This document shows, one piece after another, positions 1 to 64,000 of a DNA stretch of 64,000 nucleotides. This DNA is from Candidatus Mycoplasma haematominutum 'Birmingham 1'. GTDB taxonomy: Bacteria > Bacillota_I > Bacilli_A > Mycoplasmatales > Mycoplasmoidaceae. Each line of letters begins with the position of its first letter. The first letter of the stretch is position 1. The notes beneath the pieces are model-generated. The model saw only the letters and a list, made by a program, of their open reading frames with translations. It did no database searches and was not told the DNA's origin. Location of the stretch: assembly GCF_000319365.1 (NCBI RefSeq), contig NC_021007.1, positions 248,001 to 312,000 of the forward strand. The letters are read 5' to 3'. The translations under genes were made by a program, and so were the position numbers.

Positions 1-1
1 A

Positions 2-1639
2 CTTACTCAACCAGGAATTACAGGAGAAGTGCCGAATTTGGAATATCTGACTGCAAATAAGGAGAAAATTTCAGCACTATTCATCAGCCACGGACATGAA
101 GATCACATCGGAGGAGTGCCCCACTTACTAGCTAGATTAGAAGTGCCGGCTATTTACGCACCTGCACTGGCTCTAGAGTTAATTAAGAAAAAGTTAGAGG
201 AAAATAAAGTTGAACTTAACTCTAAATTAGAGGTGTATGATGCAGATTCTCTGATAGTTACTAGGAATTTTGCAGTAGAATTCTTTGAAGTTAATCACTC
301 TATTCCAGACTCTTATGGTCTCTTTGTTTCTACCCCTAATGGTGCTGTAGTGTTTAGTGGAGACTTTAGATTTGACCTAAAAAACAAGATAAATAGCAAG
401 GCCTTTCAAAAATTAATAAATATTGGAGGTCGTCAGGTAGATCTACTGCTCTGTGAGTCTACTGCTGCAGCAACACCGGGATTCAATGAAAGCGAAGCCA
501 CTATTATTCAAGAGTTAAAAAATATTATCTCCTCTTCAAGGGGTAGAATTATCATTACTTTTTTTGCATCTAATCTTGGTAGAATAGAGGAAATTGTGAA
601 ATTAGCTCACTCTAAGGGTAGGAAAATAGTGGTGTTCGGGAGATCTATAGATAGTAGCTTAAAGTGCTCGCAAACAGTGGGATTGCTAAATGCCAATGAA
701 TTAAAAGAGGTTTTCATCTCTCCCCAGGAAATGGAAAATTATGATGACAGCGAAATCCTTGTGATCTGTACCGGTTCGCAAGGAGAGGAGGCTTCAGCCC
801 TCAGTTTAATCTCTAGAAATGCACATACTACTATTCAGTTGAAGCCGACAGATGATATTATCTTTTCTTCGAATGCAATCCCAGGAAATAAACAGGCAGT
901 CAATGAATTAGTAAATAGACTCTATAAATCAGGTTGTAACATCTATCTAAATTCTCCTGAGTGCAGGATACATGCTTCTGGTCACGCTACCAAATTAGAG
1001 CAACAGCTATTTATTTCCCTTATCTCCCCTAGGTTTCTAGCACCTATACATGGAGAGAGGAAAATGCTTCACGACCTCAAACGAAATGTCGCAGAACTTA
1101 ATATAGTGCCTAATCAAAATATTTTCATCTTAAAAAATGGAGCTAAACTTTCACTTTTAAACGGTAATGTAACTAAAACAACACCGGAAGAAGATATTTT
1201 TCTTTCCAGTCCCTGTTACATACTAGAAAACAAGTTGACTGAAGGGGGGAAGGAAATACTAGCTGAACGCACCCAGATGGCTCAAAACGGGCTAGTCGCG
1301 CTTTCCCTAACCTTAGATCCTAAAGAGAGAGTCATACTAGATCTTTCCCCGATTTCAACAATAGGGTCACTCCCCTTCTCCCTCTCAGGAGAAATACTCA
1401 GGGAATTAAATAGACTGATAGTGCAGAAGTTGGAGTCTATACTGGAAAATCCGAAATTGCAACTTAATTCAGCGAAACTACAACAGGAGATTACTAAATT
1501 GATTTCAGACTATTTCGCTTCTAAACAGACTAGTAAAATTCCTAATTCAATATTGATTATCGAGGAGGTAAGTGTAGCAGACTTTTGGAAAGATGCTATT
1601 TCCGCTAATGAAAAAGCTGAAAACTTAGAAAAAAATTAA
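2..1639 (+). CDS. rnj: Ribonuclease J (5' end outside window)
   Basis: Metallo-beta-lactamase/beta-CASP ribonuclease of RNA processing and decay. The metal-binding motif HGHEDHIGG lies near the start of the visible protein. A second motif SGDFRFD and the beta-CASP signature HASGHA followed by APIHGE are also present. About 545 codons are visible, close to full family length, so only a short N-terminal part is missing. The reading frame is open from base 2, and the GTG at 29 is internal because upstream residues (LTQPGITGE) fit the family. The C-terminal third is divergent. The gene ends at TAA 1637-1639. Family assignment is firm. Confidence 0.93.
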   Translation, partial: LTQPGITGEVPNLEYLTANKEKISALFISHGHEDHIGGVPHLLARLEVPAIYAPALALELIKKKLEENKVELNSKLEVYDADSLIVTRNFAVEFFEVNHSIPDSYGLFVSTPNGAVVFSGDFRFDLKNKINSKAFQKLINIGGRQVDLLLCESTAAATPGFNESEATIIQELKNIISSSRGRIIITFFASNLGRIEEIVKLAHSKGRKIVVFGRSIDSSLKCSQTVGLLNANELKEVFISPQEMENYDDSEILVICTGSQGEEASALSLISRNAHTTIQLKPTDDIIFSSNAIPGNKQAVNELVNRLYKSGCNIYLNSPECRIHASGHATKLEQQLFISLISPRFLAPIHGERKMLHDLKRNVAELNIVPNQNIFILKNGAKLSLLNGNVTKTTPEEDIFLSSPCYILENKLTEGGKEILAERTQMAQNGLVALSLTLDPKERVILDLSPISTIGSLPFSLSGEILRELNRLIVQKLESILENPKLQLNSAKLQQEITKLISDYFASKQTSKIPNSILIIEEVSVADFWKDAISANEKAENLEKN

Positions 1640-1658
1640 CTAAGTCGCTGTAGCTTAA

Positions 1659-1678
1659 CCTCCCCCAGTAGGGGGAGG
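1659..1678. terminator. GC-rich hairpin after RNase J
   Basis: CCTCCCCC and GGGGGAGG form an 8-bp stem around an AGTA loop, just after the RNase J stop and before a convergent gene. No clear T-run follows on either strand, so it is a possible rather than a classical intrinsic terminator. Confidence 0.45.
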
Positions 1679-1745
1679 GGTAGAACTTGCTAGATAGGGT
1701 TAACGCAAGTTAACTTTTGGCATCTCCCTTAGATCTCTAGAAGGT

Positions 1746-1874
1746 TTAGGAGTCTGATTTTTTTCCTCCACTTGAGTCTTCGGGGGGGGGCGTTTCCATA
1801 TGTTGTAATATTACAGAACCTCCTATAGTACCTCCTAAAGCACTTAAGGCAACTAACTTAAAGAAAAGACTCAT
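1746..1874 (-). CDS. Small secreted or membrane peptide with poly-Pro codons
   Basis: A 42-residue protein, not recognised. It starts at ATG 1872-1874, seven bases after the stop of the 506-residue gene upstream, so the two probably share a transcript. The N-terminus (MSLFFKLVALSALGGTIGG) is a hydrophobic signal-like segment. It is followed by a short polar tail. Three proline codons CCC form a run of nine C on the coding strand (1782-1790), a homopolymer able to slip. A similar layout (signal segment, then a G/C run) recurs in the surface families between 38 and 63 kb. Function unknown; coding status is moderately supported by spacing and composition. Confidence 0.5.
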   Translation of the reverse strand: MSLFFKLVALSALGGTIGGSVILQHMETPPPEDSSGGKKSDS

Positions 1875-1880
1875 CTTTCT

Positions 1881-3401
<1,521 letters not shown>

Positions 3402-3412
3402 TTTCTAGTTAA

Positions 3413-5155
3413 CTAAAAGAGAATATTATTTCGCTCTAGACATTTCCTAGCAGCTTCAATGACTTCAACTTCAGTAGATAGATTTAATACTTTTTCAACT
3501 AATTCTTCAGCTTCTCTATAACTCACATTATTTAGTACCCTTTTAACTATAGGTATAGAAGACGCTGACATTGAAAGTTTAGTTACACCCATACCCATTA
3601 GTAAGAGAGAGGAAATTGCAGTACTTGCCATTTCACCACAAACACTAATTTCTATATTTGCAGTTTTCGCGGCCTGCACTACCATCTTTATAAGTCTTAG
3701 CACTGCAGGAGAATTAGGTTGATAGAGATGATTTACCTGTTCAGACATCCTATCTACAGCATGTGTATACTGAATCAAGTCATTAGATCCTATAGAAAAA
3801 AAATCAGCCTCTTTTGCGAGTTTATCAGCGATCAAAGCAGCTCCTGGCACTTCAATCATAAGTCCTAAGGGGATATTCTCTGCAATCTTATGACCCTCTA
3901 AAATTAACTTCTCTCTCACCTCAGCAACTACTTTCTTAGCTTCTACAAATTCCTCAAATGTAGTAATCATTGGAAACATAATCTTTAATTTCCCATCCTT
4001 TGCAGCCCTCAAAATAGCCCTCAACTGAGTAATAAAGTTTTCCCTTTCCTTTAGGCTCATTCGAACAGCTCTATAGCCTAAGAAGGGATTCATCTCCCTG
4101 GGAAAAGTATAGTAGTCTAGAGATTTATCCCCTCCTATATCTAGGGTCCGAATAGTAATTGTTTCATCTTCTCCTAATTCAGAAACAGTCTTTTTATAGG
4201 CTTCGAATTGTTTTTCCTCAGAAGGCCAATCCGGACTCTTCATATATAGAAATTCTGTTCTAAATAGTCCCACTCCTTCTCCCCCAAATTCCTTCACTCT
4301 AGAGATGTCTGAAGGTTGACCTATATTTCCCATTATCTGTAACTTTCTCCCATCTAAGGTGCAACATTTTTTAGTTTTATAACTTTCTCACACTAATTTA
4401 GTCTCCTCAAATTGCTTTTCTCTCTGCTGTAACTCTCTAAGTAAGGCTTCATTATCTTTAAGTCCATAATATACTAACCCTGTTTGAGTATCTAATGCTA
4501 TCAACTCATCATTTTTAACTAGAGAGACAGCTTCTCTTGCGGAAACGACTGCAGGAAAACCCATAGTCTTAGCCATTATTGCAGAGTGACTAGTTACTCC
4601 TCCCATTTCAGTCACAAAACCCTTAATTCATTTTTTATTTAGTAGAGAAGTTTCACTTGGAGATAAATCATTAGCTATTAATATGCATTCAGAACTTATA
4701 GTACTTAAATCTCCCCTCTCAACATTTAAAGCTATCGTAAGTAATCTATCCTTTAAATCCCTGATATCTGCTGCTCTCTCCTTAAAGTAACTGTCTTTCA
4801 TTGTCTCAAACACCTTAGAGTACTTGTCGTATATGGTGGAGATTGCATATGGCAGAGAACAACTCTCATTTTTAAGTAGTTTTTGCACTTCTTCCCTTAT
4901 TTCTTGATCTCTCAGTATTTCCTGGTGCGCCCTAAAAATGTCAGCCTTCTCCTCTGAGATATTTTTAGAGGTCAATTCGATTAAATTGTCTAACTGTTTA
5001 ATGGCCCTCTCTTCTACACTCTGGAAGAAGTATCACTCATTCTCTGGATCAGATTTTGAGTCTTTCTCGAATTCAAATTCCGTTTTCTTAAATATGAATG
5101 CCTTTCCTACTGCAATTCCCTCTCCTATTCCTAATCCCTTAATTACCTTAGACAT
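3413..5155 (-). CDS. ptsI: Phosphoenolpyruvate-protein phosphotransferase (PTS enzyme I)
   Basis: 580 residues, the normal length for enzyme I, which transfers phosphate from PEP to HPr in the cytoplasm at the head of sugar uptake. The active-site region GGVTSHSAIMAK carries the phosphorylated His near residue 190. The PEP-binding TIM-barrel follows, with GLFRTEFLYM and the C-terminal region SIGSNDLIQYT. The start is ATG 5153-5155, giving MSKVIKGLGIGEGIAVG, as in the family. Several Trp are TGA. No HPr or enzyme II gene is in the window. The gene precedes the surface-type gene at 3401 and follows gatB on the same strand. Confidence 0.95.
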
Positions 5156-5186
5156 CTCTACCTAGACAAAATAACCCTATATTAAT

Positions 5187-6788
5187 TTAACTATTTTTAG
5201 TACCTTTCTGCTTGTCTTTTAATTTTCTTTCCTGTTTAGGCACTTCTGTTTTCTTGGTTACATTTTCCCCTACTTTTTTCACCTCTTCCTCCTGTTTGGT
5301 TTTAGGTATTAAAAATTCTTCCCTTCAGTTGGAGAGATTTTTAGATACTACTTCCTGAGCTTCTGACATCTCTACCTGCTCCCTAAAGTTGGACCTCACC
5401 TGACCTAGTAAATAGGAAGAAAGTTTATCTTCCCTATCTACTAGTTTCAGTAAAGTCTCTGTTTTAGAGAGAAAGACCTGCCTGCAGAATTTCTCTATAT
5501 CTTCGGCCTTAATTGTAGGGAGGGAGAAGTACAACTCACTAGCTTCCTGCACCTTCAATCCTGATTTAATAATTTTCCCAATACACTCCTTTAGTTTTCA
5601 CTTATTAAAGCTAATCTGTGCTTTAATCTTCTGCTCTTTATGTTTTTTAACTAACTCAGAAAGAAATTTAAGCACCTCTGGATGGGGCCCTTCTCTCCAA
5701 CCTTCTGAACGCACCATTTTTAGTATGAAGAAAGCATCTGCTCAATGGTCTACCACCTTATAGAAAGAGAGGCAGTCTCAAAAGAAGTTATAGCTTGAGG
5801 TAATCTCCTCTCGTTCTCTATCTGCTAATGTAGAACTATGTATAGTCTCATAGAGTTTAGTCAGATAGTTTTGATCGCATTCTTTAGTTAATTCTCTTAA
5901 TTCTCCTCTATCTAACTTAATTATGGGAATAGAACTCTCAGGAACAAAGAAATAATCAGCGCCGCTCTTCTTCTCCCGAGTAACTACAAGACTCTCCTCC
6001 TCAGAGAGTCAACTGCACGTAATATTCTGCATCACATCTTCAGCTTGAGACTCTAATTTTCGCAGCAGAAACTTCTTCACTGCCTTAGCAGCACTGCTAA
6101 TGGCACTATATGAAGCTAAATTTTTTACCTCCACTCTACCAGTTAAAGCAGCATCTTCCCTATCTACTAGAGAGATATTTAAGTCTACCCTAAGTTTTCC
6201 CTTCTCAAATTCAGCTTTAGTAACCCTCAAATAGAAAAGGAGTAATCTAATTCACTTGACACATTCAATTAATTCATCTATGGTTTCAAAATCTGGTTGG
6301 GTAGATATCTCAATAAGTGGAGCTCCTAGCCTGTCTGGAGAGAGAGTATATACTCCCTTCTCTTCTGTATAGGCTGCTGTATCTTCTTCTAGTGCAACAG
6401 AGTAGATATTTATCTTTTTAGAGAATTTTGGTAAATATATGTATCCATTTTTGCCCATAGGGTTTAAATATTGAGTTAGCTGATAACCTCTCGGTAGGTC
6501 GAAGTAAAAATAGGACTTCCGTTCAAAACTAAGCTGAATAGGTACTTCACAATTAAGCATTTTGGCTACCTTCAGTGCTGATTTGATTGCACCTACATTT
6601 ATCTGAGGGAGAGTACCTAAGAGACCTAATGAAGTAAAAGAATTAGAGTCTACCTTTGTTCTAGAGAATGCTTTTCAGGAAGAGTCTACAGCAATGTGCA
6701 ACTCTATTCCCAGCTTGAGTCTTACATCAGTCCTCTCTGACTCTTTCTCCTCCGATAGCTGAAGTAATGCATCAGGTATATCAAGCAT
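5187..6788 (-). CDS. gatB: Asp/Glu-tRNA amidotransferase subunit B
   Basis: Subunit B of GatCAB, which makes Gln-tRNA(Gln) by amidating Glu-tRNA(Gln). 533 residues. Family landmarks are LGTLPQINVGA, the substrate-binding stretch ALNCE-like KMLNCEVPIQ, FYFDLPRGYQLTQY and GAPLIEISTQPDF. The proposed start is ATG 6786-6788; an in-frame TTG a few codons upstream is an alternative that would overlap the gatA end. The last about 40 residues form a Lys/Glu-rich tail beyond the usual family end. The order gatC-gatA-gatB on one strand supports a single operon. Confidence 0.93.
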
Positions 6789-6814
6789 TGCGGTAATCGG
6801 TGCTGCCAACTCTA

Positions 6815-8377
6815 CTAGAGTAATTTATTCCGCTCTAGATATGATACTGCTGAAAGTAAGTATCTATCTTCTCTAGACTTGCAGGTTAGGTGCAATCCTA
6901 TATATACAGTCTCTAGACTTTTTCTAACTTTGAAATGTAGCCACGGAATTGAGATAGAGGGAGTACCGGCAAAGTTAGCTAGAAGTAAAATCGACTGAGC
7001 TATATCAGTTACATAATCTGTACTACTACTTTCAATTAATGGTGCTATGTTATTAGTTGCAGGTGCGAGCAAAATTCCCCCTCTAGATAATATTTGAGAC
7101 ATTTTCTCAAAGTATAGAGTTACTATCTTTCTAGCCTGAAGATATATTTTTTCATAGTTAGATCTATACAAAAAGAAGTATCCTATCAGATGTCTGATCT
7201 TTACTTCATCTCCAAATCGAGCTCTAACCTCTGCAGCCTTATCAATGTAGGAACTTTCCACTTTCAATCTCTTAATATACTCTGAACCTCTTTTTTCCCT
7301 ATTCTGCAGTTTTACCCTTCTTTCCTGTTCCTTATCCCAGGGAACCAATATACTATTCAGAGATAAGTAGTGAGTAACCAACTCACTATATGCAATTATC
7401 TTGTATACCAATTCTGCGAGAAGTATAGGAGGCCATTCAATTGAATCAGTTAATATCTCGCAGTCGGGAGTGCACTTCAACCTTGAAACTAGATTTAGGA
7501 AACTTTTCCGAATCTGAGACTCCTGCTGACTTAAACTCCGCTGAGGGTAATCCATAACTTCCTTTAAGACTAGAAATCTTACCTTCACTCCTTTTTGGAG
7601 CGCAAATCTTAGTGGTTTCTGGAGCTCTCTATATGGTTCTATAGCGCACTTACGATACTCAATCTTCTTTGTCTTTCAGGTCGTCATATCATAGAGATCG
7701 GGAGCTGAAATTACACTGAAAACTCTTGAAATAATGTCTACTGAATTAGAGAGTACTGCAGGAGTATCTAGTAAGGTGGTTAGGGGTAGTATACCCTCCC
7801 TTGAAACCGCGCCGTAAGAAGGTTTAAACCCATATATGGAGTTATAAGATGCAGGAGTTCTCGCAGAACCTCCTGTATCAGTACCGATAGCGAAATCAAC
7901 AAGCTTTTTAGAGATTAAATAAGCTGAGCCTGAACTAGAACCACCACAAACTCTCCTAGGAGAGTGGGGATTTCTTACAATACCTTTATTCCCGAATAGT
8001 CCTAGGGAACCCATTCCAAATTCATCTAGTGAAGAGGAATACAGCTTAATCGCCCCTCCTTCTTCCAACAACTTATATACAGTAGAGGAAAAGGGAGGAT
8101 AGTGAGTTAAAAGAGAGTTTGAAGCCCCAGTAGTTAGTTTATCTTGAACATATATAGAATTCTTCAGAGTATAGGTTAGCTTCCAAACAGGCTTAGAGGT
8201 AGAAGGTTTTAATATTACATAACTTCGAATGCATCTAGAGTGTTTTAAGGCTGTTCTAGCCTCTTTAGCTCAATCTTCTGACTCTTCAATTACTACAGCG
8301 GGAGGTAACTTGGAAAGCTTTTTATAGCTATCTCCCCGAAGTGTGCTAAAAACCCTATATAACTTTGAGTTACGAAT
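6815..8377 (-). CDS. gatA: Asp/Glu-tRNA amidotransferase subunit A
   Basis: Amidase-family subunit that releases ammonia from Gln for GatB. The Ser-cisSer-Lys triad is visible: LKNS (Lys) in the N-terminal part, the glycine-rich GGSSSGSAYLI, and the nucleophile in GTDTGGSARTPASY. The frame is open back to the gatC stop (TAA 8417-8419) and contains no ATG, GTG or TTG before the conserved region. I place the start at ATT 8375-8377; TTA at 8411-8413 is another possibility. The N-terminus is divergent from better known GatA proteins. The product is certain, the start is not. Confidence 0.88.
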
Positions 8378-8416
8378 ACTCTCCCTGTAGTGAAAAGAAA
8401 AATTACAGTCTAAGGT

Positions 8417-8707
8417 TTACCTAGACAGTTTTGAGCTCCTCTTAGTTTCCTTCTCTCAGTTACTATAAAAGTCTTCAATTTCCTGCAAGGTTAAAGTTTC
8501 CCTAGAGTGAAATACATCTACATTCTTTAGAGGCATATTCATTACCTTTATGAGATCTTCCTTCATTGATTCAATTAGTTTAGCTGCTTTTTCAATTAAA
8601 TGAGCTTCTGCATTAATCAAGAGTACCTCACTTCCCTTTTTCAGTATCTCCCTGAGCTTTTCTCCCTCCAGAAAAGAGAGGGGAGGTTTATCCCCCTCTC
8701 TGGACAA
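8417..8707 (-). CDS. gatC: Asp/Glu-tRNA amidotransferase subunit C
   Basis: 96 residues with TTG start at 8705-8707, the usual length for GatC, the small subunit that wraps around GatA and GatB. The protein is mostly helical, and the segment MNMPLKNVDVFHSRETLT corresponds to the conserved VDV/T region near the C-terminus. Sequence identity to other GatC proteins is low, so the call rests partly on its position directly upstream of gatA in the same frame. The last 13 residues require TGA as Trp. Confidence 0.75.
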
Positions 8708-8713
8708 ATATAA

Positions 8714-8729
8714 CTACACCTAGTAGGTG
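8714..8729. terminator. Small hairpin after HU gene
   Basis: ACACC-TAGT-AGGTGT-type inverted repeat lies in the 22-bp gap between the hup stop and the gatC start. The stem is short and no T-run follows, so it may only punctuate the transcript. Confidence 0.3.
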
Positions 8730-9035
8730 TTAATACTCGAAGGAAAAAATGTCTGATTTATCTCCAGCAATAAAGTCTTTTAATTTTTTAGATGCAGCAA
8801 ATCTAGGTACTTCTTTAGCTGGAATATCTATGAATGTTTTAACAGCAGGATTGTAACCACTTCTGGCACTTCTGGTTGCAATCTTCAGCGCACCTAGCGC
8901 CATCATAGTAGCTTTACCATCTTGCTTTAACTGGGTAAGCAATAAATACTGATACTCCCTCAACACTCCTGAGACGCTCTGATGGTCCAATCCTACCTTA
9001 TTTGCAATAATCCCTATAAGCTCCTTTTTTGTCAT
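8730..9035 (-). CDS. hup: HU-type DNA-binding protein
   Basis: 101 residues with the HU fold pattern: helical MTKKELIGIIANKVGL, central strands with GALKI, the DNA-clasping arm SARSGYNPAVKTFIDIPA, and C-terminal helix FAASKKLKDFIAG. HU dimers bend and compact the nucleoid. ATG start at 9033-9035. The arm keeps the Arg and the R-x-x-R-x-G-x-N-P core. It lies between der and gatC in a minus-strand run. A short C-terminal extension (DKSDIFSFEY) is unusual. Confidence 0.93.
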   Translation of the reverse strand: MTKKELIGIIANKVGLDHQSVSGVLREYQYLLLTQLKQDGKATMMALGALKIATRSARSGYNPAVKTFIDIPAKEVPRFAASKKLKDFIAGDKSDIFSFEY

Positions 9036-9069
9036 ACAAAAGCTATTTTACACTATTTACAGCCTTAAA

Positions 9070-10410
9070 CTACCTCTTTTTATAGTAAATCGTTATAGGA
9101 GAGTGAATCAGACTGAAATTATTCCTAAACTGAGTCTCCAGTAACCTCATTTGCTGAGTACTTAAGTTATCAGGATTAGAGCACTTAACTACAAAGGTAG
9201 GTATTGAGGATTTTACCTGCATCATCTGACTTAGTGAAATCTCCCTAGGAGCATCAGCTAACACCAGATTTGCTCTACCCAGAAAGCTTTCAAGTTCTGC
9301 CTGCGTAAACATTCTCTCCCGTTCCCTCTTAACTTTTGCTAGAGCCTTAAATATTTTGTCTAAATTATCAGAATATTTAGCACTTACAAAAACAATAGGA
9401 GCTCAAACAAGGTAGTAGAACTTCTCTCTGATTATCTTTTCATAGTGTTCTCTCCTTACTGTATTAGAGTAATTCAGTATATCTCACTTATTAGCAACTA
9501 TTACTGTAGGTAGATTAGACTTAAAGATTTCCCTAGCCACTTTCTCATCTAGATGGTCTAAAGGATTAGATACATCTACTACAAATAAGAGTATTTCCGC
9601 AATCTTAATAGCCTTTTGTGCTCTAACAAAAGAAAGGTGTTCTAACTGTTCATTTTTTACTCCCTCTTTTTTCATTTTTTTCCAACCAGGAGTATCTATC
9701 AATAGGTAACTTTCTCCCCTATGGTCTATCGTATACTCTACTAAATCTACAGTAGTGCCTGCTATGGGAGAGACTATTACCTGATCAATAGAGAGTAATG
9801 CATTTAAAAGAGAAGATTTACCTACATTTACCTTTCCAACTATTCCCATCTTTGCCGGCGCTTTTTCCGCATACCCTAGACTCCAACTAGTGCCCTTACC
9901 TATAACTTCCTCAATCCTCTCTATTAACTCCTGAATGTTTATATCATGTTCCGCTGAAATCAAAATAGGCTCTCCAAATCCTAGGGAGAGTGAGTGTTTC
10001 TTCCAGAGCTCATCTCCCTTCTTGGAGTCAAGTTTGTTAGCTACTAGAAGAGTAGCTCCTGTTGAATGCTTGTGTATTAACTTAGCTATCTTGTGTTCTA
10101 CAAGTCTAATTCCCTCGATCTTGGAGAATAAAAAAATAACTGCAGTAGCTCTCTTCAGTTCTTCAATTAATAACTTGTTGACCTCTTCCTGAAATTGAGC
10201 GATTAGTGACTCTGAATATCCTCCACTATCTATCAGTATTATTTCCCGAGAGTTAAACAACTTAACTCTCCTGCAGATTAAATCCCTAGTAATTGAATTT
10301 CTATTTAGTACTATTGCATGTCTATCTCTAATTAACCTATTAAAAAGTTGAGACTTACCTACATTAGTTGCTCCTACAATTAATACTCTAGGGAGAGACT
10401 TCTCCCTCAT
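9070..10410 (-). CDS. der: Ribosome-assembly GTPase Der (EngA)
   Basis: 446 residues with two tandem GTPase domains, typical of Der, which acts in 50S ribosome maturation. First P-loop GATNVGKS near residue 14 and DSGGYSE as its G3; second P-loop GKVNVGKS near residue 190, with AGTTVD (G2), DTPGW (G3) and NKWD (G4, Trp encoded by TGA). The C-terminal KH-like domain follows to the end. ATG start at 10408-10410. The first domain G4 reads ANKLD. Placement next to hup is compatible with gene order in some Firmicutes. Confidence 0.95.
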
Positions 10411-10421
10411 AGATTAGACTC

Positions 10422-11264
10422 TTACTCCATTAGGGAGGTTTTATGTCTCCAACCTTCATATTTTTCCAGCTGAGCTATTAGTTTGCATCTATATTTTTCC
10501 AGTCGCTCTGATCGATCTCAATTGAAACTCAATTGTCAGGAATAGTATGTAGAGATAAATGCAAAATCAATCAAAATATTTTCCTCCAGTTTAAGTAGTT
10601 TGGAGAGTAATACAATTTTTTCCTTAGAGAGTAAACTTTCCCTAATAAAGTTACCGTATTCTCAGTAAATGGTGTTTAACCTTGCTCACTCATAGTCTAT
10701 AAGTATTAATTCATCACTTCCTGAGTCAGGATCGTAAATTAAGTTTTTTAAACTTATATCATTGTGAGTTAACACCAAGGGTAAATCCCTGTACTTTTCC
10801 ACTAATTCCCTGTAAATGGGGAAATAATGTCTATATTCTATCCTGTCTTTATCTACCTTAGAGGCTGCATCAAAATGGTCATGAGTGGGAACATTCTGCA
10901 GTTGATCTACAGGAACTTTATGATACTTTTCAGCTAGTTCAATTATTTTCTGTAACATTTCTTCATTAATAAATCTCACACTAAGTTGATCCCCTTCAAT
11001 TCAGTTGTAAATTGCATTCCCAGTAGATTCTTCATAGTAGATTAGGTTAGGATCTTCTACCCACTTAAGTACCTCTATCTCCCCCTCTCGGGAGATTAAA
11101 TTATTATTTTCTGCCACCCTCACCTTATAGCTTCTACCATCTAGTAAAGTTGCCTTAAATATTTGATTGGAGAAACCTACCAAAATTTTCTTAAACGCCC
11201 TAATTTGAGATCTATATTGTGGAAAATAATCTAAAAAAAATTTTTTCGCAATCTCTTTAGCCAT
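10422..11264 (-). CDS. licA: Choline/ethanolamine kinase-like phosphotransferase
   Basis: 280 residues in the aminoglycoside phosphotransferase/choline kinase fold. The catalytic motif LTHNDISLKNLIYD (His, Asp, Asn) and the metal-binding LILIDYEWA are clear. The N-terminal lobe has FSNQIFKATLLDGRSYKVR, as in LicA proteins. The likely reaction is phosphorylation of choline scavenged from the host. ATG start at 11262-11264; the stop TAA 10422-10424 lies 11 bp before the der start, so both are in one transcript. Substrate is inferred from the family, not seen. Confidence 0.78.
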
Positions 11265-11270
11265 AAAAAA

Positions 11271-11603
11271 TTAAGTTATTTCTTCACAGTGTTTCACTAG
11301 AATCTCGCATAAATTATGTGCAACTATCACTCAACCAGGAGAGACGGAATATTTTTTTTCAGCCTTTCCAGCAACAGAAGGTGAGGCTAACTTCAACCTA
11401 ATTTCTCCTCCCTTTAACTTTTCTATAACAGCTGCATACCTCTTATTTATCTGCATTAAGCCATCAAATAGATTTAGCTTCACAAATTCTACATCTTCTG
11501 TTGCAAAAATCTTTGTAGGTCCAATTATTCGAACCCTAAGGGGTTCGTTGGGGGAGGTAAGTCTATTTACCCTGAGTCTCTGATGTTTGGGCTCGCTAAT
11601 CAC
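11271..11603 (-). CDS. atpC: ATP synthase epsilon subunit, short and displaced
   Basis: 110 residues matching the N-terminal beta-sandwich of AtpC: LRVRIIGPTKIFATEDVEFV, DGLMQINKRYAAVIEKLKGG, and the last strands VSPGWVIVAHNLCEILV (Trp by TGA). The C-terminal two-helix domain that inhibits ATP hydrolysis is missing, since the protein ends at TAA 11271-11273. It lies 12 kb from atpD, next to the choline-kinase-like gene, instead of ending the ATP synthase cluster. The slot after atpD holds an unrelated gene. Alternative: another small beta-sandwich protein, but the pattern fits AtpC well. Confidence 0.72.
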
Positions 11604-11642
11604 CTTAAAGCACTAAAATTTTAAATTTTATATTTCCAAATT

Positions 11643-12098
11643 TTAGAGTGCCTGCAACCTCCTCAACAAGAGAGTTAAGTTATCTGAAAAAGTACGTCTC
11701 TCCTGTATTTTTTTCCCTAAATCTGTTCCCAAGAAAGCTTCAAAATTTTCAATAACTGCAATTTTTAGTTGATCATGTAATCTTCTCAAACTGGCAGGTT
11801 CATCAAGATCATCATGAAAACCACAAATAGGCTCTCCTTCGGGAGGGCACCGGCTCTGTAAAACCTGTTTGGGGTTCAACTTTTCGAACATTCTCTTGCA
11901 TAGAGACTTACGTTTTCGAATATTCAAGGCTACTCCCATTCCGGGAATTCTATAACTTACTATTAGCACTCATACTCTCTTCCTTCTTGGAGTTTTTTTA
12001 TTTAATCTAGGATCGCTAGTTGATTCTCTAATCACTTCTAAGAGTCAATTGGGTTCAGTAGGTGCAATTCTGCGTTTCAATCCTATCTTTTTAACCAC
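11643..12098 (-). CDS. Unrecognised basic protein
   Basis: 151 residues, Lys/Arg-rich in the first third (KKTPRRKR) with an acidic stretch around GFHDDLDEP and a basic helical C-terminus ending RRLQAL. No family recognised. The proposed start is GTG 12096-12098, which follows the tatD stop TAA (12099-12101) without a gap, giving coupled reading frames. Position after tatD recalls the rnmV/ksgA neighbourhood of Firmicutes, but I see no matching motif for either. The composition is compatible with RNA binding. Confidence 0.6.
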
Positions 12099-12875
12099 TT
12101 AAACTTTGGATAATAAGTTAAAAGCCTCTAGACTGTTTTTATAGATTTGGGCACTCATTCTATCCAGGGGAGTCCCCCTGACCTCTGAAACTATCCTCAC
12201 TAGAGATCTACAAATTGCTGAACCGGAAGCTAGAAATGGAGCATCACTTTCCACGAGAATACGATCCTCAGGCACTAAAGGAATTAGCTCCTGAAATTTT
12301 TGAAAATTTCTAAATACTAGGGGAGAGAGAGAAATATAGTATCTCTTTAAAATTTGCTGAAACTTTTTTAATTCTTCAGCAGTTCCATCAAATGAGTGAA
12401 TAATTAACTTAAGGTGACTATATTCTCCTAATACCTCTAAAGCTTCAGTGTGGGCATTTCTCAGGTGCAGTATTACAGGTAACTCAAATTTAGAAGCTAG
12501 TTCTAACTGCATTTTCAGTCACTTGACTTGATGTTCGAGTGAAGCCTCTCTAGTTACCTTGTAGAAATCAAGCCCACATTCTCCTATTGCAACAATTTTT
12601 TCATTTTCAAGTATTAATTTTTGAAGCGCTTTAGAGGTTTCATCAAAATCTTCCTCAAATTTACTGATATATAGTGGATGGACTCCTACTGCGCAGTAGA
12701 CATTTCTTAGCTTTTCTGACTGCCGCACTACCAAATAGGACTCAGGAAGAGAGGTAGCTACATTCAAAAATTGAAATCGAGGCTCTAATTGAAGTAGAGA
12801 TGCTACTTTATCCCTAAACTGATCGGCACCGAAATGGATATGAGTTTCGAAATAACTGTAGTCTAATTTAGTCAC
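12099..12875 (-). CDS. tatD: TatD-family metal-dependent DNase
   Basis: 258 residues of the amidohydrolase TIM-barrel. Metal ligands: THIHFG at the N-terminus, IGECGLDF (Glu), ILHLRNA (His), IIHSFDG (His) and ESDAPF (Asp). TatD enzymes degrade DNA or repair 3' ends. The proposed start is GTG 12873-12875. The opposite-strand gene rbgA begins within about a dozen bases, so the two divergent genes have almost no spacer. The catalytic residues are all present. Confidence 0.92.
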
Positions 12876-12886
12876 TAATTACAGAA

Positions 12887-13690
12887 ATTTCAAACAATTG
12901 AAAATACTATCCTCTCCATCTACACAAATCTCTTACATATATTTCTAAGATCATGCCCTTTATCTCCCTTATAGTTTTACTAACAGATAGTAGAGTTCCC
13001 CTACTAGAATCCCTATATCTAAGAGAAATCAAGAAAAGATGACCTCAAAAACATGTTTTGTCTATTTTTACTAAGGCAGACCTGGTAGAGAAGAGTAAAT
13101 CTAATACTGCCTTTAATCTCTTCCAGCCTAGTGCTAGGCACAAAATAATAAAACTTCTTAAATCAAGTCTCTCGGGATTAAAACTTAATCCTCGAGAAAA
13201 TACTAATTCTATTGTAGTTATGGGAGGGGCTAATAGCGGTAAATCTAGTTTTATAAATTTACTAGTTAAGCAGCAGAAAGCTAAGCGAACTGCTGAGCCC
13301 GGGACTACTAGAGGTATCTCAAGACATAAAATTCCGCAAACGAATCTCCTGCTTTATGACTGTCCTGGTTTTTTTCCAGATAAAGCTGATAAAAATTTAG
13401 CAGCACTACTTCAATTACTCAATTTTCTCCCCACAACTCCTGATAGTGCTATTAACTATTCAGAATGGGGCTTTAACTACCTATTAGAAAAACATCCTAC
13501 AAGACTAAAAAATTGAATTAATCTTGCTGATTTAAATTCTCTAGACTACTATTCTTTTTTAAAAAATATAGCTCTTAAATATAAGTTAATAGAAAAAAAA
13601 GGTGAGTTATCTTTAGGTAGAGCTGAAGAGAAATTCATTAATCTAGTTAGAAAGGGAGAATTTGGTAGGATTACCTGAGAGTTAAGTTAA
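12887..13690 (+). CDS. rbgA: Ribosome biogenesis GTPase RbgA (YlqF)
   Basis: Circularly permuted GTPase of 50S assembly. G4 comes first (FTKADLVEK), then the P-loop GGANSGKSSFIN, G2 AEPGTTRG and G3 LLYDCPGFF, in the RbgA order. Residues upstream of the TTG at 13058 clearly belong to the family (IVLLTDSRVPLLES matches the DARIP region), and so does YYPLHLHKSL, resembling WFPGHMxK. The frame opens after TAG 12869-12871 with no ATG, GTG or TTG before this region, so ATT at 12887 (or 12878) is the likely start; the first ATG is 12953. Two Trp are TGA. Product firm, start uncertain. Confidence 0.85.
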
Positions 13691-13723
13691 TCTAAAATGC
13701 TAAAATTTCTAAAATTTTAGGGT

Positions 13724-14458
13724 ATGGAGAGAAATGTCGGAGGGAGTAGACCCCTCTCTCCTAGGCGAATAAAAAAAGATTTTTTTAGATTAAAACTGGA
13801 GGAAAATAATCTATATCAGAATTTACTGTGCTGCTTTGAGCAAAATTATCCTGCTAGAAATCGTATATTTAAGAAATATAGTGAGAAAATATTGACAGTT
13901 TCCCTATTCTTATTTACAACTTCCTCTTTTCTATATAAAAATAGAAAGAAGAATATGGGAGAGCTTTCTAATTTTCACTGGAGAAATCATATTCAAAAAT
14001 TTCCAAGGAGAAGTATGTTAGATTTTGTAAACTGTTCCCTTCTATATATGATCGAATATAACCATTTTTTAGAAGTTGATAAAAAAGAAATTAAAAGTTA
14101 TCTTCCTAAAGAATTACCTTCATTCGAACGAGCATACTACTGAACTGTATTAAAAAAGTATTCTAGCAATAACCGAAGAGAGAATCTTATTGGACTGCCC
14201 TTTGACAAATATATAGAGTTAATCTCTCTATCCCTAAGATTGTTTGAGTTAATTAGATATGAAATTCCTAAAAATTACTCTAAGGTAATTGAACTAATAG
14301 AATTGTCAGATAATTGAAAGAAAAAAGTCACTGAAATTTTTAACTATAGTGCTGAGTATATTGCATTTCTCTATTTCATAAATATTAGAAAGAGGGGGGG
14401 ATTTTTTCAGAGCAAGTGAATTAGATTCCTCTGGATAATTTCGCTGATATTTAAATAG
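13724..14458 (+). CDS. Unrecognised protein with hydrophobic segments
   Basis: 244 residues reading through four TGA-Trp codons; no family recognised. A basic N-terminus (RRIKKDFFRLK) is followed by a hydrophobic stretch around residues 55-70 (LTVSLFLFTTSSFLY) and a predominantly helical remainder. A run of seven G (14394-14400) lies in frame near the 3' end, before a last hydrophobic segment. ATG at 13724; the stop is 5 bp before rpsT, so the two are probably co-transcribed after rbgA. Confidence 0.6.
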
Positions 14459-14463
14459 AACTT

Positions 14464-14793
14464 ATGGCTAAAGTCAAGATAAAACCAAGGTCTCTTTCCC
14501 GAAAGAAAGCCCATAAAAAAGAAATGCAGAGATATGAATTACGCAGAAAAAGTAGAAAACTAATTAAAAAGCAAATTTCCTCTCTTTTTCCAAGAGAGCA
14601 GTCTAACACCCCGCAAGAAATTAACTTAACAGAAAAGCAAAATCTACTTTCTCTACTGTATAAAACTTTAGATAGTCATCAAAGCAAGGGGCTAATATCT
14701 AAGGGCAGAGTAAATAGATTGAAGTCTCGTTGCACTAAAAAATTCAATACATTATTTCTTTTCGGTTCTAATCCTACTGTAAAAACAGCCTAA
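14464..14793 (+). CDS. rpsT: 30S ribosomal protein S20
   Basis: 109 residues, ATG start. The N-terminus is very basic (IKPRSLSRKKAHKKEMQRYE) and the C-terminal signature LDSHQSKGLISKGRVNRLKS matches the S20 pattern of a Lys-Gly-hydrophobic-Ile-x-Lys turn between two helices. S20 binds 16S rRNA early in 30S assembly. Slightly longer than usual (about 85-90), mostly in the central linker. It follows the 244-residue unknown gene by 5 bp. Confidence 0.85.
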   Translation: MAKVKIKPRSLSRKKAHKKEMQRYELRRKSRKLIKKQISSLFPREQSNTPQEINLTEKQNLLSLLYKTLDSHQSKGLISKGRVNRLKSRCTKKFNTLFLFGSNPTVKTA

Positions 14794-14823
14794 AACACCC
14801 AGAGTCTTAAAAAAGTAGGGAGG

Positions 14824-15738
14824 ATGCTCTCCTCCCTCTTTTTAAGCTCTTTAGGGAGCGGTTTCGCTTCCGTTGTACCTGTTGCGCTTGTAATAGCAAC
14901 ATTCTGGTTTGTTGCGAAAAAAAAGAGAGAGAAATCAAATCGAGTTAAACGGAAGGAAGATGCTTGATATATTCTCAAAGACTACCTTAAACGATCAGGA
15001 AGGCAAGGCTATAGAGTTTACGATTTGAGGCTTTATCCCAGAACTAATATCATTATCTCACTCAGAGACTATATTAAAACCTCCAGGGAGTCTCTGGAAA
15101 AGGAAAATGCAAGACTTTTAAATCGAAAAGTTGAGAGAAAATCTCTAAAAACCGTTATGGTTGACAAGTGGACCGGAAAGTGAAAAAAAATCTCTTTTCC
15201 GCTCGAGGAGAAATATCATCGAGAGTTGGAGCTCCAAACTTTAAAGGTGCTCGCCGCTCAATCCTCCTACTATCAGTCTTATCTACAGGAATATAACAAT
15301 TGGTCAACTAAGGCTGAATTTCAAGAGTTAATTAAAGGTAAATTGATTGGTGAGAGTTTAGCGAAACTTACTAAAAATAAAAAATTAGGCTCTAGAAGTC
15401 GATACCTAGTATGTTTTAAAACTATCGACAGAGAGGGCAGAATTACAGACTGGGAAGCCATTGAAGTTGAACTTTTAAAAGTGCCGAGAAAGGCTGGAGC
15501 AGACAAATACAAGATATTATTCACTGCAATTATTGATTACAGAAAAGAACTTCACTGAATTTATTCACTGCAATTGCGACACTATAAAGATAAAAGGGAA
15601 GCTTTAAAAAATGCTGAACGTGAAGCTAGGGCTCAGGCAAGAAGAGTTAAAACTGGCAAAATTATCTACAAAATATTCTTCCTAGATTATTTAATTCCAG
15701 CGGCAACTTTCATTAGGAATAAAGTCAGAAAAAATTAA
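14824..15738 (+). CDS. Unrecognised N-terminally anchored basic protein
   Basis: 304 residues. One clear membrane segment at residues 16-33 (ASVVPVALVIATFWFV) is followed by KKKR, so the bulk is probably cytoplasmic. The body is basic and helical with charged repeats. The C-terminus carries another weakly hydrophobic stretch (IIYKIFFLDYLIPAATF). ATG at 14824. The next gene begins 12 bp after the stop. First of three plus-strand genes of unknown function ending at 17924. Three Trp are TGA. Confidence 0.6.
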
Positions 15739-15750
15739 TTTTTTGCCCTA

Positions 15751-16980
15751 GTGAGAGAGGAGCTCTCAAAAGTTTTTGCACTGAATTATCACGCTTTGCA
15801 GCACTCTTTTGAAGTGCCTCTAGAATGTGCGTTTCTACAGAAAGAAGAGATTTTAGAGCTGTTAGAAACGAACGCAAATAGTGAATCAACTATGAATTTT
15901 TATGGACTCAATTTCACTAGGGAAGAGCAAAAAAAATTAATACTGCAGAAACTAAATAAAAAAGCTGAAGAACATAAAAAAAGTGAATATTGAGAAACTT
16001 TATTGCGCAATTTTGGACTTCAACTGTTGGATACCTGAACATTCGAGGGAGATGCTGCAACGTGAACTCAATTTATAAAAAATCGAATTTTAAGTCGTGA
16101 AAAAGCTATTATTCTAAATCCCCTAATTGAAGTGCAAATAGAGAATTTCTATAGACCCATACAATTACAGCCCGCTGCAATCGTTTATTACAAACAAAGC
16201 TTTACATTGCTACTTCAAACCCACTCTAAAAATACTGGAAAATCTTTCTTCGGAGCTTTCATTTTCTATGATTACTTTTTTCGAAATTTCCTCTCTATTG
16301 AATTTAGTGAAACGGCTCTCTTCCATGTAGTTAATAATGGAGAGATAAATTATTATTTCACACTCCCTCTAATTATGAAACCTAACTCCCTAACTTCTGC
16401 TGCTGCAAATTATTGTCCAATTTACAAAGCTTTGGGGCTCTCAAAACCTCACTTTCAGTCATCTATATTCTCAGAATTTTTAACTGAGGCTGAATGGGAG
16501 CATCTATTTTATACTGTAGACACGAATGCTATCAAAGGAGGCTCTGATAGTGAAATTGAATTTATTGCAAACTTAAATTCATTCAAAACGAAGATAGTGC
16601 CTCGCTTAAAAAAATTAGATGATTTGGCGCAACGAATGGAATGCTCGCTACCTGATAAATTAGAAGTTTCTAACTGATATAAATGTCTTGATTGAGGTAA
16701 TTTTCTCTCTATCAATTCTCTGAAAACCCACTATTTAGAAACTAGAAATTCCAAACTTTTTCCTATTGAGGGCAAACTTTTCAAAGCTGGAATCTCTCTA
16801 TTGTTTCCTAAATATCCGATTTTGCGTTCCCCTCTAATTGATATACGCAAAGCCTTCTCTATTCTTGAAAAACTAGAAGATCAATTATCTAGCAAGGGGG
16901 AAGATTCCCCTAATTTTGAAAATTTTTTAAGTTTTATTTTTGGTACTCGAAACTCAAAAAAAATAAAGAGAGAAAATTAA
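15751..16980 (+). CDS. Unrecognised 409-residue protein
   Basis: Starts at GTG 15751 and reads through several TGA-Trp codons to TAA 16978-16980. No motif recognised. No signal peptide or confident membrane segment; mixed aromatic-rich middle (FIFYDYFFRNFLS) and a charged C-terminus. It sits between two other unrecognised genes with short spacers, suggesting a shared transcript. Codon use looks like its neighbours. Confidence 0.6.
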
Positions 16981-17078
16981 ACTCCTCTATTTTTTCAAGA
17001 GAGGGAGAGGAATTACTTAAAAACAAGATACTCAATGTTAGGTGAAAAGTTTACTATGACTTTGAGTCTTGAGAGAAT

Positions 17079-17924
17079 ATGCTTACTCAACTTTCAGTTC
17101 AGATTTTTAGGGAAGAAAGCTTATTTTCTCAGAGAGACTTAATAAAAGATCCGGCTTCGAGTGATGAAGACTTTTATACTGAATGCATTCAAGAGTTAGT
17201 TGCGCCTATAAATAAGGAAATTGACTTAAACGCTTACAGTAGAAAACCACTAGACAACTTAATTGCACAGCTTCAAAGTAAGGTCGTATATGTTGCATTC
17301 AACAAAACCTTTGAATGTACCTGACTCTCTAAGCTAAGTCAAATGGTTTTTAGTGAGCGGGATTGTCCCAAGTCTATTTTCTGCATTCTAATACGAGAGT
17401 TAACAGTTGATTTAAGTGATTGATTTAGACTTTCTGCTTACAGCTCCCTAAATCTTATTGGACCTCTCTTAGGCTCTCATACTCTCAAAAAATTAGCTGG
17501 TGTAGTTCAAGTGGAGGGGAGAAAGCAGTACGATCAACTGGAATGAGTGCAGGAAGGAAGGACTGCTTCCCTACTCTATCTGTATTTTTATGCAGAAATA
17601 TTTAATATAGACAATATTCAAAGACTGTGCAATGAGCAATTATCCCCCTCCCATTGAATTAAAGGAGAGTCGGAGAGAAATTTAAAAGAGTGAACTAAGA
17701 TAAGTGCTCTATTGAAGGAATATTGCTACTATGATGTTCAAAATATGGTGGATGGGGTCAATTGACTAAAAAAACAATATGCAGCGAATAAAGCTTCCTT
17801 AGTTTCCCAAACGGAAATTCTCTCAACAGTTGCTTGACTTAAAAGTTTGAGTGCAACTCAATTAGAAAAACTTTTAGGTTCCTATATAGGTCTACAGGAT
17901 GCTCCTAGGGAATCCCGATCGTAG
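17079..17924 (+). CDS. Unrecognised 281-residue protein
   Basis: Open frame with many TGA-Trp codons, first ATG at 17079. The frame is open upstream for at least 30 more codons, so the true start may be earlier. No family recognised; acidic N-terminal part (DPASSDEDFYTEC) and helical remainder. Its last 20 bases overlap the end of cdsA on the other strand, a tail-to-tail overlap. Confidence 0.55.
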
Positions 17925-18948
17925 AGTTTTTAGCTGCATAAAAAATTCAGATAACCACTGAAGAAAATACAAGGGCTGGTGCAAGACTATCAAATCTATC
18001 CCAAAAGCCTCCCACCTGCCTTCCAAACATCCTTCCAAAGTTCTTATACCCTAATATTCTCTTACATACACTAAAAGATTGATCTCCCAGGTGAATTAAT
18101 ATAGAGGCACCTAGTATCCAAAGTCAAATTAACCAGGTAGGTAGCTCACAAGATAACTCCTTATGTTTGAAACTTTCTGTTTCGAAAATTCCAAACATAA
18201 ACAGTCTGAAACAGATGAATGAGACTATTAGAGAGGCAAAAAAGCCCTCCACTGTTTTAGAGGAACTAAATTTAGAAAATCTAGTTTTTCCGAAGTGTCT
18301 CCCAAATATAAATGCGAAAGAATTATTAAAAAATGTAAGGCAGAGGCAGGTAATTACTACCCAAATGGGAAAATAAAGGGAAAGTAGAAAAAAAGTACTT
18401 CAACCTAAAAAATGTCATCTCAATAATTTTCCCCCAGAGCGTTGAATGCCGACTTTTTCTTTCTCTGAAAGCCCGGAAAGTAAAAACTTAGAGAGAAATT
18501 TTCAACCTACTCAGTTAACTCCTAAAAAATAAAGTTGAAAGCCAAAATAATGTGTAATTTTCCCAATTGCTTCCTTAGAGTTATTGCCTCCATTACCTGA
18601 GCTGCTAGAAGAGGAAGCTAATTGGTCAATTCCTAAAAAGAGTAGGGGACCTAAAGTGATTCCAGTCAGCACAAATCTGTGTAATTTAGTTTTTGAATAC
18701 ATCTTTGGCGGTACGATCAGCAGCAATATTTCATCCAGACTTTTATAGACTAGAAAAATTCCAGGAAGTATCAAAATTGCTGCAAATGTCCATCTTAAAG
18801 TTACTCCATGTGAAGATAGAGAGCCAATAGAGGGAGCATTTATGAAAGATAGCACAATCAAAATAAAAATGAAAAAAAGAAATAATCACACAGTATGTCT
18901 CATACGCTCTTTTTTTTCATCTACAGAAATTCAAATAGTGGAAAGCAT
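17905..18948 (-). CDS. cdsA: Phosphatidate cytidylyltransferase (CDP-diglyceride synthase)
   Basis: 347 residues, polytopic. The C-terminal signature is present: SVCKRILGYKNFGRMFGRQ followed by GGFWDRFDSLAPAL, which keeps KR, G-x-K and DR-x-DS of CdsA. The enzyme makes CDP-diacylglycerol from phosphatidic acid and CTP in the membrane. Start ATG 18946-18948 (MLSTIWISVDEKKERMR then a hydrophobic segment). A Ser/Asn/Gly-rich loop lies in the middle. Position after pyrH and frr matches the classic pyrH-frr-cdsA order. Many Trp are TGA. Confidence 0.87.
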
Positions 18949-18968
18949 TCTAATTTAAGGAAGAATTT

Positions 18969-18984
18969 CCCCCTAAAAAGGGGG
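18969..18984. terminator. CCCCC/GGGGG hairpin between frr and cdsA
   Basis: A 5-bp GC stem with a TAAAAA loop lies in the 135-bp gap between frr and cdsA. No T-run follows, so attenuation or processing is as likely as termination. Confidence 0.35.
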
Positions 18985-19083
18985 CGCTTCCTAAGTTATT
19001 CCCTAAAGATAATTAAGTAGAGTTGTAAGTCTACTAGTGAAAATTTTTTGCACTAAAAAGAAAATCTTAACCTTTCACTTCTT

Positions 19084-19674
19084 CTAAATTGATCTAAATT
19101 CTCTCTCCTTTTTAGTCCATTCTACATCTAATTCAGCAAGATATTTAGAAATTTCCTGCTCTAGTAAATCTCTATTGGAAAATTTCTCATTATCTGAAGT
19201 GTACCAATTTTTAAAGTTTTTCTGCAATTCCTTTCGCTTATTTCTGAGTGCTATTCTCGCTTCTTCCACTACTTGCTTACTATTTTTAATTTTTTCCTCC
19301 CTTATTTCTGCAGTAGGTTCCGGAACTGTACATTTAAATTCTCCATCTTTCAAATTAATAGTTATGTTAGGCTTAGCCTTCTTAATAGTTTTTTCAATTT
19401 CATGTAATAATTTCTGAGTGGCTATGTAAGGCTTAATTAAAAGTACCCTAGCTTTTTCTAAATTAATAGCAGCTAATTCTGACAAATTTTGCATCACTCC
19501 TTCATTTTCTACCTTTAGAGAGTAAAAGTGCACAGGATTTAATCTAGAGATACTAAACTCCTCTAATTTTTCATTCATTCTCTTTTTAATTTTTTGGAAA
19601 TCTTGACTTAACTCAGCACTTCAATCCCTAATGTCAGAAGTGACAGACTTTGAAGTTGCGTATTTCTTTCCCAA
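19084..19674 (-). CDS. frr: Ribosome recycling factor
   Basis: 196 residues. The family is clear from the domain II region LSELAAINLEKARVLLIKPY, the strand NITINLKDGEFKCTVPEPT and the domain I helix EEARIALRNKRKELQKNFK. RRF with EF-G splits post-termination ribosomes. I extend the start to TTG 19672-19674 because the upstream codons supply the expected first helix (SDIRDWSAELSQDFQKI). The start is 3 bp after the pyrH stop, so the two are translationally coupled. Confidence 0.92.
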
Positions 19675-19677
19675 GTC

Positions 19678-20406
19678 TTAACTTACCTCTGAAAGTGGAA
19701 TCTCCCTATTTAAAGCTTTAATAAAACAATTTTCTACTTCTTGATTAAAGACTAAGAGTTTTAGATTATTTTTCTTAGCTAATTGTAGGGAGGCTTGATC
19801 TAATACCTGAATATTTTCTCGAATTAGCTGGTCATAACTTAATTCACTGTAAAAGGTTGCATCAGAGAATACATTTGGATCTTTGTTATATATACCAGAT
19901 ACTCCTTCTTTTCCAATAAGTATCTGTGAAGCTCCTATTTCTATTGCTCGAATTATTGCGGCGCTATCAGTGCTAAACTGAGGCTCTCCTAGTCCCCCAG
20001 CAAAAATTAACACTTCCCCTGAATTTATCAATTTATCAATCAGGGTAATATCGTATCGAGCTGTCACTCTCTCAATTTCTAGCGCTGAAAATAACTTAGT
20101 TGCCACCCCTAGGCTTTTTAGGGCTTTCTCCAGTACGAAGCCGTTCATGACCGTAGAAATCATTCCAATATAGTCTCGTTCATGAACTGATAAAAAACTT
20201 AACTTTTCCTCCTTGCCCCTTCAGATGTTTCCTCCTCCAATAACAATTCCTATCAGATAATTTTGAGATAGCTCCCTAATTTGAATAGCTAGGGAGATTA
20301 ATTTTTGTTCACTATATATATCTTCAGTGCCGCAAACGGCTCCTCCGCTTAACTTTAGAAGTAATCTAGGCTTCTTCAAATAACTATTTAGGTAGTAAAT
20401 TTTCAC
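19678..20406 (-). CDS. pyrH: Uridylate kinase
   Basis: 242 residues of the amino-acid-kinase fold. LLLKLSGGAVCG at the N-terminus, IGIVIGGGNIWRG (Trp by TGA), the UMP region FAGGLGEPQFSTDSAA and GVSGIYNKDP all match UMP kinase. It phosphorylates UMP to UDP in pyrimidine salvage. GTG start at 20404-20406 lies inside the end of the upstream gene (23-bp overlap). Followed by frr and cdsA. Confidence 0.94.
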
Positions 20407-21217
20407 TCAAATTGAAATTCAACGCAGTCCCCCTTAATCGTGCTGAAATCTGTTCAAATGAAGTGCTTAAAAAAAAGAAGTAACGCTCCAAAATTATTAG
20501 TGAAATAATATTTTGCGTGCCTATCTCTAGTAAATGAGGTAACTTTTTAAATTCCAACTTTTTCGTCTCCCTATTAAATTGAGCAGCTCCGCTTCCCATA
20601 AAAATAGGAATTAAGCTGATTTCCTTCCTGAATGCAAATATTACAATCCCATATTCCTGAAATAACACACTAGGAGTAAACACTAAAAAAGAAAATTCTC
20701 TTAAAAATGCACTAATCTCAGGAGAGCTATATAGCAGATAATCTAGAGAGAGAAAGACATAACATTGAGTCCCTTTATTTTGATGTTTAAAGTTTCTAAC
20801 TGCCTCAAATAATTCTAGATTAATGTTTTTTAACTTACTAATTCAAATTAAACTTTTGTTTTTATGATTGCAGTTGGAATGGTCTAATAATTTTTCTAAT
20901 GAGTACACTTGATTTTCAGAGAATCTAGTTTTAAGCTCTAAATCATCGCTAAATATTATTCAGTTAGCATCAATTTTTAAATATTTAAAGATAAGACGAT
21001 TCACATAATATTGGTTAAATTGAAACGAAACTAAATGAGTGTCTTCGATTCCCAAAAAAGTAGCAAAATGCGCCCTTAATTTTTCTACTTTTTGAGCGTA
21101 CTCTAATGCCTTAGAGTGGGACTTATTCTGTATACTTCCTGCAAACTCCCTGAAATAAGTTCTAATAACTTCTTCAGGTGAGAAAAACTCATATTTACTA
21201 ACCCTAGCTGGTGCCAA
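20384..21217 (-). CDS. Degenerate class-V aminotransferase (SufS/NifS relative)
   Basis: 277 residues, TTG start at 21215-21217. Weak similarity in order to SufS-type cysteine desulfurases: an N-terminal helix with YAQKVEKLRAHFATFLG like the 'aRe.va.fl' region, a strand block, FTPSVLFQEYGIVIF where the family has the PLP lysine ('S.HK.yGP.GiGvL'), GSGAAQFN and LLEIGTQN ('FE.GT'). The lysine site reads SV rather than HK, so catalysis would be lost. It is shorter than active enzymes (about 400). No SufU is nearby. The function may be structural or the gene may be decaying. Family call is tentative. Confidence 0.45.
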
Positions 21218-21260
21218 AACTTTTAACCCTTTAAGTATTTAAAGGTTACGGAATTTCACA

Positions 21261-21275
21261 CCCCCTTTAAGGGGG
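21261..21275. terminator. CCCCC-TTTAA-GGGGG hairpin
   Basis: Short GC hairpin in the 92-bp gap between the 263-residue gene and the degenerate aminotransferase gene. No T-run, so the role is uncertain. Confidence 0.35.
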
Positions 21276-21309
21276 TTTAAATACTACAGCTTGATTTAGT
21301 TTTTCCTAG

Positions 21310-22101
21310 CTAACAAAGCTGAAATTCCGGAAAATCAGATAGATTGAGAGCGTACTCAATATTCAACCTAGGATTAAATGCAATTAGTTTTGTAATATTT
21401 TCGAAATTCGGTAGGGAATTTTCGATGCCTTCCATATAAATCGAATAAATTTTTTGGGCAACCTCATCACTTAGATAGCTTCTTGAATCCAAGTATAGAT
21501 ATATTAGACTTCGGTTTATCAAAAAAGAATTAGACTCTGCAAAATTATCAAAATGGGGTATTGCGTCCTCAACTCAATTTCTGAGATAATTTATAGTTCG
21601 ATTACCCAATATCTTAATTTTCTGAGTAGGCTCTTCATTTAGCTCTCAATTACAAAGATAGAAATCTCTCCTCCTCTCTAAAAATCTATTTAAACTAGAA
21701 AATTTAAAAACTGACTGAATTAAATTATCACTTAAACTAGGATCAAAAGCTGATCTCTGTAAATTTCTCAAAGTGTCATTATGAAGTGATCTCTCTAGGG
21801 GAAAGTTAAATGCATCTCCTGGAATTTCCCTAAATATCTTGAAATAAATTCCTCCGCTTAATACATATTGACCCAGATTGCACACTGTATCTCTCAAAAT
21901 ATCTTTGGGCAAGGCTTCTAGTTCAGACGATCAGGAAATGCATTCAGCTCAAAACTCAAGTTCAGTTTTCCTGAAGTGTTTGGCTAGACAATCTTTTATA
22001 TTCGGGTTAAAAAAATTGAAGAATTGTAATTCAGAGAGACTTCTGGCGCTGTAACAAATCGTGACAACTCTGTCAGTTAAACTATAAAGCTCTAGACTAA
22101 T
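21310..22101 (-). CDS. Unrecognised protein
   Basis: About 263 residues, not recognised. Several TGA-Trp codons join the frame, including WAECISW. The frame opens after TAG 22129-22131 and has no ATG, GTG or TTG in the first 60 codons, so I place the start at ATT 22099-22101, with uncertainty. Helical and aromatic-rich. It follows the 254-residue coiled-coil gene, whose stop overlaps the open region. Confidence 0.5.
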
Positions 22102-22124
22102 TACCCTCTCCGTCTGGAGAAAAT

Positions 22125-22889
22125 TTAGCTAGACTTTTTTAGCAATTCGATCAACTTTTGATTCTGACATTCAATAATCACTCGTCGCAATTCACTTACC
22201 TGATTTGAAATTTCAATTAATTCTCTATTTAATTTATTTCAATTAGCATGATACTTATCTAGTTGTTTACTGTAGGAAGAAATTTCTATTTTTATCTCTT
22301 CCTCCTTAGTTAAATATTGAGAAAACATATTCTCAAATTCTGCTTTTCTGTTATTTAATTCATATTGTTTTTGAATAAGTTCCTGTAATTTTTCTTTATT
22401 GAGTTCCCCGGAAGCTTTAGAGCCTATTTCATCTCATTCTTTTTCTAATTCTTCCTCTTCTGCAGTTAATGCATCACCTTTAGGTTGATGCTCTGCTGCT
22501 TGCTTGTAATTCTCATTTCCCTCAGTTATTTTCGCCTCCCTCTCCTGCACCATAGCTGCAATTTTTTTACTGAGATCCTCTGACTCCCTATAAAGTTGAG
22601 TTTGCTTCCTCGTCAAATCCTTTAGATAGTTTTCTAGATTTCAATATTTATTCAATTCTTTTTCAGGTAATATTTTTAGAAAATACTCTCCAAATAAAGC
22701 GTCGGAACGCACAATTTCTCCATTGCCTAACTCCGAGTGAAAAAATATTTCCCTCCAAATCATCTCCCTAACATTATGTTTCTCTATATCGGTCCAGTTG
22801 AGTTTACTATCAATGCAAATGGTGGAAATATCATGCACTAAATGGTCTAGAATCTCCTTTTGATGGTCCGAAAGTTTTACCTCAGACAT
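22125..22889 (-). CDS. Unrecognised coiled-coil protein
   Basis: 254 residues, ATG start. The first 80 residues have a mixed globular pattern (IDSKLNWTDIEKHNVREMIW). The rest is rich in Glu, Lys, Gln and Leu with heptad-like spacing, typical of a long coiled coil. No membrane segment or signal peptide, so it is probably cytoplasmic. It lies between the AT-hook protein and the 263-residue gene on the same strand. Confidence 0.65.
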
Positions 22890-22976
22890 ACTAAACTATT
22901 AGAAAGTTCAGGGAGAACTTCCTATCTCTTAAACGAGATAAGAAGTCTACCTACTTTTACCTTTAAGTGAAGTTAA

Positions 22977-23582
22977 CTATCTAGACTTAGATTTCTTGGT
23001 ATTTTTTGCTTTCTTAGAAGAAACTGGTGGCATCGACCTAGGCTTCAAAACTGCAAATCCTTCATCTTTTTTCGGTCGGCCCCGCTTTTTAGAGTCTATT
23101 GCAGCCGACTTAGCGGTAGGGCTAGAAGATTTAGCGCCGACATTATTTTTGGACTTATCTACCTCTTCTACTTTCACAACTGGAGACTGTTCCACCTGTG
23201 GAGGCACTTCTGTAGAGCTAGGTTGAACCTTACTTAATGTTTTTGCAGGAGGCTTAGGAGTTGACTTCTTGACTGTAATAGCTGGTTTAACCGAACCTTT
23301 AGTAGAAGTTGAAGGAACAGCTGACTTTTTAACCGAAGGCCTAATAGCAGTTGTTGCTTTAGCTTTCTTTGCGTCCTTCTTCTCTAACTTTAGAGGTTTT
23401 TTAGCTGTTTCCGCTTTCTTACCTTTCTTAGGTGCATCAGACTTTAACTTCTCTGAGATTCTATTAGCTATTAAAGTTCAACCCTCCTTAATCTTCTCAA
23501 TCATTCTCTCCTCAAAATCATCTATCTTCTTATGAAACTTCTTTAGACTGATTTTTTGTCTTAAATCCTTAAGGGAACTCAT
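22977..23582 (-). CDS. Histone H1-like AT-hook protein
   Basis: 201 residues, ATG start. A 55-residue amphipathic N-terminus (EERMIEKIKEGW) is followed by a Lys/Ala/Pro/Ser-rich tail like bacterial or eukaryotic H1 tails (KKGKKAETAKKP). Near residue 165 lies KKRGRPKKDEG, a canonical AT-hook core RGRP that inserts in the minor groove of AT-rich DNA. A DNA-binding role is therefore likely. It sits 19 bp after atpD, in the slot where atpC normally lies. Long open frames on the opposite strand here are composition shadows. Confidence 0.75.
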
Positions 23583-23601
23583 ATAACTTAGTTTTTAATC
23601 T

Positions 23602-25038
<1,437 letters not shown>

Positions 25039-25202
25039 TTAACTAGCCAAAAAGTGTAAAAAAATAATAAAAATCTAAACTTTTAGATTAGACCTATTAC
25101 TTTGAAAAAAAGAAGTAAGGTTTAGTGAATGGACAATAAAAATGTAGTTAAAAGCTTACTTTTTAAACTATCGTAAATTTTAGCTCTATTCTCGGTTTTT
25201 CT

Positions 25203-25279
25203 GGCGGTTATGGTGAAATGGTCAACACACCTGATTGTGGTCCAGGCATGTATGGGTTCGAATCCCATTAATCGCCCCA
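25203..25279 (+). tRNA. tRNA-His (GTG)
   Basis: Cloverleaf with G-1 encoded opposite C73, a 7-bp acceptor stem GCGGTTA/TAATCGC (one G-T pair), anticodon loop TTGTGGT, T-arm ATGGGTTCGAATCCCAT and encoded CCA. Anticodon GTG. It is on the plus strand in the middle of the minus-strand ATP synthase genes. Confidence 0.93.
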
Positions 25280-25313
25280 TAAAATTAATGCATAAAAAAA
25301 TATCTCAGAATTA

Positions 25314-25973
25314 GTGAATAAAAACAAAAGACAATTAATGATTCATGTCTACAAGCAAGATGCAAACTTATTTAAAACTATTGAAAAGCATTACTGCATT
25401 TTCGAAAATCCCTCCCTCTGGGTATTTTTCCTCCCCCCTTTTAAAGCTGAGCTAATTAAGGAGGTAGTTGACTCTGGTGGAGAACGAGAAAAATTCTATA
25501 AATTTAGAAAATATTCCGTCTCCACGAATCGGCACCCTATTTTTCTCTTTTTTTGAAGGGAACACTGATTTAATTTATCTCTTACCTTGAAACCTGAAAA
25601 ACGTTTCACACTCCTGCTAAAAATATCATCCCCTCCGATAGTAGAGGAGAATACTCTCAAATTTATAGATTTTGACTTAAGCCTAAAGCTAACAGATAGC
25701 CGGGAACTATCGCTCTTAAACAGTGAGGATCATATTCTAAATTGCACAAAATTTAAATACTCCCAGAATCTACAAAAGCAAATTTCTAAGACAATTAGAA
25801 CAGTATTTAAGTTACTAAAAAACAATTGATTTGATACTTTTACCTCTGAAGAATTTATCTCTTCTCTGTGAGCCCAAGTAACAACCCTTCTTGGCAAGAC
25901 TCAGGCCGAATTATTAGTAAAAAAAGAAGATAAAAATACCATAGAAAGACTAGAGATAGATGAATTTGAATAA
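25314..25973 (+). CDS. Unrecognised protein
   Basis: 219 residues from GTG 25314 through four TGA-Trp codons to TAA 25971-25973; not recognised. Likely soluble: no signal or membrane segment. C-terminus acidic (ERLEIDEFE). It follows tRNA-His by 34 bp on the same strand and is closed by a GC-rich hairpin, so tRNA and gene may be one transcript inserted between atpG and atpD. Confidence 0.6.
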
Positions 25974-25998
25974 CTAAGGTTGTAGGATTTTAAGAGGG

Positions 25999-26015
25999 GG
26001 GGGCTTTTAGCCCCC
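25999..26015. terminator. GC hairpin between convergent genes
   Basis: GGGGGC-TTTTA-GCCCCC, a perfect 6-bp stem, lies between the plus-strand unknown gene and the atpG end. It can serve both directions. The 5' arm is part of an 8-G run (25996-26003). Confidence 0.6.
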
Positions 26016-26044
26016 TACCACTCTAAAAAATTCCTAGTAATCCA

Positions 26045-26926
26045 CTAGGTTTTACATTTCAGTGCAGCTGTAATTTCTGAAATTTCCTGTGTAATTGTAG
26101 CTTGACGAGCTTTTTGATATATTAGATTGTATTCTGCAAGTTTCTCCTCTACTGATTTAATTGCATTGCTCATTATCTCTCTTCGCTGATCATGTTCAGC
26201 TATCTTTGACTCCATTAACGCAATGAGGAGAGCCTGCTCAGCATATGTAGGAAATAATTCAATAACACTATCTAGGGGTTTCATTCTATAATCGTAAGAC
26301 TCATATCTTACGCTTCTTTTATTCTTCCTAAAGTATTCTGACTGATCAGTAAAAGGTAATAGCTTTACTATTTTAAAGGATTTATCAACTCCTCTGTACA
26401 ATAACCTCAGATAGTAGCATCCTCTATTTATAAATTCTCGGAGTAGTAGAGTAGTGATTTCACCCACTTTTTTCACTAATTCTGACTGAGGTAATTCAGA
26501 ATCATAGAAACTAATGATACGTTCACTTATCTTAGGATAATTCTGCAATAGTGATTTCACCTTTTTACCAAACACTATCAGATAACTTCTCTTAGTGTCG
26601 AAATTTTCAATTAAGTTTTCAACTATTTGCTTATTGAATCTGCCGCAGAGAGATAGATCAGAACCAATTACTATTCAGAGAAAAAATTTATGAACTAGTG
26701 CAGCGCCTAAATTAAATCTAGAGTTAGATACCTTATGGTCATGTTCATAACTTGAATAGAATTTTTCAAATAACATTTTTATTCCTGCGTTGTAATCCGC
26801 TCCTTCCTGAAACATTTGCATATACCCTTTTCACTTAGTTAGGGAGATTAACTGTAAAGCTTCAGCTATCTTCAAAATAGATTTCATATCTTTAATTTTT
26901 CTGGAAATATGTATTAAATTTCCCAT
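26045..26926 (-). CDS. atpG: ATP synthase gamma subunit
   Basis: 293 residues, ATG at 26924-26926. N-terminal helix RKIKDMKSILKIAEALQLIS and the C-terminal helix with TITQEISEITAAL match the central shaft of F1. The middle Rossmann-like domain is divergent (VIGSDLSLCGRFN keeps the GL-CG region). It follows atpA by about 50 bp and is the last gene of the main ATP synthase cluster. Confidence 0.93.
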
Positions 26927-26975
26927 TAACTAAGTTATCTCTTTACCTGAATCTCCCCCTAGGGGAGTAGGAAGG

Positions 26976-28517
26976 TTAAATATTTAGCTCTCTACCAGAA
27001 GAGTAGGAAACATCTCTATTAGCGCTCTTAAAAAGCTGAGTTAATTCAGCTTTAGTCTCAATTCCTATCTTTTCTCCCAACGGCAACGATTTATACAATC
27101 TATGGGTTCTCCATAATTCTAGGGCTCGACGACATACTACTGAAACTGATTCAGCCCTCTCTATCTCCAGTATCAACTTGGCTGAAATAAAATGCAGTAG
27201 CAAAACCTCATCTTGGGGACTATAGGGATTTAATGGAGCTTGTCTTAATATAGGTAAAATTCTATCTCCAATAGCTAAAACCTTCTTAGATTCTTCATTT
27301 AAGTCTGAGGAAAACTTTGAAAATTCTAGTAATTCAAAATATTGAGAGACAAAGAGTTTTAGATCACTAGTCATGCTCTTTATTGCACTCTCCTGTGCGG
27401 CACCTCCAACCCGAGAGACAGAATTTGAGAGATCAATTGCTGGTCTCTGTCCAGAATTAAATAAGTTAGTCTTTAAAAATAATTGACCATCTGTGATGGA
27501 AATTACATTACTTGGAATATAAGCTGCAATGTCATCAGATTGAGTTTGAATGATAGGTAAAGCTGTTATAGAGCCTCCTCCATTCTCGCTGGAAAGTTTA
27601 CCTGCTCTCTCCAATAGTCTACTGTGCAGGTAGAAAATATCACCAGGGAATGCTTCTCTCCCGGGGGGAAAGTTCAATAATAGTGAGAGAGTCCTATAGG
27701 CTATTGCATGCTGAGTTAAATCATCGTAAACAATTAGAACGTTCTTACCCTTTCTCATTCAGTATTCAGCAATAGTGATACCCACAAAAGGTGCTAAAAA
27801 TTGCAGGGCTGGAAAATCGGAAGCGCTTGCTACAACCATAGTGGTGTAATTTAACGCACCTACTCTCTCTATCTCCCTAGCAATCTGAAATACATTGGAG
27901 TTTTTCTGCCCAATAGAGACAAAAACACAGTAAACATCTCTGCCCTTTTGATTCACTATTGCCTCAATAGCTAGTGAAGTCTTACCAGTTTGTCTATCTC
28001 CAATGATTAACTCTCTCTGCCCTTTTCCGATCGGAATCATTGCATCTATAGCTAATATTCCGGTATAGAGAGGCTCACATACAGAACTTCTCTCCATCAC
28101 CTCCGGTGCTGCATCCTCAACTTTAGCTCAACCCTCTACAACTATCGCTCCGCCCCCGTCTATAGGCGCACCGAATATGTTCACAATTCGACCGAGCAGA
28201 GCATCACCAAACGGTGCTGAAAATTGTTTACCTGTCTTAACAACAGTCATGCCTTCTGCAATTTTGTAGTAATTACCTAGTGCCACTGCACCTACACTAT
28301 TTTCCCTCAACACAAGTATCAAAGCTTCAATACGTTCATCCCCTATCTGCACCACTTCATTCAGAGAGCAGCCTGATAGTCCTGAAAGAATTAAAATACC
28401 GTCCTGATTTGAAAGCACCTTTCCAGTTTCCTCTTCTCGTAGAGCTTCCTCATTATCTTGAATTAATCTCTTAAGAATGTCTGCATACTCCTCTAATCTT
28501 TGACTAGGTTTAGACAT
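26976..28517 (-). CDS. atpA: ATP synthase alpha subunit
   Basis: 513 residues, normal length, ATG at 28515-28517. P-loop GDRQTGKT, the Arg-finger region [10 protein letters not shown], and [12 protein letters not shown] are all present. Three Trp are TGA. The stop of atpA is followed by atpG and preceded by atpH with a 2-bp gap, so translation is coupled. Confidence 0.97.
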
Positions 28518-28519
28518 CT

Positions 28520-29077
28520 CTATCTAAGAAATTGTTTTTTAATATCGCTTAATTTTTTGGAAAGCGAACACTCCATTACAGCATCATCATATTCGAGTTT
28601 TATGCCCACAATCATCTCGGAAGATAATACGTAATCTAGCTTGATGTTTTCTCCAAATCGTGCAATTAAAGTTTTCTCCAGTTTAGATTTTTGATCACTA
28701 CTCAAATTATCAGAACTGTGCACTTTTATATACTTCAGACTTAACAAATACTCTAATTTATCTATTAACGTTTCTAAAAATAACACCAAGTGATTAATTA
28801 ATTCAAATTGGATTAATAACAGTATTGTAGAGGGCAAATATTTTTGTTGAAATGCAAATAATCTAATTAATTCTCTTGTAAATTTTTCCTTTTTTTGATT
28901 ATTAACTGAGGGGGATTCCAGAAAAGCTGAAAATGCAGGATACAATCTCAAAAAAGTGAGTAAACTTTCGCTTTCTTCGCACAATCTGGAATAATCATCT
29001 TTTTCAGAATAGCAAGAAATTAAAGCTGAAGAAAATTTCAAAATTCTCTCCCTACTCTGCTCTATTCCCTTAGCCAT
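28520..29077 (-). CDS. atpH: ATP synthase delta subunit
   Basis: 185 residues, ATG at 29075-29077. Helical N-terminal domain with SVNNQKKEKFTREL like the family, and a C-terminal end with EMIVGIKLEYDDAVMECSLSKKL resembling the conserved 'lIGG..i...d.v.D.Si..+L'. The Gly pair and Asp are replaced, so the stator contact is divergent. Position between atpF and atpA confirms the call. Confidence 0.88.
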   Translation of the reverse strand: MAKGIEQSRERILKFSSALISCYSEKDDYSRLCEESESLLTFLRLYPAFSAFLESPSVNNQKKEKFTRELIRLFAFQQKYLPSTILLLIQFELINHLVLFLETLIDKLEYLLSLKYIKVHSSDNLSSDQKSKLEKTLIARFGENIKLDYVLSSEMIVGIKLEYDDAVMECSLSKKLSDIKKQFLR

Positions 29078-29089
29078 TATTGGCTAAGT

Positions 29090-29695
29090 TTAACTCTTCT
29101 TCTGGTGAGAGGTATTTTTCTGAAACGCAGTATCTATCTCACTTAGATAGTTACCAATAATCTTTGACTGCACCTTTTTATCTATTGAGGCTTTAATTAA
29201 TTTTTCTGCTAACTCTACAGATAGGGAAATTATCTTATCATTAACTGTCCTTTTTGCCTCCAACTCTATCTCTTTAGCCCTTAAAGATGCTTCTCTCAGA
29301 ATTGCATGTTTCTCCTTTTCAATCTCCTCCATTTTTTGGGCTATCATGCGTTTCTCTCTCTCATCTTTCTCTGACAGGAACTTAGTATGCTCTGCTGCTA
29401 AATTCTCCCTTCTCTCAGAAAGTGCCCCTAAAGCTACCCTAGTCTCTTTAGTTACAGTCGCTAAATCTGTGTGTGCCTTATCCAACTTCTCCTTCTGTTT
29501 TACTATGAATTTATTTGTAGGTTTTCAAAAAAAGTAGACAATGAACACTATTGTTGAGATAGAGGAGAGTATGTGTGCAACTATTACCTGTGGAGATGCT
29601 GCCACGAAGAATTTAATGAAGTCTTGGATTAATGATGATAGTCCACCATTGTCAGCGGCTATTTTCCATGTTCGACGTGTTTGGCCATCATCCAA
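29090..29695 (-). CDS. atpF: ATP synthase b subunit
   Basis: 201 residues with TTG start 29693-29695. One membrane helix (SSISTIVFIVYFFW) ends in KPTNKFIVKQKEKL, the typical b-subunit exit. A long charged coiled coil follows that forms the peripheral stalk. The first 36 bp overlap the end of atpB. In most bacteria atpE lies between atpB and atpF; here there is no room for it. Confidence 0.9.
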
Positions 29696-30402
29696 TACGA
29701 AAGAGTTAAAAGTAGGAAAATCATAGAGTGAAGTGCTCCATCTACGACATCAAAATAGAAGTGAAGTGGAAATGAAGCAATAGAGGAGATTGAGGCAGAA
29801 CCTGCAAGTCCTGCACTAGTTTTTACTGATTCTAGAAAAGTACTCACTAAAAATAATACTAGTGCTCCTGCAAAATAATTCCCCCAGAGTCTAAGTCCCA
29901 GTGAAACAACTTTGCCCAACTCTCCAAGTAATTTCAATACATCAGGAATTGGAACTACCTTTTTGCCCTTACACTTCATTCAGACAAAATATTCTCTACA
30001 GAAACCTCATCCCTTTGCAGAAATACCTATTCCTACAGTACCGGCAAACACCACAGCGGAAATGCTAAGAGGTACTAGTGCAACAGCCCCTATTCCCCGA
30101 AATCCAAACATACTCACTAAACTTGTGCCTCAAAAATAAAAGACTATGTATATAAGAAAGGGAATTGCAAATTTATATCTCTCCCCCAACATCTGAAGTG
30201 AACTCTTTTTTACCCACCTAATAAAGAGAAATACCAAAAATGTAAATTTAGGTAATCTCTGATAAGTTTGGGCCTTCTCAATGCTGCACCTATAATATAG
30301 TCCTAAGAGTAGTATCAAAATCGTCACTGCTAGCGCCCCTCCTATAAATTCTTGGGTAGTATTATTGTCTTGACTATTAAAAAAGGGGAGCAAAGCTGCC
30401 AC
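29659..30402 (-). CDS. atpB: ATP synthase a subunit
   Basis: 247 residues, polytopic, GTG at 30400-30402. The essential arginine helix is visible as SLGLRLWGNYFAG, and the last helices follow (DGALHSMIFLLLTLSYW). Subunit a forms the proton half-channels against the c-ring. The preceding gene stops only 4 bp upstream, and the end overlaps atpF. Confidence 0.93.
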
Positions 30403-30406
30403 AATA

Positions 30407-30928
30407 CTAAATTCTGAAAAACAATCTGTAACTTCAGTTAGGTATATACACTAATGAGGTAAAAGCCCTCAATGTAGGAAGCAATACAGCCCCAGCAAGG
30501 GCATATCACTTATCAAAATAATAGTCAACCCCGGTGCTATTCTTTATAGCCTCTGAAGAAAGTCCGCAACCCAATGCAAATATAAAAAGAGAGGAGAGAA
30601 ACCCTAGCAGGCAAACGCCCGCTACGGTAAATTTAAGCCCGAAAAGAGCCCTCTTGCTTTTAGGGTATAGAGAGGTAGCTGCTCAGTAAGAGTAGTTGTT
30701 CTTTAAAAGTTGAAGTTTAAATGCTTTTAGTAATAATTGAGGCTGTCAATTTAAAAATGCAAACTGAATTCCTGAGGTAAGTATTGCAGTAATAACTCTA
30801 GGGAATTTTCCACTAACTGCATCTGAACCCTTAATTATTAAATCCCAGATAAATGAGAGTCCAATATAAGCTGAAAGAGCCAATACTGAGCTCATAATAT
30901 TGAGTCGAAATCACCTTTCACTTTCCAA
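30407..30928 (-). CDS. Unrecognised membrane protein upstream of atpB
   Basis: 173 residues with TTG start at 30926-30928 and at least three hydrophobic segments (SSVLALSAYIGLSFIW; VAGVCLLGFLSSLFIFALG; ALAGAVLPTLRAFTSLVYI). It occupies the atpI position. Its C-terminal half has a c-subunit-like order (helix, SSEAIKNS loop, helix) but no carboxylate where AtpE needs one, so I do not call it AtpE. Tightly spaced with neighbours on both sides. Confidence 0.6.
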
Positions 30929-30940
30929 ATATTTCCTGCT

Positions 30941-31579
30941 CTAGGCAGCTGCGGTTTGAAGTTTTATCTCCTCTTCAGCTCGTATTCTAAATTGTTTCAA
31001 CTGAGCCCTTCTCAATTTCAATTTTTCCTGACCATATCTAAATACCTCAAATAGTCTCTTATAGCTCAAACTCAATAGAGCTATTAGGAATCAGTGAACG
31101 ACTCACAATACAATTCCATTCAATTTAGTAATTTCTCCATTAGAGGTTAACACTAACTGTTGAGGAGATGTCTGATGCGTTCAAGAAAATCCATTAAATA
31201 CTCCTACACACACCATTGCGGCTCAACAACTTAATAACCAAGCATTAAAAGTTCACCACAGTCAGACTAGTAATTTATTTCTAGAAATCAAAAAACTCTT
31301 GTAGGAGGGGATACGTAACACCTTTCAGAATCTATATCTATAAATTACAAAGGAAATAGAAAACACTACTACTCCAATAGCGGAATAAAAAAGTAATTGA
31401 TAGTCTCTACTCTGTGTAAATAAGGCAATTAATACTCCCGCAATAATTATTAGGTGAACAAAAAATCCTATAAAGCATCCAAAAACAATATTTGGAATCA
31501 AATTGAAAAACAATAATGGTCTATACTTATTTCTTCTAGGAGTTGCGCCCCTCAACAGAGGTACACTTGCCTGAATCAT
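30941..31579 (-). CDS. Unrecognised membrane protein
   Basis: 212 residues, ATG at 31577-31579. Four or so hydrophobic segments (NIVFGCFIGFFVHLIIIAGV; FYSAIGVVVFSISFVIYRY) with aromatic and TGA-encoded Trp clusters. A cytosolic basic C-terminal helix follows (RLFEVFRYGQEKLKLRRAQ). Part of the packed run from valS to atpG. No family recognised. Confidence 0.6.
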
Positions 31580-31584
31580 TTAAA

Positions 31585-32766
31585 TTACCTGTTTAGATAG
31601 GGAGGGCTTGAATATTTATTTAACAATCTCTCTATTAATTCCTTATTCTTCTTAGGATTTAAAAAGAAAAATCCTACAAGGAAAAAAGTTACTGAGATAA
31701 TTACAACCGAAACTAGGAGGGCAAAAAATACAGTGGCAGAAGTATCTCCAGAAAATAGGGAAGAGTAACCTCCATCAGCTGAAGAAGTTCCTCCAACCGA
31801 ACTTAACAGAAATCAAGAGGAGAGAAAAAAGTAGTAGAAGAAAATCTTTCTACTAAAACAATACTTAAAGTTTTCATTTTCTAATCCTCTATTATTTTCC
31901 CTTCAGGAGAGTAAGAAAAATATAAAACTCATCACTGTAAAGAGTGTAGGATGTCATTTTCCATTACTTCCACCTGAACCACTTGAATTTGAGGTAGCAT
32001 TAATTAGTGCAACTAAAAATGTAACGCCGCTGAAGACTATTCCCACAAGACAAAGATAGGAAAAATACTTCTTCAATATAGGATTTCTTGAAGGTTTGGA
32101 GAGATAAACATACACTCTTCCGCTTCTGATTTCCCTCTCCAACCTCTCCATTGCCTGAGTTTTAGAAACAATATATTCAAAGCTCTCTTCATCATCCATA
32201 TCCCCCAATTTGTGCACTCGAAATATATTTCTGTATATAGATAATCCTCCCCAATGTTTTGATGAAGCTCTCCCCCTTTTTCCGGACAATACTTTCTGAG
32301 TCCTCCCCTCCCCTTCAAGTTGATTCTCGGGCTGTACTTCAACTTCAACAGTCTCAATAGAAGCATATTTAGACTGAATTTCACTAACATTACTTGTCTT
32401 TAGATTAAGTCCATAGCTATTTAAAACTCAAACATATATATAGTTAACCTCATCAACTCACTCTTTTTCTCCAGCATAATTGCTGTTAAAAACTGTCTCA
32501 ACACTTACCTTCTTAGATTTACTTTTCTCAAGAGCTTCCCTGAATTTAGGAATTAATCCTTCTACCTGATTTGAGTTAAAACTTAATTTTCCTAACTCCC
32601 TAAAGAGACTGAAAGAGGTAGTGAGGAAATCAATACTCTCCTCCTCTCCAGTACTTAAATCATCTAGGAAGCGACCGCAAAAAGATAACTTAGTTAGATA
32701 ATCTTTGACTAATTCAAATAGTGAAGAGCAGGCTCTGCTCTCCATTTCACTCACTTGTAGAGACAT
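31585..32766 (-). CDS. Unrecognised membrane protein with cytosolic N-terminal domain
   Basis: 393 residues joined across four TGA-Trp codons, ATG at 32764-32766. About 230 soluble residues come first, then hydrophobic segments (YLCLVGIVFSGVTFLVAL; FTVMSFIFFLL; ATVFFALLVSVVIISVTFFLVGFFFL) separated by a Ser/Gly-rich loop. No motif recognised. It follows holA by 24 bp. The role is unknown; conserved placement with comEC and holA could be checked in relatives. Confidence 0.62.
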
Positions 32767-32790
32767 ATTTAACTTAACTCTATATCCACC

Positions 32791-33660
32791 TTAATTCATC
32801 CACAAGAGAGGCCTTAACGGCCTATTCTTCCAGAAGAAGTAGGTTACAGGGGAAAAAGAGTCTTTTTTGATTTTAAATATATAGGACTCTGTGAAAATAA
32901 AGAAATTATAACTTAATTCCCTGATAGCTAATAGAGTTTCAATATTGTGTCTACTATTTCAAAAATTGTAATTTAGAGAACTACAGAAAGAACGCAAAAA
33001 CTCCTGAATAAAACTACTAGAAGTGCTGACTTTCAGCAAAAATAAATATCATTCTTTAATTCTTCCAGTAAGATATCACTCTAAAAAGGATCATTTTTCA
33101 TCTAAATATTCAACTACATTATTGGAACTAATAATTGCCCTTAAAGTTGACTCGCTTAATTCATCTTGACTAGAGCTTCCCAACAATTTCAATTGCTCTA
33201 CTATACCTCGAATCTGAATAGCACTATTTAGTCCTCCCTTTTTTACCAAAGATAAATAGTGAGGTGAAAGTGTTACCTCCTCCCTTTTGAGCACTAACTC
33301 TAAATATTTAATTCTTGACTTTAAAGATGCTCTATTCAATAGATAATTTCTGTCCTCTAATTTTTCTATTAAGGATCAAGGTAAGGTTACCTTTTGCTCA
33401 ACCAATTTAGTAATTAATATAGTTGCATCAAGTGCAAGGCTACTAAATAGTTTTTCTATGTCTGCAAAAGAACCTATAAAATCTTCAAACAAAAAATGCT
33501 TTATCTCCCCAAACAAACGCACCTGAAGTAGTTGATTCTTGATATCCTCGAAACTTGGTCTACGCAAATGTAGCATTTCCGCTCCTTTAAATTTTTCTAA
33601 GAACTCCTCTATCTTCAGCTCTAGAGAGTCAATATTTCTAGAAATATATATTCAGAGCAC
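32791..33660 (-). CDS. holA: Probable DNA polymerase III delta subunit
   Basis: 289 residues, GTG at 33658-33660. The pattern resembles HolA, the clamp-loader subunit that opens the sliding clamp: an N-terminal strand VVLWIYISRNIDS, a 'kh...FEDF' segment in the middle, and a helical C-terminal half. No Walker motif, as expected. The main support is position immediately after comEC, the usual holA site in Firmicutes. Sequence divergence keeps this a probable call. Confidence 0.6.
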
Positions 33661-33667
33661 TACCCTC

Positions 33668-34810
33668 CTAGGCGAACCTAGAATTTAGCTGAACTCCTTT
33701 TGAGTACCTATACTCCTCTCCTGAGGACAAGTACAATTTAGAAATCATTAATCCCAAACATGCAAGTATAGCACTAAAGTAAAGAGGCTCTAAATAGGAC
33801 CCTTTCTCCCTCTCAATATAAGCACCGTTTAATCCTAAGGTAAATATAAAAGAGCTAAATCATTCATACACTTTTATTCCAATACTACTTAAGAAGGGAA
33901 AGTGTCAACTCACTAGAAAGAAGATAAATACAAGTGTAATTATTGGAGTCAAAAACAATTGATTAAGAATTGAAAGTGGAAATAATTTTCTAGTTTTGTA
34001 TGAGAATGTAAATGTAGCAATTAAAGCAGCAATGCTCATTTTTAGCACTCAATTTTTTAACTTTAAAAGTTCTAGTTTATCAATAAGTCTGAACAGAAGG
34101 GAAATGGAGTATGATAGGAAAAAGCCTAGAGAATTTATAGAATGGGGGAAGAGTAAAAAGGAGCATCAGCTAGCTTTTGCTCACTTAATTAGGGGAGTAG
34201 TCTTCCTGTCTTTCAGAATTTCACTTCCCGATTCTTCCAAAAAAACTCTACAGGAGGGAACTGAAAATGCAGTAGCTCAACTATATGTACCTAAAACCAC
34301 TAATACTAAAGCTCTGCTCAATTTTTTAGAGGGAAGGCGGCTCCCTAGTTTCTCAATTATTTTTTTCAGAATATTTAGGTGCATCCCACTCACCACCAAT
34401 AGGTGGGTGACTGAAAGTTGATTCAGCTGAGTTAAAAATGGTTTTAACTCTACTCCTTTCTTATTAAAGAGTAGGTAGTTTACAGCCACTCCTGTTTCCC
34501 CAGAATACCTAGACTCCACTATCCTAACCAATCTTTCTTGTAGTCAACTTCTGCAGCAAGAAAGGAAGGGGGATAATCCTATTTTTTCTGTAACAAACAG
34601 GGAAGAAGCTTCTCAGAAATGATAAAAAACAACAGTGCCTCCTAATCATCAAAATGATTTAACTCAGGAAAGCCGAAATAGATAGATATATCAGATAAGT
34701 AATGGCGCAAACACCAGGCTATTAGGTCACATCGGAATAAAAACAATAGCATACAACAGCACAAAAGATAGGAATAATCATTCTTTCTCACTAATTTTCA
34801 GATAGCGCAA
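33668..34810 (-). CDS. comEC: ComEC/Rec2-family membrane protein, short form
   Basis: 380 residues with TTG start 34808-34810 and many TGA-Trp codons. The competence-domain signature VTHLLVVSGMHLNIL is clear, followed by multiple hydrophobic helices (MSIAALIATFTFSY; LFLTPIITLVFIFFLVSW). ComEC forms the channel for DNA import. This form is short: the C-terminal metallo-beta-lactamase-like domain is absent, and the N-terminal region is reduced. Followed by holA at 7 bp. Confidence 0.82.
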
Positions 34811-34842
34811 TTCATATAGTTAATGTCTATAACTCTCATTTT

Positions 34843-35289
34843 TTAACTATTTCTAATCATTTCTCGAATAGAAGACTTAAAGTGAGTAAGTCAAAATTTT
34901 CTGTAACTTACTACTCCTACAACTCAGTAGAGTACAGCACCGAAACCGATAATTGAACAAAAATTTAGAAGTGGAGAGTCACTTCCATTAGCAGTTCAAT
35001 ATACAGAATATTTAGAGTTATTTCCTATAGCTCAAATATCAATTACATAGAAAATAGATAACACTGTATTAACTAGCAGAACAGTACCTAAGACTATTCA
35101 GGCAAATGGAATTAAGTTCCTGAAATAATCTCAGTGCCGACTTCAAAAAGTTGCAATTAACCTTCAACGAAGCTTAGGAAACAGATAAAGTAATCCGAAG
35201 AACATTAGTAATAATAGAGGGCAAGTCAGTCAGTATCAAAACATTAGTAACCTAGTGGGAAAATAAATATCTTTTGCCTCAGCAGCCAT
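34843..35289 (-). CDS. Unrecognised membrane protein
   Basis: 148 residues, ATG 35287-35289, with five TGA-Trp codons. Three hydrophobic segments: residues 15-38 (LLMFWYWLTCPLLLLMFFG), the VLGTVLLVNTVLSIFYVI stretch, and IIGFGAVLYWVVGVV. Between valS (3 bp upstream) and comEC (32 bp downstream). No family recognised. Confidence 0.6.
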
Positions 35290-35292
35290 TAA

Positions 35293-37797
35293 TTATCTCA
35301 GCTGTGCTTCTAATTCTGAGTAAAACTTGTACATTGAAGAATAGTCCCTATATTTAACTCTTTCTTGCTTTAAGAGCCCCTCCGGAGCGTTCTCCTTGAA
35401 CGATTCTCGAGAAAGTATTTGCTTAGCTCGCTCCACCTCAAAAGCATATTTCCTAGCCTCTCTTTCTACATATTCAGCATATTTACCTCTATCAAAAAAA
35501 GCACCTTCCAACTCAAAAAAAAGCGCGCCGATTTTGATCGTAGGGAAGTGTGCTTCTCTCCTTATATTAGCGCACCGCACTAGAAGATGATTTAACTTCT
35601 TAAAGTAGTGCCCAAACTCCTCTAACTCTCTCTCAGTATGTTTAGACTTAGGGGTCAATATAACAGTCACCTTGACTGTTCTAGAATAATCCAGTGAGAG
35701 TGCCTGATATATTCTCCTTACCTCTCTCATATATTCAAAGAATCACTCATATCTGAGAGAGTCATTTGTAATTTGATCTGGATAGAAATATTTGGGATAC
35801 ACTCCCCTAATTTCCCTACCAAATATCTCTCTGTATGTTCTGGTTGCAAAAGCTGGGGCTAAAGGATAAATTATTCTGGTTGCAACCTCTCAAGTGTAAG
35901 CTAGGAATTTTATAAGATCTGTACTCAAATTTTGCTCTAACTTAAATAGTTCAAGGAATCTATTGGAAAGGCTCTCTGTGTAAAAAGTCATAATCTCCCT
36001 AACCAGTGAAAAATAATCATATTGAGCATAAAGCTCCTCTATTCGCTCACCAAGAAGTGTGAAATTTCTATATATTCAGCGTTCTACTCACCTTAATGTT
36101 TGAAAATTGAAGTGATCTGGTTTCTCCAGTAGTTGTCTATTCAAATCAGGATTTATTTTTTGTTTAAAAAAACTGAATATATGCTCTAATTTATGTAAAA
36201 AGGTAGCAGCCTTTTGAAAGATTAATTCACTATATCTGATATCTCTATCAAAATTAGTATTCATTAGAAAAGCTATTCGTATTACATCAGAACTATACTT
36301 CTCGTAAAGTGCTTCGGGAAGTATTCCATTTCCCAGAGATTTAGACATTTTCTCTCCCGCCTTATTCTTTAATAATCCGTGTAAATAAACATTTTTGAAG
36401 GGCAATTTTGCAATTAAGTGATATGAAAGGAACAACATTCTAGAGACTCAGGGTAGCAAAATATCTTTCCCTGTAATTAAGGTATTGAAGGGGAAAAATT
36501 TCTCCCTATCTCAAGGCTTTCCCTCAAATACTATAAAAGGTCAGAGTGCTGAGGAGAATCAAGTGTCTAGCACTATATCTTCCTGACTCTCTCTTTCAGG
36601 ATTAGTAACTTTTTGGTTAACTCTGTATTTTCTAAATTTCCTGTCATAGACTATCGGTACCTTTATGCCCCAGGGTATTTGCCTAGAAATGCATCAGTCT
36701 TCCATATTATCTAGATAGGTCAATAGTCTCTCCTTTTGAGAGGCAGGATAAACCTTAAATTTAAACCCACCTTCCCTTAGGGTGCGTGCAACTTTCCTAG
36801 CTAAAACAGCAGCTGAGAGAAATCACTGCTCTGTAACCATTTTTTCTATGAGTGTATTACTTTTTGTGGAAAATGCTAGATTAGTCTGATAGTCTTCCAC
36901 TTTTTCTAAAAATCCTAGTTTAGACAATTTAGCTATTATTTTTTCCCTAGCTAAAAATCTATCTAATCCCTTGAATTCTTCAGTAAGTGCATTTAATCTC
37001 CCATCTTCATCAATAACAGAGATTGAGTCAAGTGCATATTTTTTCCCTAGCTCCCAGTCTAGAGGGTCATGGGCTGGAGTGCACTTCATTACTCCAGTAC
37101 CGAATTCCTGATCAATTGAGACATCTGAGAGTATTGGTATTTCTTTTTTAACTCCAGGAATATAAACTTTTTTTCCAATTCACTTGATATACCTCTCATC
37201 ATTGGGATGCACAAAGAGAGCTGTGTCTCCAAAAATAGTTTCAGGCCTTGAAGTAGCAACTGTTAAATACTCTTCGTCCCTCCCATCAGCTGCAAAATAT
37301 TTCAGATAGTAGAGTTTGGAGGTGGAGGATTTGTATTCTATCTCGCAATCAGATAGTACCTCCTTAAGTTGAATATCTCAGTTAACTAATTTTTTAGCCC
37401 TATAAATTAATCCCTGGGAGAACAACATTGAAAAAACACTAAGTACGAATTTCCTTGAATCCTCTTCGAGTGTATATCTACTTCGGGAAATAGGAAGTGA
37501 AGAGGAGATTAGTGCAAATTGAGAGTGAATCTGACTTTTTAGACTTTCTGCATATTTATGCATCTCAGCTAAGTATTCTGATTCTCTATCCCTCGAAAAT
37601 TTCGCACCGTAAAGGGAATCAAATTTAGATTGAAAGGAAAGGCCTGCATGATCTACTCCAATAGCCCAATATGTAGAAGTTCTCCTAATTTCCTCTCACT
37701 TATACCTAAAGTCTTGAAGTATGATATTTCAGAGATGTCCAAGATGTAATGCTCCAGTGAGGTTTGGAGGGGGAAGTAAAAGTGAGTAAAAACTCAC
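35293..37797 (-). CDS. valS: Valyl-tRNA synthetase
   Basis: 834 residues, normal length. Class-I signatures: [15 protein letters not shown] (HIGH-type, last Trp by TGA) at the start and KMSKSLGN in the catalytic C-terminal half. The editing domain ([17 protein letters not shown]) and C-terminal anticodon-binding helices follow. GTG 37795-37797 gives [12 protein letters not shown]. This start codon lies inside a perfect hairpin (37777-37802). The C-terminal coiled coil typical of ValRS is short. Confidence 0.97.
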
Positions 37798-37802
37798 TTT
37801 TA
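37777..37802 (-). promoter_or_regulatory. Hairpin enclosing the valS start codon
   Basis: TAAAAGTGAGT and ACTCACTTTTA form an 11-bp perfect stem around a 4-base loop. On the valS mRNA the 5' arm contains the GTG start. Such a stem would hide the start codon. It includes the first coding residues, so coincidence of coding cannot be excluded. Confidence 0.55.
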
Positions 37803-37828
37803 ACTTACCTCTCTCCTAGAGTGTTTTG

Positions 37829-38086
37829 TTAATTCCTAGTTTTGTTGTTTACTGCTGCCAGCATCTGCTTAATTTGCTTTTCTGTGGGAGTTCTGCCTAT
37901 TTGCTTGTAAAGTTCTCTCACCTGGGAAGCAGTAATCATATCTTTTCTGCCTATTTGCTTGGAATATTTTCAGGTAGCAAATTTTCAGGTAGCTACTGCA
38001 GAAATAATCATACATGCAACTAAACCTACTCCTCATCCGATGTGTTCACTGTTAAAAAAGAGAAGTTCAGAAAAAACTCAATGCAT
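37829..38086 (-). CDS. UPF0154 (YneF-type) membrane protein
   Basis: 85 residues, ATG 38084-38086, starting directly after the TAG of the surface gene upstream. One membrane segment (GWGVGLVACMIISAVATW), then the family C-terminus: QVRELYKQIGRTPTEKQIKQM, close to the 'MMxQMGxKPSxKKIxQMM' pattern of UPF0154. A short duplicated stretch (KQIGR twice) is visible in DNA as a repeated TGCCTATTTGCTT. Function of the family is unknown. Confidence 0.8.
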
Positions 38087-39082
38087 CTATGATACAGAAC
38101 TAATGCAACTCTTTATATCTTCTCACTTCAACTCTCGCTTTCTAGTTTTTTCATGCAACTTCTCTAGTGAACATGGATCGGTATTATCTCTTGAAGGTGA
38201 ACTCAACTTATATGGAATGGGTCAATTAATCTTTAGGGAGTAATTTTTATTGCCTCCATTATTGCTGGAGGGAATTTCCTTCAATTTTTTATATGAAGAA
38301 TAGTCAAAAATTCCATAATTGATACGTCCGCTTAAAGTTCCAGACTGTAACTTCTCCTTGGTTAATGATGCGGAGGGTGTAGTTTCAGCTGTTTGAGTAA
38401 CTACTGTAGTAGAAGTTGAACCATTTAACTTAAGCTCAAGATCAACAATAATTGGAGACATTAAACAATTTTTTGATCATTTTTCTGAACCTAAAAATAA
38501 TTCTTTCACAACCTCAAAAGCATCAGACTTAGAAATCTTGCATGCATTTGCAATTTTCGTAACAGCACCATTGCTGCTTTTATTCTCTTGCTGTGTATTT
38601 TTGTCGTACAGTACAAACATATTAGCTACATGCTGCACCTCTAGATATTTAGTAATTGTTTCTAGTAGATAGGAGGCTACTCCTGACTCTAGTTGATTCT
38701 CACTACTTCCTACAGAAAAATATTGAAGCTCACATTTTGGACCAGTTGTTTCAGCACTTACAGATGTTTGCGGTTCCGAAACAGTTTTCTTCAACTTAGA
38801 ACTATCAGAAATACATCACTTGTATTTAGAATAATTCCCTAATTCCGAAAGTGGTACTTGAGCCACTAGATCGGCTGTGCCGTTTTGTTGACTTCCTCCA
38901 TTATTTTTTATAAATAGTTTGACTCTCGAATAGAGACCGTGAAAGGTTGAAGACTCTCAACCAGTAATATTTAGTCTTCCCTGAGAACTCAGTGCAAAAA
39001 TACTAAGTATTGGAATTGCGGCCAACACAGTTGCGAAAGCAGCCCCCCCCTGCCACTGGCTAAATAACTCTCAAAAGCTCAC
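38087..39082 (-). CDS. Surface-family II paralogue, third of three
   Basis: 331 residues, GTG at 39080-39082. The N-terminus MSFWELFSQWQGGAAFATV has Gly codons in an 8-G run (39043-39050) that keeps the frame open. Shared features with the two genes upstream: RLNITGWESSTFHGLYSRVKLF, VQHVANMFVLYD, LTKEKLQSGTLSGRINYGI. Ser/Thr/Asn-rich linkers in between. A basic C-terminal tail is gained only if TGA is Trp. A hydrophobic stretch near residues 16-34 can serve as signal or anchor. Function unknown; probably an exposed protein. Confidence 0.72.
39043..39050 (-). repeat. G8 run in family II gene 3
   Basis: Eight G on the coding strand, at codons 10-13. Frame is open with 8. A one- or two-base change would truncate the protein within about 20 residues. 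Confidence 0.95.
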
Positions 39083-39084
39083 TA

Positions 39085-40053
39085 TTACCTAGCTGAGGTG
39101 AAGCAGCTAGAAAGTGCTGAAATACTTAACTGTTGTTCCATTACTCGTGCGTGAAAAGCATTGAGTGAGCATTGCTCTAATGTTGAGTCTGAAAGTGAAT
39201 AAACAATTGGTCAATTAACCTTAACTGACACTCCCTTTTGATTACTACTGGACTTTACTAAATTAGTAGTCCAGTAGTCAAAAATACCATACTTTAAAAC
39301 ACCAGATAAACTTCCACCAGCTAGCTTCTCCCTAGTTAACGCACCTATATCCTCAGAGTTGGTTGAGGTTGGGAGTCTCAAATTAAGTTCTACAGCAGTC
39401 GGGGAAGGAAGACATTTTTTAGCTTTAGCTATAGAGTGCAGAAAAAATTCCCTTACAACATCTCTATCTTGAGCGGAAGAGATACTGCAATCTCGACTCA
39501 ACTGCTTTAACTTGGAGCTAGAGCCTGAAAAATTTACCTTATCATCATAAAACATGACCATATTAGCTGCGTGCTGAACAGAAATATACTTAGTAGTTAA
39601 GTCAAGTAGATAATTTAATACCTCTTCCTTTAAATCGCTGGTACTTGTAGAGGGGGAAATGAGTTGACAAGTGGGAGTTTCCGTACTTGCAACTTGCTTG
39701 GCCTCCACTTTTGCCTTTAAGTTTGAAGAATTTGGTAAACAGTACCTATATCTAGAGGCAATTCCAAAGTAGTTTAGCGGCACCTCCACAATTAAATCAG
39801 GAACTTGACTTTCTGAACTTTTGCCCCCCCCTGTGCTAGTTTGGACGATATCGGAACTTGATTGAGGTGTTTTGATATTTTTTAAAAAAAGCCTAACCCT
39901 AGAATAAAGACCATTTAAAGTTGGAAGTGTTCAACCATTGACGACGAGCTGAGGTGTTTCTGTTTTCGAAAAATGTAATAATAACAGGGGTAGGACTAGT
40001 CCACTAAAGACTCCTCCAACTTTTCAAGCCTGGAGTCATTCCAGAAACGACAC
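39085..40053 (-). CDS. Surface-family II paralogue, second of three
   Basis: 322 residues, GTG 40051-40053. Hydrophobic N-terminus (GGVFSGLVLPLLLLHFS). LVVNGWTLPTLNGLYSRVRL, VQHAANMVMFYD, KKCLP and LTREKLAGGSLSGVLKYGIFDY align with its neighbours. Its 8-G run (39824-39831) lies further inside, in a Thr/Ser/Gly linker (TSTGGGKSS), in frame. The stop TAA is 2 bp from the start of the next paralogue, so the three are one operon. Confidence 0.72.
39824..39831 (-). repeat. G8 run in family II gene 2
   Basis: Eight G on the coding strand, in the Thr/Ser/Gly linker; in frame. Confidence 0.95.
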
Positions 40054-40071
40054 AATTTATTGAACTAAAAG

Positions 40072-41247
40072 TTATCGTTCCTTTTTAGTTTCTTTATTTT
40101 TAAGGTAGTGACACAACCTCAATGATCTATCTGTATACTTTTGCCAGAGCTGTTCAAAATTTCTAGGCTTACTATCATCGCTATTTGAAGTTGTAGAATT
40201 GCAACCATCACTGCTATCGCTAGGTTCGGAGAGAGTGTAATTCAGTATTAATGGGACCTCGATTAACACAGGTTCTTTTTGCGCACTTTCATTTCCTCCA
40301 TGGCGATTTACTTGCTTGACATTTCCCCAATAATCAGTAAGACCATAGGAAAGTTGACCTCACAATTCTCCATTTTTAATCTTTTCCTGGGTAATAGAGC
40401 TAGAGGTAGTGGATTCAGAAGAAGCTACAGTTGTAGCTGTACTGGATTTCAATTTCAGATAAATTTCAACTAATAGGGGAAAGGGTAGACACTTTTTCAC
40501 CTTCGCTGTTGAGGTTAAAAGCATTTGCTGGGCTAAAGTGGAGGTAGAGTTGGCCTCTCCTGCAGTGTCGGATTTGAAACCGCATTCTCCATTCACTTTA
40601 GATAAGTCATTGCTACTTGCAGTTGAACTGCTAGCAGAATTCTCCTGTTTTTTGGCGTGAAATAAATAGATCATATTTACCTGATGCTGTAATCTAATAT
40701 ACTTAGAAGCTAGTTCTAGGAGGTATTTGATTGTCTCTGGATTGCCCGAGGTATTCTTGCTCTCTCCAGAACTACTGCTGGAAGATCATTTTTGCAACGA
40801 ACACTCTCCAGATGATGCACTTTCAGTAGAAACTGCAGCCTGAACTTGCACTTGAGTGGTAGTGGTTAAGGGAGATGAAGTAGGCAAACAATATTCTCAA
40901 TTAGACAAATTTTCTATAGAAGTTAAGGGCATTTTGGCAACTAAAGCTAACTTGCTATTCAAAGAGGAGCGGCTTCCTCCTGCTTCGGCAGAAACCTGTA
41001 CTATCTCATAGGATTTACTAACTTGACTGCCCCCCCCTGAAGTAGAGGTAACGGAAACTGCTGCAGGCGTTCCTGCAGCACTACTCTCATCGATTACAAA
41101 TAATTTGATATAAGAGTTAACGCCTTCTGGCTTTGATCAGTCAAATTGTTTCCCAGTAAAAAGTAGAAGGCTAGAAAGGGGAAGGAGTGAGAGGCTGACA
41201 AACGAGAGTTCCCTTCAATGCTGCGCAAGCTCTCAAATTGCACTCAA
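40072..41247 (-). CDS. Surface-family II paralogue, first of three
   Basis: 391 residues, TTG 41245-41247. N-terminal segment LSLLPLSSLLLFTG is hydrophobic. Shared motifs: GVNSYIKLFVID, LQHQVNMIYLFH, VKKCLPFPLLVEIYLKLK and ITQEKIKNGELWGQLSYG. An 8-G run (41030-41037) encodes Gly in a TSTSGGGSQ linker, in frame. The longest of the three because of Ser/Thr-rich insertions. Likely promoter in the AT-rich 41248-41357 gap beside tRNA-Trp. Confidence 0.7.
41030..41037 (-). repeat. G8 run in family II gene 1
   Basis: Eight G on the coding strand, in the Ser/Gly linker; in frame. Confidence 0.95.
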
Positions 41248-41357
41248 CTAATATGGAAGATTCCCTTAATTAAAAAATCCTAATCGTAACTAAGACTTTT
41301 TATACAATAAAAACTTTAAATTTTAAATAAGTTAAATCTAGATAATTTGCTTAAAAA

Positions 41358-41433
41358 TGGCGGATGCGGAAGGAATCGAACCCACACTCAATAGATTTGG
41401 AGTCTATTGTTTTACCATTAAACTACGCATCCG
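41358..41433 (-). tRNA. tRNA-Trp (CCA)
   Basis: Minus-strand cloverleaf: acceptor CGGATGC/GCATCCG (7 bp), anticodon stem ATAGA/TCTAT around loop CTCCAAA, T-loop TTCGATT. Anticodon CCA reads UGG. Since TGA is also Trp here, a second tRNA-Trp with anticodon TCA should exist elsewhere. The 3' CCA is only partly encoded depending on the discriminator. Confidence 0.9.
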
Positions 41434-41439
41434 AAAACA

Positions 41440-41465
41440 AGGGGAGGGTGTGTTCTACTTCCCCT
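41440..41465. terminator. Weak hairpin between tRNA-Trp and argS
   Basis: AGGGGA and TCCCCT can pair across a 14-base loop in the 136-bp divergent spacer. It lies upstream of both genes, so a terminator role is doubtful. Confidence 0.25.
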
Positions 41466-41569
41466 AAAACTTTACTTATATATTAGATAAGGAAATTTAT
41501 TCAGATAAATTTAATTAAGAGATAGCTTTTAAACTTTAGGAGTTTTAGCTTAACTCTAAGTAACTAGAG

Positions 41570-43234
41570 GTGATACTAGAACTTAAAGAGAGATTAACTA
41601 ATTTTCTGCAAGATGTTGTGGCAGAGAGTCAATTTACACTTCTAAAAGACAAGATAGTACTGGAAGAGTCCAGACATCCTAAATATGGACTCTTCAATAC
41701 TAATCTCCCATTTATACTTGCCTCTCTATACAGAAAGACACTGGAAGAAAGTGAACGAATACTTGCGCAAAAAATACCTAAACATGAATATATCTCCAGA
41801 ATGGAAGTGACAAAAGGTTATATTAATTTCTTTGTCTCTCCAGAAGTTATTAAAGATTTTTATCTATCTTCTCTAAAGGTTGAAAAAATTATCTTTGCAG
41901 CTAACGCGCCGGAAAACAGGTCTGCAAAATATTTCATAGAGATAATTTCTGCAAACCCTACCGGTGCGTTACACATAGGTCATATCAGGAATGGTGTAAT
42001 TACAGATACTATTTCTAACTTATTGGAATATAACGGTAATTCAGTGTATAGGTCCTATTTGGTAAATGATGGAGGAACTCAGATAAAGGAGTTAATTGCC
42101 TCAATTCACAATATGCATTCATACCTAGCTAAAGCCTCTCCACTAGATTTAAGTATTAGTCAGTGTAAATATACTGATGAAAATGTGCGCGACTGTGCGA
42201 GGTCTATAGGTGAACACTTTGGATACTACTGAGAACTCCAAAATAGGGAAATTACTTCAGAAATTACTACCTACTCAGTAGATTTCTTCCTAAAACTGAT
42301 AAAAAAAGAGGTAGAAGAATTAAAAATCAAGATTGATAGCTGGGATTACGAAAGTAAGCTGTGCTCTGAAGGTGCATTAACAAGTCTTATCTCCAAAATC
42401 AAAGATCATATATACCTAGAGGATAATGCACTCTGATTTAGAACAGAAGCATTTGATCCTGATTTGGGAAAAAATGATGTGATTGTAAAGGGTGATGGTG
42501 CCCTTACTTACTTTGGTCAAGACCTAATTTACCATCTCTATAAATTAGAGTTTTTAGGCAAAAACGGTACTGTTGTAAATACATTGGCAGCTGACCATAA
42601 AGGTCATATAGGTAGAATGAGGGCCTTTTTTAAGTGTCTAAGAGTGCCTCAAGAAGTAGTTAGATATAAACTTACTCAACTTTCTAGATTGGTTGTAAAT
42701 GGAAAGAAAGTGATCTTCTCTAAGAGGGAAAATATCTACCTAACTCTTGCTGAACTGAAACAATACCTCTCTATTGATGAAATTAGATGATTTTTAAGCT
42801 CTAGAGATGAAGAAAGTGAACTAGATATAGAAATAGATAAATTACGAAATAAAGACTACAATAATCCTATTTTCTATATATTGTATGCATATTCCAGAGC
42901 TTCTAAACTTTCAGAACTTCTAAAGCTAGAAATTTCTCCAGAAGAGTTAAATTTCGAAGCACTCAATAGTGATACTGAACTTGAATTAATTCAGACAATC
43001 TTGTATTCCCAGTCGAAATTTAGTAAAGCGGTAGAAACTCTCAAGCCTAATATTCTCTCAGCATATTTATATTCACTAGCTCAGAAGTTTCACTCTTTCT
43101 ATGATTCTTTCTCTATTTCATATGACTACAATCCTACCACTAAATTAGCTAGACTAGCATTAGTGCAGTTAGTAGCTAGACTTTTTGAGGAGCTTCTACC
43201 TATTTTCAAAATTGCGCCCAGACAGTTGAGTTAA
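41570..43234 (+). CDS. argS: Arginyl-tRNA synthetase
   Basis: 554 residues, GTG start. Class-I HIGH motif in ANPTGALHIGHIRNG around residue 133. Catalytic-domain elements such as YLVNDGGTQI and VVNTLAADHKGHI follow. The KMSK-like region is reduced to KKVIFSKRE, as in many ArgRS. C-terminal DALR anticodon-binding domain with FYDSFSI and LVARLFEELL. Three TGA-Trp codons. rnhC begins at the stop codon. Confidence 0.96.
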
Positions 43235-43935
43235 TACTGAGATATTCCTTCACTGAAGCTGAAGCAGCTTCAGATGAAAGTGGTAAGGGAGATTTCTTTG
43301 GAGGACTTCATATTTCACTTACATATTTAGATTCGGAAGGTTATATTCTACTTAAAAATGAAAATATACTGCAGAAAATTAATGATTCCAAGCTCTTAAG
43401 TGATGCTACTGTATACTATTTAGCTCCTAAATTACAGGAGCTATTAGACTGGAGAATCTTATCTATTTCCTTTGAAATCTCAGAATATAATCGGATTTAT
43501 GAAAAATTCCAGAATATTAACCTCCTGCTAAGTTATGGACACAACCTACTTTGGGAAAAGTTGGAAAAACTTCTAAGAGAGAAAGGGAAGCTATTTCCTC
43601 CTAAAACCATAGTTGATCAATTCTGTACAGCTAAAAAATACTATCAACACTTAGAGAGTATTAATATAGAGGGAATAAACTTAACTTTTTTTGAAACTAA
43701 AGCTGAACAGAAATATCTATCTTGTGCTATCTCCTCTATAATCAGTAGATATTTATTTCTAGAGGAAGTAGATAAACTCTCCAAGAGCTTGGACTATGAA
43801 TTGCCGTTAGGTGCTTCTTCAGCAGTTGTTAGAGCTTTTGGAGTGCTACACAGGAAAAGGGGATTTAAGGCAGAACAGTACTGTAAAACTCACTTTAAGA
43901 CTCTAGAGGAGGCTAAACGCCTCCCCTCTGCTTAG
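43234..43935 (+). CDS. rnhC: Ribonuclease HIII, catalytic domain only
   Basis: About 233 residues. Catalytic-site motif DESGKGDFFGGL near the N-terminus, INDSKLLSD, YGHNLLWEKL, FETKAEQKYLSCAISSIISRY and a C-terminal KTHFKTLEEA match RNase HIII, which removes RNA from RNA-DNA hybrids. The usual N-terminal substrate-binding domain (about 80 residues) is absent. There is no ATG, GTG or TTG before the motif; the start is ATA 43234-43236 or CTG 43237-43239, overlapping or adjoining the argS stop. Confidence 0.88.
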   Translation: MLRYSFTEAEAASDESGKGDFFGGLHISLTYLDSEGYILLKNENILQKINDSKLLSDATVYYLAPKLQELLDWRILSISFEISEYNRIYEKFQNINLLLSYGHNLLWEKLEKLLREKGKLFPPKTIVDQFCTAKKYYQHLESINIEGINLTFFETKAEQKYLSCAISSIISRYLFLEEVDKLSKSLDYELPLGASSAVVRAFGVLHRKRGFKAEQYCKTHFKTLEEAKRLPSA

Positions 43936-43955
43936 CTTTTTTAGCTTAGGAGTTT

Positions 43956-44387
43956 ATGTTTAAGACTACCCTATTAACTAAGGAACAGGCTTGGGCTCAG
44001 AGAAAGTGGATTCTCTTAGATGCTCAGGGAGAATATTTAGGTAGACTTGCAGTAAAAATAGCAACTCTACTCAGGGGAAAGGAGAAGGTAGACTTCACCC
44101 CTTCATACGATTGTGGTGCTTTCATAGTTGTAGTGAATTCGGATAAGTTAAGACTCTCTGGAAATAAAGCTAAAAATGAATATTGATATAGACATTCAGG
44201 CTATCCTGGAGGACTAAAATGCAGGAGCGGTGCTGAAATGTTGGAGAAATATTCAGATAAATTACTTATGTTAGCTGTAAAGAGAATGCTTCCTAAAAAT
44301 AGATATCTCTCTAGAGCTTTACTGAGAAAGCTAAAGATATATAAGGGTGGAGACCACCCTCATAAGGCTCAGCTACCAGACAGCTAA
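43956..44387 (+). CDS. rplM: 50S ribosomal protein L13
   Basis: 143 residues, ATG 43956. LLDAQGEYLGRLAVKIATLLRGKEKVDFTPSYDCG and the C-terminal RMLPKNRYLSRALLRKLKIY with GGDHPHKAQ are typical. TGA supplies one Trp in the middle. rpsI (S9), the usual partner, is not downstream; instead the convergent minus-strand gene overlaps by 15 bp. GGAG lies 6 bp before the ATG. Confidence 0.95.
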
Positions 44388-45941
44388 ATTCTGAATTATT
44401 GTCTTAGATATTTTGTGGGAACATAACATTGGGGATGCCTGCTTCATCAATAGCTGGATGAATTTAGTATCTATATCCTTTAGGAATGGAATATCAAAAA
44501 ATTTGGTAGGTAGTCCAAATTTTTCTATATGTTTAATCAGATATAACAGTAAACCCTCTGTAGAAACGACACCGTACATAATATAAGCTAATTCAAGGGC
44601 TCTATCATGACCCTCTTTGTCATTTAGAGTTATGTACTCTAGAAAGGAAGGTAAGAATAGAGCCAGTGATTTATAGAGTTCTATCTTAGTTATCTGGGTT
44701 AAATTCGCTGCTAACTTATATCAAGTTCAGTAGGAAGATTTAGTCATAAAGTATCTCCCATCAAAGCACTTAGCAGCTATTTCCATAATGATTTTGGCAT
44801 CCACTAAGGTTAGATCTGAATTTCGCAACAAATAATTTAGATATCACTCTATAGACTTAACTTCTCTAATTAACCTCATACGGTCCTTGCTATTTAACTC
44901 ACTATCAAAATAACTAAATAGTAGCTTAAAGAAGAGCAGATGGAGTAACTCCATCTGCTTTTTCTTAGGATACTCTAGTATAAACACAGGATAGTAGAAT
45001 ACATGGTCTGAACTATCTATAGGATTGAAGAGATAAATTGACTGATCAAAATAGTCTAATTTTTTAAGGAAAGGTTTATTAACTAGTACACTCTGTTCTA
45101 CTATCTTGGGGCTAGGCATTACAAGTGTAGGTACTGAAAAAATAGAGTAATATGCTGAAACTACTGGCTTACTTCTATTAGAGTAAAGTTTTATACTGTT
45201 AGGTTTTATAAGGTTCTTAATTATTAACTTAGAGAAATCAATTAGAGAATTAGAGCCTACAACTAAAAATGAATTAGCCCTACATTTGTAGGCATATTCT
45301 ACTACTTTAAGTGCTGTATCTCTATCTACTAAAGGCTGAATATTTGTGTATTCAAAAAATTCTATTTTTAGGTCCTGTAGTATAGAGATAATTCTCCTGT
45401 AACCTACTAACTGTCTGGTGTATGCATCATCAGTTAAGACGATGAGTGCATTTACCCCCGCCTTAGCTAATTTTTTAGAGAGTAACTCTTCTACTGCATC
45501 CTCTCCTACAGATCAGTTATGGAGTAACGGTATTTTTCTCTCCTTATCTTCAATTGGTTCTAATTCGGCTTGAGAAGCTTTGCCCTCTGCTTTCAGTTTT
45601 TCCTTCTTCTCTACTAAAGCTGTATAGTTTGGAGAAACAAAGTCTTCAGCACCTGATATTTTGGTATCTCAGAATTTGTCATGATTCATAATCAATTCTT
45701 TAAGCTTGCTAAATTCAATTTCTTCAGCACCCGAGAGGAGCAGCTTCGGTGCGTTAAGACTTTCCGCAGAAATGGACTTCTGCATGTGATTCAATTCTTT
45801 ATTTAACGCCTCTCGCTGAGCACTAAAATACATCTGACTGTCAAGCCCATTTTTATATATAGATTCCTCAATAGATTCTGTCTGTTCAGGTGGAAATAAT
45901 TTATTCATGAAATTCCTAGCCTTGGATTTCACTGAAAGCAT
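44373..45941 (-). CDS. Protein with degenerate iron-alcohol-dehydrogenase-like domain
   Basis: 522 residues, ATG 45939-45941. The first 150 residues are charged and coiled-coil-like. From about residue 165 the order resembles Fe-dependent dehydrogenases: AGVNALIVLTDD (Rossmann start), VVGSNSLIDFSKLI in place of 'GGGS.iD.AK', PTLVMPSP, and a helical C-terminus with EKFGLPTKFFDIPF. The metal-binding histidines are not obvious. Start overlaps the end of the previous gene. Fold assignment is tentative. Confidence 0.45.
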
Positions 45942-45946
45942 ATAAT

Positions 45947-46510
45947 CTACGCTGGAGTCTTAAAGGTTAGCAATTTTTTCCTTGCTTTCTCCTGAAAATC
46001 TAGGAATCCGTGACTTAACCTGCTGTGATTATCCTTTAGTTCTGTTGTCTCCTCTTTTAATCTTGAAAGTTCTTCCTCCCAATTTTCAGTCTCTCCTTTT
46101 TTATTAAAGCTTTTTAAAGCTTTCTGTAGTGCTTTACTATTTAATTCTTCTAACTCCCTAATTAACTCTAGAATACGTCTCTTGCAGAGTAATAATACCT
46201 GCTCATCAGCTACTAATTGTTTAAACTCAACTGACTTTTTATCAAGAGTGGTTGTCACCTTCTTAGCTGAAACTCCCCTGCCTGAAGGTACTTTTAAACC
46301 AGAGAGAAAAGACTCTACCTTAGAATCGTGTAAATCTTTCTTCTGAATTAAGAAGAGAAAATCTTTACGTAATCCGAAAAGCTCTCTCCTAAACTTTAAG
46401 AGCTTTTCTAGTCCCCTAGCTTTGGGATTTTTATTTCACTGATATATAAAACCTAAAAATATAAGTGTGACAACTCCGAATATTGAATACTGTGCCCATT
46501 CAGTACCCAA
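45947..46510 (-). CDS. Membrane-anchored coiled-coil protein
   Basis: 187 residues, TTG 46508-46510. Membrane segment at about residues 8-22 (SIFGVVTLIFLGFIYQW), then a basic region and a long charged coiled coil (LELIRELEELNSKALQKAL). Orientation suggests a cytoplasmic coiled coil. Its TAG overlaps the start of the 522-residue gene, so the pair is translationally coupled. Not recognised. Confidence 0.6.
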
Positions 46511-46552
46511 AACTCAATTATTCTAGCTAGAGATTAGACTAAATTGGAAAAA

Positions 46553-46756
46553 TTATCCCTTTGCAAATACATAGATAAGTGCTGCAGCGCTAATCAATAA
46601 TGCTACGGACACCACAATGGTAAGGTGAATTTTTCAAGTTCTAAGAGATTCTGCTCTAACCCTATCTGATTCAAAAAAGTACTCTCTTTCCCTTCTAGAT
46701 AGCTGATTATCATCATCTACTATTGAGAGCTGTAATTCCGGTTCTTTTCTAGACAA
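46553..46756 (-). CDS. Small C-terminally anchored membrane protein
   Basis: 67 residues from TTG 46754-46756: a charged N-terminus (SRREREYFFESDRVRAE), then one membrane helix (IVVSVALLISAAALIYVFA) near the end. The frame remains open upstream through an 8-G run (46793-46800). A GTG just beyond (in TGTGGAG) would be in frame only with 9 G, so a longer, phase-switched form is conceivable. Not recognised. Confidence 0.5.
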
Positions 46757-46792
46757 CCTAACAGAATTGACTAACCTCCAGTGAGATTTTCG

Positions 46793-46816
46793 CCCCCCCC
46801 TGTGGAAAACTCCACA
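46793..46816. repeat. C8 run next to a TGTGGA/TCCACA inverted repeat
   Basis: Eight C on the plus strand (46793-46800) are followed directly by TGTGGA-AAAC-TCCACA, a perfect 6-bp hairpin. It lies between two minus-strand genes. It may be terminator, promoter element or part of a longer coding region. Confidence 0.6.
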
Positions 46817-46870
46817 GTTTTAGGGGCTGTAGGGAAACTATCTCTCTAGGGGAAGAAGGATTGCTAAGTA

Positions 46871-47506
46871 CTACTTAGCTGAGGACTTGGGTGTTAAAGC
46901 AGTAATTTCCGTTGATTTAGGTAAGACTTCTTCATCATCGTTTTCCCAGCTCTTTAGTAATTCAGCTACTGGCAAATAAAGATTCTCTAAATTACAGTCA
47001 ATTTTCTTATCTGGTCTGCAGGATTCTCGCAAACTCTCTAAATTAGAGGTAATATTTTTCAAATCGGCTTTCAATGCCTTAGCCACCAACTTATCTTCTG
47101 AGAACTCTACTCTCGTACTTTCTTCCTTATCTTTTTTAACTTCTCTAACTAATTCCTGTAGTCTATTCCCTAAACTACCTACAGTAGCTTCTCACCCTTC
47201 TTTCTTGCCTACTACTTTCGCAATATCTGAAAATAAAGTCTTATGATTATCTTTCTCTAACAATCAGAGTGCTGCTGAACTAAATCTTGAATTTCTCTCT
47301 CTAATATATTTCTCTACTTCTATGCCCATTTGCTGAAGTTCTTCCCTATCTTCTTCGGAAATAATAGAGTCTCTCATAGAGTCATAAAATGTTGCAAAAC
47401 GAGTATCCACCTCAGTAGATTCAGGTTTTAGAAAGAGATATGCTCCGGAAGCAGTAGTTGCCCCTCCTAAACCTAGCACTGCTACTTTGGCAAAAGATAC
47501 AGGCAC
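46871..47506 (-). CDS. Hypothetical protein with N-terminal signal segment
   Basis: 211 residues, GTG 47504-47506. N-terminal hydrophobic segment FAKVAVLGLGGATTASGAYLFL, then an acidic and helical body (SEEDREELQQMGIEVEKY) with a Cys pair (RESCRPDKKIDC). Similar in layout to the surface families but no paralogue in the window. It diverges from the ten-gene array across 76 bp, which should hold both promoters. Not recognised. Confidence 0.6.
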
Positions 47507-47551
47507 TACCTTTTCTAGTTAGAAGTTAACAACTCTCATTTAGACTCAGAC

Positions 47552-47562
47552 TTTATTATATT
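47552..47562 (+). promoter_or_regulatory. Possible -10 region of the surface array
   Basis: TTTATTATATT lies 20-30 bp before the first ATG of the ten-gene array and contains TATTAT and TATATT. No convincing -35 at 17 bp. Confidence 0.3.
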
Positions 47563-47582
47563 CTAAGATTTAGTTTGAAACT

Positions 47583-48194
47583 ATGGTATTTTCCAAATAC
47601 CTATTTGCGACTATAGCTGGTCTCGCTGGTGGAGTTAATTGATTAGCCTTTAGCCCCTTGGGGGGGGCCTTAATCCAGCAGGAATTGCAAAACTATTCCG
47701 GGGAAATAGACAACTCCTCTAGGGAGGGAGATTCTCTAGTCTCTCGAGAAGAAGGTAGACTGAATAAAGAACGACAAGAATCATCGACTAAGTTTAAAAA
47801 TTTAGAAGATGAAAATGAAAAAACCAAGGATAAATCTAGAAGCAGGAGATCAGCCGGTGAACAGTTGAGTAAGGAAGATCATAACTTGAAGCTCTCTAAC
47901 TATAAACATAACAGTGAATTAAATAGTACAAAAAATAAGCTAGAGGCGAAATTGAAAAGCAGTACTGACAGTTTCAAAACCTCCCTAGAAGCTAGTGTTA
48001 AGACAGCATTTCAAGAAGTTAAGTCCAAGGTGGATGAAGAAACTAAAAGGCTTGAGGATGCTTTAAAGACCCTGCAAAAATCTAACCAGGAATTAATTCA
48101 AAAAGTTAGAACATGTATAGAAAATCTACCTCAAGAGATATTTGTAACTAAGCCTGAAGAAAGCAAGTGCCTGTATGATAGTCAAAAAACTTAA
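47583..48194 (+). CDS. Surface-family I paralogue 1
   Basis: 203 residues, ATG start. Signal peptide VFSKYLFATIAGLAGGVNW, then SPLGGAL encoded by an 8-G run (47660-47667) in frame. Family pattern: charged helical middle, KSRSRRSAG motif near residue 80, second helical part and C-terminal NQELIQKVRTCIENLPQEIF. One TGA-Trp lies in the signal peptide. First gene of a ten-member tandem array; function unknown, probably secreted or surface-bound. Confidence 0.75.
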
Positions 48195-48199
48195 TTTAC

Positions 48200-48844
48200 A
48201 TGGTTTTTACTAAATATTTATTTACAACAATAGCAGGACTTACAGGAGGGGTTAATGCATTAGTCTTCAATTCCTCGGGGGGGGCGACGATCGGACAAGA
48301 AATTCAGGACTTTGAAAGGGAGATATCTGATAGTGACGACTCTAATTCAGACTTAATTACTAGGGAATGTGATCGTTTAAATAGGGAGAAGGTTGAAGCT
48401 GAGAAAAATTTCAGCCAACTAAATGATCAAAATGAGAGTACTAAAGCAAAATCTAGGCAACGTAGAAGCGCAGGAGAAGAGTTAACTAGGGAAAACTATC
48501 AACTTGATAGGCAGGCAAGAGAAAGTAATCAATCTCTAGAGAGTAAACAGAAGGAACTACAGGAAAAATTAAATAGTGATACAAAAAGTGCTAGCGAAAA
48601 AGTACAAGAAAAAGTTCAAAAGTTATTTCAAGCTCTTAAAACTTCAGTAGATAGAGAAAATGAGAAATTATCAGAAGCTCTTAAAAATTTAACAGAATCA
48701 AATCAAAAATTAATAGAAAAGGTAAAAAATTGTATTAATGAGCTACCACAATCAATCTTCGTGGATCCTAAAAAGTTAGAAAACAAAAGTTACTGCGATT
48801 ATGTGGAAGAACAAAGACAAGCTAAAGACTCTAACTCAAGTTAA
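48200..48844 (+). CDS. Surface-family I paralogue 2
   Basis: 214 residues, ATG, 5 bp after paralogue 1. Signal FTKYLFTTIAGLTGGVNALVF, 8-G run (48277-48284) in frame encoding SGGA, motif KSRQRRSAG, and C-terminal NQKLIEKVKNCINELPQSIF, then a tail with KSYCDYVEEQ shared with paralogues 4 and 6. Helical, with heptad-like spacing between the motifs. Confidence 0.75.
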   Translation: MVFTKYLFTTIAGLTGGVNALVFNSSGGATIGQEIQDFEREISDSDDSNSDLITRECDRLNREKVEAEKNFSQLNDQNESTKAKSRQRRSAGEELTRENYQLDRQARESNQSLESKQKELQEKLNSDTKSASEKVQEKVQKLFQALKTSVDRENEKLSEALKNLTESNQKLIEKVKNCINELPQSIFVDPKKLENKSYCDYVEEQRQAKDSNSS

Positions 48845-48939
48845 CTTTTTCAAGACAGCCACTCTCCTTTGGAGGGGGAAAGTATAACAGAATTAATCCA
48901 GGTAAAATGACTTCAAAAATTTGTTAATCTTTACCTAAA

Positions 48940-49557
48940 ATAATTTCTACAAAATATTTATTTGCAACAATTGCAGGTTTAACTGGAGGAGTAAATGGAT
49001 TAGCCTTCAGCCCCTTGGGGGGGGCGTTAATCAGCAAGGAGCTGAGTTCATATTCTGAGGGCTTAGACTCCGATTCTCAAAATAGAGAGAGTCAACTCAA
49101 TAAAGAAAATGAGAGAATTATTGAAGAACAAAAAACCTCTGAGTCTAAATTTAAGGAATTGAATGATAAAAACGAAGAGACTAGGGGGAAATCCAGAAGT
49201 AGGAGGTCTGCAGGAGATTCTCTGCAATCTGAAAACTACAAACTAGACTCAGAGAGGAGAAGCCAAAACTTTAAACTAAATGCTCAAAAGACAACGCTTG
49301 AAAATAGCCTAAAAACGACTCTTGAAACTTTCAAAACTGGAATTAAGGAAAAAGTACAGACTTTAAGAACAGAGGTTAAAAAAATAGTAGATGAGGAGAC
49401 TGATAAACTTTCTAAAGCTCTTGATAACCTAAAAGAATCTAATAAGCAGTTAATACAGAGAGTGAAAGAATGCATAGAGAATATGCCATATGAAATATTT
49501 AAGGAGAAGGAAGAAGATAGAAAATGTAAGTCTCCAGTCGCTGAAGGGAAGTCTTAG
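48940..49557 (+). CDS. Surface-family I paralogue 3 (ATA start)
   Basis: 205 residues if ATA 48940-48942 is the start; paralogues have ATG, GTG or TTG at this position (ISTKYLFATIAGLTGGVNG). 8-G run 49017-49024 in frame. Motif KSRSRRSAG and C-terminal NKQLIQRVKECIENMPYEIF are conserved. The gene is expressed only if ATA is accepted; otherwise it is silent through loss of its start. 95 bp separate it from paralogue 2. Confidence 0.65.
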   Translation: MISTKYLFATIAGLTGGVNGLAFSPLGGALISKELSSYSEGLDSDSQNRESQLNKENERIIEEQKTSESKFKELNDKNEETRGKSRSRRSAGDSLQSENYKLDSERRSQNFKLNAQKTTLENSLKTTLETFKTGIKEKVQTLRTEVKKIVDEETDKLSKALDNLKESNKQLIQRVKECIENMPYEIFKEKEEDRKCKSPVAEGKS

Positions 49558-49561
49558 TTAG

Positions 49562-50200
49562 ATGATTTTCACTAAATATTTATTTACTGCGATAGCTGGA
49601 CTTACAGGAGGAGTTAATGCATTAGTCTTTAGTTCCTCGGGGGGGGCGTTAGTTAGTCAGGAATTACAGCAATTTGAGAATGAGTTAAGAACCAATTTAG
49701 AGAGTGGAGATAAATTAATAGAAGGTGAAGATAAGAGACTTGCACAGGAAAAGCAGACGGCTGAAGAAAATTTCAGCAAGTTAGATACAGAAAATAAGAA
49801 CACTCAAACTAAATCTAGAGCCAGAAGAACAACGGGAGAAGAGCTGCAGAAAAGTGACTATGAATTACGATTGAACCAGATAAAGCAGAACGGTGCACTC
49901 GAAGAAAAGCGAAAATCTCTACAGTCTACTCTTGACTCCAAGGTAAGCGAATTTAAATCTAAGTTAGAAAGCGGTGCGAAAGAAGCATTCTCGACTGTCC
50001 AAAAAGCTGTACAGGAAGAAACTCAAAAATTAAGTGAAGCACTTGCGAAGCTTCAAGAATCGAACCGCCAATTGATTGAAAAGGTAAAAAATTGTATTGA
50101 ACAGTTGCCTCAATCCATTTTTGTTGAGGCTAGTGAACTAAAGGGAAAAAGCTACTGTGATTATGTTGCTGAACAAAAGTCGAAAACGGCTAAATCCTAA
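49562..50200 (+). CDS. Surface-family I paralogue 4
   Basis: 212 residues, ATG, 4 bp after paralogue 3. Signal IFTKYLFTAIAGLTGGVNAL, 8-G run 49639-49646 in frame. Motif KSRARRTTG. C-terminal NRQLIEKVKNCIEQLPQSIF and tail KSYCDYVAEQ as in paralogue 2. Followed by a perfect hairpin terminator. Confidence 0.75.
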   Translation: MIFTKYLFTAIAGLTGGVNALVFSSSGGALVSQELQQFENELRTNLESGDKLIEGEDKRLAQEKQTAEENFSKLDTENKNTQTKSRARRTTGEELQKSDYELRLNQIKQNGALEEKRKSLQSTLDSKVSEFKSKLESGAKEAFSTVQKAVQEETQKLSEALAKLQESNRQLIEKVKNCIEQLPQSIFVEASELKGKSYCDYVAEQKSKTAKS

Positions 50201-50213
50201 TTTTTTCTGCTTT

Positions 50214-50232
50214 CTAGCCCTTTTAGGGCTAG
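50214..50232 (+). terminator. Hairpin after paralogue 4
   Basis: CTAGCCC-TTTTA-GGGCTAG, a perfect 7-bp stem, ends 17 bp before the next gene. It divides the array into at least two transcripts unless read through. Confidence 0.6.
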
Positions 50233-50249
50233 ATTCTTATTAATCCTTA

Positions 50250-50867
50250 GTGGTTTTTACTAAGTATTTATTTACAGCAATAGCTGGACTTACTGGAGGG
50301 GTTAATGCATTAGCCTTCAGTCCCCTGGGGGGGGCGTTAGTTACTAGAGAATTAAAAGAAATGGATAGTGAATTAGACTCTAACTTCTCTATGAGAAATG
50401 AACTTATAAAAACTGAATCTGACAGATTATCTTCAGAAAAGAATAAGTCTGAGGAAAGCTTTAGGCAACTGGAAACTAAAAATACAGAGACTCAGGGTAA
50501 GTCTAGGATGCGAAGAGCTGCTGGTGTAGCACTGTCAACTGAAGACCAAAAATTAAGGGTAACGCAACATAAATCTAACTATCAATTATCTGAGAAAAAA
50601 CATAAATTAGAGAGTAAATTAAGTGAAACTACTCAGACTTTAAAAACTACTCTTGAAGATAATGTCACAAAATCTTTTCAAGAAATTTCTCAAGTAGTAA
50701 AAGCTGAAAGTTCAAAATTGGAGGAAGCGCTCAAGACATTACAGGCATCTAATCAAAAGCTAATTCAAGAACTTAAAAAATGCCTAGAAGAAATGCCGCA
50801 GGCTATTTTCAAGCCTGATCAAGAGTGATGCCCTGCTACATCCAGTATGCGTTCCTCCACAGTTTAA
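50250..50867 (+). CDS. Surface-family I paralogue 5
   Basis: 205 residues, GTG. Signal VFTKYLFTAIAGLTGGVNAL, 8-G run 50327-50334 in frame, motif KSRMRRAAG, C-terminal NQKLIQELKKCLEEMPQAIF. The end reads ...DQEWCPATSS with Trp by TGA; paralogues 7, 8 and 9 have the same TGA-TGC ending, which supports the reassigned code. Confidence 0.75.
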
Positions 50868-50915
50868 TAGAATTCAAAGACCTAATTATTTAAAGTGATG
50901 CTTTAATTAGAGTTT

Positions 50916-51557
50916 TTGATCTTTACTAAGTACTTATTTTCCGCAATAGCTGGACTTACCGGAGGAGTTAATGCTCTAGTCTTTAGCTCCTCGGGGGGGG
51001 CGTTAGTTACTAGAGAGTTAGAAAGCTTTTCGACTGAATTAGAAAATAGCTCAACTCAAAGTGATGGTCTCATTGCAGGAGAAGCTGAGAGATTAGATGG
51101 AGAGAAAAAAGAATCAGAATCAAACTTTAAGAAATTAGAGACTCAAAATGAAGAGACTAAATCAAAATCTCGGGCTAGAAGGGATGCGGGAAATGCTATG
51201 AAAGGGGTGAATGACAACCTTAACTCAGAGAGACGCATTCAAGATAGAGCATTAAATGCTAAAAAGGATGAGCTGCAGTCAGCACTTGAAAAAGGCACTG
51301 CAGAAGTTAAGCAAAACTTAGAAAATGGTGTTAAAAAACTGTTTGAGACTGTTAAAGCTTCAGTAGATGCTGAGAATAAGAAGTTAACAACTGCATTGCA
51401 GAATCTTACAGAGTCTAATAAAAAATTAATTGAACGAGTTAAAAAATGTATCCAAGAAATGCCTAACTCTATATTTGTAGAACCAGATAAACTGAAGAAA
51501 CATAATGACAATTTCTGTGATTACATTAATGCTGAGGAAAAGAAAAAAACTACCTAA
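50916..51557 (+). CDS. Surface-family I paralogue 6
   Basis: 213 residues, TTG start at the position of the family's start codon (TTG-ATC-TTT-ACT). 8-G run 50993-51000 in frame. Motif KSRARRDAG. C-terminal NKKLIERVKKCIQEMPNSIF, tail with FCDYINAEE as in paralogues 2 and 4. A C8/G5 hairpin follows. Confidence 0.75.
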   Translation: MIFTKYLFSAIAGLTGGVNALVFSSSGGALVTRELESFSTELENSSTQSDGLIAGEAERLDGEKKESESNFKKLETQNEETKSKSRARRDAGNAMKGVNDNLNSERRIQDRALNAKKDELQSALEKGTAEVKQNLENGVKKLFETVKASVDAENKKLTTALQNLTESNKKLIERVKKCIQEMPNSIFVEPDKLKKHNDNFCDYINAEEKKKTT

Positions 51558-51572
51558 AGTAGCTGGTCTATT

Positions 51573-51590
51573 CCCCCCCCTATTAGGGGG
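51573..51590 (+). terminator. C-run/G-run hairpin after paralogue 6
   Basis: CCCCCCCC-TATTA-GGGGG can form a stem of at least 5 bp. The arm is itself an 8-C run. Followed by AAAGAATTG, not a T-run. Confidence 0.45.
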
Positions 51591-51633
51591 AAAGAATTGT
51601 ATTTTAAGGTAAAATAACTTCTACATTAACTTA

Positions 51634-52254
51634 GTGATTTTCACTAAATATTTATTTGGGGCCATAGCTGCTTTAACTGGAGGAGTGAATGCTCTAGTTT
51701 TTAGCTCCTCGGGGGGGGCGTTAACCTCTAAAGAACTAGAAGAACTGAATAGTGAATTAGGTACTGCTGAAACTAACCACAATGGTTTAATAAATAGTGA
51801 AAATAGTCGAATTAAGACTGAGGAGTCTAAGTCGGCTGAGAACTTTAAAAAACTAGAGAATGAGAATAAAAATACTAAATCTAGTTCACGGTCTAGAAGG
51901 GAAGCTGGAAACAATTTAACTAGGGCCAATGACAATTTAGTCTGACAGAATCTTACGCAGAATGCAGCTTTAGGTAGAGAAAAAACAAAATTACAGTCAG
52001 AATTAAATTCAAAAACTGAATCATTTAAAACTGAGTTAAAGACAAAAGTTCAAGCCTCTTTTAATGCGCTACAAACAGTAGTGAAACAAGAAACTGATAA
52101 ATTAGAAAGTGCACTTACAACCTTAAAAGAATCGAACCGTAAGTTGATTGATAATTTGAAAAAATGTCTCATAAAAATGCCAGAAGCTATATTTACTCCT
52201 GATCAAGATTGATGCCCTGAAACTCAACAATTTAGAGCTAACTCAGCTGCTTAG
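51634..52254 (+). CDS. Surface-family I paralogue 7
   Basis: 206 residues, GTG. Signal IFTKYLFGAIAALTGGVNAL, 8-G run 51711-51718 in frame, motif SSRSRREAG. An internal TGA (Trp) after NDNLV joins the two halves. C-terminal NRKLIDNLKKCLIKMPEAIF, then WCPETQQF with TGA-TGC. Confidence 0.72.
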
Positions 52255-52284
52255 TCTGTTGCCTAGACAAAATTAACTAGGTTA

Positions 52285-52911
52285 GTGATTTTCACTAAGT
52301 ACTTATTTACCGCAATAGCTGGACTTGCCGGAGGAATAAATGCTCTAGTCTTTAGCTCCTCGGGGGGGGCGCTAGTCACTGAAGAATTAAAAAATTTCTC
52401 AGATCAGTTAGAGGGTAATTCTACTGAAAATGATGGTTTAATTCAGAAAGAAAATGGAAGACTTCAAACAGAGAGAACTAAATCAGAGGCTAATTTTAAA
52501 AAACTAGATGATCAAAACAATGCAACTAAATCTAAAGCCGGTGAGAGAAAAAAGTCGGGAGAAAGCTTAGCTAGTGCAGATGTCCAATTAAGGGTAAAAC
52601 GAGTTTCTCAAGATTATCAATTGCAAACTAAAAAGCTCTCGATGGAGAAGACGCTAGCAGACAATAATTTGAAGATGAAGTCCTCTTTTGACACGAATGT
52701 ACAGACAGCTTTTCAGTCAGTGCAACAAACAGTACAAGCAGAAACTCAAAAATTAGAAACCGCCTTGACAACTTTAACTGAATCTAATAAGAAGCTAATT
52801 AGTGATTTAAAACAATGCTTGGAGAAAATGCCTCAATCTATCTTTGAGCCTGAAAAAGACTGATGCCCTGCAACTCAGCATTTAAGATCAACTGCTAAAC
52901 AAAATAACTAG
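52285..52911 (+). CDS. Surface-family I paralogue 8
   Basis: 208 residues, GTG. Signal IFTKYLFTAIAGLAGGINAL, 8-G run 52362-52369 in frame. The basic motif is altered to KAGERKKSG. C-terminal NKKLISDLKQCLEKMPQSIF and a WCPATQH-like tail by TGA-TGC. Followed after 6 bp by a small membrane-protein gene. Confidence 0.73.
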
Positions 52912-52917
52912 GAGTTT

Positions 52918-53094
52918 ATGGTGAACTTCTGAGTTTCTCTACTTAGATCAATTATTCTTGCAATTGCAAAACGACTTATTTTGTCCAAAATTATCTCCCT
53001 ATTAACTAAAAGAAGATATAAGAAACAGCAACTTAAAAAATCAAAGAGCGAGCCCATTGAGGTAGTTGCTGCCCCTGAAAACGCTTCTATTTAA
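52918..53094 (+). CDS. Small basic membrane peptide inside the array
   Basis: 58 residues, ATG preceded by AGGAG. Hydrophobic N-terminal half (SLLRSIILAIAKRLILSKIISLL; one Trp by TGA), then a Lys-rich stretch KKQQLKKSKS and an acidic end. Unlike the surrounding family, no signal-peptide motif and no G run. Not recognised. Confidence 0.5.
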
Positions 53095-53134
53095 ATTCAT
53101 CTTGCGAAAGATTTAAACCTCTCCACTAAATCCT

Positions 53135-53766
53135 GTGATTTTCACTAAGTATTTACTGACTTCTATTGCTGGGCTTGCGGGAGGAGTTAATGCATTAGCC
53201 TTCAGTCCCCTGGGGGGGGGGCATTAATTACAAGAGAACTAACAACCTATTCAGGGGAATTAGAAAATATCTCTAGCGAGGGAGACGCTCAACTAGAGGG
53301 AGAGAATGAGAGGATTTCAAGTGAACAGGCAACTTCGACAGAAAGCTTTCAAAAATTAAACACTCAAAATCAGGAAGCGAAAGCTAAATCTAGAACTAGA
53401 AGAGAGGCGGGAAACGATCTCATATCTAAAAATTCAGCACTCAATCTTCAATCCTATCAGCAGCAGTCAACTTTAAACCAAAAACACTTAGAATTATCCA
53501 AAAGTTTGCAAACTTCAACTCAGGAATTTAAAACCCAACTAGAAGAGCAATTTAAAAATTATCACTCTCAGTTAAAAAATACTGTCTCTTCAGAGACCCA
53601 AAAGCTAGAAGACGCTCTCAAAAAGTTACAAGACTCTAATACTCAGTTAATTCAAAGAGTTAAGTTATGTATTGAAAAAATGCCTGAATCCATTTTTGAG
53701 GAAATTCCGCAGGGAAAAGACTGATGCACTCATCTACATGAAAAACAGCAAAAGGCCTCTTCTTAA
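53135..53766 (+). pseudogene. Surface-family I paralogue 9, frameshifted at a G10 run (phase-off)
   Basis: GTG 53135 begins the family signal IFTKYLLTSIAGLAGGVNAL. The G run (53212-53221) is ten bases, two more than in every other in-frame member. Translation therefore reaches TAA 53225-53227 after 30 codons. The remaining frame is intact to TAA 53764-53766 with the motif KSRTRREAG and C-terminal NTQLIQRVKLCIEKMPESIF. With 8 or 11 G it would be open. This looks like a switched-off but repairable gene. Confidence 0.85.
53212..53221 (+). repeat. G10 run causing frameshift
   Basis: Ten G at the position where seven intact array members have eight that encode GGA after the signal peptide. Confidence 0.93.
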
Positions 53767-53809
53767 CAATAAACTCCTCACCTTAATTTAGGGAAATGCT
53801 GGTCATTCT

Positions 53810-53824
53810 CCCCCTTCTAGGGGG
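53810..53824 (+). terminator. Hairpin after paralogue 9
   Basis: CCCCC-TTCTA-GGGGG, 5-bp GC stem, followed by AAATAG. The G side extends to eight G. Confidence 0.4.
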
Positions 53825-53926
53825 GGGAAATAGTTTAAAAATCCATCTAAACTTTTTTAATTAGAGGAGGCGTACGCAACCAAAAATACTTCAAACAAAC
53901 TCTAATACTTAATTTTTCACCTATTA

Positions 53927-53948
53927 TTCCTCCCCTGATGGGGAGGAA
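53927..53948 (+). terminator. Perfect 9-bp hairpin
   Basis: TTCCTCCCC-TGAT-GGGGAGGAA in the 250-bp spacer 53767-54017, which otherwise holds no gene I can support. It may separate paralogue 10 from the rest. Confidence 0.5.
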
Positions 53949-54017
53949 CTAATTACTACCTTAATTAGACCATAATGCCTCTATGTATAATTCATTTTTT
54001 GAGTCTCTTTGCGCTAG

Positions 54018-54614
54018 TTGATATACTACAAATACTTATTTGGAGCTATAGTAGGACTTACAGGGGCAATCAATGCCTGAGCTTTCAGCACCTCCTCCAA
54101 CTTCATGAATAAGTCACTAAATAGTCTCAATAGTGATTTAGATTCCCTATCAACTGCAGGGGATGGCTTGATTTCTGAAGAGTCGGCTAGACTATCAGCT
54201 GAAAAACAACAGTCGGAAAGGAAATTTAAAGCACTTGAAGCTTCTAATAGCTCTACTAAAGAGAAAGCCGGTGCGCGAAAAAATGCTGGTGACCAATTGC
54301 AACGAGCATCCTTAGACTTAGCTATTCAACAGTCTAGACAATCGGTGGAACTTTCTCGCAAGAGTAATCAATTATCAGCGCAACTAAATAATTCTACCTC
54401 TAGCTTGAAGGCAGAGCTCGAAACTAAGATACAAGCCTATCATTCTAAGTTACAAGCAGCTGTAAAACAGGAAACTGAAAAGTTGAATACAGCCCTAAAG
54501 AAATTACAAGACTCTAACTCTCAATTGATAGCCGAAGTTAAGAAAAATATAGAGGAAATGCCCTACAAGCTCTTTGAATTTGAGGCTCCAGAAACCAAAA
54601 TCCCTAAAACTTAG
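54018..54614 (+). CDS. Surface-family I paralogue 10 (no G run)
   Basis: 198 residues, TTG. Signal IYYKYLFGAIVGLTGAINAWAF (Trp by TGA) is aligned with the family but the following G run is replaced by CACCTCCTCCAACTTC (STSSNF). Motif altered to KAGARKNAG. C-terminal NSQLIAEVKKNIEEMPYKLF lacks the family Cys. The most divergent member; expression cannot switch through a G run. Confidence 0.7.
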
Positions 54615-54629
54615 CTACTACAACGGGAA

Positions 54630-54643
54630 GGGGCGCTTGCCCC
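54630..54643. terminator. Hairpin between convergent genes
   Basis: GGGGC-GCTT-GCCCC between the end of the array and the minus-strand 403-residue gene; usable in both directions. Confidence 0.5.
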
Positions 54644-54671
54644 CTCCCCTTGAACCCTTTAGGTAATTAGA

Positions 54672-55883
54672 CTAACTTTTTATATTTAGGAGCTTCATTC
54701 TCTCTAGAAGCTCTGATCCTATCTTAAACTGAAGGCTATTTTTGGCTTCTACTATCTCTTTAAATCGTAAATTTTGCTCATTTGAACCGCAAGATTCTTC
54801 ACTTAGCTTTTTAAATTCAGCACCGTTTCTGGATATATACGCTTTTCTAATCAACCATAAGAAGCTGTAGTAACTTACAAAAGTTTCCATTCCTGGGAAG
54901 AACAACATACTACATACTACCTTTCTAGGATTATCTATATTATCCACTAACTTCTGCTGTGGAGTAGTAATAGCTAGAATTGCTGATTTTCAAGTTTCCT
55001 CAGACTCGAAAAAATTACGATAGGGATTATCTTCTCACCTAGTTCAACCACAATGCTCGTCTTTGCACTCAATATTCTTTCAGGCCCTAACCCTCTGGGG
55101 ATCTAGTGTATCTCTTCTCTGAGCACCGTATTTCCCTCCAAAAAGTTGCAGAGTAGGATAATCTCACCTCATTATCCTTAGAGAATCTATTCCCTCCCGT
55201 AATCTTATTCTCTCTCTAATCTCACCTATTTCACTACTATTATTCCCTCCATCTGCTCCGGTAAGTACTCCCTCAAAATTATGCTTCAATTCACTTAAAT
55301 TCACAAACTGACCATAATGTTTAGAGAGGACTTGTCTCTCCTGATCACTTAGACTAGGTGTTTCCTTTAGTGTTGGAAAGGTACTGTCAATCTCCCTTCT
55401 CCGTCTCCTAGGTTTAGCTTCAGAATTGTAGTCTCTATACTTCTGCACTACACCGATTAACAGCTGACTATCTTCTTTATTTATTTTTTCCCTAGCTATC
55501 TTAATTGCTTCAGCACTCTCTTTCTCTAACTCTATAGCTCTATTTTCTCTTTGCAGTTCGCTGAATGTATTTGAAATCAATGGATTTAATGTTTGATTTA
55601 AGCTTTCCTGAGTGCTTAACTCTACTAAATTATTGGAATTAATAGTTAAGGTATTATTTTCACTGCTTTTAAAGGGGGATCCGTTTAATCCTTTGGAGGA
55701 GGGGGCTTCCAAGATTAAGTTATTGGAGCTACTAAAGGTATCTAAAGCGGAGACTATCCTCCTGCCACTAAAAGACAATTGAGGAACTATGTGGGCTCCA
55801 CTAGCTAAAGAATAGGAAGTGGCCCCTGATCCTGCGGAAAATATAGCTAACATAGAGAGTGCTTTCTTGGATAGTGGATGCAA
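54672..55883 (-). CDS. Hypothetical secreted protein with poly-Arg site
   Basis: 403 residues, TTG 55881-55883. N-terminal signal (KKALSMLAIFSAGSGATSYSLA). A Ser/Asn/Leu-rich region, then a helical part with KPRRRRREIDS near residue 160. The C-terminal half contains four Cys and many Trp by TGA (WTRWEDNPYRNFF). Not recognised. The RRRRR stretch recalls the RR motif of family I. A G8 run lies about 70 bp upstream of the start. Confidence 0.65.
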
Positions 55884-55951
55884 AAATAATTATTCTGTTA
55901 GAAAGAAAAGAGGAGCTCACAAATCTTAGTGGACTTAAATACTGAACAATG

Positions 55952-55959
55952 CCCCCCCC
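55952..55959 (-). repeat. G8 run upstream of the 403-residue gene
   Basis: Eight G on the minus strand, 69 bp before the TTG start. None of the three frames through it joins the gene. Confidence 0.9.
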
Positions 55960-56033
55960 TGCAGTTCAAGGTAATTAATAAATATCTAACTACCTGAAGA
56001 GCTTTATAAAAGTACCAAAACAAGTCAGACTAA

Positions 56034-56062
56034 TAAAAAATATCCTCCTTTCGGAGGATATT
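56034..56062 (-). terminator. Intrinsic terminator
   Basis: On the minus strand AATATCCTCC-GAAA-GGAGGATATT (10-bp perfect stem) is followed by TTTTATT. This is the clearest terminator of the window and ends the 179-residue gene. Confidence 0.88.
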
Positions 56063-56107
56063 AACTTCCCTAAATTAGGTAATAATTATCAGTAAAGTCC
56101 CTAAAAA

Positions 56108-56647
56108 TTAACGAGAGGGAGCAGATGTATTTTTTGAAGCTTCTTGTTCAATGGATTGAAGAGAGGATTGAAGTTGAGTATGTAAGTTTGCATTCTTTGG
56201 TTCTTTATTTACTGATGATGGAGCATAAGCGCGTACCTTACCATTTTGGTTTTCCACCTGAACTACCTCTAATTTTTTGCTCTGACCTCCCTCCCCTCCA
56301 CTGGAAACCACAATCTCGAAATGACCTTTTTCAATCTTTAAGGTAGTATTACCCTGCAAACCACTTGAACTTCTACCACTAGTACCACTCTGTCCACTCC
56401 TACTACTTCCATAGAATCAAGTATTTCACTGGGAATTTAAATAGAACGCTCAAGCAGTACCATCTTGTTCCTGCAAACACTTAAATACAGTAGCCTGATT
56501 ATTATTTCAGTTAGTCATAACACAGTTAGATAATTGGAAAGTACGTTCTGCAAAATTTTCAGGTATTGCTTGCGATAACGGCGCCACTGAAGCTAAAGTT
56601 AACCCCCCAAAGATAGGAGCAGCCTTAGCCAAAGGGAAAAAAGACAT
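56108..56647 (-). CDS. Hypothetical secreted protein
   Basis: 179 residues, ATG 56645-56647. Signal peptide MSFFPLAKAAPIFGGLTLAS. A middle with two Cys and TGA-encoded Trp (NCVMTN, FKCLQEQ), then a Ser/Gly-rich linker and a basic/acidic tail (VNKEPKNANLHTQL). Not recognised. It lies downstream of the 16S gene on the same strand, with a 138-bp gap, and ends in a strong terminator. Confidence 0.68.
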
Positions 56648-56784
56648 AATTATTAAGCTATTTTATCTTAACAAATAACACAAATTTCTAAAATTTTGTA
56701 TTCTATTCTAAGTTCTCTATGTAATTCAGATAGTTTTTAACAATTGCAGGGTAAAACTAGACAAGACAACCTCTTCCAAATATA

Positions 56785-58288
56785 TATAAAGTTTTCCACC
56801 CGCACGTTCTCGTACGGGTACCTTGTTACGACTTAACTCCAGTCAAAATTACCAATCTAGACGTAATTTAATACGGTTTCAACTAGTACTTTCTCCCATA
56901 GTTTGACGGGCGGTGTGTACAAGACCTGGGAACGCATTCACCCTGATATAGCTGACACAGGATTACTAGTGATTCCAACTTCAAATAGGCGAATTGCAGC
57001 CTTTTATCCGGACTGAGATAGGTTTTCGGTGATTAGCTCCCTATTTCTAGATTGCGACACATTATGCCTACCATTGTAGCACGTTTGCAGCCCGAGGCAT
57101 AAGGGGCATGATGACTTGACTTGGCCCCAGCCTTCCTATATCTTACGATTCAGTCACTTTAGAACTATTTAACTAAAGAGAAGGGTTGCGCTCGTTACGG
57201 GACTTAACCAAACATCTCAAGACACGAGCTGACGACAGCCATGCACCACCTGTCATTCTGATAACCTCCACTATATTTCTATAGCTTCGCAAAAGATTAC
57301 AAGCCTCGGTAAGGTTTTTCGTGTATTATCGAATTAAGCAACATGCTCCACCACTTGTTCAGGTCCCCGTCAATTTCTTTGAGTTTCATATTTGCATATA
57401 TACTACCCAGGCGGGGTATTTAACGCGTTAGCTACAGCACTCAGTCCTAGACCAAATACCTAATACCCATCGTTTACGGCGTGGACTACTGGGGTATCTA
57501 ATCCCATTTGCTCCCCACGCTTTCAAGCCTCAGCGTCAATTATGTCCTAGATACTCGCCTTAGCCTCTGGTGTTCCTCAATATATCTACGCATTCCACCG
57601 CTACACATTGAATTCCAGTATCTCCTAACTAATTCTAGACAAACGATATCTATCACAAACAACTCGTTGAGCAAGTGCCTTTAACAATAGATCAATTTGT
57701 CCGCCTACGCTTCCTTTACGCCCAATAAATCCGGATAATGCTCGTGACCTATGTTTTACCGCAGCTGCTGGCACATAGTTAGCTGTCACTTATTCATTTA
57801 GTACAATCAAGGCTTAATCATTTCCTATCAAGCTTTTTTTCCTAAATAAAAGAACTTTACAATCAGAAGACCTTCATCGTTCACATGGTATTGCTCCATC
57901 AGACTTTCGTCCATTGTGAAAAATTCCTCACTGCTGCTTCCCGTAGGAATATGGGCCGTATTTCAATCCCATTGCGGCTGGTCGACCTCTCAGTCCAGCT
58001 ACCCATCATCGGCTTGGTAGGCAATTACCCCACCAACAACCTAATAGGACATACTCCTCTCTGCTCGCGAAGCTCTAGTTTCCCAGAACGCTCCCTTTAA
58101 TTTGGGTCTCAAACCTATGGAGTATTAATAACTCTTTCGAGTTGCTATTCTCCTCGTGCAGGTAAGTTAAATATGTGTTACTCGCCCGTTCGCCACTAAG
58201 AGAGTAAACCCTCTTCGTTCGACTTGCATGTGTTATGCATACCACCAGCATTAATCCTGAGCCAGAATCAAACTCTCAGCAAATTGTC
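56785..58288 (-). rRNA. rrs: 16S ribosomal RNA
   Basis: Read on the minus strand it begins near GAGAGTTTGATTCTGGCTCAG and contains universal stretches (for example the complement of GACGGGCGGTGTGTAC and of the GTCGTAACAAGGTA region). Length about 1.5 kb. Helix 45 is kept (CCCGTACGAGAACGTGCGGG), but after GGTGGA the sequence continues AAACTTTATATA instead of TCACCTCCTTT, so no anti-Shine-Dalgarno is encoded. The 3' end is therefore an estimate. No 23S or 5S follows within the window. Confidence 0.97.
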
Positions 58289-58299
58289 CGGTTTTACCT

Positions 58300-58328
58300 T
58301 ATTTAAGCTATTGTAAAAAAACTATCAA
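58300..58328 (-). promoter_or_regulatory. Putative 16S rRNA promoter
   Basis: TTGATA (58323-58328) and TAAATA (58300-58305) are separated by exactly 17 bp and lie 12 bp upstream of the estimated 16S start; close to the sigma-A consensus. Sits in the gap after the 349-residue gene. Confidence 0.65.
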
Positions 58329-58363
58329 TCCAAACCTGAAATCATCAGATTCTGTACTAAATT

Positions 58364-59413
58364 TTATCCCTCTGAGAGTGTAACTGAGTTGGTAGAATCG
58401 CCCTTCAATTCCCTCATTTTATGCTGAAATTGTGCTATAAAACTGTGAAAGCTAGATTCTCATTTTTTTAAAGTTTCATATTTATCGTAAGTTACTTTTA
58501 ACTCTTGATTCTGACTATTTAATTCTTCTGTCTTGGTAGCTGCACTCTCACTAGTTTTCTGAATAGTTCTGTTAATTAGCTGTATATGAGTTTCAACTAA
58601 TTGAATCTTTGACTGTAATTTCAATCATTCAGGATAACGTTTTAACTCTTCTCAGATCAATTTCATAGCTTCTTGCTGTACCTGTAAATTAGCTTGAGAT
58701 ACTGACTGTTGTAGAGATTGAAATACCTTCTGAGCTGCAGCTAATGTTTGCTTAGCTTTTTCTCCCTCAGTTGATGCTCCTCCGTTTTGTACTGCAGTCT
58801 GCTCTGACGCCCCCCCCTCTGAAGAATTAGCTGAACTTAAAACACTGCTTAACAGGGTAGATGAAGTACGATTGCAATCTTGTTGACCATCTTCCTGTCC
58901 TTGTTGTTTGAATACGCAAATAACCGTATTCAATTGAGTTTCTCACTGCTTTAATCTCTCTACTAATTGATTTAGAGTGCCTTGAGAGACTTTAATCTGC
59001 TGAAATTGAGCATCCAAACCTAACTTTTCCTCAATAGTTGCTGAGAGAGTTTGAGATTCCTGCTGAAGGTTTTTTAACTTTTCTTCCATATGTTTATAGA
59101 GTTTCTGTAGTGCTTCTTCACTTGTAGCCAACTGAGCCATTAACTCTAGTGACTTCTTATGTTTATTCTCTTTTGCACTAGCTGTAAAGGTTTTAGATTT
59201 TTGAAAATCAGAAATCAATTTCGTTAACGCTGCTGTTGTTTCTGCTGCATGACTCTCAAGTCTCTGAAAATTTAAGTCTCTATCTCTCGACTCTTCCCCT
59301 GAAAATATAGTGCTTTCTCCCATAGAAGTTAATGAAGGTATAAAATAGGCTGATAATCCTCCTGAGGAGGCTAAAGTGCCTCCTCCTAACAGCAATCTGG
59401 AAAGATAAAACAT
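58364..59413 (-). CDS. Surface-family III coiled-coil protein, copy 2
   Basis: 349 residues, ATG 59411-59413. N-terminus MFYLSRLLLGGGTLASSGG is signal-like and matches the copy upstream. A long coiled coil follows (KLYKHMEEKLKNLQQESQTL), a linker SSEGGASEQ encoded by an in-frame 8-G run (58810-58817), and a second coiled coil ending with SSFHSFIAQFQHKM. Three TGA-Trp codons. Likely surface protein; not recognised. Confidence 0.68.
58810..58817 (-). repeat. G8 run in family III copy 2
   Basis: Eight G on the coding strand between the two coiled coils; in frame. Confidence 0.95.
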
Positions 59414-59417
59414 TTAG

Positions 59418-60356
59418 CTAGAAAGCTGCCATATTCTTTAGGTGATTTTTAAAGTCCTCACTGTATCTGTGGAAGCTAGACTCCATTAATTTAAGTCGAT
59501 TGTATTCATCGTGACTTTTTTTAAGTGACTCACTATTTTTATTTAGCTCTGCTGTAGTTTTAGTGGCATCTTTATTAGTAGTTTGAACAGTTCTGTTTAG
59601 GAGTTGCAGATACTGCTCTAGCCAGGTAATTTTTACATTAGAGCTTAAATAGTCTAAGTAATTTGCTCAATCTTTGCCAAATATCTGCAACTGTTGGCTC
59701 TTAAAACTAGAACTGACAGTTGAAATATTTTCCTTTATTTTCTTAAACTGTTCTTTAACTTCTTCTAATGTTTTTTGGGCTTTTTGGCCCTCTGTTTCTG
59801 TCGTCTGGCCAGTGCCCCCCCCCCCCGTGCTTGCTGAGTTCTCTGGTTTATGGTTCTCAAACTCTTGAATTACCTTAGAAATGTTATTCTCTCAAGAAGA
59901 TAAGAGCTGCAGGAGTGAGCTTAAGTTAGATAACACTGTCTTTAGTTGAGACAAATTTGACTGAAGTTTTAACTTATTCTCAACTTCGCTTGTTAATTCT
60001 TTCGATTTTTCTCCCATTGTCTTTAGTTTTTCCTGAATAACTTCATAAAGTTTCTTCAGATTTTCTTCATTTCCCTGAATTGCAGTCATTAGCGAAAGTG
60101 ACTTCTCGAATTCTCCGTTTTTAGATTTCTGGGCTTCCCCCTTGGATTGATCAAATTTAGAAATTCAATCATCGAGTTTTGTCTTCAACTCTTCCGTTAA
60201 GGTTTGCAATCTTTCCAAATTTACTTCATTAGATAAATCTGCATCAAAAATAGAGTTAGGGCCTGTAGAAGTTAAGAGGGGAGCGAGAAAGGCAGATAAT
60301 CCTAAAGAAGAAGATGCGGCACCTCCTCCTATCAAAAATTTAGAGAGAGAAAACAT
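59418..60356 (-). CDS. Surface-family III coiled-coil protein, copy 1
   Basis: 312 residues, ATG 60354-60356. Signal-like MFSLSKFLIGGGAASSSLG, coiled coil (KLYEVIQEKLKTMGEKSKEL), linker STGGGGTGQ in a 12-G run (59815-59826), second coiled coil ending MESSFHRYSEDFKNH. The layout and several motifs align with copy 2, 4 bp downstream. The frame is open with 12 G and would also be open with 9. Confidence 0.68.
59815..59826 (-). repeat. G12 run in family III copy 1
   Basis: Twelve G on the coding strand; the longest homopolymer in the window. In frame. Confidence 0.95.
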
Positions 60357-60572
60357 CTAGTGACTTAAAATTGCTTCATTAAATCTATTAACCTTGCACC
60401 TATATTTAAGAATTGTTCATAACAGGTGTCATAATTCTATCACTACTATCAAACAATTAAAAATTGGTATTTAAATTAAAGTTTTCTACTATCCCTTTTT
60501 AGGGATGGAAATGTTTTGGTATAAAATATTTTACCTCTAACCATCTTTACTAAATAGTAGGAAACTTTCAAT

Positions 60573-60593
60573 AGAGGGGGAAGTTCCCCCTCT
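60573..60593 (-). terminator. Hairpin after the 482-residue gene
   Basis: AGAGGGGGA and TCCCCCTCT form a 9-bp stem with a 3-base loop, 13 bp after the TAG of the gene at 60606. The rest of 60357-60572 holds no gene; it should contain the promoter of family III copy 1. Confidence 0.6.
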
Positions 60594-60605
60594 TATATTT
60601 AAAAG

Positions 60606-62054
60606 CTAAGTTCTTCTAGGTTTTCAGTTATTTACCTGACCTCACTCTCTAGCTAATTCATCCATGGTTTGTCCGATTCACTTAATCCTTTCTCAACGCG
60701 CACCGAAATGTCTCATATCCGTTAAGTTGAACTTATTGTATACATTCTTTCAATATCTTTGAGAATTTAAATTATCTCCAGAGTATCAGTCCGCAATTCA
60801 CCTTGCGAAATTATCTCTATATCTCCTGTCTCTTGAATTAGCTCCCCTATCTAGGTCATAAATATCTAGTAGGTTTCAAGCTCCAACTCTAGCTAAAGTT
60901 TGGTAGGTAATTTTATCGGGAGAGGCTTCTCCTGATAGCTTATATGTGTAAGCATATCAGGTCATCAAATTTAAAAGGAAGTTATCTCCTCACTTCAATT
61001 TAGGATCTAATCGTTTTTCAGCTTTATCTACAGAGAATCTATGTTTTCCCGCAAGTATTGATTTAACTTTACTGTTAGTTTTAACTTGGGTTTCAACCAA
61101 TGGTTTGTGATGTAGTCACATTCTGTAGGTTCTATCTTTATGTCATCTAGTTAAGATAGTTACCTCTGGATGATCTGCAGTTGCTTTAAAGTGATTGTTT
61201 TTGAAGAGAGCATATTCATTTCTAACTGGAACTTCACTAAGAGCTGAATCGCTCCAATCTCCCAATCATAGTCTTAATAACTTTTCTGGAGAGGTGACTA
61301 AATAGAGATGCGCATCAGGAGAAGCTCTCATTATCTTATTCAAGGTATTTTGAGCGATATACTCTTCTCTTTCATAACCTTTGGAATCAAGTATTCTCTT
61401 AAAGTTGTGAGATGAATCGGATAGTCCCTTTCAATTCATACTATGTTGGTCGAACTCAGTGGGTAGTGTGTCTCCATCTATCTTAATTCACCCCTTATCT
61501 AGAGAAGTTTGAACTAATCCTTCCGGTAACTTCAATTCTCTGGGAAATTCTACAGCAACATATGGGTAGTCATAATTCCAGAAAGGTAATTTTTCCCCTC
61601 CTGGTTTAAAGTAAGAAAATATCCCTTCAGAAGTATTGGACTTCCCTTCACTAAAGAACTTTTCTCATGCATCTAAAATAGACATATTTTGAGTTCCCCT
61701 AGGTCCTCCCTTCTGCTTTACTCTATTTCCCTGAAAGTCCTCCTCTTTAAGTGATAATGCTCCGTAAATCTTTCGAAATTCTTCTATGGGAACCGCTTTT
61801 TTCATATGTTCATAGAAGGCGTGATTTATAGATAATCCAGCTCAATTTGCTTCCGCAGCGTTAATTTTTTCAAAATCTATAGTATCTATTGTGGAGTGAG
61901 CCTCCCTTGTTCCTAGGTGAGGACTATATGAGTGCCCCCCCCTGCTGAAAGTATCTACTACGCCTAGGGAATAAATTAGGGGAGTCACAGTAGCTGAGCT
62001 AACTCCGGTAAAGATGAATGCATATTTTAAGAGTGCTGGGTACGTGAAAAGCAT
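60606..62054 (-). CDS. Hypothetical surface-type protein, Trp-rich
   Basis: 482 residues, ATG 62052-62054. N-terminal hydrophobic segment ALLKYAFIFTGVSSATVTPLIYS, then DTFSRGGHSYS encoded through an 8-G run (61935-61942), in frame. The body is rich in aromatic residues with about 15 TGA-Trp codons (RWHKDRTYRMWLHH). No coiled coil, unlike its neighbours. Its N-terminus resembles that of the frameshifted gene upstream (62112-62998). Not recognised. Confidence 0.68.
61935..61942 (-). repeat. G8 run in the 482-residue gene
   Basis: Eight G on the coding strand at codons 38-40, shortly after the signal segment; in frame. Confidence 0.95.
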
Positions 62055-62111
62055 TACTAATTAAAGTTGAGACACACCAATTGGGATTTTATGATTTGCG
62101 GATCAACTCAT

Positions 62112-62998
62112 CTAACTATTTTTAGGAGGAACTCAACTACCAATGATGACTATTTTGTCCTCTAACTCAGCTGAACTACTGGGGGGGGGCACCTCCTGTT
62201 TAATTTGAGGTCTGTACATCTGTCTACTTCAATCACAATTTTTAAATAAATCAGCAGCTAAGGTAAAAGAAAGATGATAATTTACATCTTCATAACCTCT
62301 CGTAAAAATAACCTTGACCTTTTCGGCTGAATTGACTGAAAAAGCTTCAAAGCGGTGCGAAGTTTGAACCACTCCTCTTAATTTACTCAACTCTCTTCCA
62401 AATTCTCACTTGGGACTAAAAAAGTAAGCTAACGCCTCCCTAATAGCTATAGAGTTTATCTTCTGCTGAGTTTCATTTTCACTAGTGTTATCTATTGTGA
62501 TTAATTGAGCTTTTTGCGCCGCATTAATATCAGCTGCTTCGAGATTAGACTTTACATCAGCTTCGCGAAGTGTAAATGAAACGCCCGGAAATTTTTCTTT
62601 TAGAAAGAGATAGAACGAATGTTTTGAGGGAAAGGTAAATGATAGGCTATCTAATCTTTCAAAAAATTCTTCCCCTAAATCGAAAAAATCCGTGGGAAAG
62701 TAGCGACTTGTCCAGTTACTCTCAGAGAAAGATATCTGTCTGTTTGGATGTAACATCTCCAGCGGAGAAAGCTTATTTTTCTCTAATATTTGAAGATCAG
62801 TGGAACTTCTAGAATAATTGCCTCTTATGGAGGGAAAGCTCCCGAATGTATATTCGTTAATTTCATTTTTTTTAGTTAAGGATTGCCCCCCCCTGAGGTA
62901 CTAGTATCTACAGTATGATAAATCAAAGGTGTAAGTCCTCCAGAAAAATATACTCCTAAGACTGAAATATATTTCACTATCCCTCCTAAACTAGTCAA
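62112..62998 (-). pseudogene. Surface-type gene frameshifted at a G8 run (phase-off)
   Basis: TTG 62996-62998 begins a signal-anchored N-terminus (KYISVLGVYFSGGLTPLIY) like the gene downstream. At the G run 62886-62893 the frame goes to GGGNP-stop. With nine G the frame would continue through QSLTKKNEINEYTFGSFPS to TAG 62112-62114, about 295 residues. The distal frame holds SFTFPSKHSFYLFLKEK and EVPPPSSSAEL, the latter with nine C on the coding strand (62181-62189). Confidence 0.75.
62886..62893 (-). repeat. G8 run causing frameshift
   Basis: Eight G on the coding strand; nine would restore the long frame. Confidence 0.93.
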
Positions 62999-63001
62999 TT
63001 T

Positions 63002-64000
63002 TTAGGTATTAGGCTTACAACTTTCACTGGAGTGATTAGACGTCAGATTGCATAGAAAATTTTCAATAGCTCCGCTGTAGCTTCCAATAATCATTTCATT
63101 AGTTTTTAGGTTTTCTCACTTTCTGTTAGTTTCAACAGTTTTCGCATAAGATGTATTAAGGCTCTTCAGTTGAGTATTGTTGTCTTCTATTTTTTTAGCT
63201 AGCTGTTCATTCTGTAACTTTTCAATAATGCTTTTTTGTTCCTTTATTTTGCGTTGTAATCCCTCTTGGTAATTGCGTCTCGGGGACTCTTCCATAAGTC
63301 CTGCATAATTATTGAACTTAATAGCTGAGAGAGCTTTTCGTAACTTTTCTTGTTTTTAGATAATTACCTTCCGAGATTCTTGCAATTGTTGAAGTGCAGC
63401 TGCTGAAGCTTGACCATTCTGTGTTTGCCCTAAAGCCTGAGAAACGGGAGGGCTTTCATTCCTCTTTTTTTCCCAATCCTTAGAGCTGGTTTCGCAATTC
63501 TCCTTATTGTCTATAGCACATACAAATTTTTCCAACTCTTCTCCTCACTTGTAGATGGTTCTCGCTAATGTCAATAGAGAGGTGTTAGCAAAAGATAATT
63601 GGTGAATTTTGGCATCATGAGTTAGACGTTTGGAATCTCAATCTCCTAATTTTTTAAAAGCCTCCTCCAGTTGCTTTAAAACCTTCTTCAACTCATGATA
63701 AGCTTCTTCCAACTTCTTTTCCTCCTGAGATACTTTTTAAAGAGCATCATTTAATTCTGTATATTTCTCCCCCTTCTTTGTAGTTGTGTTTTTCAGCGCT
63801 TTTTTAAATTTTTCGGAAATTGCAGTTCACTCTTTTGAGAGATTATTTTCTGCTTCAAGTAATTTAAATAATTGCCGCTCATTTTCCCTTATATCGCTTT
63901 CTCCAAATAAGAGAGAATGACTTTTTCCGCTAGTTACTGAAAGATGAGGGGCGAAATACGCCCCTAATCCTGTAATACCTAAACTAGTGAAAGCTGCACT
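63002..64000 (-). pseudogene. Family III-like gene with two in-frame TAA stops (5' end outside window)
   Basis: The visible part begins SAAFTSLGITGLGAYFAPHLS, like the family III signal region. One reading frame runs 333 codons to TAA 63002-63004 and is a coiled-coil protein (EEAYHELKKVLKQLEEAFKK). It is interrupted by TAA at 63737-63739 and at 63356-63358. Both are followed by AAA. There is no frameshift, so the damage is point nonsense. Late part has paired Cys (FLCNLTSNHSSESC). Its start codon is beyond base 64000. Confidence 0.7.

Follow-up and report, generated by a model that had tools for sequence, protein, structure and literature searches.

In Neisseria, the opa genes carry CTCTT repeats in the leader-coding region, which switch translation on and off (PMC3960869). 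The opa loci number about a dozen at most. The phasome of Campylobacter rests on poly-G tracts that are mostly coding, have a mode of 9G/10G and affect 5-81 genes per strain, with 18-39 in C. jejuni (PMC6321876). Many Campylobacter switch genes encode surface modification enzymes, and the genomes are about three times larger than the one considered here. Mollicutes maintain multigene surface repertoires with on/off expression, which is combinatorial for Vlp of M. hyorhinis (PMC11868660). Vlp is controlled by a promoter poly-A tract, Vaa by a poly-A tract within the open reading frame, VlhA by GAA repeats and Vpma by DNA inversion.

Unculturable and long-persisting, the hemoplasmas can give rise to cyclic bacteraemia, and surface variation in them is an open question. 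Their paralogous families of hypothetical proteins are expanded and have long been suspected of antigenic variation (PMC3196708, PMC3958358). One study found (G/C)n mononucleotide repeats to be enriched overall in blood mycoplasmas, with no gene-level analysis in the relevant passages (PMC4516964). We found no mention of G homopolymer tracts in the genome papers of M. haemofelis, M. suis, M. haemocanis and M. parvum (PMC3196708, PMC3091866, PMC3496576, PMC4423628); the announcement of the present genome was not covered, and priority is uncertain.

An array of ten tandem paralogues

The window is the whole stretch of 64,000 nucleotides that was analysed, positions 248001-312000 of the single-contig genome (513,880 bp) of Candidatus Mycoplasma haematominutum 'Birmingham 1', a blood-cell parasite of cats. 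Window positions 47583-54614 hold ten tandem paralogues, all on the plus strand; runs in frame with the leader are designated ON and those out of frame OFF.

Gene 1: 47583..48194, plus strand, 203 aa, ATG start, G8 at 47660-47667, in frame (ON)
Gene 2: 48200..48844, plus strand, 214 aa, ATG start, G8 at 48277-48284, ON
Gene 3: 48940..49557, plus strand, 205 aa, ATA at the start position (next codon ATT), G8 at 49017-49024, ON provided that the atypical start is used
Gene 4: 49562..50200, plus strand, 212 aa, ATG start, G8 at 49639-49646, ON
Gene 5: 50250..50867, plus strand, 205 aa (table 4), GTG start, G8 at 50327-50334, ON
Gene 6: 50916..51557, plus strand, 213 aa, TTG start, G8 at 50993-51000, ON
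Gene 7: 51634..52254, plus strand, 206 aa (two TGA=Trp), GTG start, G8 at 51711-51718, ON
Gene 8: 52285..52911, plus strand, 208 aa, GTG start, G8 at 52362-52369, ON
Gene 9: 53135..53766, plus strand, leader with GTG start, G10 at 53212-53221, OFF
Gene 10: 54018..54614, plus strand, 198 aa, TTG start, without a G run

The initial annotation, made from sequence alone, had described ten plus-strand paralogues with a common leader and C-terminal motif, nine of them with a G run and eight of these runs exactly eight long and in frame. These claims held. The leader and the C-terminal motif are common to all ten genes (23 alignment columns are invariant, and the mean identity per column is 55%), an in-frame G8 stands straight after the leader in eight of them, the ninth run is a G10 and out of frame, and gene 10 has none. 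The placing of the run directly after the signal peptide had to be corrected to 25 codons after the start: codons 1-25 encode the hydrophobic leader (F/S)(T/S)KYLFxxIAGLxGGxN, and codons 26-29 of genes 1-8 read xxG GGG GGG GCx. In gene 9 the leader frame reaches a stop after 30 codons, and from 53221 onwards the frame of the body stays open over 181 codons. All genes start with ATG, GTG or TTG except gene 3, which, with ATA/ATT at the conserved start (window 48940), is possibly silent or poorly started at any run length. TGA encodes Trp in this genome, and genes 5, 7, 8 and 9 share, close to the C-terminus, a W encoded by TGA with C as the next residue; table 4 moves the ends of these four genes slightly downstream of the table-11 open reading frames (WCP/WCT...).

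As genes 1-2 and genes 3-4 are only 4-5 bases apart, the members of each pair are possibly co-transcribed. A promoter scan returned 7 matches compared to 17.8 in shuffles, which is below chance, and the matches of a terminator scan were at chance level. For the array family AlphaFold2 predicts an N-terminal helix (4-21) followed by a helix of ~160 residues (25-185), with a mean pLDDT of 82 and a pTM of 0.35, and this two-helix model would therefore describe a rod or coiled coil. A Pfam search with an array protein gave only weak matches of coiled-coil type, all under the cut-off, and Foldseek gave no fold match for it in the PDB. That the array proteins are exported and located at the surface is inferred from the hydrophobic leader and the predicted long helix, in the absence of antibody or expression data.

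Under free drift one third of the runs would be expected in frame, and the array, with 8 of 9 runs G8 and ON, lies above this expectation (p=0.001). We infer from these run lengths that the array genes were mostly on together in the sequenced population, and not one at a time.

G runs across the genome and the genus

The initial annotation had made the array the centre of a phase-variable repertoire, and missed that the same feature is present in more than 80 further genes outside the array family. The whole genome contains 134 runs of G>=8 (both strands counted). Our detailed reading covered 212 kb of the 514 kb, in three blocks picked where runs cluster, and found 121 G/C runs of eight or more compared to the ~0.9 expected for the same blocks under a dinucleotide model. 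The length spectrum of G/C runs in these 212 kb is bimodal: lengths six and seven are nearly missing (12 and 2 runs), lengths eight and nine account for 49 and 52 runs, and 20 runs measure 10-13. Coding sequence holds 93 of the 121 runs, which belong to 16 protein families and range in length from 8 to 13; a run was called coding when at least 120 open codons lay downstream, and families were formed by BLASTP clustering, singletons included. Leaders were called by hydrophobicity, and the states of 10 of the 121 runs were assigned or set aside by hand. Forty-nine coding runs are in frame with the leader (ON) and 44 are out of frame (OFF). Most families carry the run behind a hydrophobic leader 10-50 residues long, and in 11 genes it lies mid-gene, at codon ~176-205. 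Another 25 runs are without an open reading frame, and 11 of these look like G/C hairpins, which were left out of the switch count because they are probably terminators. The window holds the following coding runs outside the array:

G8: 39043..39050, minus strand, near the start of a family 9 gene, ON
G8: 39824..39831, minus strand, family 9, ON
G8: 41030..41037, minus strand, family 9, ON
G8: 58810..58817, minus strand, codon ~198 in a family with a mid-gene tract, ON
G12: 59815..59826, minus strand, codon ~176 in a family with a mid-gene tract, ON
G8: 61935..61942, minus strand, behind the leader in a gene for a ~480-aa protein, ON
G8: 62886..62893, minus strand, after the leader, OFF, with the body open for 257 codons

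Three side observations may be recorded here. Short intergenic hairpins with G8/C8, probable terminator stems, lie at 116300-116317 of the genome and at 51573-51580, 53820-53827 and 25996-26003 of the window. A/T runs of nine or more were seen once in the 212 kb compared to ~21 expected, as if slippage were avoided except at G runs. A family with a mid-gene run (codon ~200) occurs at 322-331 kb of the genome (L012) and in L035 and L043, its run is placed alike in this genome, G004 and M. ovis, and an OFF state would cost it the C-terminal ~140 residues, not the whole protein.

The bodies behind out-of-frame runs are intact and of family-typical length. In the largest family (26 genes) pN<pS holds in 144 of the 153 OFF-OFF pairs, and in the other families tested it holds in all such pairs. 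As permanently out-of-frame genes are not expected to keep pN<pS and intact bodies, the OFF genes appear to be still live. Across the whole set 49 of 93 runs are ON, above one third (p=1.5e-4), an excess that we take to fit expression being favoured at the time of sampling. Two features expected of translational phase variation are present: runs in coding sequence are long beyond chance, and in-frame and out-of-frame length classes stand over intact genes.

Each of the six further genomes in the genus carries 75-186 runs of G>=8; counts elsewhere in the family and order are mostly 0-10, the exceptions being three genomes with 16, 37 and 21 (G007, G028 and G049). Two of the genomes compared, G004 and G005, we take to be Ca. 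M. haemolamae and M. wenyonii, respectively. Five of the six sister genomes contain homologues of the ten-gene family. Six copies in M. suis bear a run of eight or nine Gs at the leader junction, and three of these six runs are in frame, the others out of frame; all five copies in M. parvum and all three in M. ovis have an in-frame G8. None of the six G004 homologues that we read has a run, so the run is not essential to this family. From its presence at the same place in the copies of M. suis, M. parvum and M. ovis, though not in the six G004 homologues, we infer that the run has been kept by selection across species. Run-bearing homologues of families 1, 4, 5 and 9 likewise occur in sister species, and the G-run genes are likely to belong to the known paralogous families of hemoplasmas.

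In G004 and M. parvum, G8 runs also lie inside genes for the type I restriction specificity subunit, hsdS, and four of these five runs are OFF:

L027:11442(-), G8 in hsdS
L028:2658(-), G8 in hsdS
L033:13637(+), G8 in hsdS
L050:10882(+), 15316(+), G8 in hsdS at each position

In hsdS of G004 the run lies between the two target-recognition domains. In other bacteria, genes of the hsdS type are a textbook target of phase variation, and the runs suggest phase-variable restriction specificity in these two species. The present genome gave no Methylase_S match. In the draft genome G002, 5 of 50 readable contig ends (C5, C8, C12, C17 and C37) fall within 40 bases of a G run, compared to 0.4 expected. 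As a sign of mixed run lengths these ends carry little weight, since poor coverage at G runs gives the same pattern.

Proposed slipped-strand switching and its rivals

The best explanation of the G runs, and in our view a likely one, is that they are slipped-strand translational contingency loci; this is well supported by inference, and no change of length has been observed. The initial annotation had proposed slipped-strand phase variation for the array, and the proposal is supported, much more strongly by the genome-wide data than by the array alone: by lengths of 8-13, 44 OFF genes with intact bodies, conserved position, the missing MutS and the hsdS runs. The array as its centre is weakened, and is indeed the least convincing part of the set, with 8 of 9 runs G8 and ON at the length expected to be slowest.

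In the proposed mechanism, each gene would consist of a membrane-targeting N-terminal leader, 8-13 Gs and an exported, mostly unique body, which in the array family is predicted to be one long coiled-coil-like helix. Slippage during replication would add or remove Gs in the run. MutS was not found in any of the seven genomes of the genus by a search that was positive in 11 of 14 control genomes, and slippage should therefore stay uncorrected. At two of every three lengths the body would be out of frame and only a short leader peptide would be made (OFF), and at in-frame lengths the full protein would be made with extra glycines in a tolerant linker behind the leader (ON). If ~90 genes each switch independently, many combinations of surface proteins would result within one population. 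Switching rates in C. jejuni are ~0.004 for a G8 tract and 0.02 for G11 (PMC4965091); by comparison the array, being mostly G8, would be among the slower switches of the genome and the G9-G13 families would be faster. The runs, the places where they lie, the division of lengths into in-frame and out-of-frame classes, the intact and constrained OFF bodies, the conservation across species and the lack of MutS are shown. That length changes at a high rate, that OFF genes yield no protein, that the products lie at the surface and that the switching serves immune evasion are inferences, with one consensus sequence per species to draw on.

The alternative that survives best, although we consider it unlikely, is that OFF genes are still made through slippage of the RNA polymerase or ribosome, the run setting a low level of expression and not acting as a switch. 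Such leaky expression would equally yield intact bodies behind out-of-frame runs, and no test here excludes it. However, it leaves unexplained both the differences in length among paralogues and the excess of in-frame lengths.

Less probable still is that the runs reflect nothing but codon choice, a conserved Gly-Gly linker being encoded by GGG GGG without any switching. In its favour, the GG(A) residues are conserved, and 8 of the 9 array runs are equal in length and in frame. However, the other conserved Gly-Gly of the leader (GLxGGxN), ~30 bases upstream, is encoded by GGAGGA, GGAGGG or GGTGGA and by GGGGGG in none of the nine genes, whereas all nine use GGGGGG for the Gly-Gly of the run. 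The main Gly codon in the window is GGA (331 of 701), not GGG (114). Among the nine run-bearing genes the share of synonymous sites that differ is 56% for the leader and 74% for the body, and the run is identical in genes 1-8 despite this divergence, indicating that it was retained while neighbouring synonymous sites drifted. A coding choice would also not account for the 44 out-of-frame runs in the blocks read, nor for a run that is constant between species while the residues encoded around it change.

We regard it as equally improbable that the run lengths are sequencing or assembly errors and that the true lengths are all in frame. Homopolymers of eight or more are prone to error, and M. 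suis Illinois was sequenced by 454 (PMC3091866). However, the existence of the runs cannot be explained as an artefact, some families show a uniform run length (8 of the 9 array runs are G8) and others a scatter of lengths, and out-of-frame states also occur in the genomes of M. suis, G004 and M. ovis. Single ON/OFF states may nevertheless be wrong, as homopolymer miscalls are possible and the sequencing method is unknown; the runs and the structure of length classes are not in doubt.

Finally, the proposal that leader and run form a recombination anchor for body swaps between paralogues, with slippage incidental, draws on the nucleotide identity of the array, which is 70-90% over most of the leader and ~30-75% past the run, and on the reported positional shuffling of paralogues between hemoplasma strains (PMC3958358), but is very unlikely given that the leaders are not homogenised (56% of their synonymous sites differ), that the run also occurs mid-gene and in unrelated families with unrelated leaders, and that frame classes would not matter to an anchor.

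If the runs are slipped-strand switches, ~90 random on/off gene switches may help this parasite to hide from the immune system. Each predicted switch has a defined ON length class, so that sequencing of blood samples can test the prediction directly. In annotation about half of the G-run genes may be overlooked or split, and serological antigens taken from such genes may be missing in part of the population.

Comparison with known switching systems

A bolder reading, towards which we lean without pressing it, is that the genus places most of its exported proteins, from many unrelated families, under independent poly-G frame switches at one standard point behind the leader. On the same reading, and with the same reserve, this would perhaps be the largest known set of switches per genome size, and hsdS would be under like control in sister species.

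As with Vlp, Vaa, VlhA and Vpma, the G-run genes would form an on/off multigene surface repertoire in a member of the Mollicutes; none of these four systems is known to us to use poly-G after a leader or to span so many families. The resemblance to Neisseria opa lies in paralogous surface-protein genes that each have their own slippage tract in the leader region, but the opa repeat is a pentamer, whereas here the tract is mononucleotide G, with ~93 coding tracts in 16 families. The poly-G/C phasome of Campylobacter is similar in that ON and OFF are set by the reading frame and that the poly-G tracts are mostly coding. Unlike Campylobacter, however, the genes concerned here are mostly exported paralogues, in which the run has a fixed place after the leader and a modal length of 8-9.
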